Assembly (NCBI GenBank): GCA_016191815.1
Contig: JACPVI010000031.1
Coordinates: 1 to 59,882 of the forward strand
Source of the DNA: Myxococcales bacterium
Lineage (GTDB): Bacteria; Myxococcota; Myxococcia; Myxococcales; Myxococcaceae
DNA: 59,882 bases
Direction of reading: 5' to 3'
Of this stretch, positions 1 through 59,882 are shown piece by piece (positions within the stretch are counted from its first letter, which is position 1; each line of letters begins with the position of its first letter). The notes under the pieces are model-generated. The model searched no databases. It had not been told where the DNA came from and worked only from the letters and a program-made list of their open reading frames with translations. Made by a program: the position numbers and the translations under genes.

Positions 1-232
1 TCCCACCCTCGCCCCGCGCCCAGAGGGCATCGAACTGCCCGGGATCGATGCGCTCCGCCTGGAGCAAGGCCTGGGCGACGCTCTGGTAGCCGAAGCCGAC
101 CTCCACGCCCACCACGTCCCCGTCCTTCATCGCCAGGATGGCTCGCCGTTCGCCGTGCTGCACCCGGACGTACCCGGTGGCCTTCTCCTTGTGTGCTCGG
201 TACAAAACCTCGGCGAGCGGTGAAGCTCTCAT
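1..232 (-). CDS. DUF4388-like protein, N-terminal 77 residues (runs off the window)
   Basis: The reading frame starts at ATG 232 (MRASPLAEVLYRAHKEK) and leaves the window at base 1, so only the N-terminus is visible. It alternates short strands and helices (GYVRVQHGERRAILAMKDG, then SVAQALLQAERIDPGQFDAL). This resembles the DUF4388/PATAN-type domain common in myxobacterial regulatory and gliding-related proteins, which begins with a 'give lift to local expression of X, if not then load next' arrangement of strands and an LL..G.ID..Q.e.l-like segment. Function cannot be assigned from this fragment. The start is 51 bp from the stop of the TrmL-like gene on the same strand, so the two may be co-transcribed. 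Confidence 0.6.
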   Translation of the reverse strand, partial: MRASPLAEVLYRAHKEKATGYVRVQHGERRAILAMKDGDVVGVEVGFGYQSVAQALLQAERIDPGQFDALWARGEGG

Positions 233-283
233 GGGCGGGGCCAGTGTAGCCCCGGTCGGCGCCCTCTCCAACGAGACGGCGCC

Positions 284-757
284 TCAGGAGCCCGAAAGTT
301 GCCTCAGCGCTTCGTACGCGGCGATCCCCACCGCGGTGGAGAGGTTCAGCGACCGACGCTGCGGCAGCATCGGGATAGCCAACGGCTCGCCCGACCCGCC
401 GGCGAGCAACTCGCCCGTCAAGCCGTCCGGCTCGGGGCCGAAGACCAGGTGGTCGCCGGCCCGGAAATCGGCCTCCCACATCGGCCTCCTCGCCCGCGCC
501 GAGAAGAGGAACCGCCTCGCCTGGGGGAACTCGGAGAGGTAGGCGCCGTAGCTGCCGAAGAGCTTGAGGAAAACCTTGTCCCAGTAGTCGAGGCCGGCTC
601 GCTTGAGCTCACGGTCCGAAATCGAGAATCCCAGCGGCTCGATCAGGATCAGCCGTGACCCGGTCACCGCGCAGAGCCGAGCCACGTTGCCGGTGTTCGG
701 CGGGATCCGAGGCGAGACCAGCACCAGGTGGAGCGGAGGCGAAAGCGGCTTCAGCAT
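284..757 (-). CDS. trmL: tRNA (cytidine(34)-2'-O)-methyltransferase, TrmL-like (SPOUT)
   Basis: 157 residues, the usual length for TrmL. The SPOUT-family signatures are present: IPPNTGNVARLCAVTG near the N-terminus, FGPEPDGL in the middle and RRSLNLSTAVGIAAYEA near the C-terminus, which together form the trefoil-knot SAM site. The family methylates the 2'-O of the wobble base of tRNA-Leu isoacceptors in the cytoplasm. The frame is open further upstream, but homology begins at MLKPLSPPLHLVLVSP, so ATG 757 was chosen. The divergent DUF192 gene starts only 18 bp away, so the two promoters must overlap the neighbouring coding regions. Confidence 0.88.
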   Translation of the reverse strand: MLKPLSPPLHLVLVSPRIPPNTGNVARLCAVTGSRLILIEPLGFSISDRELKRAGLDYWDKVFLKLFGSYGAYLSEFPQARRFLFSARARRPMWEADFRAGDHLVFGPEPDGLTGELLAGGSGEPLAIPMLPQRRSLNLSTAVGIAAYEALRQLSGS

Positions 758-775
758 GGTGTAGATCCTCGACCG

Positions 776-1135
776 ATGCCGTTCAGGGTTTCCAACACCA
801 CCCGGGGCAAGCTCTTGGCTGACCGAGCCGAGCAGGCCACCGGCTTCCTCGCCCGCCTGGTCGGCCTGATGGGACGGAGGCACCTCGACTTCGGAGAGGG
901 CCTGCACCTGGTCCCCTGCAACTCCATCCACACGTTCTTCATGCGCATCCCCATCGATGCTCTTTTCCTGGACTCCAAAGGAGCGGTGGTCAAGGCCTAC
1001 CCCGCGCTCCCACCCTGGCGGGTCACCGGGATCTTCCTTCGGGCACGGTCCGTGCTAGAGCTGCCTGCGGGCACGATGGCGGGGAGCGGCACCCGCGAAG
1101 GCGACCAATTGCTATTCGAGCGAGCGACCCGCTGA
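776..1135 (+). CDS. DUF192 family protein
   Basis: 119 residues matching the DUF192 family: a short N-terminal strand, then GFLARLVGLMGRRHLDFGEG and CNSIHTFFMRIPIDALFLD, the family's hallmark segment, and a C-terminal VLELPAGT. No signal peptide is seen, although many relatives are secreted. Biochemical function of the family is not established. ATG 776 was chosen because homology starts immediately after it; the frame is open further upstream but overlaps the divergent trmL-like gene. Downstream is a PP2C phosphatase about 100 bp away on the same strand. Confidence 0.8.
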   Translation: MPFRVSNTTRGKLLADRAEQATGFLARLVGLMGRRHLDFGEGLHLVPCNSIHTFFMRIPIDALFLDSKGAVVKAYPALPPWRVTGIFLRARSVLELPAGTMAGSGTREGDQLLFERATR

Positions 1136-1235
1136 GGTAGGCTTTGACCGTTCGCTGGCCGCTTGATTAACCTCCGCGGTGCATGGGCTAGGATCGATGC
1201 TCGGTTCCCCTGTCCCCCTTCCAGGCACTCTCGGC

Positions 1236-2000
1236 ATGCGGATCGAGGTCGCGGGAAACACCCACGTTGGCATGAAGCGGAACCACAACGAGGACTCGTT
1301 CCTCGTTCTGGCCGAGGAGAAGCTCTTCTGCGTCGCGGATGGCATGGGCGGCCACTCCTCGGGAGAGATCGCCTCGCGGATCGCCGTCGACGAGATCGCC
1401 GAGTTCTTCCGCCTCACCGCTCGAGACATCGACGCCACCTGGCCCTACAAGATGGACAAGAGCCGCAACTACGACGAGAACCGGCTGGCCACCGGCATCA
1501 AGCTGGCCAACATCCGGATCTTCGAGCGGGCGGGCACCGATCAGAAGTTCAAGGGCATGGGCACCACCATCGTGTCGGTCTACTTCGCCGGCGGCTCGGT
1601 GTATCTCGCCCACGTCGGGGACAGCCGCGGATACTCCTTCCGAGACGGGGTGCTCGAGCAGCTGACCGAGGACCATTCGCTGCTCAACGACTACCTCAAG
1701 GCGAAGAAACTAAGCGCGGAGGAGATCGAGGCCTTCCCGCACAAGAACGTCATCGTTCGCGCCTTGGGGATGAAGGACACTGTCCTGGTCGACTTGAAGC
1801 GCCTGGACGTGCGTGGTGGCGACGTGTTCCTGCTCTGCTCCGACGGCCTTTCGGGCATGGTCCCCGACGCGCAGATCCAGGAGGTGCTCGGCTCGACGCC
1901 GGAGCTCGAGCAGGCCTGCGCGAAGCTCATCGACATGGCCAACGCCGCGGGCGGCAACGACAACGTCACCTGCGTGCTGGCGCGCTACGCGACGAATTGA
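1236..2000 (+). CDS. PP2C-family protein serine/threonine phosphatase
   Basis: 254 residues carrying the PP2C metal-binding motifs in order: RNHNEDSF, VADGMGGH, HVGDSRGY, LTEDHSLL, LLCSDGLSG and GGNDNVTCVL. All acidic metal ligands are present, so it should be an active soluble Mg/Mn-dependent phosphatase acting on Ser/Thr-phosphorylated proteins. There is no transmembrane segment. ATG 1236 (MRIEVAGNTHVGMKRN) fits the family's usual N-terminus; an in-frame ATG at 1179 would add 19 residues. No kinase lies beside it, so its partner is unknown; it is distinct from the atypical PP2C at 38156-39016. Confidence 0.92.
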   Translation: MRIEVAGNTHVGMKRNHNEDSFLVLAEEKLFCVADGMGGHSSGEIASRIAVDEIAEFFRLTARDIDATWPYKMDKSRNYDENRLATGIKLANIRIFERAGTDQKFKGMGTTIVSVYFAGGSVYLAHVGDSRGYSFRDGVLEQLTEDHSLLNDYLKAKKLSAEEIEAFPHKNVIVRALGMKDTVLVDLKRLDVRGGDVFLLCSDGLSGMVPDAQIQEVLGSTPELEQACAKLIDMANAAGGNDNVTCVLARYATN

Positions 2001-2030
2001 GCCGTGGGTGAAGCCCCGGGCCGGGACCAG

Positions 2031-3056
2031 CTAGGCGGGCACCACCCGGCCTCCTGGAAGCACCACCGCATCCTCGAGCTGCGCCTGCGGCGTCACGCTT
2101 GCTCCGTCGAGCACCGCCACCCGGTTGAGCGCGGCGCCTCGGCCCACTCGGGAGAACCGGCCCACCGAGACCCCCGCGCCGATCCGGACGTCGTCCTCGA
2201 GCACGCAGCCCTCCGCGAAGAAGGCCGGACCTGCCACCCTCGCTCCCGAGAGCACCGCCGAAGGGTGAGCCCAAAAGTTTCCCTCCCCGCGGTGCGCCGG
2301 GTCGAGCGGCCAGGAGCCCAAGAACGTCCCGCCTGGCACCCTGCCGAACAGGAGATCGCGATGCGCCGCCGCGTACCGCTCGAGCGTGCCGAGATCCGAC
2401 CAGTAGGCGGAGCGCGACTCCAACAGGTGTCCCCGCACCGTGGCGCCGGCCGCGATCAGCCGCGGATACACGTCGCGGTTGATGTCCTCTGGCCCCTGCT
2501 CCATGTGCTCGAGCACCTGCGGCGAGAGCACGTGAACCCCAGAGAAGTGCCAGGACGATAGTCGGTCGCCTCCCGGACCGCGGCCGGCGATCCGCCGCAC
2601 GGCACCGCCGCCATCGATCTCCACTGGCGCGTAGCCCTGGCCGGCCGGCATCGGGAGCAGCACCATGGTGGCCGCAGCCGCGCTGCGGCGATGCGCCTCG
2701 AGGATCGGGCCCAGCTCCGCCGCGAGCAGCACGTCCCCGTTGACCACTGGCGCCGGCCCGTCCGCCAGCATGGCCGCCAGCCCGCGGATGCCGCCGCCAG
2801 TCCCCCGGATCTCCGGCTCGCGGACCGTGGTCAGCGAGAGTCCCATCCGCTCGCACTCCGCGCGGGCGACCCTCTCCATCACCTCCGGAAGCCAGTGGGT
2901 GTTGATGCCTACCGCCGTGACACCCGCCCGGCGAAGCCCGGCGAGCGCGTACCTGAGCAGCGGCTGCCCGAGCAGCGGCACGGCCGGCTTGGGCCATAGC
3001 TCGGTGAGCGGCCTCAGCCGCGTGCCCAGCCCGGCGCAGAGGACGATGGCCTTCAT
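2031..3056 (-). CDS. murU: sugar-1-phosphate nucleotidylyltransferase, MurU-like with C-terminal beta-helix
   Basis: 341 residues. The N-terminal 230 residues are a nucleotidyltransferase domain with the signature GLGTRLRPLTELWPKPAVPL and VVNGDVLL. The C-terminal 100 residues (AHPSAVLSGARVAGPAFFAEG onward) look like left-handed beta-helix hexapeptide repeats, which the short Pseudomonas MurU lacks. The gene lies downstream of an AmgK-like kinase, the arrangement of the cell-wall recycling pathway in which AmgK phosphorylates MurNAc and MurU makes UDP-MurNAc. That context is the main reason for the call; a mannose- or glucose-1-phosphate nucleotidylyltransferase is the alternative. ATG 3056 begins exactly at MKAIVLCAGLG; upstream in-frame codons look non-coding. 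Confidence 0.75.
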   Translation of the reverse strand: MKAIVLCAGLGTRLRPLTELWPKPAVPLLGQPLLRYALAGLRRAGVTAVGINTHWLPEVMERVARAECERMGLSLTTVREPEIRGTGGGIRGLAAMLADGPAPVVNGDVLLAAELGPILEAHRRSAAAATMVLLPMPAGQGYAPVEIDGGGAVRRIAGRGPGGDRLSSWHFSGVHVLSPQVLEHMEQGPEDINRDVYPRLIAAGATVRGHLLESRSAYWSDLGTLERYAAAHRDLLFGRVPGGTFLGSWPLDPAHRGEGNFWAHPSAVLSGARVAGPAFFAEGCVLEDDVRIGAGVSVGRFSRVGRGAALNRVAVLDGASVTPQAQLEDAVVLPGGRVVPA

Positions 3057-3230
3057 CGCGCGCCGTCCAGCTTCGCGCCGACCGGAGGCGAGGTACAGGC
3101 CAATTCCTCTCTCGGCGAGGGCATTGCCGGCGAGCGCAGCACCGGCCGCCCGGCGATTGCGGCCGGCTCGACCCATGCGGAGCCGCCTTCTCCCCCACCC
3201 AGCCCGAGCGCCCCGCCGCGCCGCACTGAG

Positions 3231-4304
3231 TCAGCCCAGCTCGGGGACGTAGCGCGCGACGATCGCGCGGAGGTCGCCCAGCTCGGGCCTGCGCTCCAAG
3301 GCCTGCCGGACGTACCGGAGCGAGGCGGGGATGGAGACCAGGAAGCCCGGGTTACCCTTCACGCGGCTTATGTACTCGAAGCGCCCTGCGTCCTTGAGCT
3401 TGCGCTGGACGGTGAGCAGGTCGAAGAGGTCCTTGAAGGCTGCCGCGTCGATCCGCTCGCCGCTCTCGCGCTCGAAGGCGCCGAGGTAGCGGTCGAGCAT
3501 CCGCTCCACGAAGGCGCGGTCCAGCTCGACGTAGCTGTCGCGCAAGAGCGCCACCAGATCGTACTGGCGGGGACCCAGGAGGGCGTCCTGGAAGTCGATC
3601 ACCGCGATCTCCCCGCCCTTCACCATGAGGTTTCGGCTCTGGTAGTCGCGGTGGGTGAAGCCCCGCGGCTCGGCCGCCAGCCGGGAGGAGATGCGCCGGA
3701 AGATCTTGTCCAGCTCTGCCCGCTCTGCAGCTCTGGGCTGCTTCCCACTCCAGGTCTCGAGTCCCCACTCCCGGAAGTGGTGCAGCTCCCAGTCGTAGAG
3801 GTCCTCGTCGAAGGCGCGGGTGAAAGCCAGGCAGTCGGGGTCGGCGTCGCGCTCCGCCCTCGAGCGCAGCATGGCCAGAAGCTCCACCGCCCGGCCGTAC
3901 AGCGCCTCGCGGTCACCCTGCACCAGCGCCGCCTCGAAGGTGACGTCCCCCAGGTCCTCCAGCACCATCATCCCCGCCTGCTCGTCGTAGCGGAGGATCT
4001 CCGGCACCCGCACCCCGAGCCGCTTGAGGTAGCGCTGCACGTTCAGGAAGGGCAGCTCCTTGGGAGGCCCGCCCCTGGTCGCCTCTTCGCTTCTCCCCGC
4101 GTCGGGCGGCATCACCATCACCACGTAGCTGCTCGGGGGAGCGCCGACCCGGTAGTACGAGCGGTTGCTCGCGTCGCCCTTGAGCTTCTTCACCGGCGAG
4201 TGGCTCGAGGAAACCCCGGTGGTCTCCGCGATGAGCGAGCGCATCCGCTCATCCAGGCTCGGCCCGGATTCCGTGGCCGCCATTCTGTTCGGCTCAGCGC
4301 TCAC
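3231..4304 (-). CDS. amgK: aminoglycoside-phosphotransferase-family kinase, AmgK-like
   Basis: 357 residues of the COG3178/APH-like kinase family. Visible motifs are LKGDASNRSYYRV (nucleotide loop), MMVLEDLGDVTFE (hinge), FTHRDYQSRNLMV (catalytic loop with Asp and Asn) and AVIDFQDALLGPRQYDL (metal-binding Asp). Known family members phosphorylate the anomeric carbon of MurNAc/GlcNAc released by cell-wall turnover. The MurU-like partner follows 174 bp downstream on the same strand. Its start region overlaps the end of the upstream hypothetical gene by 11 bp, suggesting translational coupling. A second Met at residue 8 (4283) is a possible alternative start. Confidence 0.8.
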   Translation of the reverse strand: MSAEPNRMAATESGPSLDERMRSLIAETTGVSSSHSPVKKLKGDASNRSYYRVGAPPSSYVVMVMPPDAGRSEEATRGGPPKELPFLNVQRYLKRLGVRVPEILRYDEQAGMMVLEDLGDVTFEAALVQGDREALYGRAVELLAMLRSRAERDADPDCLAFTRAFDEDLYDWELHHFREWGLETWSGKQPRAAERAELDKIFRRISSRLAAEPRGFTHRDYQSRNLMVKGGEIAVIDFQDALLGPRQYDLVALLRDSYVELDRAFVERMLDRYLGAFERESGERIDAAAFKDLFDLLTVQRKLKDAGRFEYISRVKGNPGFLVSIPASLRYVRQALERRPELGDLRAIVARYVPELG

Positions 4305-5157
4305 GTCGGAGCGGAAGGAGATCGTAAGGGATGGCCAAGAGCGTGGGGAAGCGGTGCACCTTGGGAGGCACCGCGCGGAGCTGCGCCTCGCCGAACCCGC
4401 GGGTGAGCACGATCACGATCACCGGCTCGTTCCGGTCGTTCTGCCCCGGCCCCACCCGGAGAATGCCCCGCACCGTGAACAACAGCCGAATGCACTCCTC
4501 CACCGCCGCGGCCAGCTCCGGATCCTCCTGCTCCTCGGAGTGCCCCTCGCGGTGCGCGTCCTCCCGGAAGAGGATCCCCGGGTCCTGCGCCGCGTGGAGG
4601 AGCGCCATCGCGTCCATCGGCCGATCGGGCCGCGGCAGGGGCGGAGGGTCCGCCACTCCCCTCAGCGCGGTCGCCGCCGCCGCCTGCTCCAGCTTGGCCA
4701 GCGCCGCCTTGACCGGATCCGAGGAGCGCTCGAACCCGTCCCGCACCGCTTTCCTGTGGGCCGGGTGCGCGCCGCGCCTGGCGAGCGCGTTTCGCGCGCC
4801 CTCCTTCTGATTGGGCTTTTGCGCCTCGTCCTTGCCCTTGACCGCTTCCTCGCGCGCTTGCTCTTGGTCGCGCTCGAGCTTGTTCTCGCGGTCCTCGTGG
4901 GACTCGTTCCAGGGTGTCCAGGCTTCGCTTTGCTTCTCGGCCTCCTTTTGCAGTTCCTCGTGCGTCATCTCGCCTTCGGGCTTGGCCTCGGCCGACAGCC
5001 CCTCCCCCTCCTCCATCGGCTCAGCCTGGTGAACCGCCGCCTTCGGAGCGCGGATCTTTTCGGGGCGCTCGGTTGACCTCGGGCGGCGGGGCCTTTGCGC
5101 GGCCTGGGGGCCCCCCTGCTGCGAAGAGGGAACACGAGGAGGAGGAACCTTCGTCAC
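4294..5157 (-). CDS. hypothetical protein with long charged N-terminal half
   Basis: 287 residues from GTG 5157; not recognised. Residues 1-130 are low-complexity, Pro/Arg/Lys/Glu-rich and probably disordered. Residues 200-287 look folded (AAVEECIRLLFTVRGILRVG, then VIVIVLTRGFGEAQLRAV and PTLLAIPYDLLPL). No signal peptide or membrane segment is evident. Its 3' end overlaps the AmgK-like gene by 11 bp, so the three minus-strand genes probably form an operon and this protein may serve cell-wall recycling, but that is only a context argument. The GTG lies 24 bp from the divergent zinc-finger gene start. Confidence 0.6.
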   Translation of the reverse strand: MTKVPPPRVPSSQQGGPQAAQRPRRPRSTERPEKIRAPKAAVHQAEPMEEGEGLSAEAKPEGEMTHEELQKEAEKQSEAWTPWNESHEDRENKLERDQEQAREEAVKGKDEAQKPNQKEGARNALARRGAHPAHRKAVRDGFERSSDPVKAALAKLEQAAAATALRGVADPPPLPRPDRPMDAMALLHAAQDPGILFREDAHREGHSEEQEDPELAAAVEECIRLLFTVRGILRVGPGQNDRNEPVIVIVLTRGFGEAQLRAVPPKVHRFPTLLAIPYDLLPLRRER

Positions 5158-5181
5158 GGGGAGGCTATCTTAGGTCCCTTC

Positions 5182-5406
5182 ATGCCGGTCGACCACGGGA
5201 AGCGGGACTACGGGCGGTGCCCGTGCAGCGGGGTGTACGAGAACCGCTTCGTGGAGGTCCGAATGACGGTCAACGGGAAGGTGGTCGTGCTCACCGACGT
5301 GCCTCAAGGCGCCTGCCCCCTGTGTGGCTCTCGCGTGTACAAGGCGGAAGTGCTCGAGCGCATCGAGTCCTTGATGAAGGGCGAGCGCTTCAAACGGGCG
5401 ACCTGA
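5182..5406 (+). CDS. small YgiT-type zinc-finger protein
   Basis: 74 residues with two CxC/CxxC knuckles: CPCSGVYENRF near residue 14 and CPLCGSRVYKAEVLERIE near residue 46. This spacing and the intervening strand-rich segment (VRMTVNGKVVVLTDVPQG) match the YgiT/MqsA-type zinc-binding domain without the HTH half. Such single-domain proteins often accompany toxin-antitoxin genes, but no toxin partner is adjacent here. ATG 5182 is taken because the Cys motif follows closely; the frame remains open upstream. Confidence 0.65.
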   Translation: MPVDHGKRDYGRCPCSGVYENRFVEVRMTVNGKVVVLTDVPQGACPLCGSRVYKAEVLERIESLMKGERFKRAT

Positions 5407-5477
5407 GCACCCCCGACCCGCCCGGCCGCCCTACAAACTCCAGGCGGCGCGGGCCCGGCCTTGGGTATACAGGCGCC

Positions 5478-6842
5478 ATGCGATTCCACGAGAACGTCCT
5501 CACCGCGATCGGAAACACCCCCCTGGTCAGGCTCGGCAAGCTGGTCGGGCCGAACGACGCCGCCGTGCTGCTCAAGTGCGAGTTCATGAACCCGGGCGGC
5601 TCGGTGAAGGACCGGATGGCGCTCCACATCCTCGAGAAGGCGGAGCGGGCCGGCCTGCTCAAGCCGGGCGGGACGATCGTGGAGAACACCTCGGGCAACA
5701 CCGGCATGGGCATCGCCCTCGCCGCGGCGGTGAAGGGCTACCGCTGCATCTTCACGATGCCGGACAAGATGTCGACGGAGAAGATCAACCGGCTCAAGGC
5801 GCTGGGCGCCCAGGTCGTCGTCACCCCCACCAACGTCCCCGCCGATGACCCGAAGAGCTACTACGAGACTGCCAAGCGCATCGCCCGGGAGACTCCGGGC
5901 AGCTTCTACGTCAACCAGTACCACAACCCCGACAACATCGAGGCCCACTACGTCACCACCGGCCCGGAGATCTGGGAGCAGACCGAGGGGAGGATCGACT
6001 ACTTCGTGGCGGGGCTGGGCACCGGCGGGACGATGAGCGGAGCGGGGAAGTTCTTCAAGGAGAAGAAGCCGGCGATCCGCAACATCGGGGTGGACCCGAT
6101 CGGGTCGGTCTACCAGGGGTACTTCAAGACCAAGAAGCTCCCCCCGCCGCACGTCTACAAGGTGGAGGGCATCGGCGAGGACATGCTCTGCCAGGCGATG
6201 GACTTCTCGGTGGTCGACGACGTGAGGCAGGTGGACGACCGCCAGTGCTTCGTGGCCGCCCGCCGGCTGGCCCGCGAGGAGGGCATCTTCGCCGGTGGCT
6301 CTTCCGGCGGCGCGGTGCACGTGGCGGTAGAGCTGGCCAAGGAGGTCGGTCGGGGCAAGGTCATCGTCTGCCTGCTGCCAGACTCGGGCTCGAGCTACAT
6401 CTCGAAGTTCTATTCGGACGAGTGGATGCGCGACAACGGCTTCCTCGAGGAGCGTGGCCCGGGCACCGTGGCGGACGTCATCCGCTCGCGGCAGGGGCAG
6501 GTGATCGCCGCGCGGCGGGGAGAGCGGATCGATCAGATCATCGAGACCATGAAGCGCCACGGCATCAGCCAGATGCCGGTGGTGGGTAAGGACGACGCCG
6601 CCGAGGGGATGATCCACGAGTACGACCTGCTCAACGCCCTGGTGAGCGGCGCCAAGAAGCTCAGCGACCCCATCGACCCCATCGTCGCGCCGCTGCAGGG
6701 AGTGGTGAGCCCGGACACCTCCATCGCCAAGCTGCGCGAGGTCTTCGCCGAGGACAACGTGGCGGTGGTCCGAGAGGGACAAAAGGTGGTCGCGATCGTC
6801 ACCAAGATCGATCTCATCGACTACCTGGCCAGCCGCGAGTGA
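5478..6842 (+). CDS. cystathionine beta-synthase with CBS-domain pair
   Basis: 454 residues. The fold type II PLP domain has the lysine motif NPGGSVKDRMA (Lys44), the substrate loop ENTSGNTGMG and the phosphate-binding AGLGTGGTMSG. Residues from about 330 to the end form a Bateman module of two CBS domains (TVADVIRSRQ; VAPLQGVVSPDTS). This architecture is that of cystathionine beta-synthase, condensing serine and homocysteine to cystathionine, rather than cysteine synthase, which lacks CBS domains. A cystathionine gamma-synthase/lyase lies 2.1 kb away, completing transsulfuration. The N-terminal heme segment of the animal enzyme is absent, as usual in bacteria. ATG 5478 gives the canonical FHENVLTAIGNTPLVRL start. 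Confidence 0.9.
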   Translation: MRFHENVLTAIGNTPLVRLGKLVGPNDAAVLLKCEFMNPGGSVKDRMALHILEKAERAGLLKPGGTIVENTSGNTGMGIALAAAVKGYRCIFTMPDKMSTEKINRLKALGAQVVVTPTNVPADDPKSYYETAKRIARETPGSFYVNQYHNPDNIEAHYVTTGPEIWEQTEGRIDYFVAGLGTGGTMSGAGKFFKEKKPAIRNIGVDPIGSVYQGYFKTKKLPPPHVYKVEGIGEDMLCQAMDFSVVDDVRQVDDRQCFVAARRLAREEGIFAGGSSGGAVHVAVELAKEVGRGKVIVCLLPDSGSSYISKFYSDEWMRDNGFLEERGPGTVADVIRSRQGQVIAARRGERIDQIIETMKRHGISQMPVVGKDDAAEGMIHEYDLLNALVSGAKKLSDPIDPIVAPLQGVVSPDTSIAKLREVFAEDNVAVVREGQKVVAIVTKIDLIDYLASRE

Positions 6843-6847
6843 AGCAG

Positions 6848-8899
6848 CTACTGGGCCCGGAAGACGAACGCGACCGGCTGGTTCCGCGCGAAGACCTCGG
6901 AGGACCGCGGGGCCGGCTCCTTGCCGTAGTAGATCTCGGCCACGCCTCCGCAGGGGCTCTTGACTTCGAGGGAGCGCGCGTTCAGCGGCACCAAGATGAG
7001 GTCTCCGTTCCGCGCGTGGATCGGCCCGGGGAGGATCTCCGCCACACAGGCGCTGCTCATACTGATTCGGACGTACAGCCGCCCTTCCTCGCGCGGCGGG
7101 ATCGGCGCGTAGGACTGCGGCGGCACGAAGGCATCATGGGCGGGCGCGGTCCGGTCGTCCCTGGGTGCCGGTGGCGATCCCCGGCCGGCGTTGACCGGGA
7201 ATTGTGCCCCAGCGGCGGCACCTCCGCCGGAGGGCCCTGACGCCGTTCCAGCGGCCGGCGGTGTGGTGCTTGGCGCCGACTTGACGGGATACGGTGCTCC
7301 AGCTTGGGTGAGAGGGGCCGCTCCACCGCCCGAGGGGGCCGCGCCTGGCGCCGACTTGACGGAGTATTGCGCGCCGGCGTGCGCGGCCGCTCCACCGGCC
7401 AAGGGCTCCGGTGGCGCGGCTGGCGCGGTATTGAAGGAGTGTGGTGCGCCGGCTTGCGGGACCGCTCCGCCCGAGGACGCTGGCGCCAACCCTCCGGGCG
7501 GCGCGTGGGCGGAGACCGTTGAGCCCGATGATGCGGCGGAGCCGTGGGCTTCGGGAGAGAGCGCACGATGATGACCCGCGTCCGGGGGACGGTAGTAGGT
7601 GTACCCGCCCACGTTCACCAGCAAACCGCTCGTCGCTTGACTCGCCGCCGGAGCCCCGGCATCCGCGGAGGCTTGGGAGAGAGCCGGCGGTGGGGTGGCG
7701 CTGCTCGCCCTGGCGCTCCGGACCTCGTCAAAGCACTTGCGGGGAATGCCCGGCCCGTCGTCCGACAGCTCGAGCTTGGTGAGCTCGGCCTCCGTGAACG
7801 AGGCCATCGCCGCGCAGTGGCGCTCTGCCTTCGGCTTCCAGGAGGTGTACGCGTCGATCCAGCAGACGGCGCAGCGGGTGTTGGCGGCGTCCTCGGCCAT
7901 GAGCAGCGACACGCCCGCCTCCCCGCCCTCTCGGTTCTCGAGTGCGCGGAGGATCGCCGCCGGGCTCACCCTCGCGCATCGGCACGCCTTCACCTCGATC
8001 GAGTGGCGGAACGCCCCCTTTTGCTCCGGGTCCCCTTCGAGCGCGCTCGCCCGCCCGGCGAGTAGCTTCCACTTCGTCATCGGCTCGAGCTCGCGGACCG
8101 CGCGGACAAGCTCGGTGACTTGAGCCCGTTGGCTCCCTTCGGCGGCGCTCGCCCCTCCGCCAGGTGTCCCGGCCGCGGAAGGCTCCTCCGCGCTCGCTGC
8201 CGGCCGGGAGGCAGCGCCGGCCTCCCCAGCCGCTTCCACGTTCGCAGCCGGCCGGGGGGCGGCAACGGACTCCCTGGGCAGCTCGGTCTTCGAGGATCTC
8301 CTGCTCAACGCCTCGGAGACGGCGTTCTGGCACTTGAGGCCCTCGGCGTACAGCCAGCTCCGGTAGGAGCCGTACTCCGCCAAGACCTGCGCATGCACCC
8401 GCGACTTCTCCATCAGCTGCTGGGCCTGAGAAAACAGGTCGGCCCGAACGCGCGAGCGGCAGCTGGCGGCGCCGCTCGGGCGGTCCCTCACGCCCCCGCG
8501 CTTCACCTGGTAGCGAGCGCCGAGGTAGGGCCGGTCGAGGTCGGCCAGCGCCAGAGCATCCAGCTCGTGGAGAGCGGCGGTCTTCTTCACCACCTCTGCC
8601 GCCTTCTCGCAGGCGGCGATGGCCCGGGCGCAGTCGGGGCTCGGCTCCTCCTTGGGCTTCTTGGTCCAGCCGCCGTTCCATTCGCCGCGGGGGTCGAAGC
8701 ACCAGGTGGCCACCGAATCGAGCCCCATCGAGAGGGTGGAGTCCTCCTGGGCGGCCTGCTTGAGCCCGTGCGCGTCGCGCAGCTCGGGCGCCTCGCACTG
8801 CTTGGGCAGGGGGGGAGGCTTCCGCGGCTTGGCGGCCCGCGCGGCGATGCACGCAAGCCCCACCCCGACGACCGCGATTCGCGCGATGCGCAGACTCAA
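6848..8899 (-). CDS. secreted low-complexity hypothetical protein
   Basis: 683 residues if started at TTG 8899, which gives a plausible signal peptide (SLRIARIAVVGVGLACIAARA). No better codon was found; ATG is absent near the 5' end. The mature N-terminal part (to about residue 350) is helical and Cys-containing (CFDPRGEWNGGW; CRCARVSPAAILRALENREG; CAVCWIDAYTSW). It is followed by an Ala/Pro/Gly-rich segment with repeats near residues 480-575, and a compact C-terminal domain (RLYVRISMSSACVAEILPG to the end). No family recognised. It is convergent with, and 5 bp from, the cystathionine beta-synthase gene. Confidence 0.6.
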   Translation of the reverse strand: MSLRIARIAVVGVGLACIAARAAKPRKPPPLPKQCEAPELRDAHGLKQAAQEDSTLSMGLDSVATWCFDPRGEWNGGWTKKPKEEPSPDCARAIAACEKAAEVVKKTAALHELDALALADLDRPYLGARYQVKRGGVRDRPSGAASCRSRVRADLFSQAQQLMEKSRVHAQVLAEYGSYRSWLYAEGLKCQNAVSEALSRRSSKTELPRESVAAPRPAANVEAAGEAGAASRPAASAEEPSAAGTPGGGASAAEGSQRAQVTELVRAVRELEPMTKWKLLAGRASALEGDPEQKGAFRHSIEVKACRCARVSPAAILRALENREGGEAGVSLLMAEDAANTRCAVCWIDAYTSWKPKAERHCAAMASFTEAELTKLELSDDGPGIPRKCFDEVRSARASSATPPPALSQASADAGAPAASQATSGLLVNVGGYTYYRPPDAGHHRALSPEAHGSAASSGSTVSAHAPPGGLAPASSGGAVPQAGAPHSFNTAPAAPPEPLAGGAAAHAGAQYSVKSAPGAAPSGGGAAPLTQAGAPYPVKSAPSTTPPAAGTASGPSGGGAAAGAQFPVNAGRGSPPAPRDDRTAPAHDAFVPPQSYAPIPPREEGRLYVRISMSSACVAEILPGPIHARNGDLILVPLNARSLEVKSPCGGVAEIYYGKEPAPRSSEVFARNQPVAFVFRAQ
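7180..7460 (-). repeat. in-frame degenerate repeats in the secreted protein
   Basis: Four imperfect copies of an element reading AGA(P/Q)..(F/V)...AP, spaced about 20-27 codons and separated by Ala/Pro/Gly linkers: AGAPHSFNTAP, AGAQYSVKSAP, AGAPYPVKSAP and AGAQFPVNAG. They form a flexible linker between the helical N-terminal half and the small C-terminal domain. Confidence 0.6.
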
Positions 8900-8982
8900 G
8901 GCGGCAGAGAGCCTACGGTAGGCGGGCGCGCGGCCACAACAAGCGAGCGAGCCGCCGCAGGAGCCATAGAGGAGGCAAGCCG

Positions 8983-10122
8983 TCAGCCAGCCAGCGCGCT
9001 CGCGAGGTCGTCCAGAAGGTCCTGCGGATCCTCGATTCCGACCGACAGGCGGATGAGGCCGTCGCCGATGCCCAGCCGCTCCCTCATCTCCTTCGGCACC
9101 GAGGCATGGGTCATGATCGCGGGGTGCTCGATCAAGGACTCCACCCCGCCCAAGGATTCCGCGCACGAGAAGACGCGGACCGACTTGAGGAACCGCCTCG
9201 CGGCTTCCAACCCACCCCGGATGACGAAGGTGAGCATCCCGCCAAACCCCTTCATCTGCTTCCGCGCCAGCTCGTGCTGTGGATGTGAGGGGAGCCCCGG
9301 GTAGGTGACCTTCTCCACCTTCTGGTGGCCGGAGAGGAACTCCGCCACCTTCGCGGCGTTCTCGGCGTGCCGCTGCATCCGGACGTGCAGCGTCTTCACG
9401 CCTCGGAGCACCAAGAAGCTGTCCATCGGCGAGGGAACTCCACCCACCGCGTTCTGCAGGAACGAGATCCGCTCCGCGATCGCCTGGTCCGAAGTGCAGG
9501 CGAAGCCGCCCACGCAGTCGCTGTGGCCGTTGAGGTACTTGGTGGTCGAGTGGACGGCGACGTCGAAGCCCCACTCAAGCGGCCGCTGGAAAGCCGGCGT
9601 CATGAAGGTGTTGTCGCAGATCGACACCAGCTTTCTCCGGTGGGCGATCTCCGCCACCCGCTGGAGGTCGATGAGCTTGAGCATCGGATTGGTCGGAGTC
9701 TCCACCCACACCGCCCTGGTGCGGGGAGTGAGCGCCCGCTCGAGCGAGGCGGGGTCGGTCAGGTCGACGAAGGAGAAGGACAGCCCCTGCCGGCGGAACA
9801 CCTTGTCGAAGAGCCGGAAAGTGCCTCCGTAGACGTCGTCCGAGCAGACCACGTGATCGCCCTGGTCGAACAGGTGCATCAGCGCGTCGGCGGCCGCGCA
9901 CCCCGAGGCGAAGGCCGCCCCGTGCTTGGCCCCCTCGAGGGCGGCCAGGCATGCCTCCAGGGCGGAGCGGGTCGGGTTCCTGGTGCGCGAGTACTCATAG
10001 CCCTTGTGCTCTCCGGGTCCCGCCTGGACATAGGTGGAGGTGAGGTAGACCGGCGTCATGATCGCGCCGGTGGAGGGGTCCGGCTGCTGGCCGGCGTGGA
10101 TGGCGAGGGTGTCGAAGCGCAT
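8983..10122 (-). CDS. cystathionine gamma-synthase / gamma-lyase family PLP enzyme
   Basis: 379 residues, the normal length of the Cys/Met-metabolism PLP family. Motifs: YEYSRTRNPTR, FASGCAAADAL, CSDDVYGGTFRLFDKV, VETPTNPMLKL, CDNTFMTPAFQRPLEWG, and the Schiff-base lysine at HSTTKYLNGHSD (Lys195). With the nearby cystathionine beta-synthase it probably works in reverse transsulfuration (cystathionine to cysteine). Sequence alone does not separate gamma-lyase from gamma-synthase. The start is ATG 10122 at MRFDTLAIHAGQ, canonical for the family. It is divergent from hsp20. Confidence 0.92.
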   Translation of the reverse strand: MRFDTLAIHAGQQPDPSTGAIMTPVYLTSTYVQAGPGEHKGYEYSRTRNPTRSALEACLAALEGAKHGAAFASGCAAADALMHLFDQGDHVVCSDDVYGGTFRLFDKVFRRQGLSFSFVDLTDPASLERALTPRTRAVWVETPTNPMLKLIDLQRVAEIAHRRKLVSICDNTFMTPAFQRPLEWGFDVAVHSTTKYLNGHSDCVGGFACTSDQAIAERISFLQNAVGGVPSPMDSFLVLRGVKTLHVRMQRHAENAAKVAEFLSGHQKVEKVTYPGLPSHPQHELARKQMKGFGGMLTFVIRGGLEAARRFLKSVRVFSCAESLGGVESLIEHPAIMTHASVPKEMRERLGIGDGLIRLSVGIEDPQDLLDDLASALAG

Positions 10123-10284
10123 GGCGGGCGAACACTACACAAACGTCGGGCGCCTGGCGCCTCCGGCCCGGATTCCGCCTGCCCGCCGGCAATGCCCGCC
10201 CATGAACGGTCGACTGCCCTGCGGTCGAATCGACGCCGGCCCTCGGATTGCGCATCTTGCGCCCCCTTCACAAGGAGGAGGCCC

Positions 10285-10800
10285 ATGGCACAACGAGGAG
10301 AGCTGGTTCGCAGGGAAGAGCGTGGCGAGGCGATACCCGTCCGTCACGAGTGGGATCCGTTCCGCAGGATGCGCGAGATGATGCGCGAAATGATCAGCTG
10401 GGATCCTTTCCAGGAGATGGCCCGCATCTGGCCCGAGGCGCGGGCGGGCGGCTTCCTTCCGGCCTTCGATGTGAGGGAGACCGACGATTCCTTCGTGTTC
10501 CGGGCCGACGTGCCCGGCATCCGGGAAGACAACCTGGACGTCACCCTCACCGGCAACCGGCTGACCATCTCCGGCAAGCGCGAGCTGGAGGAGGCGAAGG
10601 AGACCGACCGCTACTATTCATGCGAGTGCCGCTACGGGGACTTCTCGCGTTCCTTTACCCTCCCCGAGGGCGTAGACGCCGAAAACGTCCGCTCCGAGAT
10701 CAAGGACGGGGTACTCACCCTCATCCTCCCCAAGAAGCCGGAGGTGCAGGCTCGGCACATCGCGGTGAAGGGCACCGCCGCGGGCAGGGCCAAGGCCTGA
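10285..10800 (+). CDS. Hsp20/alpha-crystallin small heat-shock protein
   Basis: 171 residues. The alpha-crystallin domain runs from about residue 50 (LPAFDVRETDDSFVFRADVP) to 150, with the beta-strand signature NRLTISGKRELE and the A.L.nGvLtl-type motif IKDGVLTLILPKK. The short C-terminal tail carries no clear I-X-I motif. It acts as an ATP-independent cytosolic holdase. ATG 10285 is preceded by a strong ribosome-binding site (AAGGAGG at 10272-10278), the clearest SD in the region. No CIRCE or HAIB-type element was seen upstream. Confidence 0.92.
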   Translation: MAQRGELVRREERGEAIPVRHEWDPFRRMREMMREMISWDPFQEMARIWPEARAGGFLPAFDVRETDDSFVFRADVPGIREDNLDVTLTGNRLTISGKRELEEAKETDRYYSCECRYGDFSRSFTLPEGVDAENVRSEIKDGVLTLILPKKPEVQARHIAVKGTAAGRAKA

Positions 10801-10812
10801 CCGAGGCAGGCT

Positions 10813-10833
10813 GCGGCGGGCCGCTCCCGCCGC
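10813..10833. terminator. GC-rich hairpin between convergent genes
   Basis: A perfect 8 bp stem (GCGGCGGG, 5-base loop, CCCGCCGC) sits between the hsp20 stop and the stop of the convergent UdgX remnant. It lacks a T-tract, so it is at best an imperfect bidirectional terminator. Confidence 0.4.
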
Positions 10834-10835
10834 GG

Positions 10836-11033
10836 CTACCTCTGCCGCTCACCCCTCCTTCGCCGGAGGTAGGGCCGGATCTTCGCCAGATCCTCCACGA
10901 AGCCCCGGTACTCCCGGTGCCGCCGATCGATGCCCACCTCGGCGAGCGCCCGGTCGAGGATTCGGCCCGCCGGCCCCACGAAGGGGCGCCCGACGCGGTC
11001 TTCGTAGTCGCCCGGCTTCTCGCCGACGAACAT
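10836..11033 (-). pseudogene. remnant of a UdgX-type uracil-DNA glycosylase
   Basis: 65 codons from ATG 11033. Residues 1-38 match the core of UdgX family-4/5-like uracil-DNA glycosylases: GEKPGDYEDRVGRPFVGPAG followed by an LDRALAEVGIDRR helix. In UdgX this is followed by about 120 residues with the [4Fe-4S] cysteines, the KRRIH loop and the covalent His. Here the frame jumps straight to YRGFVEDLAKIRPYL, which resembles the family's C-terminal tail. The N-terminal domain before the first motif is also missing. The simplest reading is a gene reduced by an internal deletion and 5' loss, hence non-functional. Confidence 0.65.
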
Positions 11034-11138
11034 CACCCTTGGCCGTGTGCCGCCTCCTTGCAGTCCGCCGCTGCCTCCCGGAGCTTCGGTATTGTCGGGC
11101 GGGCAGAAACGAGCGGGGAGGCGTCGGGCCACTTCGGC

Positions 11139-12140
11139 ATGGTGAAAGGTATGGGCGCCGTCCAGGAAACGGCTTCGAGCTTCGAGAACCGCCTGCGCAA
11201 GAATGCCCGGCACCGGGCGCGCTGGGCGGCGCGCGCCGGCCTGACGGCCTACCGGCTGTACGACCGGGACGTCCCCGAGTACCCCTTCGCGGTGGACTGG
11301 TACGCGGGGCGGGCCCACGTGGTGGAGTACCCCCGCCGCAGGGCGATCGCCGAGGGGAAGTCCGAGGCGCAACGGGCGGAGGTGCTGGAGGCGGTGGAGC
11401 GAGTGCTCGAGCTGCCGCCCTCGCGAATCTACACCAAGACCCATCTGCCCAAGCCGTGGGGGCGCGAGCAGTACGGGCGGGCGGGCGAAGGGAGCGAGTG
11501 GTTCACCGTCACCGAGCAGGGCCTGCGCTTCTGGGTCAACCTGGGCGACTACCTGGACACCGGGCTGTTTTTGGACCACCGCCTGACCCGCGCCCGCGTG
11601 AGAGAAGTGGCCCGCGGCGCGCGCTTCCTCAACCTGTTCGCGTACACCGCCGCCTTCACCGTCTACGCGGCCGACGGAGGCGCGCGCAGCACCTTGAGCG
11701 TGGACCTCTCCAACACCTACTGCGACTGGGCGGCGCGGAACCTCGAGCTGAACGGCTTCACCCAGCCGTTCCACCGCCTCATCCGCTCCGACGCGATCCG
11801 CTGGGTGATGCAGGCGCGCGCCGAGGGCCAGCAGTTCGACCTGGTGGTGGTGGATCCGCCGACCTTCTCGGCGTCCAAGCGCATGGCCCATTCATTCAAC
11901 GTCCAGCGGGACCATGCCCGGCTGCTCCGCGACGTCGCCGAGTTGTTGGCCCCCGGAGGCGCCCTCTTCTTCTCCACCAACTTCCACGGATTCCAGCTCG
12001 ACCCGGCCGCGCTCTCCGGCCTCGAGCACGCGGAGCTGACTCCGGGGACCATCCCCGAGGACTTCCACCACCGGGCACACCGCTGCTGGTGCGCGAAGAA
12101 GCCCGGCGCCGTTCAGCCCAGGAGCCGCCCGATCAGGTAG
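11139..12140 (+). CDS. class I SAM-dependent methyltransferase, RlmK/RlmI-like
   Basis: 333 residues from ATG 11139 (an ATG at 11151 is equally possible and lies close after a GAAAGG). Begins SFENRLRKNARHRARWA, then a DRDVPEYPFAVDWYAG strand pair typical of 23S rRNA methyltransferases of the RlmK/RlmI group. The SAM-binding core is FLNLFAYTAAFTVYAADGG, and the catalytic motif IV is LVVVDPPTFSASKRM. It probably methylates a base in large-subunit rRNA; the exact position cannot be told. The frame stays open far upstream but those codons overlap hsp20. The 3' end overlaps the convergent membrane-protein gene by 28 bp. Confidence 0.8.
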   Translation: MVKGMGAVQETASSFENRLRKNARHRARWAARAGLTAYRLYDRDVPEYPFAVDWYAGRAHVVEYPRRRAIAEGKSEAQRAEVLEAVERVLELPPSRIYTKTHLPKPWGREQYGRAGEGSEWFTVTEQGLRFWVNLGDYLDTGLFLDHRLTRARVREVARGARFLNLFAYTAAFTVYAADGGARSTLSVDLSNTYCDWAARNLELNGFTQPFHRLIRSDAIRWVMQARAEGQQFDLVVVDPPTFSASKRMAHSFNVQRDHARLLRDVAELLAPGGALFFSTNFHGFQLDPAALSGLEHAELTPGTIPEDFHHRAHRCWCAKKPGAVQPRSRPIR

Positions 12141-12613
12141 AGGACCGCGAGGAAGCCGGCGATTCCCAAAAGCACCTTGGTCCCTGCCTTGAGCCGGCCC
12201 GGCTCCGGTCCGGCGAAGCCCGCGTCGATCGCCTCGGGCACCCCGGCGTACTGCCCGGCGTACCTCGCGGTGCGGAGAAACTGGTCGGCCACCAGGCCCT
12301 CGTCCGCCGGGGCGAGGACTTTTCCGAGCTGCGGATCGAAGAGTCTCGCTCCGGCCTCGGCCGCCAGCACGCAGCCCTCGAGGACCAGCTCCCTCGCCAG
12401 ATCGGCGCTCGCGGACATGGGAGCGCGAAGCTCGGTGGCGATGAGCCTGCCCGCCTCCACCAGCGGGCGGACCTCCACTTCTCCGTGCTTGAGCTTCCAA
12501 AGACGGCCTCCCGCTTCGGCCGCGGCGCCTCGCGAGGCGAGCAGCGAGTCGACCCTTGCGGCGTCGTAGGGAGCCCCGAGCTCGGGGGCCTGCAGGAGCA
12601 GCTCGTAGCGCAC
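12113..12613 (-). CDS. hypothetical protein with C-terminal membrane anchor
   Basis: 166 residues, unrecognised. A soluble alpha/beta N-terminal region (MRYELLLQAPELGAPYD; LASRGAAAEAGGRLWKLKHG) is followed by one predicted C-terminal transmembrane helix (VLLGIAGFLAVLYLIGRLL), giving a tail-anchored arrangement with the bulk of the protein likely cytoplasmic. No signal peptide. It converges with the methyltransferase gene, the two stops overlapping by 28 bp. Confidence 0.65.
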   Translation of the reverse strand: MRYELLLQAPELGAPYDAARVDSLLASRGAAAEAGGRLWKLKHGEVEVRPLVEAGRLIATELRAPMSASADLARELVLEGCVLAAEAGARLFDPQLGKVLAPADEGLVADQFLRTARYAGQYAGVPEAIDAGFAGPEPGRLKAGTKVLLGIAGFLAVLYLIGRLLG

Positions 12614-12691
12614 GAGCGCTTGTGTACCCTTGCCGGCGGGCCTTTAGGAAGTGCGCTCGAAACTGGCAGCGGTTCGGGCTAAAGGGCCACC

Positions 12692-13540
12692 ATGCCGATG
12701 AAGCTCGGCCGGTTCGAGCTGCACGAGATCCGCGACGGCTCCTTCGCCCTCGATGGAGGGGCGATGTTCGGGGTGGTGCCCAAGCCGCTCTGGGAGCGCC
12801 GGCTGCCGCCGGACGAGCGAAACCGGGTGCAGCTCGCGCTGCGCTGCCTGTTGATCGTCGACGGCGAGCGGCGGGTGCTGGTGGACGACGGCATCGGCCA
12901 GGTGTGGGACGGCAAGCACCGCGACATCTATGCGATCGATCACTCCGCCCACGACCTCGATCGGGGGCTTCGGCGGGCTGGCCTCGCGCGCGGCGACATC
13001 ACCGACGTGGTGCTCACCCACCTGCACTTCGATCATGCGGGTGGGACCACGAGGTACGAGGGCGGCGAGCTGGTGCTCTCCTTCCCCAACGCCACCTACC
13101 ATCTACAGCGCCGCAACTGGCGGTGGGCGCACCACCCCTCCGAGCGCGACGCGGGCTCCTTTCGGCCGGAGAACTTCCGGCTCCTCGAGCGGAGCGGCCG
13201 CCTCCACCTGCTCGAGGGCCAGACCGAGCTGTACCCGGGGATCCAGCTCTTCGTCTCCGAGGGACACACGGTGGGACTGCAGCTGGTGCGGGTGACCGAC
13301 GGAGACGGTTCGCTGGTGTACTGCGGCGACCTCATCCCCACCACCGCGCACCTGAGGACGGCCTGGGCGATGGGCTATGACCTCTATCCGCTCACGGTGA
13401 TCGAGGAGAAGAAGATGCTCCTCGCCCAGGCGGTGGAGGACGGCTGGTTCCTCTTCTTCGAGCACGATCCCACGGTCGCGGCCTGCATGGTGCGAGACGA
13501 GCACGGGGAGGTCGTGGTGGACCGGCTGGTGGAGCTGTGA
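12692..13540 (+). CDS. MBL-fold metallo-hydrolase
   Basis: 282 residues with the metallo-beta-lactamase metal site THLHFDHAGG (His110, His112, Asp114, His115). Downstream ligands are in SEGHTVGLQLV, VYCGDLIPTTAHL (Asp) and FFEHDPTVAAC (His). Soluble, no signal peptide. The family includes lactonases, glyoxalases and quorum-quenching enzymes; the substrate cannot be inferred. Its stop overlaps the GTG start of the RlmI-like gene by 4 bp (GTGA), so the two are translationally coupled. Confidence 0.85.
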   Translation: MPMKLGRFELHEIRDGSFALDGGAMFGVVPKPLWERRLPPDERNRVQLALRCLLIVDGERRVLVDDGIGQVWDGKHRDIYAIDHSAHDLDRGLRRAGLARGDITDVVLTHLHFDHAGGTTRYEGGELVLSFPNATYHLQRRNWRWAHHPSERDAGSFRPENFRLLERSGRLHLLEGQTELYPGIQLFVSEGHTVGLQLVRVTDGDGSLVYCGDLIPTTAHLRTAWAMGYDLYPLTVIEEKKMLLAQAVEDGWFLFFEHDPTVAACMVRDEHGEVVVDRLVEL

Positions 13541-14718
13541 GGCCGGCGGCGCCGGGAGAGCGCGGCCTGAAGCTCACCCGGCGCGGCACCGAGCGGTGGC
13601 GGCGCGGGCACCCGTGGATCTACGCCTCGGACGTGGAGGAGCGCGCCGGCCTGGAGGGCGGCGAAGTGGTGCGCGTGCTCGACCCGCGCGGCTATTTTCT
13701 GGGCCAGGCCTTCTACTCGAAGAAGTCGAAGATCACCCTCCGCTGGCTGAGCTTCGACGACACTCCGGTCGACGCCGACTTCTTCCGGGCGCGGATCCGC
13801 GCCGCTGACGCCATGCGGCAGGCCGCCCTGCCGGGCGAGACCACCTACCGCGTGGTGCACGCGGAGGCGGACCTGTTGCCGGGGCTGGTGGTGGACCGGT
13901 ACGGCGACTATCTCTCGGCGCAGTTCCTGGTGAAGGGCACCGACGACCGGAAGGAGCTTTTGGCGGACCTGTTGGTCGAGCACTTCCGGTGCAAGGGGCT
14001 GGTGAATCGCTCGGACGTCTCGGTGCGCGCGCTGGAGGGCCTGGAGCCGGAGAAAGGGGTCCTGCGCGGCGAGGTGCCCGGGCCGGCGAGCTACCGCGAG
14101 GGAGAGGTGACGCTGAGGGCGGACCTTCTCTCCGGGCAGAAGACCGGCGCCTTCCTCGATCAGCGGGAGAACCACGTGATGGCCGGGGCCTATGCTTCCG
14201 GAGAGGCGCTGGACTGCTTCGCCTACACTGGTGGGTTCGCGCTCCAGCTCGCCCAGCGGGCGACGAAGGTCACCGCGGTCGAGATCTCCGAGGCAGCGGC
14301 GGCGCAGCTCCGCGCGAACGCGGAGGCGAACGGCCTCTCCAACGTGGAGGTGCTGGTGGCCAACGCCTTCGACTACCTCCATGACGCGGTCGACGAGGGG
14401 CGGCAGCTCGATACCATCGTGCTGGACCCGCCGTCCTTCGCCAAGCACAAGGGGGCGGTGGAGGCGGCGCTGCGCGGGTACAAGGAGATCAACCTCCGCG
14501 CCATGCAACTGCTCAGACCCGGGGGCTTCCTGATCACCGCGAGCTGCACCTACCACGTCGGCGAAGAGCAGTTCGAGCTGATGCTGGAGGACGCGGCGGC
14601 CGACGCCCGGCGCAGGGTGCAGATCGTGGAGAGGCGCGGAGCGGGGAAGGACCACCCGGTGCTGCTCCGCCTGCGCGAGACGCGCTACCTCAAGTGCCTC
14701 GCGCTCCGCGTGCTCTGA
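13537..14718 (+). CDS. rlmI: 23S rRNA (cytosine-C5)-methyltransferase, RlmI-like
   Basis: 393 residues from GTG 13537, which overlaps the upstream TGA. N-terminal PUA-like domain (RRGHPWIYASDVE; GEVVRVLDPRGYFLGQAFYS), then a long insert with VVDRYGDYLSAQF and DQRENH, and the SAM core ALDCFAYTGGFALQLAQRA with motif IV IVLDPPSFAKHKG. The order is that of RlmI, which makes m5C1962 in 23S rRNA. A conserved catalytic Cys is plausible in ITASCTYHVGEEQF. The assignment to RlmI proper rather than a close paralogue is an inference. Confidence 0.85.
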   Translation: MRPAAPGERGLKLTRRGTERWRRGHPWIYASDVEERAGLEGGEVVRVLDPRGYFLGQAFYSKKSKITLRWLSFDDTPVDADFFRARIRAADAMRQAALPGETTYRVVHAEADLLPGLVVDRYGDYLSAQFLVKGTDDRKELLADLLVEHFRCKGLVNRSDVSVRALEGLEPEKGVLRGEVPGPASYREGEVTLRADLLSGQKTGAFLDQRENHVMAGAYASGEALDCFAYTGGFALQLAQRATKVTAVEISEAAAAQLRANAEANGLSNVEVLVANAFDYLHDAVDEGRQLDTIVLDPPSFAKHKGAVEAALRGYKEINLRAMQLLRPGGFLITASCTYHVGEEQFELMLEDAAADARRRVQIVERRGAGKDHPVLLRLRETRYLKCLALRVL

Positions 14719-14901
14719 TTGCTCCGGCCGACGCGCGTGACTCCGAGGCAGCCGGCCGCCGGCGATCGACCCAGCCGCTTGATGGTCTCCCGGATGGATC
14801 GCAGCGGGGGAGAGCCCACGACCGTCTGTCGGCGCTCTCCCTCTTGCCGAGACCGAAGCGGGCTGGCGGGCAATCCGGGCGGCAAGGGGTACCGAGGAGC
14901 C

Positions 14902-15873
14902 TCAGCCGGTGCCCGGGGTGTGCCGCTCCTCGCGCGCGAGCGGAAGGCCCGTTCCATTCCGAAGCGTCAGGTACAGGCCGGTGACCAGCATCTGCCCCAG
15001 GGCTACCGCCGGCAGGACGCCGATGCAGCACACCAGCACACCGGCGATGGCGATGAGCCCGCTCAGCAAGCTGATGCCGAGGATGATCAGCCGCTGTCCC
15101 CGCGCGATCTCGAAGCAGTTCTTTATCGACTGGAATGGGCCTACGCCCTCGTTGTGAGCAAGCTCTGGAGTGGAGAAGTACAGCGGCAGAGCGAAGTAGA
15201 AGATTGGCACAATCGCCAGCAGTACCCCGATGGCGATGATCCCGATGGCGCTTGGGTTCTCCTCGATCGCGGCTGGTTTGAACCCGGCGCTGCCTGCGGC
15301 CAGGGCGAACACGAGGAGGAGGTACAGGCCAAGCGGCACCCCGAGGAGGACCAGCACGAGGAGCTTCTGCACGATGTACCTTCCGAGCTTGGACACCTGC
15401 GAGGCGATCCGCGAGATGTCCGCCTTCCCGCCTTCCACTACGTCCAAGTACATGCGGTACAGGCCCAGCTCGAAGATGCCCTGGACGATCAGCTGGCCGA
15501 CCTGTACGGCGAGGAAGCCCATCACCAGGCCGGCCGTGCCGCCCGACTTTTTCATCGCCTCCTGAAGAACGCCTCCGATCGCGGAGACCACCCCGTTGAC
15601 CCCGAGAAAGATCAGCACCGCCACGCTGAGCAGCACCCAGTCGCGCTTGAAGGCCTCCCACACGTGGGACCACAGCGCGTCGAAGGTCCAGGAGTCCCGG
15701 CGGAGCGTGAAGCCGCCCGGGCCGAGCTTCTCTCGGCACGCAGGGCAGAGCGGCAAGGTGTGCCCCTGGTAGCACTCGTCGCAGGTGAAGTTCCCGCACC
15801 GCTCGCAGGTGCCCGAGGCGGCTCGCTCGGGGTGGCGGGCGCACATCGCCCCGGTTGAAGCTGGGAAGCTCAT
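14902..15873 (-). CDS. B-box zinc-finger polytopic membrane protein
   Basis: 323 residues from ATG 15873 (a GTG at 15882 is also in frame). Residues 9-48 hold a B-box-like zinc motif: CARHPERAASGTCERCGNFT, then CDECYQGHTLPLCPAC. The rest carries about six hydrophobic helices (WVLLSVAVLIFLGVNGVV; LLVLVLLGVPLGLYLLLVFA; IGIIAIGVLLAIVPIFYFAL; LIAIAGVLVCCIGVLPAVAL). This is a widespread delta-proteobacterial architecture of unknown role in the inner membrane, zinc finger facing the cytoplasm. It converges with the rlmI-like gene at a distance of 183 bp; nothing was recognised in that gap. Confidence 0.8.
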   Translation of the reverse strand: MSFPASTGAMCARHPERAASGTCERCGNFTCDECYQGHTLPLCPACREKLGPGGFTLRRDSWTFDALWSHVWEAFKRDWVLLSVAVLIFLGVNGVVSAIGGVLQEAMKKSGGTAGLVMGFLAVQVGQLIVQGIFELGLYRMYLDVVEGGKADISRIASQVSKLGRYIVQKLLVLVLLGVPLGLYLLLVFALAAGSAGFKPAAIEENPSAIGIIAIGVLLAIVPIFYFALPLYFSTPELAHNEGVGPFQSIKNCFEIARGQRLIILGISLLSGLIAIAGVLVCCIGVLPAVALGQMLVTGLYLTLRNGTGLPLAREERHTPGTG

Positions 15874-16078
15874 CGGCCGCACACCCTACCGCGGCGGCCT
15901 CCTCCGTTCAGCCGATTCGTCGCGGAGAGATCCACTCGGGCGGCGCACGGTCGCGGACCGCGATCGGGCCGCCCTGCGAGGGGGCTGCACCGCCGGGTGG
16001 GCGCTGGAGTACGCTTGCCGCGTGCGCCATCGCGATAGCGGCGAGTCCTCGTGCACTCTTGGGGACGTGCGAGCCGCA

Positions 16079-16558
16079 ATGTCCGAGACGCGCGCCATCT
16101 ACCGAATGGCGGACCGCGCCTACGCCGCCTTCTCCTGCCAGGGCACCGCGGAGTGCTGCTCCCTGACAAAGACCGGCCGGCAGCCATGGCTCTGGCCCAC
16201 GGAGTGGATGCTGCTCGCTCGCGCCGTGCAGGCTACCCCTCCGAGGCCCGACGGCGGCTGCCCGTTCCTCGATTCGGCCGGAAGGCGGTGCTTCGTCTAC
16301 TCCGACCGGCCGTTTGGTTGCCGCACCTACTATTGCGACCGCGCCACCCGGAGAGCCAGGGAGCCTTCGCGAGCCGTCGCGCAGCTCCTCTCGCGCCTCG
16401 CCTCGGCGAACCTCCGACTGGACGCCGCCGCCAAGCCGCTGCCCCTGCTCCAACTCGTCACCGGTCCTCCCACCGGGAGAAGTGTTCGCCACCCGCCATC
16501 CGCCCCTCTCCCGCGCGCACCTGGGTCTGGCTTGGCCGGTGGTCCAGCGAGGGAGTAG
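16079..16558 (+). CDS. YkgJ-like cysteine-cluster protein
   Basis: 159 residues. The Cys pattern FSCQGTAECCSL, CPFLDSAGRRCFVY and RPFGCRTYYCDRA matches the YkgJ-type (CxxxxxxCC...C..Y..RP..CR.Y) putative zinc- or iron-chelating family. The C-terminal 40 residues are Pro-rich and probably disordered. ATG 16079 was chosen because the Cys cluster starts 20 residues later and the frame upstream has no coding character. It is followed after 9 bp by a TonB-like gene. Confidence 0.75.
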   Translation: MSETRAIYRMADRAYAAFSCQGTAECCSLTKTGRQPWLWPTEWMLLARAVQATPPRPDGGCPFLDSAGRRCFVYSDRPFGCRTYYCDRATRRAREPSRAVAQLLSRLASANLRLDAAAKPLPLLQLVTGPPTGRSVRHPPSAPLPRAPGSGLAGGPARE

Positions 16559-16567
16559 ATACTCGGC

Positions 16568-17923
16568 ATGCGCGCCTGGCGCCGCACTTCCGTCGCGCTG
16601 GCGGTATCGCTGGCGGTCCACCTGCTTGTGGTGCTTGGGCTGTCAAGGAGTGAGCGCCCAGTGCCCACGCCGGCAGCCGAGCGCCCGCCGATCGTGGTCG
16701 AGATCCGCCGCTTGCGCCAGCCTGCGTCTCCACGCGAGCGTGTGGGCGTCGCGAAGCCGGATGCGACGAGGCGCCAGGCGCCGACGGCCCAGCGCCCCGT
16801 GGCGCCGTCCGGAGCGCACCCCCATGCCGCCGCCGACCCGTCGCGTTCGCCGGCCATCCACGACGCAGCGGAGCCGGCGAGTGAGTCCGCAAGGCTGGGC
16901 GCGGGCCTTCCGCGCTCGGCACCGCCTGATTCGGACGAGCCTCCGGCATCGACCGAGGGGGTCGCCGCCGCAGAAGAAACGCGGCGACGGAGCCTCTTCC
17001 CGACCATTCCCGGCGTCGCCGGGCACGGCGGCCCGTGGGTGCGCACCGACTCCGGACGCGGCCGGACAATCCGCAACGATCCCAGCGAGCGACCCGATCC
17101 CGAAGCCCTGGCCGCCTACGACGCCGAGCGCGCCAAGGCGAAGGTGGACGGCTGGCTCGCCGACGAGTTGGCTGCGCACCTCGTCGAGGTCGGCCTGGTC
17201 GACGGCTACTTCCAGCAGCTCCGGCACGGCCTCGAGCAGCAGGCCGCCCCGCCGCCGCCCTTCGAGGGGGGCCCGTTCGTCAAACAGCTCCTCAAGGAGT
17301 ACGTCGCCAGCGCGCAGAGGTTCGGCCAGTCGGGCAACCCGTACGTGGAGGCTCCGGCCGTGGGCCGCCCGGACGAGGTGCTCTCTCCGACCGAGCGGTT
17401 CGCGGAGGCGGACCGGGACCGCGGCCCGGGAAAGGTCAACGGCACCCAGACGGCGGCCAGCCCGGTGGAGGACTTCCGCCGAACGCTGCGGATGGGCGCC
17501 AGCCTCCGCGACTTCGCCGACGGCAAGATGAGCGGCGCCCTGGTGGCGGTGGTGGAGATCCGCCAGTCCGCCGGCGGGCAGCTGCTGGGGCACCTGCTGG
17601 TCGAATCGTCCGGCAACAAGCTCTTCGACACCCACGTGATGAGCACCGCCCCGGAGGCCGTCGCCAAGCTGCCGCCTCCGCCCGCCACCGGCTCCGGCAT
17701 CCACCCCGAGGGCCTGCGCAGCCTGTGGGCCTTCGAGGGCAAGGTCATCTACCGAAAAAAGCTCAAGGACGTGAAGTGGGACGAATCGTGGTGGTACCAC
17801 GCGGCGATGCTCCCGGCCGGGCTCGTCACTGGAAACTTCGACGAGATGACCGGGGACGTCTACGTGGTCGACCTCACCGACCCTCAGTTCGTCTGCAACG
17901 TCCGGCTGTTGCGCGTCTACTGA
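16568..17923 (+). CDS. TonB-like protein (energy-transduction C-terminal domain)
   Basis: 451 residues. Begins with an uncleaved inner-membrane anchor (SVALAVSLAVHLLVVLGLS) preceded by Arg. A Pro/Ala/Arg-rich periplasm-spanning segment covers residues about 35-190. The C-terminal part (VEDFRRTLRMGASL; GALVAVVEIRQSAGGQLLGH; LFDTHVMSTAPEAVAKLPPP) resembles the strand-helix TonB/TolA C-terminal domain that contacts outer-membrane partners. No ExbBD or receptor gene is nearby. Such multiple TonB-like proteins are usual in myxobacteria. Confidence 0.7.
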   Translation: MRAWRRTSVALAVSLAVHLLVVLGLSRSERPVPTPAAERPPIVVEIRRLRQPASPRERVGVAKPDATRRQAPTAQRPVAPSGAHPHAAADPSRSPAIHDAAEPASESARLGAGLPRSAPPDSDEPPASTEGVAAAEETRRRSLFPTIPGVAGHGGPWVRTDSGRGRTIRNDPSERPDPEALAAYDAERAKAKVDGWLADELAAHLVEVGLVDGYFQQLRHGLEQQAAPPPPFEGGPFVKQLLKEYVASAQRFGQSGNPYVEAPAVGRPDEVLSPTERFAEADRDRGPGKVNGTQTAASPVEDFRRTLRMGASLRDFADGKMSGALVAVVEIRQSAGGQLLGHLLVESSGNKLFDTHVMSTAPEAVAKLPPPPATGSGIHPEGLRSLWAFEGKVIYRKKLKDVKWDESWWYHAAMLPAGLVTGNFDEMTGDVYVVDLTDPQFVCNVRLLRVY

Positions 17924-17929
17924 TCCCCA

Positions 17930-18310
17930 CTACCGAGCCAGGCGGATTTCTTTCCCGAACGGCGCCAGCGCCAGGGCCGCCAGCTTGATGTGCTGGATAG
18001 CGAAGGGAATGCCGATCACCGAGACCGCCAGCCCGACCGCCAGCACGATGTGGCTGATGAAGATCCAGATCCCGGCGAAGACCAGCCAGACGATGTTCAG
18101 GCCGAACGAGACTGCGCCCGCGCTGGGCGCCCGGACGATCTCTTTTCCGAACGGCATCAACCCCAGCCCTGCCACCTTGAAGCACTGGGCTCCGAATGGG
18201 ATCCCGACCACGGTCAGGCAGAGCAAGAGCCCACCGAGGAGGTACTCCAGGAAGATCACCAGCCCGCCGCCGAGGACGATCCAGAGGAGGTTGAGGACTA
18301 GCCGCACCAC
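17930..18310 (-). CDS. YccF-domain membrane protein
   Basis: 126 residues, four hydrophobic helices in two repeats, each ending in the diagnostic VVGIPFGAQCFKVAGLGLMP / VIGIPFAIQHIKLAALALAP followed by FGKEI. That duplicated IPF...K....L.PFGKEI motif defines the YccF (DUF307) family of inner-membrane proteins of unknown function. Start is GTG 18310; a second GTG follows directly. It converges with the TonB-like gene. Confidence 0.88.
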   Translation of the reverse strand: MVRLVLNLLWIVLGGGLVIFLEYLLGGLLLCLTVVGIPFGAQCFKVAGLGLMPFGKEIVRAPSAGAVSFGLNIVWLVFAGIWIFISHIVLAVGLAVSVIGIPFAIQHIKLAALALAPFGKEIRLAR

Positions 18311-18347
18311 GGCGCCTTATACCCTTTTCGGAGCTATGATTGTTCCC

Positions 18348-18671
18348 ATGCGGCCAATGCTGCCATTGCTGGCGCTGGGGCTATTCTCCTGCGCGGGCAG
18401 CTCGGCGAGCGTGGCCAATGCGGTGGCAAACACCACCATCGCGCTGATGAGCTCTGGGGCGAGCCGCGCCATGGGCGGCTGTTACGCCTCCTGCCCGACC
18501 GGCACGCGGTGCAACGGCGACACCGGCCTGTGCGATCCGCTCCCCTGCCGCGGCGAGTGCCCCAGCGGATTCGTCTGCGAGGAGATCCCCGGCCGGGCGC
18601 CTCAGTGCGTGCAGGCGCGCCGCCCGCCCGCGGACAACCGCGCGTTCTCGGACGTCCCCGTGCGTCCATGA
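18348..18671 (+). CDS. small Cys-rich lipoprotein
   Basis: 107 residues from ATG 18348 (ATG 18336 would add four). Signal peptide RPMLPLLALGLFSC with lipobox LFSC at Cys15. The mature part has two EGF-like/Cys-rich segments (CYASCPTGTRCNGDTGLC; CRGECPSGFVCEE) of the type common in myxobacterial surface lipoproteins. Function unknown. Its TGA overlaps the ATG of the glycerate kinase (ATGA), implying translational coupling even though the two products work in different compartments. Confidence 0.72.
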   Translation: MRPMLPLLALGLFSCAGSSASVANAVANTTIALMSSGASRAMGGCYASCPTGTRCNGDTGLCDPLPCRGECPSGFVCEEIPGRAPQCVQARRPPADNRAFSDVPVRP

Positions 18672-19828
18672 CTGCCCACGACTCCCGGCCCTTGGTCCTC
18701 ATCGCGCCACAGGAGTTCAAGGGCACCCTTTCGGCGAGAGAGGCTGCGGAGGCCATCGCCCGCGGCCTGCGGCAGTCCATGCCCAGGGTCGAGTTGGACA
18801 TCCTCCCCATCGCCGACGGGGGCCCGGGAACGGTCGAAGCCTTCCTGCGGGCGGGATCCGGGGAGCAGCGGGTGACGCGGGTGAGGGACCCGCTGGGAAG
18901 ACCCGTGGACGCTGCCTGGGGCCTGCTCGACCGCGGCCGCACCGCGGTGATTGAGATGGCGGCCGCGTCGGGGCTCGCGCTGCTGGCCGAGGCCGAGCGA
19001 GATCTCCTGCGCTCCGACACCACCGGCACCGGGGAGTTGATCCGCGCCGCGCTGGACGCAGGCTGCTCGCAGGTTTTAGTGGGAGTGGGCGGCAGCGCCA
19101 CCACCGACGGCGGCGCCGGAGCCGCCAAGGCGCTCGGAGTGTGCTTCCTCGACGCGTCGGGCTCGGAGCTTGCCCCCAACCCGGAATCGCTCCGGAGGCT
19201 CGCTCGCATCGACACCGCAGGGCGCGACCCCCGCCTGGGGTCGGCGGTGCTCAAGGTACTCACCGACGTGCGAAACCCGCTCTGTGGCGCCGAGGGGGCG
19301 GCGCTGGTGTACGGGCCCCAGAAGGGCGCGGACCCCGAGCTGGCCACCGCGCTCGACGCGGTGCTCGAGCGGCTGGCGGCGATCGTCCGCTCGCAGCTCG
19401 GCATCGACATCGAGCACGCCGCAGGAGCGGGCGCCGGGGGTGGCCTGGCCTTCGGGCTGGCCGCGCTATGTGGAGGACAGCTCGTCTCCGGCTTCGAGGC
19501 GGTGTCAGCGGCCCTGAGCCTCTTCGTCCGGGTGCGGAAGTCGAGCCTCGTCCTCACCGGAGAAGGCCGCCTGGATGCGCAGACGGCCTATTTCAAGGGC
19601 CCCTTCGCGCTGGCGCGGCTCGCGCGCATGCAGGGGAAGCCGGTGGTCCTCTTCGCCGGCAGCGTGGCGGGGGCTGCCTCGGCGCGGGAAGCCTTCGACG
19701 AAGTGGTGGCGGTGACGCCGCCGGGGCTCTCGCCGGCGGAAGTGAAGGCGCGCGCCAGCGAGCTGCTCGAACGGGCCGTGGCGGCCTGGTCGGCTCGGGG
19801 CATTCCCTTGAAGGCCAACGGCGCCTGA
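18668..19828 (+). CDS. glycerate 2-kinase (GarK/GlxK type I)
   Basis: 386 residues, the usual length of type I glycerate kinases. Signatures: APQEFKGTLSAREAAEAIARG, AADG-like segment IADGGPGTVEAFL, GVGGSATTDGGAGAAKALG, LTDVRNPLCGAEGAA and TGEGRLDAQT. The enzyme phosphorylates D-glycerate to 2-phosphoglycerate. In most relatives the second motif reads ADGGEGT; here Glu is replaced by Pro, an oddity in an otherwise complete protein. ATG 18668 overlaps the stop of the lipoprotein gene. Confidence 0.88.
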   Translation: MTAHDSRPLVLIAPQEFKGTLSAREAAEAIARGLRQSMPRVELDILPIADGGPGTVEAFLRAGSGEQRVTRVRDPLGRPVDAAWGLLDRGRTAVIEMAAASGLALLAEAERDLLRSDTTGTGELIRAALDAGCSQVLVGVGGSATTDGGAGAAKALGVCFLDASGSELAPNPESLRRLARIDTAGRDPRLGSAVLKVLTDVRNPLCGAEGAALVYGPQKGADPELATALDAVLERLAAIVRSQLGIDIEHAAGAGAGGGLAFGLAALCGGQLVSGFEAVSAALSLFVRVRKSSLVLTGEGRLDAQTAYFKGPFALARLARMQGKPVVLFAGSVAGAASAREAFDEVVAVTPPGLSPAEVKARASELLERAVAAWSARGIPLKANGA

Positions 19829-19921
19829 CAAGATCCCGACCGCCGCGTAGGATGGGCTGCTTTCCCGACTCGCCCGGGCCGGCACCCGAGGGTCACCCTG
19901 AGCTCCCCAGCGTCCCTCGCC

Positions 19922-20473
19922 TTGGCTGTCCTGGCGCTCGCTGCGCAGACGTGCGGGGGCGAGTTGCCGGAGGACCGAGTCTCCCGCGCCAGCAAGGCGC
20001 TGGAGGGAGCCCCCTGTACCATCACCTCTCCCGAGGGTTGGCGCGAGGCTCCCCAAACCAGCGGCGTGCTGTCGCACGTCGTCGAGCCGTACGAGAGGGA
20101 GAACGTGGTGGTGCGCTCCTGGCTTGCGCTCCGGGAGCCCTCGCGCGGCCCGCTGGAGGAGGCGGTGCGCGCCGCCAAGGCCGAGGAGCAGCTTTCGCTG
20201 GGCGAGAGGCCGGAATTCGAATTGGTGCGCGACGGTCGCTTGCCGCTGGCGAAGATGAGCGCCCACCTGCTGGTCTACCGCTACCGGAACTCCGCCGGGG
20301 CGCCGGTGATCCTCAAGTTCCACGCGGTGTACTCGACCGGTTTCCGCACCGTGCACGCGGTGGGGGAGAGCCAGGCCACGATCATCGACGCCCTCCACAC
20401 GCCCTACCGCGAGGCGGGCCTGCACGAGACGCTGATGCGGCCGGCGCTGCAGTCGGTGCGCTGCTCCCGGTGA
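19922..20473 (+). CDS. exported hypothetical protein, DcrB/PsbP-like
   Basis: About 183 residues from TTG 19922; a slightly longer version using an upstream CTG (19898) is possible, and no ATG or GTG fits. The N-terminus is hydrophobic and ends in LALAAQTC, a weak lipobox. The rest (CTITSPEGWREAP; ENVVVRSWLALREPS; APVILKFHAVYSTGFRTVHA) has the strand pattern of DcrB/DUF1795-like small periplasmic proteins. It is 4 bp from the next gene, so probably one operon. Confidence 0.5.
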   Translation: MAVLALAAQTCGGELPEDRVSRASKALEGAPCTITSPEGWREAPQTSGVLSHVVEPYERENVVVRSWLALREPSRGPLEEAVRAAKAEEQLSLGERPEFELVRDGRLPLAKMSAHLLVYRYRNSAGAPVILKFHAVYSTGFRTVHAVGESQATIIDALHTPYREAGLHETLMRPALQSVRCSR

Positions 20474-20477
20474 GGCC

Positions 20478-23195
20478 ATGGCGAGGACCATCGCCATCTC
20501 GGCGCTCGGCGCCGCGCTGCTCGGGTGGCTCCTGGTGGTCGGCGCCAACGTCAACGTGTCGAACGTCCCCGGCGAGCAGGAGGAGGTGGACGTGGCGAGC
20601 GACCCCACCTCGCCTGGGCATCTGATCGCCGGATCCAACGACGTGACCACCGGCGTGCCGCGCGTCAGGGTCTACGAGTCGACCAGCGGCGGGGCGAGCT
20701 GGACGAACGGGCTCCTCGCGCTCCCGAGCGGCTACACCTTCGCGGCCGATCCCGCCCTGGCCTTCGACCGGAACGGCAATGCCTACTTCGCCTTCATCTC
20801 CTACAACATGTCTTGGCAGCTCGGGCTGCACGTGGCCAAGAAGCCGGCGAGCTCGTCGAGCTTTGGCGCTCCGGTCGCGGTCCCGAGCATGCAGGCCGAC
20901 AAGGAGTTCCTCGCCGTCGACGCCAATCCCTCCAGCCCGTGCGTGGATTACGTCTACGTGGCCTGGGACAACAACGAGACGTTCGGCCAGACGCTCCGGC
21001 TCTCGAGGTCGACCAACGGCGGCGCGAGCTTCGACAACCCGCCGAAGGTGAACGACACCGGCACCGCCGCGATTGGCGCCTGCCCGGCCGTGCACCCGGA
21101 CGGAACGGTGCTGGTGGCTTGGGCGGACTACGATGGCAACCGCATCCTCTTCGACCGCTCGGCGGATTGCGGGGTCAGCTTCGGCGCCGACGTGACCGTC
21201 CACACCTGGACCCTGCCAACCGGTGGCGGGCTGTCCTACTACCCAGCTTCCGCGCCCAACCGCGGCATCGGAGTGTTCCCCTACCTCGCGGTGGACCATT
21301 CCTCCGGCAGCCGGCGTGGCCGGGTGTACCTGGCGTACAACGACCTCGGCAATGGGGTGGACATCTTCGTGCGCTACAGCGACGACAAGGGAGTCACCTG
21401 GAGCTCACCCATCCGGGTGAACGACGACGGCCCCGCCCAGAACGACCAGCTGCTCCCGCGGATCGCGGTGGACCCCTCCGGCGGGAACGTCCACCTCATC
21501 TTCCACGACACTCGGAACGATCCGAATCGCAGGAAGACGGACGTCTATTACGCCTCCTCCGCCGACGGGCAGACCTTCGGACCGAACGAGAGGGTGTCCT
21601 CGGCGATGACCGACCAGTCGGGCGCCAGCGCCACCAGCATGGACTACGGGGAGTACACCGGCCTGGCGCTGAGCCCGAACCGCGCGCACGCGTTCTGGAC
21701 GGACAACCGCAGTGGGGACGATGAGATCTACCAGGCGCCGGTCCTCATCGGCCTGGGCATCGACACCGCGTCGCTGCCCAAGGCGTTCGTGGGGAAGGCA
21801 TACTCGACCGCGGCGCTCGCCTCCGGGGGGGCGCCTCCGTACGCCTGGAGCGCCACCGGGCTGCCGGCCACCCTCTCGATGGATCCAGCCTCAGGGGTGA
21901 TCGCCGGGACACCCTCCCCCGCCGACCTGGGGACCCACGCCATCTCGCTGGCGGTCACCGACGCCGCGAATGCGACCGCCGTGCGGTCGCTCTCCCTCGT
22001 CGTGGAGAGGCCTCCGCTTCAGATCGACACCGCGACGCTGCCGGTGGCCAAGGTGGGCCAGCCATACGCCGCCCAGCTCGCGGCCTCGGGAGGGACGCCC
22101 TCCTACTCTTGGAGCGCCGCCTCGCCGCCGCCCTGGCTCAGCCTGGATCAGGCGGGTGGTGCCCTCGCGGGCACGCCTCCGGAGGAGGAAGCTGGAATCC
22201 GGCAGCTCTCGGTGGAGGTGGCCGACTCGGCCGGGGCCCGGGCCAGCCGCACCTTCGTGCTGAAGGTCTCGGGGCTGCCGCTCATGGTCACCGCCGCCAA
22301 CCTCCCGCCCGCCCAGGAGCGCGCCCCCTACTCCGCCTTCGCGTTCCAGAGCCAGGGCGGTGCTCCTCCGATGAGCTGGTCATGGGTACCGGGGTTCACG
22401 CCTCCGGATGCGATGTTCCTCTCGGTCCAGGGAGTGCTTTCGGGCACGCCCGCCAGCGGCACCGCCGGACTTCGGGAGCTGAGGGTGCTCATTCGCGACT
22501 CCGACGTCCCGGTACCGCAGGAAGTGAGCGCCTCCTTCGAGCTGCTCATCCACGGTCCGCCCGTCGCGGATCCCGGCGAGGATCGCACCGTCGATCCCGG
22601 CGTGGTGGCGCTCAACGCCACGAGGTCGAGCGATCCTGCGGGCCGGCCGCTCCGCTACGAGTGGACGGCGCCGCCTGGCGTAGCGCTTTCCGATGCGGCC
22701 AGTCCCACCCCGTCGGTGGCCTTGAAGAAGAGCGCCGGCTACACCTTCGCCTTGGCGGTGAAGAGCTCCGCCGATGTGCAGAGCGCGGTGGCTACGGTGA
22801 CGTACACCGTCAACGAGCTGCCGCCGGTGCCGGTCATCGACGTGGAGAGCGAAGTCCCGGTGGGTGCACGAGTGGTGCTCGACGGGAGCCGATCGAGCGA
22901 CCCGAACGGCGATCCGCTGTCCTACTCCTGGCACTCCGGCGGGAGCCTGCGGGCGGAGCTTTCGGGCACCGCGGGCAGCAGCACCTCTTTCGTCGCCAGC
23001 TCCCCGGGCCAATACACCTTCACCCTCGCGGTGAGCGACGGGAAGGCGACCGCCACCAACGAGGCGACCGTCTCCGCGGTCGGCGCACGAGGCAAAGGCT
23101 GTGGCTGCGCCGGGGCGCCCGCCGAAGCGCTGGCCGCCGCCGGCCTGCTGCTCCTGCTCGGTCATGGCGCGAGGCGCCGTCCCGGCATCCTCTGA
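20478..23195 (+). CDS. secreted BNR/sialidase-like, Ig-like and PKD multidomain protein with MYXO-CTERM tail
   Basis: 905 residues. Signal peptide at 1-25. Residues about 30-420 are a beta-propeller with BNR/Asp-box-like turns (STSGGASW; SDDKGVTWSSPIRV; DHSSGSRRGRVYLAYND). Then three putative-Ig (He_PIG) domains start near residues 422, 512 and 595 (IDTASLPKAFVGKAYSTA; IDTATLPVAKVGQPYAAQ). Two PKD-like domains follow (PVADPGEDRTVDPG; GSRSSDPNGDPLSYSW). It ends KGCGCAG, a hydrophobic helix and ARRR, the layout of MYXO-CTERM sorting tails, predicting surface anchoring. Catalytic activity is doubtful; binding or adhesion is as likely. Confidence 0.8.
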   Translation: MARTIAISALGAALLGWLLVVGANVNVSNVPGEQEEVDVASDPTSPGHLIAGSNDVTTGVPRVRVYESTSGGASWTNGLLALPSGYTFAADPALAFDRNGNAYFAFISYNMSWQLGLHVAKKPASSSSFGAPVAVPSMQADKEFLAVDANPSSPCVDYVYVAWDNNETFGQTLRLSRSTNGGASFDNPPKVNDTGTAAIGACPAVHPDGTVLVAWADYDGNRILFDRSADCGVSFGADVTVHTWTLPTGGGLSYYPASAPNRGIGVFPYLAVDHSSGSRRGRVYLAYNDLGNGVDIFVRYSDDKGVTWSSPIRVNDDGPAQNDQLLPRIAVDPSGGNVHLIFHDTRNDPNRRKTDVYYASSADGQTFGPNERVSSAMTDQSGASATSMDYGEYTGLALSPNRAHAFWTDNRSGDDEIYQAPVLIGLGIDTASLPKAFVGKAYSTAALASGGAPPYAWSATGLPATLSMDPASGVIAGTPSPADLGTHAISLAVTDAANATAVRSLSLVVERPPLQIDTATLPVAKVGQPYAAQLAASGGTPSYSWSAASPPPWLSLDQAGGALAGTPPEEEAGIRQLSVEVADSAGARASRTFVLKVSGLPLMVTAANLPPAQERAPYSAFAFQSQGGAPPMSWSWVPGFTPPDAMFLSVQGVLSGTPASGTAGLRELRVLIRDSDVPVPQEVSASFELLIHGPPVADPGEDRTVDPGVVALNATRSSDPAGRPLRYEWTAPPGVALSDAASPTPSVALKKSAGYTFALAVKSSADVQSAVATVTYTVNELPPVPVIDVESEVPVGARVVLDGSRSSDPNGDPLSYSWHSGGSLRAELSGTAGSSTSFVASSPGQYTFTLAVSDGKATATNEATVSAVGARGKGCGCAGAPAEALAAAGLLLLLGHGARRRPGIL

Positions 23196-23331
23196 CAGGG
23201 ATGCCCGAGCTGGCCCGGGTCGCGTGGAGCGTGCCTGTCCGAATCTCGCGTTTCTCAGAGTGAGACCCGCCGGCACGGGCCTTGCTGGCCCGAGCAGCTT
23301 GCGCCGAGCCGGAGCGCGGAGGGACTCGAGC

Positions 23332-25221
23332 GTGAGCCACCCGAATCGGTTTCCACTTTGGCTGATCCTGTACCTGCTCGCCGCTTGCCCAGGGGCGACC
23401 GACTCGCAGATTGCGGAGTCGTTGAAGGCGGTGACCTCCGACCAGCTCGAGCGCTTCGGCTCGCCGGAGGAGTTCGATGCCTACGTGAACGAGGTACGGT
23501 CCATCCGGGATCAGCGGTCTGGCTGGGGCGGACCCTTCGGTTGCGGCGCCAGCTCGCGAGAGGCGGCCGAGAGCGCCCCGCAGAACGCGGGCCAGGCGGA
23601 CGAGTCCATCACCAACAACCAGGAGTCGGGCGTCGACGAGGGCGACATCGTCAAGGCGGCGGGGGACTACTTCATCATCCTCCGCCGCGGGCGGCTGTTC
23701 ACCGTGCGCCTCCGGGACGCGGGGCAGCCGGCGCTGGCGCCGATCTCCAAGGTCGACGCCTTCCCCGCCGGCTACACTCAGGGCACCTGGTACGACGAGA
23801 TCCTGGTCTACGCCGACCGGGTTGTGGTGATCGGCTTCAGCTACCGGCTGAGCGCGACGGAGATCGGCCTGTTCCGCCTCTCGCCGGAAGGGCGGCTAAG
23901 CCACGAGGCGCACTACTTCCTGCGTTCGAACGACTACTACTCCTCGCGCAACTACGCGAGCCGGCTGGTAGGCGGGAAGCTCGTCTTCTACATGCCGCAC
24001 TACATGTTCGCCTACGACCGGCAGGGAGGCGGAGTGACGCTCCCGGCGATGCGGAGCTGGGTGAAGGGAGACGACGTCACCCCCTGGAAGGACATCCTCT
24101 CCAAGGTCGAGGTGTACAAGCCGGTGCAGCCGAGTTCCTATCCGACCTTGCACACGGTGGTGCAGTGCGACCTCACCGCGGAGACCACCGAGTGCACTGC
24201 CCGCGCGGTGATTGGCCCGTACGCGCGGACCTTCTACGTGTCGCGCGACGCGGTGTACCTGTGGGTGTCGCCGGGCTGGGAGGTCCGCGAGGGCCGTCTC
24301 GAGTCCTTCGTCTACCGATTGCCGCTGCTCGAGGGAGAGGTGACCGCGCTCCGCGCGAGGGGAGGTCCGATCGACCAGTTCTCCTTCCGCGAGGAGCAGG
24401 ACGGTCAGCTCGACGTTCTGTTGCTGGCCGAATCCGGAGGCGACGCGATGTGGCACCCGGAGATCGCCACCGGCGATCTGATGCTCCTCAGGGCGCCGGC
24501 CTCCGCCTTCTCCGGCACCCCGGCTCCGGTCGGGGCCGAGCGCTTCACCCGCCTCCAAGGGCCGAAGAGCTGGAGCATGCAGAATCGGTTCGTGGGCGAG
24601 CACCTCCTCTACGGCACGGGCGGCGGGTGGGTGAGCCGGAATGAGACCGATCGCCGAGTCTTCGTGCTGGAGATCGCCCAGCCCGAAAAGGTCCGCGAGC
24701 TGCCCCTCGAGCACGGCGTCGACCGGATCGAGGTGATGGGGAGCGGTGCGGCGGTGGTGGGCAGCGACGGAACCAATTTGCACTTCTCCGCCGTGGCGCT
24801 CGGGGACGTTCCCGAGGTGCGGAGCACCCATGTCCGGCCCGATTCGGCGCAGGGCGAGACAAGGAGCCACGGCTTCTTCTTCAAGCCGGACGCCCTAGGC
24901 GGCGGCGTGCTCGGCCTGCCGATCCGGCTTGACGGCGATGCCTGGCGGCACCTGCTCTACGGATCGGCGGAGGTGGTCTTCCTCAGGGTCGACAGCGAGC
25001 TTCGCTTCACCCCGATGGGCTCGCTCGCCGCCAGCGAGGAGTCGGCCGACGACCAGTGCAAGGTGTCGTGCGTGGACTGGTATGGCAACGCGAGGCCCAT
25101 CTTCTACCGTGGCCGGATGTTCGCGCTCCTGGGCTACGAGCTGGTGGAAGGCGTCGTCGGAGAGACCGCCGTCTCCGAGTCGGGACGAGTGAGCTACCTC
25201 CTTGCGGGCCAGTCGCTCTGA
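23332..25221 (+). CDS. lipoprotein with C-terminal beta-propeller (Beta_propel family)
   Basis: 629 residues from GTG 23332, preceded by GGAGGG about 9 bp upstream. Signal peptide FPLWLILYLLAAC with lipobox LAAC (Cys19). The diagnostic segment is SITNNQESGVDEGDIVKAAG, almost exactly the conserved start of the Beta_propel (PF09826) family, followed by propeller strands (DEILVYADRVVVIGFSYR; FVGEHLLYGTGGGWVS; WSMQNRFVG). Family function is unknown; a predicted outer-membrane or periplasmic scaffold. Confidence 0.85.
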   Translation: MSHPNRFPLWLILYLLAACPGATDSQIAESLKAVTSDQLERFGSPEEFDAYVNEVRSIRDQRSGWGGPFGCGASSREAAESAPQNAGQADESITNNQESGVDEGDIVKAAGDYFIILRRGRLFTVRLRDAGQPALAPISKVDAFPAGYTQGTWYDEILVYADRVVVIGFSYRLSATEIGLFRLSPEGRLSHEAHYFLRSNDYYSSRNYASRLVGGKLVFYMPHYMFAYDRQGGGVTLPAMRSWVKGDDVTPWKDILSKVEVYKPVQPSSYPTLHTVVQCDLTAETTECTARAVIGPYARTFYVSRDAVYLWVSPGWEVREGRLESFVYRLPLLEGEVTALRARGGPIDQFSFREEQDGQLDVLLLAESGGDAMWHPEIATGDLMLLRAPASAFSGTPAPVGAERFTRLQGPKSWSMQNRFVGEHLLYGTGGGWVSRNETDRRVFVLEIAQPEKVRELPLEHGVDRIEVMGSGAAVVGSDGTNLHFSAVALGDVPEVRSTHVRPDSAQGETRSHGFFFKPDALGGGVLGLPIRLDGDAWRHLLYGSAEVVFLRVDSELRFTPMGSLAASEESADDQCKVSCVDWYGNARPIFYRGRMFALLGYELVEGVVGETAVSESGRVSYLLAGQSL

Positions 25222-25295
25222 GCTGGTGTTCAGAGCCACGTTGCCGCAGGCCCGCGCCTCGATGATGGCTCGCACCGGGGAGGAAAAGGAGGCGG

Positions 25296-25808
25296 CTACT
25301 CCAGGCGAACCAGCCTGTCGCGCACCTGCTCGACGAATCGAAGCAGCGAGCTCAAGTCCTCCACCAGCCCCGGGTGATTCACTCGAACGAGATTCGCCAG
25401 GTCCACGAGCCGCGCGGGGTCGAGGGTCACGGCGTAGGCATTGCGCAGGAAATGGCGAAATCGGCGAAGCTCAGAAAGAGCCGGCAGCCTTTCGCGAGAG
25501 ACGAGCGCAGGACGGAGTGGCTCTAGCGGCATTGCGGCGTGCGCGAAGAGCGCAAGATGCCAATCAGGGCCCTCGGGAAGCTCTCCCTCCAGCGTCCGCA
25601 CGGCCCGGGAGAGGGCGGTTTCAAACGCAGTGAAATAGTGATGCAGCGCCAGCGCCAGCACCGCCGCCGCGGAGCCATCCAGGCCTGCTGCCAACTTTGC
25701 CGCCTGGCGCTCGATCTCCTCGGCCTGCTGCCCGATGGCGGCCTGATCCCGGTGGAGGTCGCGGAGAAGCCGAAGGATCGCCGCGTAGGTCAGCTCCGCT
25801 GCGGTCAT
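25296..25808 (-). CDS. HepT-like protein (toxin-family helical protein)
   Basis: 170 residues, all-helical, with the pairing expected of HepT-like proteins: it overlaps by 4 bp (ATGA) the upstream nucleotidyltransferase gene. The segment ELRRFRHFLRNAYA aligns with the HEPN active-site motif R-X4-H; here the position normally His is Asn, so RNase activity may be weakened or lost. HEPN/MNT pairs act as toxin and antitoxin, the MNT protein AMPylating HepT. The length exceeds classical HepT (about 140), matching a longer HepT-like subfamily. Confidence 0.7.
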   Translation of the reverse strand: MTAAELTYAAILRLLRDLHRDQAAIGQQAEEIERQAAKLAAGLDGSAAAVLALALHHYFTAFETALSRAVRTLEGELPEGPDWHLALFAHAAMPLEPLRPALVSRERLPALSELRRFRHFLRNAYAVTLDPARLVDLANLVRVNHPGLVEDLSSLLRFVEQVRDRLVRLE

Positions 25809-26176
25809 GAGATCTGCCGTCCCTCGCGGGCAACCACTTCACGGAAGCTTTCGTCGAGCTCCTCGTAGCGGAGCAGGTCCACGCGGACGCCCAAAAGTTC
25901 AACGGTCCTCTCTTCGGCGAAACCCGCGCGGCCCGAGGAGATGCCCTCGACGACCAGGTCCACGTCGCTCTGCTCGGTGAACCAGGGAGCGTCGAGAGAG
26001 CCCACCAGCACGATCCGCCTGGCGCCGAATTGATCCCGGAGCATGCGCGCGGCTCGAGGAAGGCGATCCAGGAGTTGGGCACGGCGGTCCTCGCGCGCCT
26101 CAAGCCGCCTCGCCGTCCGCTGGACCAGGTGCTCCGCGGCTCGGTCGAGCTGTTCCTCGGTGAAGGGCACGAGCAA
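25805..26176 (-). CDS. MntA-like minimal nucleotidyltransferase (antitoxin-family)
   Basis: 123 residues of the pol-beta superfamily. The signature is VLVGSLDAPWFTEQSDVDLV, i.e. GS-x10-DVD with both metal-binding Asp residues, plus a third candidate acid in RVDLLRYEELD. In HEPN/MNT modules this protein is the antitoxin that adenylylates its HepT partner, which is encoded directly downstream with an ATGA overlap. The N-terminal 50 residues are an Arg/Glu-rich helix. Confidence 0.75.
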   Translation of the reverse strand: MLVPFTEEQLDRAAEHLVQRTARRLEAREDRRAQLLDRLPRAARMLRDQFGARRIVLVGSLDAPWFTEQSDVDLVVEGISSGRAGFAEERTVELLGVRVDLLRYEELDESFREVVAREGRQIS

Positions 26177-26225
26177 ATAGTAGCGCTTGACGCCGGGTTG
26201 CGCGCGGAGGGCTTACCTTGTGGGC

Positions 26226-26669
26226 ATGCCCCTCACGTGGATCGTCGTCGCCGACGCCGCCACGGCCCGCCTCTTCGAGTCCAGGAGAGCCGGCGCCCGC
26301 TGGCAGCTCCTAAAGGAGTTGAGCAACCCCGAAGGCAGGGCCAAGAGCCGCGACTTCCTCTCCGAGCCGACGGGCGGGCTCCAGAAAGAAGAGGGCTCCA
26401 CCTTTCGCGGAGCGATGCAGCCGCTCTCCATCAAGAAGGTGGAGGCCCAGAGGTTCGCCCGCCTGCTCGCCGAGGCGCTGGACAAGGGCCTGGCCGAAAA
26501 CCGGTACGAGCGGTTGGTGCTGGTCGCCGCCCCGGAGTTCCTGGGGATGCTGCGCGAGGCCCTCCCTCCGCCAGTCGCGAAGCGGGTGCTGAGCGACATC
26601 GCCAAGGACTTCTCCCACGCCGATGCCCGAGAGCTCGAGCGCCGGGTCGGGGAATCCCACCACGTTTAG
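26226..26669 (+). CDS. host-attachment family protein
   Basis: 147 residues. N-terminal TWIVVADAATARLFESRR and the DALDK-like helix (AEALDKGLAENRYERLVLVA) plus the C-terminal SDIAKDFSHADARELERRV match the 'protein required for attachment to host cells' family (PF10116). Despite the family name, it is a small soluble alpha/beta protein found widely in free-living bacteria, role unknown. ATG 26226 gives the canonical start. It is divergent from the MntA/HepT pair with a 49 bp gap. Confidence 0.82.
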   Translation: MPLTWIVVADAATARLFESRRAGARWQLLKELSNPEGRAKSRDFLSEPTGGLQKEEGSTFRGAMQPLSIKKVEAQRFARLLAEALDKGLAENRYERLVLVAAPEFLGMLREALPPPVAKRVLSDIAKDFSHADARELERRVGESHHV

Positions 26670-26771
26670 AGCCAAGCGGAAGAGCGCCGGGGTGAGGGGA
26701 ACCGGAGCCCCACTTCCGGCGTCCACTCCCGGGCCCTGGACGCGTAGGATGCGCCCCGGGGGATTCTCTAG

Positions 26772-29700
26772 ATGGCTTCAAGCTGGAAACGCCGGCATTT
26801 CTTCGTCGCGGGCCTGCTCGCGGCGGTGCTCGTGGTACTCGTCGCCTCGACCCAGGTCTGTCTCACCGCCTGGTTGAAGTACGGAGTGGCCCTCGGCCGC
26901 TGCCCCGACGGAGACATTCGCCAGACCGTCGAGGTGGAGGCCTTGAGCGTCACTCGCGGGGCAGAGGGCTCCGTCAGAGTCCGCGCCATCGGGCACTACA
27001 CGCTCGGCCCTTCGGACCGGGCGATGACCGTGGCCCTCGAGCGGTTCGAGCCTTCGCTCCTCCTGGTCTCCGCCGGGCAGCAAACGCCGCTCGTGCCGGA
27101 GAAAGGATGGACCGACGACGGGGCCGGGAAGCTCGCTTCGGTCGTCCTCCCCAAGGTGCCCGACGGCGAGTACGTGCTCCGGGCGAGGGTGAAGAGCTCC
27201 CTGGGCGAGTCGAGCCACGACCTGCCGCTGCCCCTCTTCGCGCCCGCGCGAGTGCACGTGATCACCGACCGCCCGCTCTACGAGCCGGGGAACACGGTCA
27301 AGTTCCGCGCGGTGGGGCTCCGGGCGAGGGACCTGGCTCCGCTCGACGGCCGGCCTGGGACGTGGATGGTGATGGACCCTTCCGGCGAGGTGCTGCTCGA
27401 GGAGCTGGCGCCCGCCGGGGAATGGGGCGTCGTCTCGGGCAGCTTCCCGCTCGATCGCGGCGCCGCCACCGGCAACTGGACGGTGCGATGGAGCTCCGGC
27501 GGCGCCTCGGGAGATTCGTCCTTCCGCGTTCAGCCCTTCACCCTCCCCCGCTTCCGGGTGGAGGCAGAGCCAGCAAAGCCCTTCTACGGCCGCCACGAGC
27601 GTCCGGTGCTGCGCGGGGTCGTGCGGTACAGCTCGGGCGCGCCGGTGCCCAAGGCTGCGCTGTCGATTGACTGGAGCGTCGCGGGAGAATGGCCGCCTCC
27701 CACCTCATGGCTCGAGGGAGCGTTGCCCAAGAACGCCGAGGCGGGCGCGAACGGGCGCTTCACCCTGGAGCTTCCCCCGGTGCCGGAGGACTTGCAGGGG
27801 CAAGCCACGCTGTCGGCGCGGATCGCCGCCACCGATCCGTCCGGCGATCGAGTGGAGGGCGGCGCCTCGGTCCTCCTCTCGGAGGATCCGATCCAGGTGT
27901 CGGCGGTCACCGAGCTGGGCGAGGGGCTGGTGCAAGGCTTCAACAATCGCCTCTACCTGCGAGCCACCACCGCGGACGGGCGCGTGCTCGAGGGCGCCCA
28001 CCTCACCGTCAAGCGCGCCTGGGAGCCGAAGGATCCAGGCGTGAACGCCAAGGCCGACGAGGACGGCGTGGCCAGCCTTCAGCTCGATCCGGGCCCGCCC
28101 GTGAACGTGGTCATTCCCCCGGCGCCCTTCCGGCCGCCTCCCCGCGAGCCTGCCGTGGAGCGCGGGGAGGCCATCGACCTGTTCAGCGACGAGGAGCCGC
28201 CGCTGGCGGACCAGGTGGCGATGGAGAAGTGGGACGCCGCGCTCGAGCCCTGCGCGCGCTGGGTGCAGAACGGGTTCGACGAGCTGGTGGTCGGCGTCAG
28301 GGTCGGGGCTGGCGGCGCGGTGACCGCGGTCGCCGCTCCGGCCAACAGGCTTGGAAAGTGCGTGGCGACGGCCCTCTCCGCGCGGAGCCTTCCGCCCGGT
28401 CGCGAGCGGCTCTACTCCGTAGGCCTCGGCTTCCGGGACGACGAGCTGCCCAAGCTGCACGCGGAGGTGGATGGGCTCCCGCTCACGCAGGCGGTGGGAG
28501 ACCCTCCGGAGGCGATCGCACAAGCGCTCCGGGATGCGATCCAGGGACTGCGAGACTGCATCCCGCCGGCCGCCCCCAGCGCGGGGGCGCTGCCGAGGAT
28601 TCTCGAGTGGCGGCTGCGCGCCGGGAGCAAGGAGATCTCGATCGGCTGGGTACGGGCGAAGAACGCGGAGCCGTTTCCTGCATCCGCGCTGGACTGCATG
28701 CAGGCGCGGCTGAGCCGGGTGCCGCTCGCCGATCCGGCACCGGAGGACGGCCTCGGAGTGGCGCGGCTGAGCGTTCAGGCGCCCGAGAAGTACGAGGCGA
28801 TGCGGCCGCAGGCCACCACGATGCTCGGCTACGACTTCGTGGTCACCGCGAGGAGAGGCGATGAGCTGCTCGGGACCACCCGGCTTCGCATGGCTCCCGG
28901 CGCGGTTCCGCCGGTGCGCCTCAGGGCCACGCCGGTGATCGCCAGCCCGGGCGACGCGATCACGGTGGATATCCTCCGTGGGCCGGACTTCTCCGGCGAG
29001 CTTCCGGAGAAGCTCTTCCTCTCCTTCGGCCACCAGTCGCTCGAGGCGAAGGTGGAGGAGAAGACGCGCTCGGCGCAGTTCCAGCTCCCGGCCGGAGCCG
29101 AAGGATGGATGGAGGTGAGCTGGGGCGGGGCGAGGGCGGTGGTGTTCGTGCGGCCGAAGGCCCAGCTTTGGCTCTCCGTCCGCCCGGACCGGGAACGCTA
29201 CGCGCCGGGACAGCTCGCGCATCTTGCGGTGGAGACGCGGGCATCGGGCGCGGGGACTCCTGCGGCGGTGGGACTGTTCGGAATCGACGAAAGCTTGGGC
29301 CAGCTGGTCGCGCTTCCCGGCCCCGACGCGCTCGAGCAGCTCCGGCCGCTGCCCACCGCGACCGCGGCCTTCGGCTCGCTGGACGCGCAGGCGCTCACCA
29401 TGGGGCGGGTGCGAGGAGCCAGCGCCGCCGCGGCCACGGTGGTGCGAGTGACGGCGATTCCCGCGCCGGAGCAGCTCGAGGTTCCGGTCCACGCTCGGGG
29501 CGGAGGGAGCTTCGACCCGCTCATCGAGCTGACCGACCACTTCTACTCGGTGCTCGCCGAGCTGCACGTTCAGACCCGCGCCTGGGAGGCCGGGGCGCCG
29601 GAGGCGGAGAAGATGACGCCGAAGACAATGGCCTCTCTGTGGGAGAAGGCGCTCGACGCGTCCGCCGGCAGGAAGGAGCCGGTCACCGACGCCTTCGGGC

Positions 29701-29834
29701 GGAGGCTCAAGCTGTCGCAGTTGCCGAGCGACCTCCTCGCGCTGACGGACCCGCGGATGGTGGTGGTCCACGGAACGCGGCTGCCGGAGGACGTGGAGAA
29801 CTGGTCGAACTGGGTCGCGAGGGAGACGCCATGA
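26772..29834 (+). CDS. alpha-2-macroglobulin, N-terminal half, with inserted PglI/AgmX-like modules
   Basis: 1020 residues. A basic leader and one transmembrane anchor (FFVAGLLAAVLVVLVAS) precede macroglobulin domains, including an MG2-type segment VHVITDRPLYEPGNTVKFRA near residue 160. Residues about 470-690 do not look like macroglobulin: two Cys-paired modules (ALEPCARWVQ...GKCVATALSARSLPPG near 490-555; LRDCIPPAAP...ALDCMQARLS near 590-655) resemble the C-terminal domain of AgmX/PglI gliding proteins. The MG domains then resume (FVVTARRGDELLGTTRLRMA). It ends without bait region, A2M or thioester domains; these lie in the next gene, whose ATG overlaps this TGA. Predicted periplasmic, inner-membrane anchored. 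Confidence 0.75.
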   Translation: MASSWKRRHFFVAGLLAAVLVVLVASTQVCLTAWLKYGVALGRCPDGDIRQTVEVEALSVTRGAEGSVRVRAIGHYTLGPSDRAMTVALERFEPSLLLVSAGQQTPLVPEKGWTDDGAGKLASVVLPKVPDGEYVLRARVKSSLGESSHDLPLPLFAPARVHVITDRPLYEPGNTVKFRAVGLRARDLAPLDGRPGTWMVMDPSGEVLLEELAPAGEWGVVSGSFPLDRGAATGNWTVRWSSGGASGDSSFRVQPFTLPRFRVEAEPAKPFYGRHERPVLRGVVRYSSGAPVPKAALSIDWSVAGEWPPPTSWLEGALPKNAEAGANGRFTLELPPVPEDLQGQATLSARIAATDPSGDRVEGGASVLLSEDPIQVSAVTELGEGLVQGFNNRLYLRATTADGRVLEGAHLTVKRAWEPKDPGVNAKADEDGVASLQLDPGPPVNVVIPPAPFRPPPREPAVERGEAIDLFSDEEPPLADQVAMEKWDAALEPCARWVQNGFDELVVGVRVGAGGAVTAVAAPANRLGKCVATALSARSLPPGRERLYSVGLGFRDDELPKLHAEVDGLPLTQAVGDPPEAIAQALRDAIQGLRDCIPPAAPSAGALPRILEWRLRAGSKEISIGWVRAKNAEPFPASALDCMQARLSRVPLADPAPEDGLGVARLSVQAPEKYEAMRPQATTMLGYDFVVTARRGDELLGTTRLRMAPGAVPPVRLRATPVIASPGDAITVDILRGPDFSGELPEKLFLSFGHQSLEAKVEEKTRSAQFQLPAGAEGWMEVSWGGARAVVFVRPKAQLWLSVRPDRERYAPGQLAHLAVETRASGAGTPAAVGLFGIDESLGQLVALPGPDALEQLRPLPTATAAFGSLDAQALTMGRVRGASAAAATVVRVTAIPAPEQLEVPVHARGGGSFDPLIELTDHFYSVLAELHVQTRAWEAGAPEAEKMTPKTMASLWEKALDASAGRKEPVTDAFGRRLKLSQLPSDLLALTDPRMVVVHGTRLPEDVENWSNWVARETP

Positions 29835-32203
29835 AACGCGCGGCGATCGTCGTGGTGGTGCTGGGCGGGCTGGTGGTGCTGGTGCTGGTGCTCGGCTCGC
29901 TGTCCCTCGCGGGGCGCGCGAGAGAAAGTTTCGGCTACCGAGCCAAGGGGATGGCCATGGCCGGCGAAATACCTGCGGCCGAGGAGAAGGCGCTTCGGGA
30001 TTTCGGGGCTGACTCCCCGGCAGCGCCTCCGGCGCTTGCAGCGGCGACGCCGGAGCCCGAGCCTCCGCGGGATGAGCTGGAAATCGCCGCCGACGGCTAC
30101 ATGACCGGAAGCAAGCGCATGCTGCTCAAGGCGAAGGTCGGCGGCAAAGGCATGCCCGCGTCCGAGGTCGAAGGCGATCGCGGCGGCGAGGGCCAAGAGG
30201 CGCCCACGCGCTCCTGGTTCCCGGAAACCTTCCTCTTCGAGCCGCTGGTGGTCACCGACCAGGAAGGCCGGGCCAACGTGCCGGTACGAGTGCCCGACCG
30301 CCTCACGCGCTGGAGGGTGCTCGCCCTGGCGCACTCTCGCGCCGGCGCCCAGGCCGGTGCGCTCTCCACCTTCGAAGGCACCCTCCCCGCCTACGTGGAT
30401 CCAGTGGTGCCTCCGTTCCTCACCGCGGGCGACGAGGTGAGGTTGCCGGTGCAACTCGTCAACACCACCGAGACTGACCTCGACCGCACCCTCAAGCTTT
30501 CCGCCGCCGGGGCGAACCTGGCCGCGGCCGGCGGGAGCGTGCGCGTGCCGGCGCAGGGCACGCTGGTGCAGTACGCCGAGCTGAAGGTGGAGCGGCCGGG
30601 GCAGGTGGTGGTGAAGGCCTCGCTGGGCGACACCGACGCCGTGGAGCGCACCATCGAGGTGAAGCCGGCCGGGAGACCTCTTTCGGTGAGCAAGGGCGGG
30701 ACGCTCGCCGCTCCGCGCGAGGTGCAGCTCTCCGGCCCGGCAGATCCGCTTCCGGAGAGCGAGCGGGTGCGGCTGCTGGTGTTTCCCGGGGCGCTGGCGC
30801 TCCTTCGCTCCGAGCTGTCCACCGCCCTGCACCGCGCCGGGACGGCCGACGACGCCTACTCCCTGCTGATGGCCGGAAGGGCGCCGGCCCTGCTCCGTGC
30901 CCTCGGTGACGAGCCGGACCGAGAGGTCCTCCGGAACCTGGCGCTCGTCTCCGGTCAGCGCGCCATCCACCATTCCCGCTCGCCGGACATCTCCAGCGCG
31001 GCCTTGCTCGCCGAGGCAGCGCTCGCCCACCCGGACAATCCGGTGCTCTCGCGCCTGGGCGAACGGTTGGCAGCGATGGTGGCGGGAGCGCAGCTCCCCG
31101 ACGGCACCTGCCAGGGCGGCAACGGCTGGACGCTCCAGCGGCTGCTGGTGGCGACCGCGGACTGCGCCAAGGCGGTCGGGGCGGGGAAGGCCACCGAGGC
31201 GGCGCGGCAGCGATCCACCGGCTTCAACCTGCGCGCCTCCGGCGCTTTCGAGCGAAACGCGGGGAGGATCGACGACGGCTACACTGCGGCGGCCATCCTG
31301 GCGAGCGGCGCCTTGAAGGGTTCGCTCGCCGAGGAGCTGCGCGCCAAGGTCCGCGCGGCCATCGCCGCCCAGCAGGACGGCTCGAAGGTGCTCCAGGCGG
31401 ACGAGGGAGTGGTCCGCGCCGACGGCAGCGTGCCGACTCAGGCCGAGGCCACCGCGCTCGCGGTGCTGGCGCTGGAAGGCGACGCGCAGGCACCGATGGC
31501 TGACCTTGGCACCTCGCTGCTGGCCGGCTACAGCCCTGTCTATGGCTGGGGCGACGGCCGCACCAACCTCGCCTGCATGCGCGCGGTGCTGCAGCTTTTC
31601 AAAGAGCCGGTGCCCTCCAACGTGCGGGTGGTGCTGGAGATGGACGGCAACCCGGTCACCGAGGGCGCGCTCGATCCGTCACGACTCAAGGACGTGGTCG
31701 CTCTGGAGGCGCCCGCTCCGGGCTCATCCGGGATGCACAAGTGGCGAGTGCGCGCGGAGCCCGCGGTGCCCGGGCTCGGATTCTCGCTGACCCTCACCGC
31801 CTATGTGCCCTGGAAGCAGGAGGAGCCCACGGGAGGACTGGACTTGGCGATCGCCTCGCCCACGGAGCTGGCCGTCGGGCGACCGGCGGAGATCTCGCTC
31901 AGCGCCACGGCGCCCGCGGGGATGGCGCTGAAGATTCGCCACTCGCTGCCGGCGGGCGTGCAGCCGGACACGCCAAGTCTGGAGCTGCTGGTGAGCTCCG
32001 GCTCGATCTCCCGCTTCGAGACCGAAGATGGAGCGGTCCAGCTCGAGGTGCCGGCGCGGCAGGCAGGTCAACCCTTCACCGCCAAGTACCGGCTGGTGCC
32101 AACTTTGGCGGGCAAGCTGCACGCCTCGGCGTCGACCATCACGCCGGTGGGACGCCCGGACCTGATGCGTTACGTGGCGCCGGCGACGTGGGTGGTGCGG
32201 TAG
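29831..32203 (+). CDS. alpha-2-macroglobulin, C-terminal half
   Basis: 790 residues from ATG 29831 (ATGA overlap). N-terminal anchor AIVVVVLGGLVVLVLVLGSL, then a Pro/Ala/Glu-rich stretch to residue about 120 sitting where the bait region of macroglobulins lies. Residues about 125-175 are the A2M-domain signature (RSWFPETFLFEPLVVTDQEG; VPDRLTRWRVLALAHS). The helical alpha-toroid follows (ALLAEAALAHPDNPVLSRLG; DDGYTAAAILASGALKG; VPTQAEATALAVLALEG) and a receptor-like beta domain closes it. The thioester motif CxEQ is absent; the region holds GTCQGGNGWTLQ, so trapping must be thioester-independent, as in the short bacterial A2M type. Confidence 0.78.
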   Translation: MKRAAIVVVVLGGLVVLVLVLGSLSLAGRARESFGYRAKGMAMAGEIPAAEEKALRDFGADSPAAPPALAAATPEPEPPRDELEIAADGYMTGSKRMLLKAKVGGKGMPASEVEGDRGGEGQEAPTRSWFPETFLFEPLVVTDQEGRANVPVRVPDRLTRWRVLALAHSRAGAQAGALSTFEGTLPAYVDPVVPPFLTAGDEVRLPVQLVNTTETDLDRTLKLSAAGANLAAAGGSVRVPAQGTLVQYAELKVERPGQVVVKASLGDTDAVERTIEVKPAGRPLSVSKGGTLAAPREVQLSGPADPLPESERVRLLVFPGALALLRSELSTALHRAGTADDAYSLLMAGRAPALLRALGDEPDREVLRNLALVSGQRAIHHSRSPDISSAALLAEAALAHPDNPVLSRLGERLAAMVAGAQLPDGTCQGGNGWTLQRLLVATADCAKAVGAGKATEAARQRSTGFNLRASGAFERNAGRIDDGYTAAAILASGALKGSLAEELRAKVRAAIAAQQDGSKVLQADEGVVRADGSVPTQAEATALAVLALEGDAQAPMADLGTSLLAGYSPVYGWGDGRTNLACMRAVLQLFKEPVPSNVRVVLEMDGNPVTEGALDPSRLKDVVALEAPAPGSSGMHKWRVRAEPAVPGLGFSLTLTAYVPWKQEEPTGGLDLAIASPTELAVGRPAEISLSATAPAGMALKIRHSLPAGVQPDTPSLELLVSSGSISRFETEDGAVQLEVPARQAGQPFTAKYRLVPTLAGKLHASASTITPVGRPDLMRYVAPATWVVR

Positions 32204-32224
32204 CTGGGTGGTCGGCGACGTCCC

Positions 32225-33604
32225 TCACATCGGCTTCTCCCCCACCGCCACCACGTTGGTCGCCGGCCAAGGAAGAGCCTGGCCGGAGTCGTCGAACAAC
32301 TCGACGGTGCCGCGGTAGCGGTTCTCGGCGATCCAGGGATTCACGTAGGCGCGGATCTCGATCGGCGTGAGGCCCGCGCGCTCGAGCGCCTGGCGGTACC
32401 CGTCGGCGGTGAGCGGGCCGAACTCCTCGTGCACCTCGATGTGCCAGTTGCGGATGTAGTCCTTCTTGCAGAGGAACTCGTTGGCGAGGTGCACCGAGAG
32501 CCGGACCTCCTCGGGCGAGATCCGCTCGTGCGCCGCGCCCTGGCCGCGCTTGAATTCTTCTGCGAACTTCTGGAACCGCTCCTTGGTGCCGGTGTCGAGC
32601 AGCCGCAAGCGGCACACATGATCGCCCGGGCTCACCCCGTCGCGGATCAACAGCCGCCCTCCCGGGCGCAGCTCCTCGCACGCGTTCCCCAGCGCGCGGT
32701 GGATCGCTCCGTGGTCGTAGCCGGAATAGGAGTACAGCTCGTGCCCCACCGAGGAGAGGACGATGGTGCTTGCGCTGCCCGGCTCCAGCAGCCGCTCCGC
32801 GGCATTGCCGAACAGGAATGTCACGTCCTCCGAGGAGTAGTGGTTCTCGTCGCATCGCCTCAGGAACTCGCGGGACAGCTCCACGCCCACGAAGGCCGAG
32901 TCGGGATGCCGGCGCGACAGCTCCACAAGCAGCTTCCCGGTGCCACAGCCCTTGTCGACGATCCTCCCGGGGACGACCCAGGGCGAGAGGTCCTCGAGCT
33001 TCTGGGCGAGGGCCGCGTCCATCTGGGCCCCGTAGCTCGCGAATTCGCGCGCGTGGCCGAGCTCCCCATCGTCGTTGAGGAGCCGCTGCGCGTAGATCGC
33101 CCTCAGCCTTTCGGGGACTCCGTGGCGAAGGTAGCTGGCGACGGTCGAGGCGGCCGCCTCTTCTCGCCAAGCCCGCCCGTCGGCGGCGCGCTGCACCAGC
33201 TCGTGCGGGGTGAGGCCGCGGACCTCGCCCGGCACCACCTGGAAGCCGGCGGCGACGAACAGCTCTTCCACCTCGTGGTTCGAGGTGTACACGCGGCAGC
33301 TTGCCGGCCCCAGCTCGAGCCCCGTCGAGCCGCGGACACAGGCAAGGACGTGATCGACCCACCGCGCGCTCTCGCCGATGTCGTCCACGCGCACCAGCGC
33401 GAACGGCCGGCCGCTCGCCTCCAGCACGGGGCGCAGCATCTCCTCGCGCAGCTCGACCGGAAGGGGGTTCCGACGGGTACCGGAGTGGTCCGCGCTGCTG
33501 AGGACGCAGACGGTCCGCTCCACCCCGGTGCCGGCCAGCGAGGCGATCCAGCGCGCTTGCGCCGCGGTCACCGCGTGGAACCGACCAACGAGAAGGGCGA
33601 TCAC
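32225..33604 (-). CDS. fusion of degenerate NadM-like nucleotidyltransferase and class I SAM methyltransferase
   Basis: 459 residues. Residues 1-172 follow the NadM (NMN adenylyltransferase) pattern: LLVGRFHAVTAAQARWI, VCVLSSADHSGTRRNPLP, VRVDDIGESARWVDHVL, YTSNHEVEELFVAAGF. But the catalytic HxGH is replaced (VTAAQ) and the S/TxxxxR motif is not recognisable, so the domain is probably an inactive ligand-binding version. Residues 205-459 are a Rossmann methyltransferase (IVDKGCGTGKLLVELS; FVGVELSREFL; LRPGGRLLIRDGV). It is the last gene of the NAD-salvage cluster, 193 bp after nrtR; that gap holds only CCCGTC/CCCGGT-rich low-complexity DNA. Substrate unknown. Confidence 0.7.
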   Translation of the reverse strand: MIALLVGRFHAVTAAQARWIASLAGTGVERTVCVLSSADHSGTRRNPLPVELREEMLRPVLEASGRPFALVRVDDIGESARWVDHVLACVRGSTGLELGPASCRVYTSNHEVEELFVAAGFQVVPGEVRGLTPHELVQRAADGRAWREEAAASTVASYLRHGVPERLRAIYAQRLLNDDGELGHAREFASYGAQMDAALAQKLEDLSPWVVPGRIVDKGCGTGKLLVELSRRHPDSAFVGVELSREFLRRCDENHYSSEDVTFLFGNAAERLLEPGSASTIVLSSVGHELYSYSGYDHGAIHRALGNACEELRPGGRLLIRDGVSPGDHVCRLRLLDTGTKERFQKFAEEFKRGQGAAHERISPEEVRLSVHLANEFLCKKDYIRNWHIEVHEEFGPLTADGYRQALERAGLTPIEIRAYVNPWIAENRYRGTVELFDDSGQALPWPATNVVAVGEKPM

Positions 33605-33797
33605 GTGCCGAGTCTACGCAGGGCGGGCTGATCGGTGGGTGCCCAAGCGGGCAAGGCGGGGCGCACGAGTCGCCATCAACTCGCCGTGCCCGCCGGCTCG
33701 TTCCCGTCCCCGTCCCCCATCCCGAGGCCGCACCCGGTCCCGGTCCCGCTCCCGGCATCTCCCAGTTCAGTCCTCGATCCGCTTCACGGGGACCTCG

Positions 33798-34550
33798 CTA
33801 CCTGGATCGGCCGAACCTGTACACCGTGGCCGGCTTCGAGGCGGTGATGCGCTTCCCCGGCGCTTTCTCGATGACCCCGCTCTCCAGCATCCGGTTGAAG
33901 CGCCTCCGGAAGTTGCCGGGGTCCTGTTTCTCTCCGGTGACGATCTCGTGCACCGCCCTGAGCTCCGGGACGGTGAAGGTGAGCGGCACCAGGCTGAAGG
34001 CCACGTCGCTGTACTCCAGCTTGCCCGCCACCCGCCGGAGCGCCGCCCGGACGATCTCCTCGTGGTCGAAGGCGAGGGAGACCTTCCCCAGATTGCGCAT
34101 GAGGAACCAGTCCGCCATCGCAGCGTCCCCGCCCGCCCGGACCATCGGCACCAGGTCCGGCCGGACCAGCGCGAAGTAGGCGACGGTGATCACCCTCATG
34201 CGCGGGTCCCGGTGGGCGCGGCCGAAGGTGTAGAGCTGCTCGAGGTAGACCCACTTCCGGTCCAGCCCGGTCTCTTCCTCTAGCTCCCGCGTCGCCGCAG
34301 CGTCGAGGTCCTCCCCCTGATCCTTCTGCCCGTCCCCTACCCTCACGAAGCCCCCGGGGAGCGCCCACTTCCCCTTGAAAGGGTGCTCGTCCCGCTTGAT
34401 GAGCAGCACCCTCAGCTCCGCGTCGACCACCGTGAGGACCACCAGGTCCACCGCCACCGCCGGACGCGCGTAGTCGCCCGCCTTGTAGCGAGCCAGGAAC
34501 GCCCGCTCCTCGCCGTCCCGCTCGAGCTTCCCGGTCGGAGTTAGAGCCAT
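33798..34550 (-). CDS. nrtR: NrtR-type Nudix-domain transcriptional regulator of NAD metabolism
   Basis: 250 residues. N-terminal Nudix domain (VDLVVLTVVDAELRVLLIKR; KGKWALPGGFVR) with a complete Nudix box, G-x5-E-x7-REL-E-EE-T-GL, ending REVEE-like as ATRELEEETGLD, so residual hydrolase activity is possible although many NrtR have lost it. The C-terminal 80 residues form the winged-helix domain (FTVPELRAVHEIVTGEK; NFRRRFNRMLESGVIEK). NrtR represses NAD salvage genes and is released by ADP-ribose. Here it is the sixth gene of the salvage cluster it probably controls, through the palindrome at 40496-40516. The gap to the vWA gene is 4 bp. Confidence 0.85.
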   Translation of the reverse strand: MALTPTGKLERDGEERAFLARYKAGDYARPAVAVDLVVLTVVDAELRVLLIKRDEHPFKGKWALPGGFVRVGDGQKDQGEDLDAAATRELEEETGLDRKWVYLEQLYTFGRAHRDPRMRVITVAYFALVRPDLVPMVRAGGDAAMADWFLMRNLGKVSLAFDHEEIVRAALRRVAGKLEYSDVAFSLVPLTFTVPELRAVHEIVTGEKQDPGNFRRRFNRMLESGVIEKAPGKRITASKPATVYRFGRSR

Positions 34551-34554
34551 GGTT

Positions 34555-35367
34555 TCAGGGCACGAAGAAGCCGGCGTTGGAGCCCGGCCGGATCCTCGCC
34601 TGGCTGGCGCGGATGGCCGACTGGCTCACCATCTGGAACACCTTCCGCAGCGCGCTCGGGGTGGCGTCCTTCTGCACCGCGATGCAGCCGTCGGGGACGC
34701 CCATGCTCCGGGCCACCTTGTGGAAGTCCACGTCGCTTCCCACCCCCACGAAGGCCAGGATGAACTGCTCGGAGGCGAGCAGGTCCCGGGAGATCTTCGC
34801 GGCGTCGACGGCGGTGCGGCGGGAGCCGACGTCCTCTCCGTCGGTGATCACCACCACCACGCTGCGGACCGGGGTGCCGCCGTCCCGCAGGCGCTGGGCG
34901 TAGGCGACGTTGGCGGCCAGGGCGTCGCACCAGGTGTCGTACAGCCGGGTGGTGCCCGAGCCGCGGTAGTTCCTGGCGTCGAGCCTCACCGCGTCCGTCA
35001 CCGGAACGTAGGAGTGGAGGACGTCCATGTCGCTCGCGAAGGTCCACAGGGCCATCAGCACCGAGTCGCGCTCCTTCGCGCCGGCGAAGGCGTCGGCCAG
35101 CGCGTTCTGGCCGTCGCGCACCGCCTGCTCGAGGCCCCGCTCCGCGATGCTCGAGGAGGCGTCGATCAGCACGGTGATCAGCGTGACGTCCGAGGCCGAG
35201 ATGTCCTCCGCCGCGACGCCCGCCGCGCCGGCGATCACCACCTTCCCCAGGTGGCCGGTGAGCATGCTGGAGGTGGCCGGGCTGATCACTCCGTCGGCCA
35301 CCGCTCCGGCGAAGAGCGACTGGAGCGCGCTTGGGCCGTTGCCGTTGTTTCCGTTGGGCTTGTTCAT
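34555..35367 (-). CDS. von Willebrand factor A domain protein, TerY-like
   Basis: 270 residues. A low-complexity Asn/Gly N-terminus leads into a vWA domain with an intact MIDAS: DASSS (69-73), Thr140 in GSGTTRLYDTW and TDGED (175-179). It is cytoplasmic (no signal peptide). Together with the kinase (36369-38168) and PP2C (38156-39016) encoded nearby it makes the vWA/kinase/PP2C set known as the TerY phosphorylation triad in tellurite/stress loci. 14 bp separate it from the preceding gene and 4 bp from nrtR. Confidence 0.85.
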   Translation of the reverse strand: MNKPNGNNGNGPSALQSLFAGAVADGVISPATSSMLTGHLGKVVIAGAAGVAAEDISASDVTLITVLIDASSSIAERGLEQAVRDGQNALADAFAGAKERDSVLMALWTFASDMDVLHSYVPVTDAVRLDARNYRGSGTTRLYDTWCDALAANVAYAQRLRDGGTPVRSVVVVITDGEDVGSRRTAVDAAKISRDLLASEQFILAFVGVGSDVDFHKVARSMGVPDGCIAVQKDATPSALRKVFQMVSQSAIRASQARIRPGSNAGFFVP

Positions 35368-35381
35368 TTTTTCCTCCGGGG

Positions 35382-36356
35382 TCAGATGCGGATGGGGTCG
35401 GTGGTCTTCACGATGTGCATGCCGGCGCGCTTGAAGTCCTCGATCGCCTGGTCGGCGATGCGCGGGAAGTCGAGGTGCGGCGGCAGCGGGTCGACCGGCG
35501 GCGGCGGCACCGAGCTCATCGCGTCCTCCAGGATCCAGACCTTGTCCGCCAGCGCCGGGGCCGTCTTCTGGATGTGGTCCCGGATGTCCATCAGCGTGGA
35601 GCGCACGCAGTGCGACTTGGCCTCGCCGAAGATGTAGACCCGGTCGTAGTCCATCAGCATCTTGAAGAACGGGGCGTTGAACTCGCCCACCACCTGGCCG
35701 CCGAGCTCGGTCACCTCAGGCGAGAGCACCGAGTAGTTCTCTGTCATCGCGTGGGTACCCTTGGTCTCGAAGTGGGTCTGGTGCTTGCGCGCCGCCGAGT
35801 GGAACACCACCGCCTCCATCAGCGCCGGCACCAGCGCGTGGCCTAGCCCGCCCAGCATCGCGTGGTAGGGCCAGATGGTGAGGACGTACTTCCCGGTCGC
35901 CTCGAGCCTCTTGGTGTACTCGAGGCACTCCTTCGGGTGGGAGATCGGCGTCCAGCGCCCGGAGCGGACCTCCTCGTGGAAGATCGGCGTGAGCGGCGCG
36001 GGGTGCTTCCCGCTCTTGTCGACCCACCAGGCGGGGTGGAAGATCTGGAACACCCGGTGGGTGTCCATCGAGAAGTGCAGGCCGGTGAGCTGGTCGAGGT
36101 TGCGGTAGATCCACCCGATCGCCCGCTGCGCGTCCTCCACCGCGCCGGGCACGAACAGGCTCGCCCCGGGGGTGCAGAACGCCACCTGCATGTCGATGCC
36201 GAAGACCGCGATCCGGAACTTGTCCTGACCCGACGGCTTGATGCCGTGCTTCTTGGCGTACTCCTCCGCCGCGTCCGCCACCATTCCGGCGCGTTCGAGG
36301 TAGACCTCCGGCACCTTCCGGGGATCGTAGAAATCAGGGAGTGGCAGGTTCGACAT
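35382..36356 (-). CDS. isochorismatase-family hydrolase, nicotinamidase-like
   Basis: 324 residues; longer than E. coli PncA (about 210). The Asp-Lys-Cys triad can be read as Asp55 (FGIDMQVAF), Lys199 (FETKGTHAMTENYS) and Cys250 (GEAKSHCVRSTLM). Metal ligands are in SMDTHRVFQIFH (Asp98, His100), and IWPYHAMLGG is the WPxH segment of nicotinamidases. Deamidation of nicotinamide to nicotinate would feed the phosphoribosyltransferase of the same cluster, so nicotinamidase is the likeliest role. The extra N-terminal 45 residues and the insert between metal site and Lys are unusual. Confidence 0.8.
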   Translation of the reverse strand: MSNLPLPDFYDPRKVPEVYLERAGMVADAAEEYAKKHGIKPSGQDKFRIAVFGIDMQVAFCTPGASLFVPGAVEDAQRAIGWIYRNLDQLTGLHFSMDTHRVFQIFHPAWWVDKSGKHPAPLTPIFHEEVRSGRWTPISHPKECLEYTKRLEATGKYVLTIWPYHAMLGGLGHALVPALMEAVVFHSAARKHQTHFETKGTHAMTENYSVLSPEVTELGGQVVGEFNAPFFKMLMDYDRVYIFGEAKSHCVRSTLMDIRDHIQKTAPALADKVWILEDAMSSVPPPPVDPLPPHLDFPRIADQAIEDFKRAGMHIVKTTDPIRI

Positions 36357-36368
36357 GTGGGCCTCCTT

Positions 36369-38168
36369 TCAGACCAACGTGAGCTGGGTGATCTCCTTCG
36401 CGCCGACCACGAAGACCGAGCCTCCGGGGCCCGGCAGTAGCTCCACGCCCGCGCCCACGAAGGGCTGGGTGTCGGTGAAGAGCGTTCCTTCCACCAACCG
36501 TCCCCCGTCGGCGCGCAAGGACAGCAGTCCTTCGTCCGTCGCGCAGACGATCCGCCCGCCCGTGAGCGCCTTGCCCCGCACCGAAGCGAACATCCGGCCA
36601 TCTGCCGGCGCGCCAGACGCCTCGGCGCGGAGGCACCCGTCCTCTCCGAAGAGGACCATCGCGTTCGTCCTGCGCCCGTCCCGCTCCACCCCTAGCGAGA
36701 GCAGAGCGTGCCCGTCATCGAAGACTGCGTCCGCCTCCACGATGCGTCCGCCCGGAGGCGAAAGCTTGAGCATGGCCAGGCCTGGCCTCCCTGCCCGGAA
36801 GAGGAAGAAGACGGCCAAAAGGCCCGCGCGGTAGAAGCCGAGCCCCAGCCGCTCGCCGGCCCGGAGCCACGTCTGCCCCTCGAGGATCCGGCCGATCCGC
36901 GAGCCCGTCGACGAGTCCACCAGCCACTCGCTCTCCGTGCGGTAGCAGGTGGCTGCGCTCGCCGCGAAGACGCTCGAGCTCCCGAACGTCCCGGTGCAGG
37001 CGCGCTCCACGACCTGCCCGCGGAGCACCCGCGCCAGCTTCCCTCCCATTCCCACCCAGGTGGCGGGCCCCGAGAGCGCAAAGCGGACGCCAGGCACCAG
37101 CGCCTCGCGCGTCACCTCGGAGCCGTCCTCGCGCAGCACCACGCCGTCCTGGAGGTAGGCGTAGCGGAGCCCGCCCTGCACCGCCGCGGCGAGGATGCGC
37201 CCGGCCGTCCGGAAGACCACCTTGGCGGAGCAGCGCCCGGAGTAGATGACGGCGTCGCGCGATGCGGCCGCTCCGAGCGCCGCGCACTCCGGACAGGTCG
37301 CCCGCGCGTGTTCCGCTCCGCAGCGGCAGCGGGTCCATCTGATGTCCAAGAGCCGCGGAGGAAACGCGCCGCGCTCGTCCTTCTCGAACACCCGCGAGAA
37401 CCAGTCGAGCACGTCGACCGGAAGCACCCGGTAGTGCACCGCCGCGCGCGGGTACTGCACGTCGGGCCTTAGGATGCTGTGCCTGGCCTCGGCTCGCCGG
37501 AGCGGCGTGGGGTACTTCTTCTGCAGCCCGCCGAACGGGTGCACGTAAAGGAGGCTCGAGAAGAGCATCACCGCGAAGGCGTACCAGTCGGTCCCTTCGC
37601 CAAAGCAGGGCCGCTCGGTGAGATCGACCCCGTACAGCTTGGGATCCAGGAACCGTTCGTGGCCGACGGAGCACGGCAGGCCGCAAAACTGCATCGAGTC
37701 CGCGTCGATGAGGAAGGGCTCTCGTCCGCGGAACAGCACGTTGCCGTCGTTGAGGTCCCCCACCACCACGCCCCGGCCGTGCAAGTCTCCGAGCACGCGG
37801 TGGACGTTGCCGAACAGCGACACTACTTCCTCGTTGGGGACGACTCCCTCCCGCCACTTCCGCTGCGACAGCCGGAAGGCGTCCTCCGCGCCGATCGCCG
37901 CCTTCATCGCGTAACCCAGCACCTGGCCCCTGCGGTCCCGCGCCAGCTCGAGGGGCCCCAAGACCTCGCGCGGCAGCCGGGATGGAAAACGCCGAAGCTT
38001 CTCCAGCTTGTCGCGCCGCACCTTCTCGGCCGCGGGCTGGGCCGGATCCACCGGGTGGAAGATCTTCACCGCCAGGTCGCGCCAGCGGTACACGCGGGCC
38101 TCTCCGCCGACTCCGAGGAGATCGGCGTCCGACAGCCTGGCGCGCTCGCCGCCGATCAGGACATCCAT
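36369..38168 (-). CDS. serine/threonine protein kinase with zinc ribbon, TerY-triad type
   Basis: 599 residues from ATG 38168, overlapping the PP2C gene by 13 bp. The kinase domain has the glycine loop LLGVGGEARVYRW (19-28), Lys35 (LAVKIF), catalytic loop VVGDLNDGNVLF (Asp138, Asn143) and the metal loop LIDADSMQF (Asp155), the DAD variant characteristic of TerY-associated kinases. Just after it a zinc ribbon (CRCGAEHARATCPEC, residues 281-295). Residues 300-599 are a strand-rich, propeller-like region with repeated glycine turns. Predicted cytoplasmic. Substrate unknown; the vWA protein of the same operon is a candidate. Confidence 0.85.
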   Translation of the reverse strand: MDVLIGGERARLSDADLLGVGGEARVYRWRDLAVKIFHPVDPAQPAAEKVRRDKLEKLRRFPSRLPREVLGPLELARDRRGQVLGYAMKAAIGAEDAFRLSQRKWREGVVPNEEVVSLFGNVHRVLGDLHGRGVVVGDLNDGNVLFRGREPFLIDADSMQFCGLPCSVGHERFLDPKLYGVDLTERPCFGEGTDWYAFAVMLFSSLLYVHPFGGLQKKYPTPLRRAEARHSILRPDVQYPRAAVHYRVLPVDVLDWFSRVFEKDERGAFPPRLLDIRWTRCRCGAEHARATCPECAALGAAASRDAVIYSGRCSAKVVFRTAGRILAAAVQGGLRYAYLQDGVVLREDGSEVTREALVPGVRFALSGPATWVGMGGKLARVLRGQVVERACTGTFGSSSVFAASAATCYRTESEWLVDSSTGSRIGRILEGQTWLRAGERLGLGFYRAGLLAVFFLFRAGRPGLAMLKLSPPGGRIVEADAVFDDGHALLSLGVERDGRRTNAMVLFGEDGCLRAEASGAPADGRMFASVRGKALTGGRIVCATDEGLLSLRADGGRLVEGTLFTDTQPFVGAGVELLPGPGGSVFVVGAKEITQLTLV

Positions 38169-39016
38169 GGCCGCTCCTCGATCGCGCCGCGCCGGCGTCG
38201 GATGATCGCCAACGTGGTGTCGTCGTGAAGGCGCCGGTTCAGCTCGCCGATCACCCACAGGCGCTTCTGTAGGAGAGAGGGGTTGCGCAGCCAGCCGGGC
38301 TCGGCGATCAACTCGGCAAGCCCGCCCTGCCGATCGCCGCTCCGCAGCGGCTCGTCGGCGCGGGCGATCAACTCCGTCACGCCGTCGGTGGCGATCGCCA
38401 GCGAGTCCACCTCCTCGGTGGGGACGAACAGGTGATGCTCGGGACCGGCGCAGCTCCCCTCCGAGTCCACCGCCTCGGGAACCAGCCGGTAGCCGAGGTA
38501 GCGAGGCGCGTTCTTTGGCCCGGCGTCGAGGATCGTGACTCTGCCGTTCAGGGAGAAGACCCCGTCGCCTACCCCGAACACCATCGCCCTGCGCTCGTCG
38601 ACCACCGCGCAGAGGAAAGAGAACAGGAGGAAGTCCTGCACCGTGGCGGGCATCGCCGAAGCAGCGGGGGAGAGTCCTTGGGCCACTAGGCGCAGGTATT
38701 CCAACAGCCCGCCCGTCGCCGACTCGACCAGCGAGGGGGCGACTCCCCCATCGCGGCGCGCGAGCTCGGCCGTCCAGGTCGCCAAGTAGGCCGCCGCCAG
38801 ATTGGCGCCGACCTCGCTGTGCCGGCCCGAAGAGCACCCGTCGGTCACCACCGCGACCAGAAGGCCGTCCTCGGCGTGGAGCGCGATCCCGTCCTGGCAG
38901 CTCCGGCCGAGCCGCGCGTGCTCTCGTCCTTGCACCGAACCCGCCGCCATCGCCAGCGCGTCGGAGAGCTTGGGTCCCGCCGCGATCGCCAAGAGCTTGT
39001 GTCCCAACTCGCTCAC
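38156..39016 (-). CDS. PP2C-like protein phosphatase of the NAD-salvage cluster
   Basis: 286 residues of the divergent PP2C_2 group. Motifs: GRSCQDGIALH, VVTDGCSSGRHSEVGANLAA, VFGVGDGVFSLNG, LAIATDGVTEL and DDTTLAIIRRRR; the acidic metal ligands are kept although DG.G.H is replaced by DGCSSG. It starts in the stop of the NAPRT gene (ATGA) and its end overlaps the kinase gene by 13 bp, so kinase and phosphatase are made in step. Likely reverses the kinase on the vWA or another operon protein. Confidence 0.85.
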   Translation of the reverse strand: MSELGHKLLAIAAGPKLSDALAMAAGSVQGREHARLGRSCQDGIALHAEDGLLVAVVTDGCSSGRHSEVGANLAAAYLATWTAELARRDGGVAPSLVESATGGLLEYLRLVAQGLSPAASAMPATVQDFLLFSFLCAVVDERRAMVFGVGDGVFSLNGRVTILDAGPKNAPRYLGYRLVPEAVDSEGSCAGPEHHLFVPTEEVDSLAIATDGVTELIARADEPLRSGDRQGGLAELIAEPGWLRNPSLLQKRLWVIGELNRRLHDDTTLAIIRRRRGAIEERPWMS

Positions 39017-40458
39017 CTGGGGCCTCCGAAGGACTGGAGCCGGATCGCCTCCACCAGTGCCTGCGTCGCCGGCGAGAGCGCTACGGTGAGGTGCTCGGGC
39101 GGTATCCGCCGGGCGAGATCGAAGGAGGCGGGCTCGGTTGCGCTCCCGGTCAGGAGGCAGTAACCCTTCGGGGGCACCTCGCCCTCCTGTCCGATGACTC
39201 CGTAGGGGCCATCCCCCGAGAGCCGCCGGAACAGGACCGGCCTGCCCGGGACGCTCTGCTTCCCCGAGCCCGCCTCGTCGCCGAACTTCATCGTCGGCCG
39301 CGACCCGGTCTGGCTTAGCTTGTAGACGGCCGCCACCCGGTCGCGGGTGAGCGAGCCGCCCATGGTGGCGGCGACCAGGTAGCCGCCGTACCCGTAGAAC
39401 TGCTCCTCCGGGCGCCAGCCCACTTGCTGCCGCAGCTCCTCGAACCTGCGGGTCTGCGTGGCGTCGAAGCCATCCTCGAGGATCTGCACCGGGCGGATGC
39501 CGCGCTCCTTCGCCAGCGAGGCCGCGTGGAGGTACTGAGCCACCTTGTCTCCAGAGTCGTAGCGAATGGAGTCCCCCCGCCCCGGCTCCTCGGCGATGAG
39601 CTTTAGGGCGGTGGGGATTCCCGAGCGCACGGTGTCGAAGGTGTCGAGCAAGTAGCTCGAGCGCTGCGGCCTCCGCTCGCGCATCGCCCGGAACGCTCCC
39701 TCATCCGAGCCGTAGCGCTGCACGTGCTCGTGGCCCATCGTCCCCACCGGGACCATGCCCAGCTCCCGCGCCAAGAGGACGTTGCTCGTCTTCACCACGC
39801 CCGCCTCGCGGCAGCCCTCGAGAGCCAGCCGGTGCTGGGAGGCGCAGGTGGCGGCGCGCATTCCCACCTCGAAGACGCGCCGGCCGTCGCCGACGAGCCC
39901 CACCAGCCCACCCGCCCTCTCCCTCACGCGCGAGCGGTAGCCGCCGGAATCCACCGAGATTCGCGGCGGGCGAACCCCGACCGCCTCCAGGGCCTCGAGG
40001 GCGACAGAGCGCTGCTCATCGCAGGTGACGGTGCCGAGCTCCGCCTCCAGCCGCTCCGGACTCGTGAGCGCCAGCGTGGCCACCTGGATTCGATAGTTGA
40101 GCTGCAACACCAGCGGCTCGAGCCAGGAAACCAAGGCCGACGGACCGGTCACCGAGAAGACCGGCTCCCGCGGCAGGAACGCCGCGCCTTTCGGCAGCGC
40201 TTGGATGCAAAGGCCTTCGCTCCGGACGATCGCCGCCTTGAAGCCGGCTCCCATCTCGTACTCGTGCGCCGCCAGGCAGGCGTATTCCTCAGGCGCAGGC
40301 GAGGGGAGCAGCTTGCGCACCTCCGCCTCCACGTCGAAGGGTAGAAGCTGCGGCCCGCCGCGGCGGTGGACGTAGTGGAAGGTCTCCACCCTCAGCGGCC
40401 AGCCCGCCTCCGCCATGCTGAACTTGTAACCGTCCGTCGCGAGGAGGGAGCTGCCCAT
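39013..40458 (-). CDS. nicotinate phosphoribosyltransferase
   Basis: 481 residues from ATG 40458, with AGGAAGG seven bases upstream. Begins LLATDGYKFSMAEAGWP, the family start. Active-site features: ISVDSGGYRSR-type phosphate loop, VFEVGMRAATCASQHRL, the histidine loop VPVGTMGHEHVQRYG (His243), LLDTFDTVRSGI and SIRYDSGDKVAQYL. The enzyme converts nicotinate and PRPP to NaMN, the committed step of the Preiss-Handler pathway. It is the first gene of a minus-strand operon with an isochorismatase that could supply nicotinate. Close homology to NAMPT was considered but the TDGYKFSM start and GTMGH loop fit NAPRT better. Confidence 0.85.
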   Translation of the reverse strand: MGSSLLATDGYKFSMAEAGWPLRVETFHYVHRRGGPQLLPFDVEAEVRKLLPSPAPEEYACLAAHEYEMGAGFKAAIVRSEGLCIQALPKGAAFLPREPVFSVTGPSALVSWLEPLVLQLNYRIQVATLALTSPERLEAELGTVTCDEQRSVALEALEAVGVRPPRISVDSGGYRSRVRERAGGLVGLVGDGRRVFEVGMRAATCASQHRLALEGCREAGVVKTSNVLLARELGMVPVGTMGHEHVQRYGSDEGAFRAMRERRPQRSSYLLDTFDTVRSGIPTALKLIAEEPGRGDSIRYDSGDKVAQYLHAASLAKERGIRPVQILEDGFDATQTRRFEELRQQVGWRPEEQFYGYGGYLVAATMGGSLTRDRVAAVYKLSQTGSRPTMKFGDEAGSGKQSVPGRPVLFRRLSGDGPYGVIGQEGEVPPKGYCLLTGSATEPASFDLARRIPPEHLTVALSPATQALVEAIRLQSFGGPR

Positions 40459-40479
40459 TTCGCCACCTTCCTGTTTTAG

Positions 40480-40508
40480 AGTGTAACAACACAATATAGA
40501 GTCGTCAA
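40480..40508 (-). promoter_or_regulatory. sigma70-type promoter of the NAD-salvage operon
   Basis: On the minus strand: -35 TTGACG (40503-40508), 17 bp spacer, -10 TACACT (40480-40485). The AGGAAGG ribosome-binding site follows at 40466-40472 and ATG at 40458, giving a leader of about 15-20 nt. The region is an AT-rich island in otherwise GC-rich DNA. Confidence 0.7.
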
Positions 40509-40516
40509 GACTCTAT
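40496..40516. promoter_or_regulatory. perfect inverted repeat over the -35, candidate NrtR operator
   Basis: Arms ATAGAGTC and GACTCTAT separated by GTCAA (plus strand) form a perfect 8+8 dyad that covers the -35 element. A repressor bound here would block RNA polymerase. The operon's own NrtR is the obvious candidate; NrtR operators differ between lineages, so sequence alone cannot confirm it. Confidence 0.65.
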
Positions 40517-40562
40517 TTCACCCGCGAGCGCGTCCGCGGGGGAGGAGTCGCGGAATCTGCCG

Positions 40563-40844
40563 TCAGTTCTGGGCCCGCTCCGGGGTGACGTAGCTCGGGT
40601 CGACGGTGGGCGGCGCGTTGAGGACCCAATCTCCCAAGGGGTTCACCTCGTAGATCGCCTTCTTGCCGCAGCCGCTGACGAGGTGCTGGCCGGTATCGCC
40701 GCCGCCCAGCTCCATCACGGTAATCTGGCTCGCGGGGCAGGAGAGATCTGCCGAGGCCTTGCCGGGGATCTTCGCCGCGTGCCGCACGCAGGCGGAGAAG
40801 GCCAGCGCGCCGGCCACCAAGAGGAGATGCTTGAAGCTCGCCAT
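40563..40844 (-). CDS. small lipoprotein
   Basis: 93 residues from ATG 40844. Signal peptide KHLLLVAGALAFSAC with a relaxed lipobox (FSAC, Cys19). The mature part has two further Cys (LSCPASQ; VSGCGKKAIYEVN) around a short strand region ITVMELGGGDTGQHL. The spacing CPASQI...L..GCGKKA.Y is reminiscent of a small repeat domain found in myxobacterial lipoproteins. No function known. It lies upstream of the NAD operon promoter, on the same strand, with its 3' end 47 bp from the operator. Confidence 0.65.
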   Translation of the reverse strand: MASFKHLLLVAGALAFSACVRHAAKIPGKASADLSCPASQITVMELGGGDTGQHLVSGCGKKAIYEVNPLGDWVLNAPPTVDPSYVTPERAQN

Positions 40845-40939
40845 CACGGACCTCCGGGCGAGGGAATCAAGCACACCTCCACCGGCGCGGAAAGAGGGAG
40901 GCCGAGACAAGCGCCTGGCCGGGGGCGGCCGGCGCGCGC

Positions 40940-42988
40940 TCAGCCGATGATGCTCACCGGCTCGCCGACCTCTGGCCGCCGCAGCGCCTCGATCACCTGG
41001 GCCGGGAGCTCCCGCCTGAGCGAGGCGACCATCTCCGGCGATCCCGCGTAGTGGTGGTGCTCGGCGTCGAGCAGGCGCTGGATGACATCCCGGTCCACCT
41101 CGGGAGGGAAGCTGTAGCGGGCGAGGAACTGCTTCCACACCTGGTCGTCGCGGGAGCTCTCGTCGATGTCCAACGACTGGGCGAAGCCGATCAGCCCGTT
41201 GAGCTTGGCGTCCACCGGATCCAGCCGCCGCTTGCCGGTGGCGGTGAGCCAGCGGTCGAACTCGTAGACCACCGAGGCGCGCAGGGCCTCCTCGCTCATG
41301 TGGGAGTAGCGGGCGTTCACCTGCATGCGGAGCTCGGCCTTCCCGTCGGGCCCCTTGGCCTCGGTGAAGCGGACCACGTCCTTCTCCCCCATCTTCGGGT
41401 CGAACCAGCCCTGGGGCACCACCTTGGAGTCTGGGTTCACCCGCTCGAGGATGGAGCTGAACTCGGAGACGGTGTTCAGCATCTGCGCCGCCACGTTCAC
41501 CTTGGTCCCGTCGAGGATGTTGGCCGGCCGGTCCTGCTTGATCGGGCGGAACTCGCGGGCGGTGTCCTCCGGCACTTTGAAGGTGTTGAAGTTGAAGTGT
41601 TTGTCCAGGTAGTCCGCCTGGCCGTCGTTGTCGCGATCGAGGACCCGCTCCCGAACCAGGGTGGCGATGGGAGTGACGAAGTTCTGCTTGTCCCAGTAGC
41701 CGTCGGTGCGGTTGAAGAACTGATCGAGCTTCTCCCAGTCCGCCCGCTCGGCGATGGCGTTGCACAGCCCGTCGATATCGGTGTCGAGGTAGCTCGCTCC
41801 GAAGGTGGCCACCGGCTGGAGCTGGGGGTACTTCTCCCGGAGCTGGTCCAGCACCCCCTTCCCCACGCAGAGGTTGTAGACGAACATCTTCCCCTCGCCC
41901 CCGTCGCCGACCTCCGGGCCGCGGCGGATCGACGAGGTCATGTTGCGGCCCCAGTTGGAGTGTCCGTCGTAGCCGATGATGTTCGCCGATGGGTCGCTCA
42001 TCGCGGCGAGGAGGTTGGTCCCTCCCTCGCGCACGCTGATGCGGAACTTGGTCTCGCCCACCCCCGGCTTCTGGATGGTCTTCTCGTAGACGGTGACTCC
42101 GTACTGGTCCTCTCGCCCCACCGGCTGGAAGCCGCGGGACTTGAGCGTGCCGGTGAAGCCCTTCCAGAACTCGCCCTGCCCCACCGTCCATTGGAGGTTG
42201 ACGGTCTTGCTGCCGTTGGCGAACCACTTCTCGTAGGGGGGCTTGGTGGGAGCCAGCTCCTTCATCAAGGTCGCGGCCACCTCCTTCGCCGGGCCGGCCT
42301 GGGCCGCGGCGGAGTTGGCGAAGTGGAAGATCAGGTTCTCCCGGAGCCTGACGTTGGCCTCCGCCCGCACCAGTCCCTCGTAGGCTTGGACCATCGGGGC
42401 GCGCAGGTCCGGCTCGGTGCTCGCCTCCATCAGGTGGAGCAGCACCGTGGCCGAGCTGGCCCGCATCTGCAGCGCCTGGTTCTGGTCCATGCCCGCGGGA
42501 GGGGTCGAGCCGGCGGCCACCTTGGCCAGCGCGGCCTTCACGTTCTCGAAGGCGGCGGCGCGGGTGGCCTTCGGCACCTGGGTGTCGAGAAAGACGTTGC
42601 CCGAGGCGTCGTCCACCAGCTCCGCGGCCCGGAAGAGCGAATCCCCAAGCTCGGCGTCGTTGGCGGGCGGACGGCCGTCGGCGTTGGCGGTGAAGACCCC
42701 CGCCGGAGTGAGAAAGACCGGCCGGTGTGCACCTGAGGGGTCCAGGCTGATGGTCTGCCCCGACGGCGGCGGAGGCGGCGGCAACGACACCAGCACTTGT
42801 TGGATGACGGCCAGTGCGCCGGGCTCGAACTTGTCCCGGTGCTGGGTGATGGCCTGCCGCAGCTGCAGCTTGTCCCAGCGGCTGACGGTCCCGTCCTCCT
42901 TGGCCTTGGCGACCAGGGCCTGCGCCTCGGCGGTGGTGATGACGCGGTCCGTGGCGAACTGCTCGGCGAGTCGGCGGATGGATGGCAT
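40940..42988 (-). CDS. caspase-like cysteine peptidase candidate, large hypothetical protein
   Basis: 682 residues, no signal peptide. Residues 1-66 are helical (DRVITTAEAQALVAKAKEDG), then a Pro linker and a helical region to about 250. Residues 330-400 carry a pattern like the caspase fold (clan CD): IIGYDGHSNWGRNMTSS with His343 and MFVYNLCVGKGVLDQLREKY with Cys374, about 31 residues apart, each ending a hydrophobic strand. At 451-459 DRDNDGQAD is a canonical EF-hand/calcium loop. The protease call rests on pattern similarity only. It is flanked by lipoprotein genes on the same strand; 95 bp separate it from the one downstream. Confidence 0.55.
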   Translation of the reverse strand: MPSIRRLAEQFATDRVITTAEAQALVAKAKEDGTVSRWDKLQLRQAITQHRDKFEPGALAVIQQVLVSLPPPPPPSGQTISLDPSGAHRPVFLTPAGVFTANADGRPPANDAELGDSLFRAAELVDDASGNVFLDTQVPKATRAAAFENVKAALAKVAAGSTPPAGMDQNQALQMRASSATVLLHLMEASTEPDLRAPMVQAYEGLVRAEANVRLRENLIFHFANSAAAQAGPAKEVAATLMKELAPTKPPYEKWFANGSKTVNLQWTVGQGEFWKGFTGTLKSRGFQPVGREDQYGVTVYEKTIQKPGVGETKFRISVREGGTNLLAAMSDPSANIIGYDGHSNWGRNMTSSIRRGPEVGDGGEGKMFVYNLCVGKGVLDQLREKYPQLQPVATFGASYLDTDIDGLCNAIAERADWEKLDQFFNRTDGYWDKQNFVTPIATLVRERVLDRDNDGQADYLDKHFNFNTFKVPEDTAREFRPIKQDRPANILDGTKVNVAAQMLNTVSEFSSILERVNPDSKVVPQGWFDPKMGEKDVVRFTEAKGPDGKAELRMQVNARYSHMSEEALRASVVYEFDRWLTATGKRRLDPVDAKLNGLIGFAQSLDIDESSRDDQVWKQFLARYSFPPEVDRDVIQRLLDAEHHHYAGSPEMVASLRRELPAQVIEALRRPEVGEPVSIIG

Positions 42989-43010
42989 CGAAACCTCCCG
43001 GGGAGCTGAG

Positions 43011-46580
<3,570 letters not shown>

Positions 46581-46690
46581 GGGCCCCCAAGGAAGCCGCT
46601 CCGGCGCGGCGAGAACAAGCTAGCAGGTGCCCGCCCCGCCGTTCCATTGGCCCGCTGCGTCACGCGGGCGTTTCAGCTCGCCGGCGCGGC

Positions 46691-46720
46691 TTGACGCGAG
46701 AATCAACCCGGCGCTAGACG
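46691..46720 (+). promoter_or_regulatory. candidate promoter for the lipase-FadL pair
   Basis: -35 TTGACG (46691-46696) and -10 TAGACG (46715-46720) with an 18 bp spacer, 44 bp upstream of ATG 46764. The -10 is a poor match, so this is tentative. Confidence 0.35.
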
Positions 46721-46763
46721 ACCCGCCTCGGCCGACCTTCCTCATCGGGCCACGAGGCACGCC

Positions 46764-49268
46764 ATGCCATTCCCTCGCAGAAAAGCCGGCGCGGTTGCGC
46801 TCGCCGCGGGCCTTCTCTCCTGCGGACCGGAGATCCCCTCGGTTCAGCGGGAAGAGGTGGTGCTCGCGGTCTACGACCCTTCGAAGGCCAACCTCCCCAC
46901 GCCCAACGACCTGGCCATGGAGGGCGGCAAGGTGGCGATCTCCGAGAACCCGGAGCTCTCCGCCGCGGAGAACGAGCTGAAGCTCTCCTTCAACGGGGCC
47001 GACGGCTTCTCCACCGGCTCCTCGGCGCGGGCGCAGTTCACCTCCGCGCTGAGCGCCGCCTCCATCTCCGACAAGACGGTGCTGGCGATCGACCTCGGGG
47101 AGAACGGCAAGGGCGCGCCCACGCCGTTTGCGGTCCGCCGCGACTACGCCGACTGCGACAGCTCGATCTCCCTCGTGGCGCCTGCGGGCTACGCGCGCGG
47201 GCATGTCTACCTCTTCGCGGTGCGCGGCGGCGAGAGCGGCCTCGAAGGCGCCGGCGGCGAGCCGGTGGTGGCGGCCCCGGCATTTCACTTCCTCCGCGCC
47301 GGGGTGGATCTGACCGCGCACCCGGACGCCTTCCCCGGTACGCGCGAGGAGAAGCAGGCCAAGGCGAAGGCGCTCGAGGCGGTGCGGCAGAAGCTCGAGC
47401 CCTACTTCCGGGTGCTCGAGGCCCAGGGCCTGCCCCGCCGCGAGGTGGCGGCGCTGTGGACCTTTACCGCCGTGACCGGAGGCGAGGCCTACTTCGATCC
47501 GGGGAGCAAGCGCATCCCCTTCCCCAATGACCTGCTCAAGGACCCGTCCACCGGCCTCGTATCCCTGCCGATCGATCCGTCGGAGAAACCGGAGTCCCAG
47601 GCGCTCAAGCGCGGCTTCAACCAGCTCGACGGCTTCTCGCTCACCGCGGCGCTGGCGATCGATGCGTCGGAAGCCCTGGACCGGACCAGCGTCGGCGCCG
47701 CCTCGGTGCGCGTGTTCCGACGGGACACGCTGGAGCAAGTCGCTGCCACGGTGAGCCTCTCCTCCGACGGCGGGAAGATCGTCGTCCAGCCCACCTCACC
47801 GCTCAGGCCGGCCACGGCGTACGTGGTGGTGGCCGGCAAGGTGAGCGACGTGCAAGGCAACCCGCTGGGCGCGATGCCGCTCGCGTCGCTGCTCAAGCTC
47901 AAGAACCCGCTCCTCACGGCCGGCGGCCAAAGCACCATCTCCTCGGTGTGCGCCGGCTCGGCCGCGCGCCTCGAGCCGCTCCGCGCCGCGATGGCCCCGG
48001 TGCTCGACAAGCTCGAATCGCTGCCGGAGCCGGAGCGCCTCGGCCGAGCGCAGATCGCCGCCGCCTACACCTTCACCACCCAGGACATCGCCAAGCGGGC
48101 GAGGGAGCTGTGGAGCGCACCCTACTCCGCCAACCTGCCCCTGACGGTGCAAGGAGTCCAGAGCGCCGGCGCTCCGCTCACCATGCCGGACGTCTCGAAG
48201 CTTTTGACCGGCCAGCTCTCCACGGTGGACTTCCTCGAGCCCACTAGCCGCGCGTTCCGCGACAAGGGTCAGCCACGCCAGATCGAATTCGTGCTCAGCG
48301 TTCCGAAGGGAGTGAGCGCGGGCAGCTCGCTGCCGGTGGTGGTGTTCGGTCACGGGCTGAACACCGAGCGGCGTCTGTCGTTCTTCGTCGCCAACCGGCT
48401 CGCCAAGGCAGGGTTCGCCACCATGGCGATCGACTTCCCCTACCACGGCGAGCGGACGGCGTGCCTCGCCGACTCGCATTGCTCGTGGGGCGCCACCTGC
48501 GCCACCGACGGGACCTGCCTCAAGAACGGCCAGCCGGCGGAGCTGGCCCGCTCGCTGAACCTCTGGCCGGTGGGCAAGGGCACCCCTTCGGCCACCGGGG
48601 TGGCCTTCGTCGACGTGGAGAACCTGGTCGGCTCGCGCGACCACTTCCGCCAGGCGTTCGTGGATCTCTCGGCACAGGTGCGGCTGATCCGCGAGATGGA
48701 CTGGAAGCTGGTGACTGGTGGCTACGGCCTGGACGGCGACCGGCTCATGTACGTGGGCATCAGCCTGGGGGGAATCATCGGCGGCGGCGAGTCGGGCGTG
48801 GACCCGCATTTCAAGTCGATGCTCCTCAACGTGGCCGGCGCGGGCCTGGTGGATCTGATGCGCGAGAGCAACGTCTTCGGACCGCTCCTCAAGCAGGGGC
48901 TGTCGGCCAAGGGCATCCAGGAGGGCAGTCCCGAGTACGACTCCTTCGTCAACGCCGCGCGCTGGGTGCTGGACGAGGTGGACCCGATCAACCTCGCCCA
49001 GTTCGCCTCGCGGGAGCCGCTGCGGTGGACCGACCCGAAGACCGGCCAGGCGAACACCGCTGCGCCCAAGCGGCTCCGCCTGCAGATGGCCAGCGGAGAC
49101 ATGGTGGTGCCCAACTCGTCCACCCTGCGGCTTTTGACCGCCTCCGGCATCGACAAGGCCACCCAGTTCCGCAGCTTCCTGGGCAGCCACGGTTTCCTCG
49201 CCGACCCGGCCGAGCCGGCGTACTACCCCGGCCAGGACGACATGGCCTCCTTCCTGGAGGGAAAGTGA
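46764..49268 (+). CDS. VolA/Pla-1-like surface lipase lipoprotein (alpha/beta hydrolase)
   Basis: 834 residues. Signal peptide AGAVALAAGLLSC with lipobox LLSC (Cys20). Residues 25-450 contain SbsA-like Ig domains typical of Vibrio VolA and of the bacterial virulence-factor lipase N-terminal domain (AVYDPSKANLPTPNDLAM; RIPFPNDLL; GFSLTAALAIDASEALD). The hydrolase part has VVVFGHGLNTERR (oxyanion strand), IDFPYHGERT, the nucleophile elbow VGISLGGIIGG and a late His in FLGSHGFLAD. VolA is a lysophospholipase encoded beside FadL, which is exactly the neighbour here. It overlaps the FadL-like start by one base. Confidence 0.78.
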   Translation: MPFPRRKAGAVALAAGLLSCGPEIPSVQREEVVLAVYDPSKANLPTPNDLAMEGGKVAISENPELSAAENELKLSFNGADGFSTGSSARAQFTSALSAASISDKTVLAIDLGENGKGAPTPFAVRRDYADCDSSISLVAPAGYARGHVYLFAVRGGESGLEGAGGEPVVAAPAFHFLRAGVDLTAHPDAFPGTREEKQAKAKALEAVRQKLEPYFRVLEAQGLPRREVAALWTFTAVTGGEAYFDPGSKRIPFPNDLLKDPSTGLVSLPIDPSEKPESQALKRGFNQLDGFSLTAALAIDASEALDRTSVGAASVRVFRRDTLEQVAATVSLSSDGGKIVVQPTSPLRPATAYVVVAGKVSDVQGNPLGAMPLASLLKLKNPLLTAGGQSTISSVCAGSAARLEPLRAAMAPVLDKLESLPEPERLGRAQIAAAYTFTTQDIAKRARELWSAPYSANLPLTVQGVQSAGAPLTMPDVSKLLTGQLSTVDFLEPTSRAFRDKGQPRQIEFVLSVPKGVSAGSSLPVVVFGHGLNTERRLSFFVANRLAKAGFATMAIDFPYHGERTACLADSHCSWGATCATDGTCLKNGQPAELARSLNLWPVGKGTPSATGVAFVDVENLVGSRDHFRQAFVDLSAQVRLIREMDWKLVTGGYGLDGDRLMYVGISLGGIIGGGESGVDPHFKSMLLNVAGAGLVDLMRESNVFGPLLKQGLSAKGIQEGSPEYDSFVNAARWVLDEVDPINLAQFASREPLRWTDPKTGQANTAAPKRLRLQMASGDMVVPNSSTLRLLTASGIDKATQFRSFLGSHGFLADPAEPAYYPGQDDMASFLEGK

Positions 49269-50596
49269 TGAACCGCGCCGCACCGGCACTGCCGCCTTGG
49301 CTCGATTCCGCTGCACCTGACGAGGCGGCCCCTGGGCTGCGCGTGTCTCTCGGACATGCGCCCTGCAGCGAGAGGATCGGCGGCCGCAGCCGGCCGGGTA
49401 GTCCGTTCGGTTCTCTAGTGCTGGCCGCGCTCCTCCTTCCCGCCTCCTCGCTCGCCGGAGGCTTCGCGGTGTCCGAGCAGGACGCCGCAGCCTCCGGACG
49501 CATGGGCACCGCGGTGGCGAGGCCGGGCTCGGCCTCCTCGGTCCACTTCAACCCTGCCGGACTGGGCGAGCTTCGCGGAGCCTCCGCCCTCGCCGGAGTC
49601 ACCGCGATCATCCCCACCGCCACCGCGGGAGATCCGGCCAATGGTCCCTCGTTCAGTTCGAGCCCCTCGCTCCGCACGCCTCCTCACGCGTACGCGGCGC
49701 TCTCCGTCGGGCCCGCAGCCGTGGGAGTGGGCTTCAACGCGCCGTTCGGCGGAGGGCTTCGCTGGCCCGAAGGCTGGAGAGGCCGCTACGAGCTGGTGGA
49801 GATGAAGCTCGAGGTGCTGGCGGGCCACCTCGCCGCAGCATATCGCGTCACCGATCAGCTGAGCCTCGGAGCCGGCGCCTCGCTCTACCGGGTGGGCGTG
49901 ATGCTGGACAAGCGGGTGGATCTGGTGGACCGCGACGGCAGGGCGCTCCTCGGAGGCAGCGGGGTGGGCCTGGGCGGCGGGCTCGGGCTGCAGTACGCCC
50001 CGTCGCCGGGCGCCCGCCTCGGGTTGGCCGCGCGGCTTCCCTCGTCGGTCGGCCTTTCGGGCGGGGCGCACTTCGAGGGCGTGCCGCCGTCCTTCAATCA
50101 GGTGTTGATCGATCAGCCGGTCAGCACGAGCGTCGCCCTTCCCGCGAAGCTTGCCGCGGGAGCGGAGCTCCAACTGGCGCCCGTTCGACTTTTCGCCGAC
50201 GTGGAGTACACCTTCTGGTCGTCCTTCCAGTCCTTCGAGGTGGATTTCAGCGATGAGCGCACCCCGGATGTGAGCCAGCCGCGGAACTGGGCGAACGCGG
50301 TCACGGTACGCCTGGGCGCCGAGAGGGACTTCGGCCTCACCACCGCGCGGGCCGGGCTTCTCTTCGACGGCGCCGCCTCTCCCGCGGAAACGCTCTCGCC
50401 CTCCTTGCCCGACTCGGTGCGTCTTGGACTGAGCGTGGGCGCCGGGCGGGACATTGGACCCGTGCGCGCCGACCTCGCTTATCAGTTCATCAGCTTCCTG
50501 CCCCGGGAGTCTTCGGGAGACGCCTTCCCCGCACAGTACGCCGCCTCCGCCCACCTCCTGGCGCTGTCCATGTCTTGGAGCTCGCAGGGCCTCTGA
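49268..50596 (+). CDS. OmpP1/FadL/TodX-family outer-membrane transporter
   Basis: 442 residues from ATG 49268 (TGATG overlap). The signal peptide (GSLVLAALLLPASSLAGG) begins only at residue 48, after an unusual Pro/Arg-rich extension, so either the true start is internal or the leader is extended. Mature protein starts GFAVSEQDAAASGRMGTAVA, then VHFNPAGLGEL, the FadL NPA motif, and ends in an outer-membrane beta-barrel pattern. FadL proteins import hydrophobic substrates such as long-chain fatty acids; the upstream VolA-like lipase would release them at the surface. Confidence 0.85.
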   Translation: MNRAAPALPPWLDSAAPDEAAPGLRVSLGHAPCSERIGGRSRPGSPFGSLVLAALLLPASSLAGGFAVSEQDAAASGRMGTAVARPGSASSVHFNPAGLGELRGASALAGVTAIIPTATAGDPANGPSFSSSPSLRTPPHAYAALSVGPAAVGVGFNAPFGGGLRWPEGWRGRYELVEMKLEVLAGHLAAAYRVTDQLSLGAGASLYRVGVMLDKRVDLVDRDGRALLGGSGVGLGGGLGLQYAPSPGARLGLAARLPSSVGLSGGAHFEGVPPSFNQVLIDQPVSTSVALPAKLAAGAELQLAPVRLFADVEYTFWSSFQSFEVDFSDERTPDVSQPRNWANAVTVRLGAERDFGLTTARAGLLFDGAASPAETLSPSLPDSVRLGLSVGAGRDIGPVRADLAYQFISFLPRESSGDAFPAQYAASAHLLALSMSWSSQGL

Positions 50597-50711
50597 AGGA
50601 CCGGCAGGGCGGACAAATCGGTAAAAATGCCTGACAAAACGGTGAGGCAACCGTGCGCTCCGGATTCGGAGAATGTGCGCGGTCGCAAGCGGAACCCTGA
50701 CCGAGGCCCAC

Positions 50712-51221
50712 ATGAAGACGGTCCGCACATCGCCCGTAAGAGTGCAGAATTTCTACGAGAAGTACGGACCCGCCATCTACTCTCGCTGCCGGAGGATGCT
50801 GCGTGACGCGGCGGCCGCCGAGGATGCCACCCAGGAGGTCTTCCTCCGGGTGCTGCGGCACATCGACACCGCGCCGGTCGACGAGGCCGCGCTGGCGTGG
50901 ATCTACCGGATCTCGACCAACTACTGCCTCAACGCGCTCAGGGACGGACGGCGCCAGGCCGAGCCGCTGGCGGCTCTACCGGATTCGGCTGTCGACGACT
51001 TCGAGGACTCGGTGATGAGCCGTGAGCTGACCGGGAGAGTGATGGGAGACGCGCCGCCCGAGCTGAAAGCGCCCGCGGTGCTCTACCACGTGAAGGGCAT
51101 GGAGCAGGCGAGGATCGCCAAGGCGCTGGGCGTCTCCCGGCGCACGGTGATCTACCGGCTGAACGAGTTCGCCACCCGCGCCAGGCGGTTCATCGAGCGG
51201 GCGGAGGCCGGCGCCGCCTAA
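50712..51221 (+). CDS. ECF-type RNA polymerase sigma factor
   Basis: 169 residues from ATG 50712. Region 2 is EKYGPAIYSRCRRML with EDATQEVFLRVLRHI and WIYRISTNYCLNALRD (core binding and -10 recognition). Region 4 is an HTH reading ARIAKALGVSRRTVIYRLNE for -35 contact. No anti-sigma factor gene is adjacent, so control is unclear. The frame is open 13 codons further upstream. A weak dyad TGCCT-12 bp-AGGCA (50628-50649) lies upstream of the gene. Confidence 0.9.
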   Translation: MKTVRTSPVRVQNFYEKYGPAIYSRCRRMLRDAAAAEDATQEVFLRVLRHIDTAPVDEAALAWIYRISTNYCLNALRDGRRQAEPLAALPDSAVDDFEDSVMSRELTGRVMGDAPPELKAPAVLYHVKGMEQARIAKALGVSRRTVIYRLNEFATRARRFIERAEAGAA

Positions 51222-51229
51222 GACTGAAT

Positions 51230-51982
51230 TCATCGGCTCCCGTCGCCGCCCGTCGCCAGGCGGCCGGCGAGGCCGCTCGCTTCCTTTAGCAGGCGGGCCA
51301 CCGCGTCTCGGGCGAGGTCGGTGAGGCGATCGCGGTCTTCGAACGCGAGGCCGGTGGTCTCCAGCGGCTCGCCGATCGCCAGGGCCACGCTCTGGCCGCC
51401 GCGGATCAGCCGGCCACCCTTGGGGAGGATGCCGCGGGTGCCGGCGACTGCGGCAGGGACCAGCGGCACCTGGGCCTCGATGGCCAGGACGGCCGCTCCC
51501 TTCTTGAACGGGCCGAGGGCCCCGTCCTCGCTGCGGGTCCCTTCGGCGAAGAAGACCACCGAGGTCTTCTCCCGGAGCCCGCGGACCGCGTGGCGGACGG
51601 TGGCCCGGTCCTTCTCGGCCCCTTTGCGATCCACGGGGAGATTGCCGGTAGCGGCGAGCGCGGCCCCGAAGATGGGGATGCGGAACAGCTCGGCCTTGCC
51701 CACGAAGCGGAGGTGCCTCGGCACCAGGCTCAAGAGGACCGGCGCGTCGAAGTGGGACTGGTGATTCATCGCGAGAACGAAATTGCCGCCCGGCAGCTTG
51801 TCCAGGCCGGAGAGCTGCGCCCGCACCCCGGCGGCCCGCAGGATGGACCTCGCCCAGAAGCGGATCAGCGGATCCGGCAACTGCTGGTCCAGGTAGGACA
51901 AGAGCGTCACCAAAGGAGCGATCGACCCGGTGAGGCCGAGCACCGTACCTCCGGTGAGCGCGGTGCGGAGGAGATCTCTCAT
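51230..51982 (-). CDS. plsC: 1-acyl-sn-glycerol-3-phosphate acyltransferase
   Basis: 250 residues with the acyltransferase motifs NHQSHFDAPVL (HX4D, motif I), GNLPVDRKG (II), VVFFAEGTRSEDG (III) and LVPAAVAGTRGILP (IV). One N-terminal membrane helix (GGTVLGLTGSIAPLVTLLSY). It makes phosphatidic acid in phospholipid synthesis at the inner membrane. Start ATG 51982 overlaps the stop of epmA (ATGA), so the two are coupled. It converges with the ECF gene, stops 8 bp apart. Confidence 0.92.
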   Translation of the reverse strand: MRDLLRTALTGGTVLGLTGSIAPLVTLLSYLDQQLPDPLIRFWARSILRAAGVRAQLSGLDKLPGGNFVLAMNHQSHFDAPVLLSLVPRHLRFVGKAELFRIPIFGAALAATGNLPVDRKGAEKDRATVRHAVRGLREKTSVVFFAEGTRSEDGALGPFKKGAAVLAIEAQVPLVPAAVAGTRGILPKGGRLIRGGQSVALAIGEPLETTGLAFEDRDRLTDLARDAVARLLKEASGLAGRLATGGDGSR

Positions 51983-52983
51983 CGGAGAAACTCGTGCGCG
52001 GGAAAGAGGAGTACCTCCTCGATGCTCTCCGCGCCGAGGAGGAGCATCAGCACCCGGTCCAGCCCCACCGCGATGCCAGCGGATGGCGGCATGCGGCCAA
52101 CCGCCTCGAGGAAGCGCTCGTCCAGATCGAAGGCGGGGCGCCCGGCTGCCCGGCGCTGCTCCTGCTCCGCCAGGAGCCGGGAGCGCTGCTCCTTTTCGTC
52201 GGTCAGCTCGGAGAACCCGTTGGCCAGCTCCACCCCGCGAGCGTACAGCTCCACCCGCTCGGCCACCCGCGAGTCGTGGGGGGCGAGGCGGGCGAGCGAG
52301 GCCATCGAAGCGGGGTAGTCGCAGAGGAAAGTAGGGCGCTCGCGGCCCAAGTTGGGCTCCACCTTCTGGAGGAAGAGGTGGAAGAAGACGTCATCGAAGC
52401 CATCGCCGGTGACGCGCGCGCCAGCCGCTTCCGCCGCGCGCAACAGCGAGTTGGCGTCCGGGTGCTCGAACAGGTCGACCCCTGCCCACTTCCGCACCGC
52501 TTCCCTCACCGACAGCCGCTCGAAGGGAAGCTGTCCGAAGGTCCGCCGCGGATGCTCGGGCAGCGCGCGGAGCAGCGCGGCCTCGACGAAGGCCAGGGCT
52601 TCCTCGAGATCGGCCATGATGGCCCGGTAGTCTGCGTTGGGGCGGTAGATCTCGAGCAGGGTGAACTCCGGGTTGTGCCCCCGGGACACCTCGCCGTTCC
52701 GGAAGGCCTTGCAGATCTGGAAGATCGGCCCGGCCCCGTCGGCCAGGAGCCGCTTCATGGCGTATTCGGGGCTGGTGTGGAGGTAGAGCGTGCGCTTCCG
52801 GCCGATGTCCGTTTGCGGGGCGAAGGGGACGGCGAAGGGCTCGATGTGCGGCTCCATGCCGGGGTGAGGGACGAGGGCGGGAGTCTCCACCTCCTCGAAG
52901 CCGCGGCCCACGAAGAAGCGGCGGAGCGCCGAGTACATCGCCTGCCTGGCGCGCGAGGCGGCTCGCTGCTTGGGGTTGGGCAT
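51979..52983 (-). CDS. epmA: elongation factor P--(R)-beta-lysine ligase, EpmA/GenX
   Basis: 334 residues, the usual length. A class II lysyl-tRNA synthetase catalytic domain lacking the anticodon-binding domain: GFEEVETPALVPHPGMEPHI, TLYLHTSPEYAMKRLLADG (motif 1-2 area), FRNGEVSRGHNPEFTLLE, and motif 3 AGIAVGLDRVLMLL. It modifies elongation factor P with lysine. ATG 52983 follows the family start; the frame is open about 42 codons further upstream. Neither efp nor epmB is in the window. Downstream plsC overlaps by 4 bp. Confidence 0.92.
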   Translation of the reverse strand: MPNPKQRAASRARQAMYSALRRFFVGRGFEEVETPALVPHPGMEPHIEPFAVPFAPQTDIGRKRTLYLHTSPEYAMKRLLADGAGPIFQICKAFRNGEVSRGHNPEFTLLEIYRPNADYRAIMADLEEALAFVEAALLRALPEHPRRTFGQLPFERLSVREAVRKWAGVDLFEHPDANSLLRAAEAAGARVTGDGFDDVFFHLFLQKVEPNLGRERPTFLCDYPASMASLARLAPHDSRVAERVELYARGVELANGFSELTDEKEQRSRLLAEQEQRRAAGRPAFDLDERFLEAVGRMPPSAGIAVGLDRVLMLLLGAESIEEVLLFPAHEFLR

Positions 52984-53528
52984 GCCGGTCGCCAAAGGTA
53001 CATTGCCGGGACCAGCCGCCCAAGGCCCGCTTGGCGGAAGGGAACTGCCGGCACCCGGAAGGGCGCGCCGAATCGCTGAAAGGCTCGACAGCCCCGTCAC
53101 GTGCTTCAATGCTCGGCCAGGAGGCCTTCGCGTCCCGGCGGAAGGGCTCCCCGTTCGGCGGAGAATGCTCCCCCGGCCGCATTAGGCATCGGCGTCCACA
53201 TTGACGAGGCTTCCCTGGCCGGAGGCGACTGCTCGCCGTTCGGGCGTGCATCTTCCCCGTTCGGAGGTGGGTGCAACCAGCGTGCGCTTGGGAATCCGTA
53301 GCTCGAGGAGATACACTCTTGCCGATTGAGGATTGAGTCTTTCGAATAGGACGAGGAGAACGAGGAGCACATTGGTCGCCACGGCATCGAGCCGGCCGAA
53401 GCAGAAGAGCTTCTGTTGGGGGCGCACCTGCTCCACCGCGGCCGATTCGATCGGTTTCTCGCCTGGGGCCGGACGGCCGTAGGCAGGCATCTCCTGGTGG
53501 TTGTGCTGGAAGCTCCTTGAAGTCTTGG
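52984..53528. other. 545 bp without a supported gene
   Basis: No ORF here has coding character that I trust. Three copies of a CCGTTCGG motif occur between 53145 and 53275 (with flanks CTC/TCGC and CGG/AGG). A 102-codon minus-strand frame (53182-53490) has an odd, neutral composition and resembles no family securely; a transposase fragment cannot be excluded. The stretch borders a pseudogene, so it is probably decayed DNA. Confidence 0.5.
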
Positions 53529-54663
53529 TCAGGGTGTGAACGTCAGGACGAAGCCGTCTGTGCCATTCGCCTGCTGCGGGATGCCGGTTCCCAGGTCGAT
53601 CGTGCCCCAGAATGCGCCGGCGATGGCGAAGCTTCCTCCCTGCGCCGAGGCCGCATTAGGAATGGCCAGGTTGTCGCCAGGCAGGCTCTTGGACCATGTG
53701 GTAGCGCCCGAAGAGTCAAAGATCGCGATGAAGGTGTTTAGACGGTACGAGGGCACGACCACCATCTTCCCTGCGCCAAGATCGAGCTCAGGCGTGAACC
53801 GGCCGGCGGCGAGGACCGAGTTCGCCGGGCCTGGCGCCAGTGACCAGATGTCACTCGTACTGGCGGGTGGTGCGCCTGATGTCGGAAAGCCCGCGATCCG
53901 GGTCCAGCGGCATCCGCCACTTGCGTCGAGCCGCGCGAGAAAGAGGTACAAGTCCTTTCCGGAACCGGGGTGCGAGGCCCCGCAGATTGACGCGGCGCCT
54001 TCGAACCTGCCACCGACGGTCACTTCCCCGTCGGACGTCACCGCAACGGAGGTAGGAAACCACCTCTTTGGTGGCGCTGAATGCCTTCGCCCAGGAGAAC
54101 ACTCCGGACGAGCTGAATCGAGCCACATAGGTCCCAAATGTTCCTGGGGGTGCGACAAGTGGCCCCCCGCCTGGGTTGATTGAGTCGGTGAATCGTCCGG
54201 CCACCACTACACTCCCCGACCCGCCTACTGCCACCGCGAAGGCCTGGTCAGTCCCGAGTCCGCCGAAGCTCTTGGTCCACTGGTGGCCGCCAGCGGAAGT
54301 AAGTTTCACTGCAAAGGAGTCGACGATGCCCCCAGAGTACCAGACCGGGCCACCTCCAAAGTCGAGCGCGCCGTCGTTCGTCTCACCGACGAGAACAACG
54401 TTCCCGCTCGCGTCAGTCGCGATGCCATAGGCGCGCTCGTTACCCGCCGAACCAAATGTCTTTGCCCCCACCACCGCTCCGCTCGCCGACAACTTCACCA
54501 GGAAGATGTCCCGGCCTCCGTCGGCCATAACGGGCCCAAGCCCGAAGTCGCCGGTCCCTTCGAATTCCCCAGCAAGGAAGAAGTTGCCAACAGTGTCCAA
54601 TGCCCCGCCGAAGAGGAGGTCGTTGTCCGCCCCCCCCAAGGCGGCGTGACCAGACGTGCGCAC
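53529..54663 (-). pseudogene. truncated, frameshifted SBBP-type beta-propeller protein
   Basis: Two minus-strand frames encode one protein: 54663 down to about 54060 (GGADNDLLFGGALDTVGNFF; YGIATDASGNVVLVGETND; FGGGPVWYSGGIVDSFAVKL) and about 54075 down to 53529 (PTSVAVTSDGEVTVGGRFEG; AIAGAFWGTIDLGTGIPQQA). The switch is a single-base frameshift near 54050-54075. The repeats (D..GNv.v.GeF.G..dFG.G, a.G...W.K.FG) are SBBP/delta-60 propeller blades. The 5' end starts inside a blade with no signal peptide, so the gene is also truncated where it meets the receiver gene. A C8 run at 54630-54637 lies inside the coding part. Confidence 0.75.
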
Positions 54664-55034
54664 CCTGCTGGGTGTACGACGAGGAACCGGTGCTCAAGAG
54701 CCTCAGGCGCGCGTTCCGACGCTGTGCTGCCGAAGTCGAAGTCGAAATCTGCGCCTCCGGCGCAGAGGCCCTTCTCCGCCTTGGCAAGAGGGCAACCGAT
54801 GCCGTCCTCGTCGACCTCAGCATGCCCGAGGTCGACGGCTTCCTCTTTTGCCGGCGCGTCCGCGAGCAGGACTTCCTCGCCAACGTGCGCCTGATCGCGA
54901 TGAGCGCACGCGTCACCCCAGAGAGGACGGCGAGGGCTCTGGCGGCCGGCGCGCTTGCCTGCATTGAGAAGCCGTTCGAACCTGAAGAGGTGCTTCGGTT
55001 GCTTCGGTGGTCGCGATGGCGAAACCCAGGTTGA
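54656..55034 (+). pseudogene. response-regulator receiver domain protein with 5' frameshift
   Basis: About 125 residues. From GTG 54656 the frame reads MRTLLG and then fails; removing one G from the GGG run at 54670-54672 gives MRTLLVYDEEPVLKSLRRAF and joins the long frame. That frame (open from 54600) has phosphoacceptor AVLVDLSMPEVDG, the Ser/Thr switch IAMSARV and Lys in CIEKPFEPEEV. The first acidic residue of the DD pair would be Tyr (VYDEE). A sequencing error at GGG or a true inactivation are both possible; an annotator may call 54600-55034 or a start at 54672 instead. It is receiver-only, no output domain. The start abuts the propeller pseudogene head to head. Confidence 0.6.
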
Positions 55035-55059
55035 CCTCGGCATCGTGACCGGTTAGATA
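55031..55059 (+). promoter_or_regulatory. promoter of the toxin-antitoxin operon
   Basis: -35 TTGACC (55031-55036) and -10 TAGATA (55054-55059) with a 17 bp spacer. Expected transcription start near 55066, only about 5 nt before ATG 55071, so the mRNA would be nearly leaderless. Confidence 0.6.
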
Positions 55060-55067
55060 ACCGGTCA
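55046..55067. promoter_or_regulatory. perfect 10+10 inverted repeat over the -10, candidate antitoxin operator
   Basis: Arms TGACCGGTTA and TAACCGGTCA with the two-base centre GA. It covers the -10 element and ends 3 bp before the antitoxin start. This is the position and symmetry expected for autorepression by the antitoxin or the TA complex. Confidence 0.7.
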
Positions 55068-55070
55068 TCA

Positions 55071-55373
55071 ATGAATAGAAAGTCTCAGCGAGACGCCGTC
55101 ACCAGGCATCGACTCCGGCTGCGCGAGCAAGGCCTCAGCCGTTACGAGGTCCGTGGGCTGGACCGAGACAAGGAGCTTGTCCGCCAGCTGGCCCAGCGCC
55201 TCGCCGTGGGCGACGACGCCGCCGCGCAGCTCCGGGTCACCGTCGCCGAACAGGTCGCGACCGCGCCGAAGCGGCGCGGCCGGATCCTGGCCGCCCTGCG
55301 CCGCTCGCCGATGGTCGGGGCCGGCCTGAGCTTCAAGCGTGAGGTCAGCCTCGGCCGGAACCTAGTCCCGTGA
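55071..55373 (+). CDS. antitoxin of a VapBC-type module
   Basis: 100 residues, basic. The opening TRHRLRLREQGLSRYEVRGL then DRDKELVRQLAQRLAVGDDA is the R..R.R.r..GlsR.EvrvP..D..lvR.lA..L pattern of small antitoxins found beside PIN toxins. The C-terminal half (KRRGRILAALRRSPMVG; GLSFKREVSLGRNLVP) would wrap the toxin. ATG 55071 lies right behind the operator; the TGA overlaps the toxin GTG (GTGA). The first 41 bp after codon 9 are copied at 55812-55855 inside the peptidase gene. Confidence 0.72.
   Translation: MNRKSQRDAVTRHRLRLREQGLSRYEVRGLDRDKELVRQLAQRLAVGDDAAAQLRVTVAEQVATAPKRRGRILAALRRSPMVGAGLSFKREVSLGRNLVP
55100..55140 (+). repeat. direct repeat, copy 1 (inside the antitoxin gene)
   Basis: 41 bp encoding TRHRLRLREQGLS. 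It matches 55812-55855 except for a 3 bp indel and two substitutions. The central identical tract is GCATCGACTCCGG followed by TGCGCGAGC. Confidence 0.85.
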
Positions 55374-55801
55374 CCCGATTCCTTCTCGACACCAGCATCG
55401 TGAGCGAAGCCACCCGGCCACGGCCTCTGGCCTCCGTGACCAAGTGGCTCGGCCGTCAGCTCGATTCGCAACTCTTCATCGCCACGCTCACGCTGGCGGA
55501 GATCAAGCGCGGAATCCTCGAGAAGCCACCTGGGCGCAAGCGGCGCGAGCTGGAGAAATGGTTCGACGGTCCGGAAGGGCCTCAGGCGCTCTTCCGCGGG
55601 CGCATTCTGCCTTTCGACGAGCGTGCGGCGGTCGAGTGGGCCCGCCTCATGGCGTCAGGCACCACCGCCGGGCGCCCGCGCAGCTCGCTCGACATGGTGA
55701 TCGCCGCCACCGCTGCCGCCAATCAATGCGCGGTGGTCTCCGGCGACGAGCGTCACTTCAAAGGCACAGTCGCGCTCATCAATCCATTGAGCGCGCGATG
55801 A
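55370..55801 (+). CDS. vapC: PIN-domain toxin, VapC/FitB-like
   Basis: 143 residues from GTG 55370. PIN-domain acidic residues are all in place: Asp7 (FLLDTSIVSEATRP), Glu44 (TLTLAEIKRG), Asp108 (SSLDMVIAATA) and Asp126 (VVSGDERHF). LDTSIVSE...RP at the start is the FitB-type variant. The family are Mg-dependent ribonucleases, typically cutting tRNA or rRNA. Its stop overlaps the ATG of the downstream metallopeptidase (ATGA), so the toxin message can be translationally coupled to that gene. Confidence 0.88.
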   Translation: MTRFLLDTSIVSEATRPRPLASVTKWLGRQLDSQLFIATLTLAEIKRGILEKPPGRKRRELEKWFDGPEGPQALFRGRILPFDERAAVEWARLMASGTTAGRPRSSLDMVIAATAAANQCAVVSGDERHFKGTVALINPLSAR

Positions 55802-57603
55802 CCCCAAGGCGCACCAGTGGGCATCGACTCCGGATGCGCGAGCGAGGCCTCAGCCAAGAAGCGACCCCGCAACGGCTGGCGGCGGCGGCGAAGAAGGCCT
55901 GCGGACCGATCGGAAGGCCGGCCCGGAGGCTGCTCGCTCTGCCTGCCGGGGCGCTCGCCGCGCTCTTCTGGCTCGGCTGCCCCAAGGCGCCGCCTCCCGC
56001 GCCTGGTCCTCCGAGCGAGGCGGAACAGCTCGCGCAAGGTGCGAGGAAGCTCTCGGAGGAGGCCCGCGAGCTGGTCCGGACCCAGGACGAGACGATCTGG
56101 CGCCACTGGACCACCGGCGCCCCGCTGGATCTCGCCAAGAGCTACGAGGGGCGCGATCGGCTCCTCTCCGCCGAGAGCATCGCCCTCGCCCACCGCGCTC
56201 GCGAGGCGGCGACGAGCCCCGAGGAGGTCCGCGCCCTCACCCACCTCAAGGTGTACCTGGTCGGCGAGCAGCTCTCGCGCGCGCTGGCCGAGCACACCGA
56301 AGCGATCACCAACCTCGAAGCCTCGATGACCTTCAGCGCCGAAGGCCAGGAGTACGCCTACCGCGATCTCGAGCGGCTGCTGGCGAACGAGGCGAGCGCG
56401 ATCCGGCGCAAGGCGCTCTATGAAGGAGCCACCCCGGCGGTCGAGCGGCTGAGCCAGTCGCTCTGGCGCAAGGAGGAGCGGATCGTCCAGGTGCTCCACC
56501 CCTTCGGGTACACCTACGAGACCTACGGCGCCGAGCTCAGGCAAGTGGACGTCGATCAGCTCGGAGCGCTCGCCGACGAGGTCCTCCGGTCGACCGAAGA
56601 CACCTACTTGGCCCAGCTCGAGCGGCTCGCCCCCAAGGAGCTGGGGCTGCCTCTCGCCAAGCTCAAGCGGGCGGACTTTCCCCGCCTGTTCCGTCCCCGG
56701 GGTCTGGACGCCCACTTCCCAAAGGACAAGCTCTTGAGCCGGGCCGCGGACACCCTCAAGGGCCTGGGTTTCGATCCCACTTCGAGCTCCAAGCTCAAGA
56801 TCGACCTATCCGAATCGCCGGGAAAGGTGCCGCGGCCGCTGACGGTGGCGGTGCAAGTCCCCGACGATGTCCGGCTCTCCATCCGGCCCACGGGCGGGGC
56901 GAACGACCAGGCCGATCTCCTCCACGAGCTGGGCCACGCGATGCACTACGCCCTCTCGCCTCCCGGGCGCTTCGAGCTGTCGCGGCTCGGAAGCATCACC
57001 GCCAGCGAGGCCTTCGCCTTCCTGTTCGAGGACTTGATCGACGATCCCATCTGGCTCGAAGAGCAGACCGGCCTCTCGGGCGCGAAGCTCGAGCAGTCGC
57101 TCGAGGCGGGCGGCGCCCAGAGGCTCAACGGGCTCAGGAAGGCTGCCGGCGGGCTGCTCTATCAGATCGCCCTCCATCGCGGGCACGCCTCACCGCGCGA
57201 GCTGTACGGCGAGGTGATGTCCAGGGCCTTGGGCATCGAGCTGGCGGCGGAAGACCGAGCCCGCTTCCTGGTCGATTCGGAGGACTTCTACCAGTCGGCG
57301 GAGGACCTGAGGGCCTGGGTGCTCGCGGGTCAGCTCCAGGCGCAGCTCAAGGCGCGCTTCGGGCCGAGCTGGTGGCGGGACGCCCGGGCCGGCGCTTTCC
57401 TCCGGGCCCTGTTCCACGCCAACGCGCTCACCGCCGAGGAGGTCGCGGTGCGGGCAGGGGAAGCAGGGCTCAGGCCGGAGGTGCTGCTGCTCCGGCTCAC
57501 CTCTCGCCTCGGGCAGCCTCGGGGCTGGGTGCCGCGCCCGTTCGGCAAGCCGATGCAGATCGCCGATGGAGGAAGCCCCGGCGATTGGAGGCCGAGGCCT
57601 TGA
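55798..57603 (+). CDS. M3-like metallopeptidase lipoprotein with antitoxin-derived N-terminus
   Basis: 601 residues from ATG 55798 (ATGA overlap with vapC). Residues 5-19 repeat antitoxin sequence. A hydrophobic signal (RRLLALPAGALAALFWLGC, Cys about residue 60, lipobox WLGC) follows, so the true signal starts far from the first Met; ATG 55834 inside the repeat is the only other start before it. Zinc site HELGH (His376, His380), with a candidate third ligand Glu404 in ITASEAFAFLFED, as in oligoendopeptidase F-type M3 peptidases. The TA cassette appears to have landed on the 5' end of this gene. Predicted envelope endopeptidase. Confidence 0.7.
   Translation: MTPRRTSGHRLRMRERGLSQEATPQRLAAAAKKACGPIGRPARRLLALPAGALAALFWLGCPKAPPPAPGPPSEAEQLAQGARKLSEEARELVRTQDETIWRHWTTGAPLDLAKSYEGRDRLLSAESIALAHRAREAATSPEEVRALTHLKVYLVGEQLSRALAEHTEAITNLEASMTFSAEGQEYAYRDLERLLANEASAIRRKALYEGATPAVERLSQSLWRKEERIVQVLHPFGYTYETYGAELRQVDVDQLGALADEVLRSTEDTYLAQLERLAPKELGLPLAKLKRADFPRLFRPRGLDAHFPKDKLLSRAADTLKGLGFDPTSSSKLKIDLSESPGKVPRPLTVAVQVPDDVRLSIRPTGGANDQADLLHELGHAMHYALSPPGRFELSRLGSITASEAFAFLFEDLIDDPIWLEEQTGLSGAKLEQSLEAGGAQRLNGLRKAAGGLLYQIALHRGHASPRELYGEVMSRALGIELAAEDRARFLVDSEDFYQSAEDLRAWVLAGQLQAQLKARFGPSWWRDARAGAFLRALFHANALTAEEVAVRAGEAGLRPEVLLLRLTSRLGQPRGWVPRPFGKPMQIADGGSPGDWRPRP
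55812..55855 (+). repeat. direct repeat, copy 2 (inside the metallopeptidase 5' end)
   Basis: 44 bp encoding TSGHRLRMRERGLS in frame with the peptidase. Relative to copy 1 it has an extra codon (GGG region) and CTG changed to ATG, which creates a potential start codon at 55834. Confidence 0.85.
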
Positions 57604-57607
57604 AGCG

Positions 57608-58357
57608 CTACTTCCCGAACGCGAAGCTCGCGGCAACCTTGCCCCTGGGCGGAACCTCCACCTTCGCCTCCCTGAGGCCCAACTTCGGGTGCCAGGCCTT
57701 GACGAGGTAGCTGCCCGGCGGCACCTCGGTGAGCGAGTACGACCCGTCCTCCTTCACCACCACCGCGTACGGGTGCTCGGGCGCCAAAAGGTGCGCGACC
57801 ATGAAGTTGTGGATGTCGCAGCCGACGGTGAGGAACGGCGAGCGCTTGGGTTTCACCTCTTTGATCAGCGTGCCCGTGGTCGGCTGGGCGACGTTGAAGA
57901 GCATCTTCCTCAACGTCCGGCCGGACTCGACGCCGACAATCTCGCGCAGGTTGACGTTGTGGGGGACTCCCTCGTCGCTGTTCTTCACCGCGATCGGTCC
58001 GGGCCGGACGACCTGCGCGGCGGGCACGAAACGGCACTTCTGCTGATCGAGCGAGTAGCCGCCGGACGGCTCCGGCCACCTCTTTCCCTCTGCGATGGAG
58101 TCCAGGAAGACGAACGCGCCGCGGAGCGCGCCGTCTTTCACCTCCACCCAGACGACTTCGCGGTGTCCCTCCCCGCAGACCTCGGTGCCGCTTGCCACCG
58201 CGAACCGCTCCACCGCGTTGGGCGGGAGCGGCCCTTCGAAGGTTACCCGGCCAACGATGGTGCCGCCGTTCTTGACTGCGACTTCCTGGTACTGGGCCAG
58301 CCCCACTGCAGGGAGCGCCAGCGCAGCGCCAAACAGCACTCGAAAACCGATCGTCAT
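57608..58357 (-). CDS. exported cupredoxin / carboxypeptidase-regulatory-like protein
   Basis: 249 residues. Signal peptide RVLFGAALALPAVGLAQ. Strand-rich with two candidate copper-site pieces: NSDEGVPHNVNLR (His) and VGCDIHNFMVAHLL (Cys, His, Met), in the order H...C..H...M of cupredoxins, then a carboxypeptidase regulatory-like segment SYSLTEVPPGSYLVKAWHP. Similar proteins are annotated as methylamine-utilisation or plastocyanin-like. It overlaps the kelch gene by 4 bp (ATGA), so the two are probably co-expressed periplasmic partners. It converges with the peptidase gene at 4 bp. Confidence 0.72.
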   Translation of the reverse strand: MTIGFRVLFGAALALPAVGLAQYQEVAVKNGGTIVGRVTFEGPLPPNAVERFAVASGTEVCGEGHREVVWVEVKDGALRGAFVFLDSIAEGKRWPEPSGGYSLDQQKCRFVPAAQVVRPGPIAVKNSDEGVPHNVNLREIVGVESGRTLRKMLFNVAQPTTGTLIKEVKPKRSPFLTVGCDIHNFMVAHLLAPEHPYAVVVKEDGSYSLTEVPPGSYLVKAWHPKLGLREAKVEVPPRGKVAASFAFGK

Positions 58358-59709
58358 CGCCTCCCGCCGTTCGCCGAGCCTTCCTTCTGCACCTTCCCGA
58401 CCATGAGGATCTCCGGGAACTCCCTCTTGAGCTCCTTGCTGTAGAAGTCCTGCATCAGGACTCCCTCGCCGTAGCGAATGCGGTCGCCGGGGCTGAACTC
58501 GCCGGCCGGTGCGGAGAGCCAAACCTGGCCACCCTTTCCGGCGACGCGGAGATAGACGTGCTTGGGGGCGGGAACGACCTCCGCCACGACTCCTTCGTTG
58601 GGCAATGGCCGCTCGGCCTCCGAGGCCTTGGGAGGAAATGCCTTGAAGGCCTCGGCCTCCTCCTTGGTCGCCCAAGAGCCGATCTCTCCGGCCTCGTTGA
58701 ATCGCGCGAAGTAGACGCTGGTGGAGTAGCCCGCCCGGTTGGTCCCGCCGATGGCGTAGATCCAATCACCCTGGACCTGGACCTCGAACATCGCGAGCGG
58801 CACGGGGAGTCTGGTGGAGACCGGCCTCCAGCTCTCGAGCCCGCCGTCCGCGGAGACGGTGGCCACCTCGATGCTGTCCAGGTACTCGACTCCGGAGATG
58901 CCGCCCAGTGCGTACAGCCTGCCGCCGTGGGCCGCCACCGCCAGGCCGTAGCGGCCGGCGAGCAGCGGCGAGGTGGAGGTCCAGCGCCCGAAGCCGGCTT
59001 GGTCGGCGACCCGCCCCCGCTCCACGCCCCTCAGGCCGAGGCCTGACTGCTGATCGTGTCCCCCGACGACGTAGGTGGTCCCGCCGACGTTCTTGACGCC
59101 GCTGATGTAGCGGAGGGAAGTGAGCCTCTCCTCCTCCTCGAACCACTCGTCGACGCCGCCGTCGGGGCGGATGGCCGCATGCTCCACCGTGTTGAGCATG
59201 TCGCCGCCGAAGCCGCCCAAGGTGTAGAGAGTGCCCTCTTCGAGCACCACCTCGCAGCAGCGCCGCGGCACGTTCAGCTCCTCGGGCGCGGTCTCCCAAG
59301 GCGAGAGGTGGCCGTCGGGCAGGATGCGGGAGTGCTCCACGGTGCGGAGGAGGACGTGACCGTGCGGCCCCTTGCCTCCGCCGACCACGTAGATGCGGCC
59401 CTCGTGCACCACCGCGTCGAAGAATCCCCGGGGCTCGTTCATCGGGGGGCCGGGCTTCCAGGGCCCCAGCGAGCTGTCGCTGCGGATCTCCGCGATCTCG
59501 GTGGAGGGGAGGAAGTCCTTCCCGTCGACGCCGCCGATTACAACCAGGTGGCCGTTGGCGATCACTGCTGCGGTCCCTGCCCGCTTGACGGAGAGCGAGC
59601 TGGCCTGCCTCCACATCGGCACCCAGACCGGGGGCGCAGCCTCGCGCTTGCAGCCCACAAGAGCGGGCAAGCAGGCCACCATCACGGCAGTCGGAGCGAG
59701 GCGCATCAC
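58354..59709 (-). CDS. kelch-repeat lipoprotein
   Basis: 451 residues. Signal peptide ending ALVGC (Cys20). Residues 40-380 carry about six kelch blades of the form (R.G..AVV.ng.LYV.GG), e.g. RAGTAAVIANGHLVVIGG, FDAVVHEGRIYVVGGGKG and GRYGLAVAAHGGRLYALGG, forming a propeller. A C-terminal strand-rich domain (AEVVPAPKHVYLRVAGKGG; PGDRIRYGEGVLMQD) completes it. Function is unknown, likely a surface or periplasmic binding protein. The first 173 bp beyond its start, to the window edge, hold no gene I can support. Confidence 0.85.
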   Translation of the reverse strand: MMRLAPTAVMVACLPALVGCKREAAPPVWVPMWRQASSLSVKRAGTAAVIANGHLVVIGGVDGKDFLPSTEIAEIRSDSSLGPWKPGPPMNEPRGFFDAVVHEGRIYVVGGGKGPHGHVLLRTVEHSRILPDGHLSPWETAPEELNVPRRCCEVVLEEGTLYTLGGFGGDMLNTVEHAAIRPDGGVDEWFEEEERLTSLRYISGVKNVGGTTYVVGGHDQQSGLGLRGVERGRVADQAGFGRWTSTSPLLAGRYGLAVAAHGGRLYALGGISGVEYLDSIEVATVSADGGLESWRPVSTRLPVPLAMFEVQVQGDWIYAIGGTNRAGYSTSVYFARFNEAGEIGSWATKEEAEAFKAFPPKASEAERPLPNEGVVAEVVPAPKHVYLRVAGKGGQVWLSAPAGEFSPGDRIRYGEGVLMQDFYSKELKREFPEILMVGKVQKEGSANGGRR

Positions 59710-59882
59710 GGCGGGAGCCAGTATCAGAGGCCACGCGCGGTGCCTAGAGCACCGAACAGGTTACCCGGCCGTCGCGAGGGCGCCGAGACCGAAGCGAGGC
59801 TGGCGCCCGAGGAGGGAGCAGCGGAGGCGGGCTGGTGGGCCCGTCGAGCAGCGGACCGACGAGGCCGCCGGCCGCAGCGAGA

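Follow-up and report, generated by a model that had tools for sequence, protein, structure and literature searches.

A nicotinamidase-like hydrolase gene linked to a YegI/PphC-type kinase, phosphatase and vWA gene set in myxobacteria and large phages

The TerY-P triad, for which the definition of PMC11090510 is followed here, groups a vWA protein, a PP2C phosphatase and a Ser/Thr kinase with a C-terminal zinc ribbon or OB-fold in one gene set. For the related E. coli proteins it is reported that YegI autophosphorylates and that PphC dephosphorylates YegI, and no condition inducing YegI/PphC/YegL was found (PMC13232886). Two further groups of described systems concern NAD. The regulator family NrtR was described by Rodionov 2008, as cited in a passage of PMC9503650, and the upkeep of NAD+ by phages is covered in passages of PMC7824862, PMC9503650 and PMC12774641, which deal with NadV/NadM/NadR of jumbo phages and with NARP1; neither a nicotinamidase nor the triad is mentioned in these passages. 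In the open literature searched, no description was found of a nicotinamidase or a nicotinate phosphoribosyltransferase (NAPRT) joined with vWA, PP2C and kinase, an earlier report still being possible.

Here, we analyzed a window of 59,882 nucleotides from a Myxococcales bacterium, in which six minus-strand genes at positions 33798-40458 form a single, closely packed operon whose products have intact active sites. The NAPRT-like gene (39013-40458; 481 aa, ATG start, with an in-frame TTG at 40494) overlaps by 4 bp with the gene of a PP2C-type Ser/Thr phosphatase (38156-39016), which in turn overlaps by 13 bp with the gene of a Ser/Thr-kinase-like protein of 599 aa that carries a zinc ribbon and a long C-terminal region (36369-38168). 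Gaps of 12, 14 and 4 bp then separate the genes of the nicotinamidase-like cysteine hydrolase CysH (35382-36356; 324 aa), of the vWA protein (34555-35367) and of an NrtR-type Nudix/winged-helix regulator (33798-34550). The close spacing with overlaps is as the preliminary description had given it, and its minus-strand run of seven genes holds for the six from NAPRT to NrtR but has to be shortened by the seventh. This pseudo-NadM/methyltransferase gene (32225-33604, minus strand) was rejected as an operon member, as it is missing from the operon of every relative. It was excluded from the unit because it lies 193 bp from the NrtR gene and is located elsewhere in relatives, being about 15-20 kb distant or on a separate contig in those that have it.

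The active sites, which had been called intact from the window alone, are present and conserved in relatives. Among about 100 relatives, the kinase residues G21-G22-E23, K35, D138, N143 and D155 are conserved, and so are the MIDAS residues D69-x-S71-x-S73, T140 and D176 of the vWA protein (PF00092, VWA, 2.5e-8), in which the C-terminal serines S248, S250 and S255 are conserved as well. The PP2C matches PF13672 (PP2C_2) with 1.6e-15, has D42, D59-G60, D151, D211 and D266 intact and retains the metal-binding Asp in 100% of about 100 relatives. The zinc ribbon of the kinase, C281-C295 in the window protein, has its pattern present in 26/35 bacterial and 14/70 viral kinases. The family HMMs score 109 bits for the kinase against E. 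coli YegI and 55 bits for the PP2C against PphC, and the match of the vWA profile to YegL is weak (15 bits). These profile comparisons make the kinase and phosphatase of the triad homologues of E. coli YegI and PphC, and the homology to YegL is weak. The window has all three protein types in one gene set as well as the C-terminal zinc ribbon in the kinase, so that the assignment to a TerY-type triad stands in these respects and by the homology to YegI/PphC, but not as a match to the PADLOC TerY models, which recognized no protein of the window at a threshold as loose as E 10. Since the model is unmatched, the triad is named TerY-P-like and is not classed as a PADLOC TerY defence system. YegL itself reaches 0.03 at best against the PADLOC TerY model.

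CysH alone has no Pfam match, PF00857 included, and PF00857 is matched by 6 of 17 members of the CysH family with E values up to 0.01; because this Pfam criterion for nicotinamidases is not satisfied, the protein is named nicotinamidase-like. The first matches of the CysH profile are nicotinamidases, and the catalytic Asp-Lys-Cys residues D55/K199/C250 and the metal ligands D98/H100/H165 are invariant or nearly so in the family. A structure was predicted from an alignment from which phage records were left out (pLDDT 95.4), and in structure comparison the top PDB matches of the model are nicotinamidases throughout, with a VIA Z of about 22 against Pnc1 and the Drosophila and A. baumannii nicotinamidases (2.4-2.7 Å over about 205-211 residues). 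Other amidases have the same fold (Z 15-17). The model thus has an isochorismatase-like nicotinamidase fold, and CysH is predicted to deamidate nicotinamide to nicotinate. The NAPRT-like protein, the product of the one NAPRT-family gene found in the genome, is without a Pfam match. It is assigned by NCBIfam only (TIGR01513, 2.9e-31, 108.8 bits against a cut-off of 297.4), and its PDB matches are the NAPRTs 4yub/2f7f; it carries the label NAPRT-like because the equivalog cut-off is missed, and its gene product is a putative divergent nicotinate phosphoribosyltransferase-like enzyme.

The regulator scores above gathering for both PF00293 (NUDIX; 2.4e-17, 63.7 bits) and PF21906 (NrtR_WHD; 1.9e-12, 47.6 bits), matches the NrtR-like PDB entry 3gz5 with 2.8e-29 and reaches 180 bits against the NCBIfam equivalog NF050029, under its cut-off of 400. 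Upstream of the operon, a promoter scan of the 9.1-kb region found a sigma-70-like promoter, TTGACG-17-TACACT, at 40480..40508 on the minus strand; promoter-like sites number two in this region and 0.2 in shuffles. The palindrome ATAGAGTCTTGACGACTCTAT (40496..40516, minus strand), a putative NrtR operator with 8-bp arms, overlaps the -35 element, for which its TTGAC portion doubles. Its core AGAGTNNTGNNNACTCT has a single occurrence in the 6.77-Mb genome. Within 3 mismatches, the palindrome is found at -53 to -65 in 24/35 NAPRT operons of the window and its relatives, and the same match occurs in 2.4% of random 203-nt stretches; upstream of NrtR-first operons it was looked for and not found. 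At the sequence level, the NAD operon therefore has a palindromic operator as expected of an NrtR regulon, to which NrtR may bind.

A neighbourhood search across relatives and phyla had been set beforehand as the test of the gene association, and the genes proved not to be rare neighbours. In 98 related genomes all 48 kinase homologues have CysH on the same contig, at a distance of up to 250 bp in 42 and up to 1 kb in 46. Complete NAPRT-PP2C-kinase-CysH-vWA operons were found 13 times in relatives, at 36-81% identity, and Myxococcus-type second loci have a separate NrtR-PP2C-kinase-CysH-vWA operon in 10/10. Triad-linked CysH is found in every deep branch of the tree, and the set of CysH and triad also occurs in cyanobacteria, candidate-phylum MAGs and large phages. 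Most genome loci of more distant CysH proteins (Cyanobacteria, Chloroflexi) have no triad nearby, which indicates that CysH can work without it. Homology and gene order show that CysH is inherited together with three partners, a kinase and a phosphatase of the YegI/PphC type and a MIDAS vWA protein; the genes share a strand and mostly lie no more than a few hundred bases apart. In myxobacteria, a divergent NAPRT, NrtR or both join this set. The conserved core consists of the nicotinamidase-like CysH, vWA, PP2C and kinase; NAPRT and NrtR are frequent, variable partners.

The occurrence of the same core in very large phages is not visible from the window alone. A viral scan with the window CysH as single protein gave no matches, and the viral CysH loci were recovered using the CysH family alignment as query. 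All three triad genes lie on the same strand in 70/80 viral contigs found with CysH; conversely, CysH is present in 73/80 contigs found with the kinase, and in 44 of the 50 among them that were new relative to the CysH search. Among 21 large phage records, NAPRT is present in 14, NadE in 17 and terminase in 14. Neighbours of the core are NadE (PF02540), NAPRTase (PF04095), NadD-like, NrtR, KptA, RNA ligase, RlaP and NADAR; NAPRT, NadD, NadE, NrtR and RNA-repair genes are close to it in a subset of loci, and another NAD gene lies within 10 kb in 25/77 viral loci. The NAD enzymes found beside the core are of the PncA, PncB, NadD and NadE types, whereas NARP1/NARP2 are defined by Adps with Namat or by NAMPT with NMNAT, and one locus (L181) encodes a standard PncB with TIGR01514 over cut-off. 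The proposed tie of the triad to NAD salvage is supported by this recurrence of NrtR, NAPRT, NadD and NadE around the core of nicotinamidase and triad.

In several bacterial phyla and in many very large phages the salvage genes are accompanied by genes for a kinase, for a phosphatase and for a protein that binds metal, and this suggests an on/off switch for NAD recycling that has so far not been described. The reading that we favour, with a probability of roughly 0.5, is an NrtR-controlled NAD-salvage module in which the nicotinamidase step is gated by the kinase/phosphatase/vWA switch and which large phages retain as a means of maintaining NAD+. A drop in NAD, or a rise in its breakdown product ADP-ribose, would release NrtR from the operator and the operon would be expressed. 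CysH would then convert nicotinamide to nicotinate, NAPRT nicotinate to NaMN, and NadD and NadE would lead from NaMN to NAD. Kinase and PP2C would set the phosphorylation of a target within the module, which may be the vWA protein with its conserved C-terminal serines, CysH, or the kinase itself as in YegI/PphC, and this step would let salvage switch faster than transcription; the genomic link is observed directly, and the direction of control and the phosphorylation target are what we infer. Large phages with the core, often together with PncB, NadD, NadE, NrtR and NAD-using RNA-repair enzymes, would sustain NAD+ and repair in infection, and the phage core may possibly counter NAD-draining defences.

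Closely spaced genes are in themselves nothing unusual in bacteria, and the genes could be accidental neighbours in a gene-dense genome. This explanation has a negligible probability: searches led by CysH and searches led by the kinase both find the linkage conserved in several phyla and in phages, where protein identity is 30-40%, and the high co-occurrence rate in these searches refutes it. The conserved association in relatives and phages thus also means that the attempt to dismiss the link as accidental fails. Rather unlikely is an explanation in which the triad reads a signal other than NAD, namely a modified nicotinoyl or base nucleotide, which CysH and the NAPRT-like protein would synthesize or degrade. 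The NAPRT score well under the NAPRT cut-off and the extended, Pfam-silent branch of CysH would suit it, and Ter operons are described as producing nucleoside-like signals via phosphoribosyltransferases (PMC7824862), but the top structural matches of CysH are nicotinamidases, its metal and catalytic residues are conserved, and phage and MAG cores adjoin the standard PncB as well as NadD and NadE.

We regard as unlikely a TerY-P-type conflict system acting in defence or superinfection exclusion, with the triad as the sensor of infection and the NAD enzymes either as its effector or as a shield of the cell against the system's own NAD-draining partners. No nuclease or toxin effector was recognized among the recurrent neighbour clusters that are annotated, which are some of them, the PADLOC TerY models stay silent, and the module, which phages themselves carry, is stably inherited by vertical descent within a bacterial family; this has to be set against the homology of the triad class to YegI/PphC, the NADAR and RNA-repair genes in phage neighbourhoods, and the report of TerY-P triads with restriction systems and of TerY-P-like modules as stand-alone antiphage systems (PMC11090510). 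It is very unlikely that the module serves RNA repair, providing NAD for KptA-type 2'-phosphate removal and similar reactions with a switch that answers RNA damage. KptA, RNA ligase or RlaP, as assigned by Pfam, do lie within 10 kb in 17/77 viral loci, but such genes were found neither in the myxobacterial operons nor in most phage loci, and large phages carry RNA-repair genes anyway.

Triads of the YegI/PphC/YegL type hereby gain a reciprocal tight link to an enzyme with an assayable substrate, and their function therefore becomes directly testable. The link also indicates that very large phages invest heavily in NAD supply and suggests that this supply is controlled post-translationally. More tentatively than for the salvage module as such, diverse bacteria and large phages may share an undescribed module whose Preiss-Handler-type NAD+ regeneration, from the nicotinamidase onwards, is controlled by a kinase/PP2C/vWA switch; this route would be distinct from NARP1 and NadV/NadM and would provide the first metabolic target of YegI/TerY-P-type triads. 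CysH shares with PncA/Pnc1 the nicotinamidase fold, the D/K/C catalytic residues and the D/H/H metal ligands, but has an N-terminal extension and inserts (324 aa compared to about 180-220, about 120 residues longer than PncA), lacks a Pfam match of its own and is tied to a kinase-phosphatase switch. In common with TerY-P triads and YegI/PphC/YegL, a zinc-ribbon kinase, a PP2C and a MIDAS vWA protein are encoded together; here, however, the partners of the triad are CysH and genes of NAD salvage and not Ter, restriction or CoCoNuT genes, and the triad differs from TerY-P in its behaviour toward the PADLOC models and in most phage kinases being without the zinc-ribbon pattern. As in NrtR regulons of NAD salvage, NrtR is encoded with NAPRT and nicotinamidase genes and a palindrome lies over the promoter, whereas the operon described here includes a phosphorylation triad and has its own putative operator, AGAGT-N7-ACTCT. 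With NadV/NadM/NadR and NARP1 it has phage-encoded NAD+ upkeep in common, but employs Preiss-Handler-type enzymes (nicotinamidase, PncB, NadD, NadE) together with a kinase/PP2C/vWA switch.

The genes encoding the nicotinamidase-like cysteine hydrolase CysH (35382-36356, minus strand, 324 aa) and the triad of vWA protein, PP2C phosphatase and kinase are inherited together as a core, with conserved gene order and strand. In the window, minus-strand translation revealed six genes between 40458 and 33798, read in the order NAPRT-like, PP2C, kinase, CysH, vWA and NrtR, and the successive junctions (4-bp overlap, 13-bp overlap, gaps of 12, 14 and 4 bp) bear out the tight run reported in the preliminary description. 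The PP2C (PP2C_2, 1.6e-15), vWA (VWA, 2.5e-8) and NrtR (NUDIX, 2.4e-17, and NrtR_WHD, 1.9e-12) products are recognized by their domains, the NAPRT-like protein scores 109 bits vs. a cut-off of 297, and Pfam is weak or silent for kinase and CysH. The pseudo-NadM/methyltransferase gene (32225-33604), which had been counted as a seventh member, was rejected as part of the operon: it starts 193 bp beyond it and none of the relatives' operons includes it. As it is kept in 13 close relatives (55-65% identity) as a separate gene, 15-20 kb from the operon or on other contigs, it is treated as separate here. Its product fuses an N-terminal NadM-like nucleotidyltransferase domain without HxGH motif (GRFHAVTAAQ) to a class I methyltransferase. 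By eye, two adjoining plus-strand frames at 26772-32203 resemble halves of an alpha-2-macroglobulin-type protein, an MG2-rich half followed by a membrane-anchored A2M half, and a 1189-aa protein (43011-46580, minus strand) shows a lipoprotein-like N-terminus, many CN(G/S)xDDDCDGxTDEG-type repeats of calcium- or metal-binding appearance and a subsequent beta-propeller-like part.

CysH likely possesses nicotinamidase activity, as predicted from profile matches, model fold and conserved residues. Nicotinamidases rank first in the PDB for a 17-member family profile (Pnc1 1.1e-13, Acinetobacter baumannii 2.5e-10, Mycobacterium tuberculosis PncA 2.8e-9). They are also the best Foldseek matches (2wta, 3.4e-12) of a structure model based on 22 family sequences (pLDDT 95.4), aligning in VIA-align with Z 22.2 to 21.4 at 2.4-2.7 Å over 205-211 residues, while other amidases of the same fold rank below (Z 15-17). 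From myxobacteria to phages, the family keeps its catalytic residues (D55, K199, C250) and its metal ligands (D98, H100, H165) with little or no variation.

Relatives in the window's family provide 13 complete operons with the gene order NAPRT-PP2C-kinase-CysH-vWA (36-81% identity) and four more truncated at contig ends. Of 98 related genomes, 48 have a kinase homologue, always with CysH on the same contig, at ≤250 bp in 42 and ≤1 kb in 46. Myxococcus-type genomes encode two units, NAPRT-CysH without triad, often with NrtR coming after it, and, separately, NrtR-PP2C-kinase-CysH-vWA as an operon (in 10 of 10 examined), so that the window operon looks like both combined. Beyond this family, scanning 84,980 genomes yielded at least 577 CysH relatives; among the best 80, the first profiles placed the full triad within 9 kb of CysH in 18, from Myxococcota, Cyanobacteria (among them the isolate Nodosilinea nodulosa PCC 7104) and MAGs labelled as Woesebacteria, Parcubacteria or Falkowbacteria; for single-contig MAG loci these labels may reflect binning errors. 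The proposed neighbourhood comparison across Myxococcota and other phyla finds CysH and the triad recurring together. The rest of the 80, mainly from Cyanobacteria and Chloroflexi, carry CysH without full triad. The nicotinamidase-like CysH family has wider roles, as seen in a cyanobacterial and chloroflexal branch (L107-L157) mostly without triad, in which some copies adjoin NrtR or KptA. An NAD/ADP-ribose island on the 816-kb plasmid of Variovorax sp. WDL1 (NZ_LR594690.1; 7529-13773 of locus L076) encodes an NrtR-like Nudix protein, CysH, vWA, a macro domain, nucleoside 2-deoxyribosyltransferase and NAD kinase; kinase and PP2C of the triad are absent.

In phages, 70 of 80 IMG/VR contigs found by CysH alignment have the whole triad within 9 kb of CysH, the clustered genes all on its strand. 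A search started from the kinase gave 80 contigs with CysH in 73, PP2C in 80 and vWA in 75; 50 of these were new relative to the CysH-found set, 44 of them with CysH. The core is present, whole or in part, in three deposited genomes of huge phages (462-595 kb). Of 21 large phage records, 14 match a terminase profile, 14 a NAPRTase profile and 17 an NAD synthase profile. Genes near the phage core include NadE, PncB (TIGR01514, above cut-off), NadD-like, NrtR, NADAR, KptA, RNA ligase and RlaP, and one locus (L225) unites CysH, vWA, PncB, NadE, PP2C, NadD-like, kinase and NrtR in ~10 kb. This suggests enrichment of NAD and RNA-repair genes near the core in large phages; the triad-CysH link is independent of it. 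In a human gut contig (MT837596.1; 2255-5364 of locus L072), a 483-aa protein directly preceding CysH-vWA-PP2C-kinase resembles TROVE/vWA proteins by eye, a possible link to RNA quality control. In a FastTree phylogeny of 198 CysH proteins (unrooted, several long branches), no deep branch lacks triad-linked members, and the phage proteins form clades of their own as well as lying inside bacterial ones, suggesting an old association with phage-bacteria exchange.

Upstream of NAPRT, a putative NrtR operator (ATAGAGTCTTGACGACTCTAT, 40516-40496) overlaps the -35 element of a promoter (TTGACG-17-TACACT). The genome contains a single match to its core pattern, by itself weak evidence since about one match is expected by chance. 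Its conserved position is stronger evidence: with ≤3 mismatches it lies at -53 to -65 in 24 of 35 NAPRT operons vs. 2.4% of random stretches, a count in which relatives share ancestry and the pattern is partly the -35 element. From established knowledge of NrtR we infer that it binds here. The operon would then be induced at low NAD or high ADP-ribose, CysH and NAPRT would feed the Preiss-Handler route, and kinase and PP2C might together determine whether vWA, CysH or the kinase is phosphorylated, thereby gating salvage.

The individual parts of the module are of known kinds. Full-text searching of the open literature, overviews of viral NAD systems (PMC9503650) and of jumbo phages (PMC7824862, PMC13282480) among it, did not turn up their combination, NAD salvage with a triad, in agreement with the earlier statement that no system with this exact set is known to have been described. 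Across ~100 members per family, the sites of kinase, PP2C and MIDAS are complete, as had been read from the window. Of the TerY-type assignment, the architecture stands, fitting the TerY-P definition (PMC11090510), but PADLOC TerY models do not match the window proteins and we therefore name the triad TerY-P-like. Compared with three Escherichia coli proteins, the family profiles match YegI (kinase, 109 bits) and PphC (PP2C, 55 bits) clearly and YegL (vWA, 15 bits) weakly. The near-C-terminal vWA serines S248, S250 and S255, 95% conserved and common to YegL, are a lead as candidate phosphorylation site. YegI reportedly autophosphorylates and is dephosphorylated by PphC, with no inducing condition known (PMC13232886); with CysH, an orphan signalling triad gains an assayable partner.
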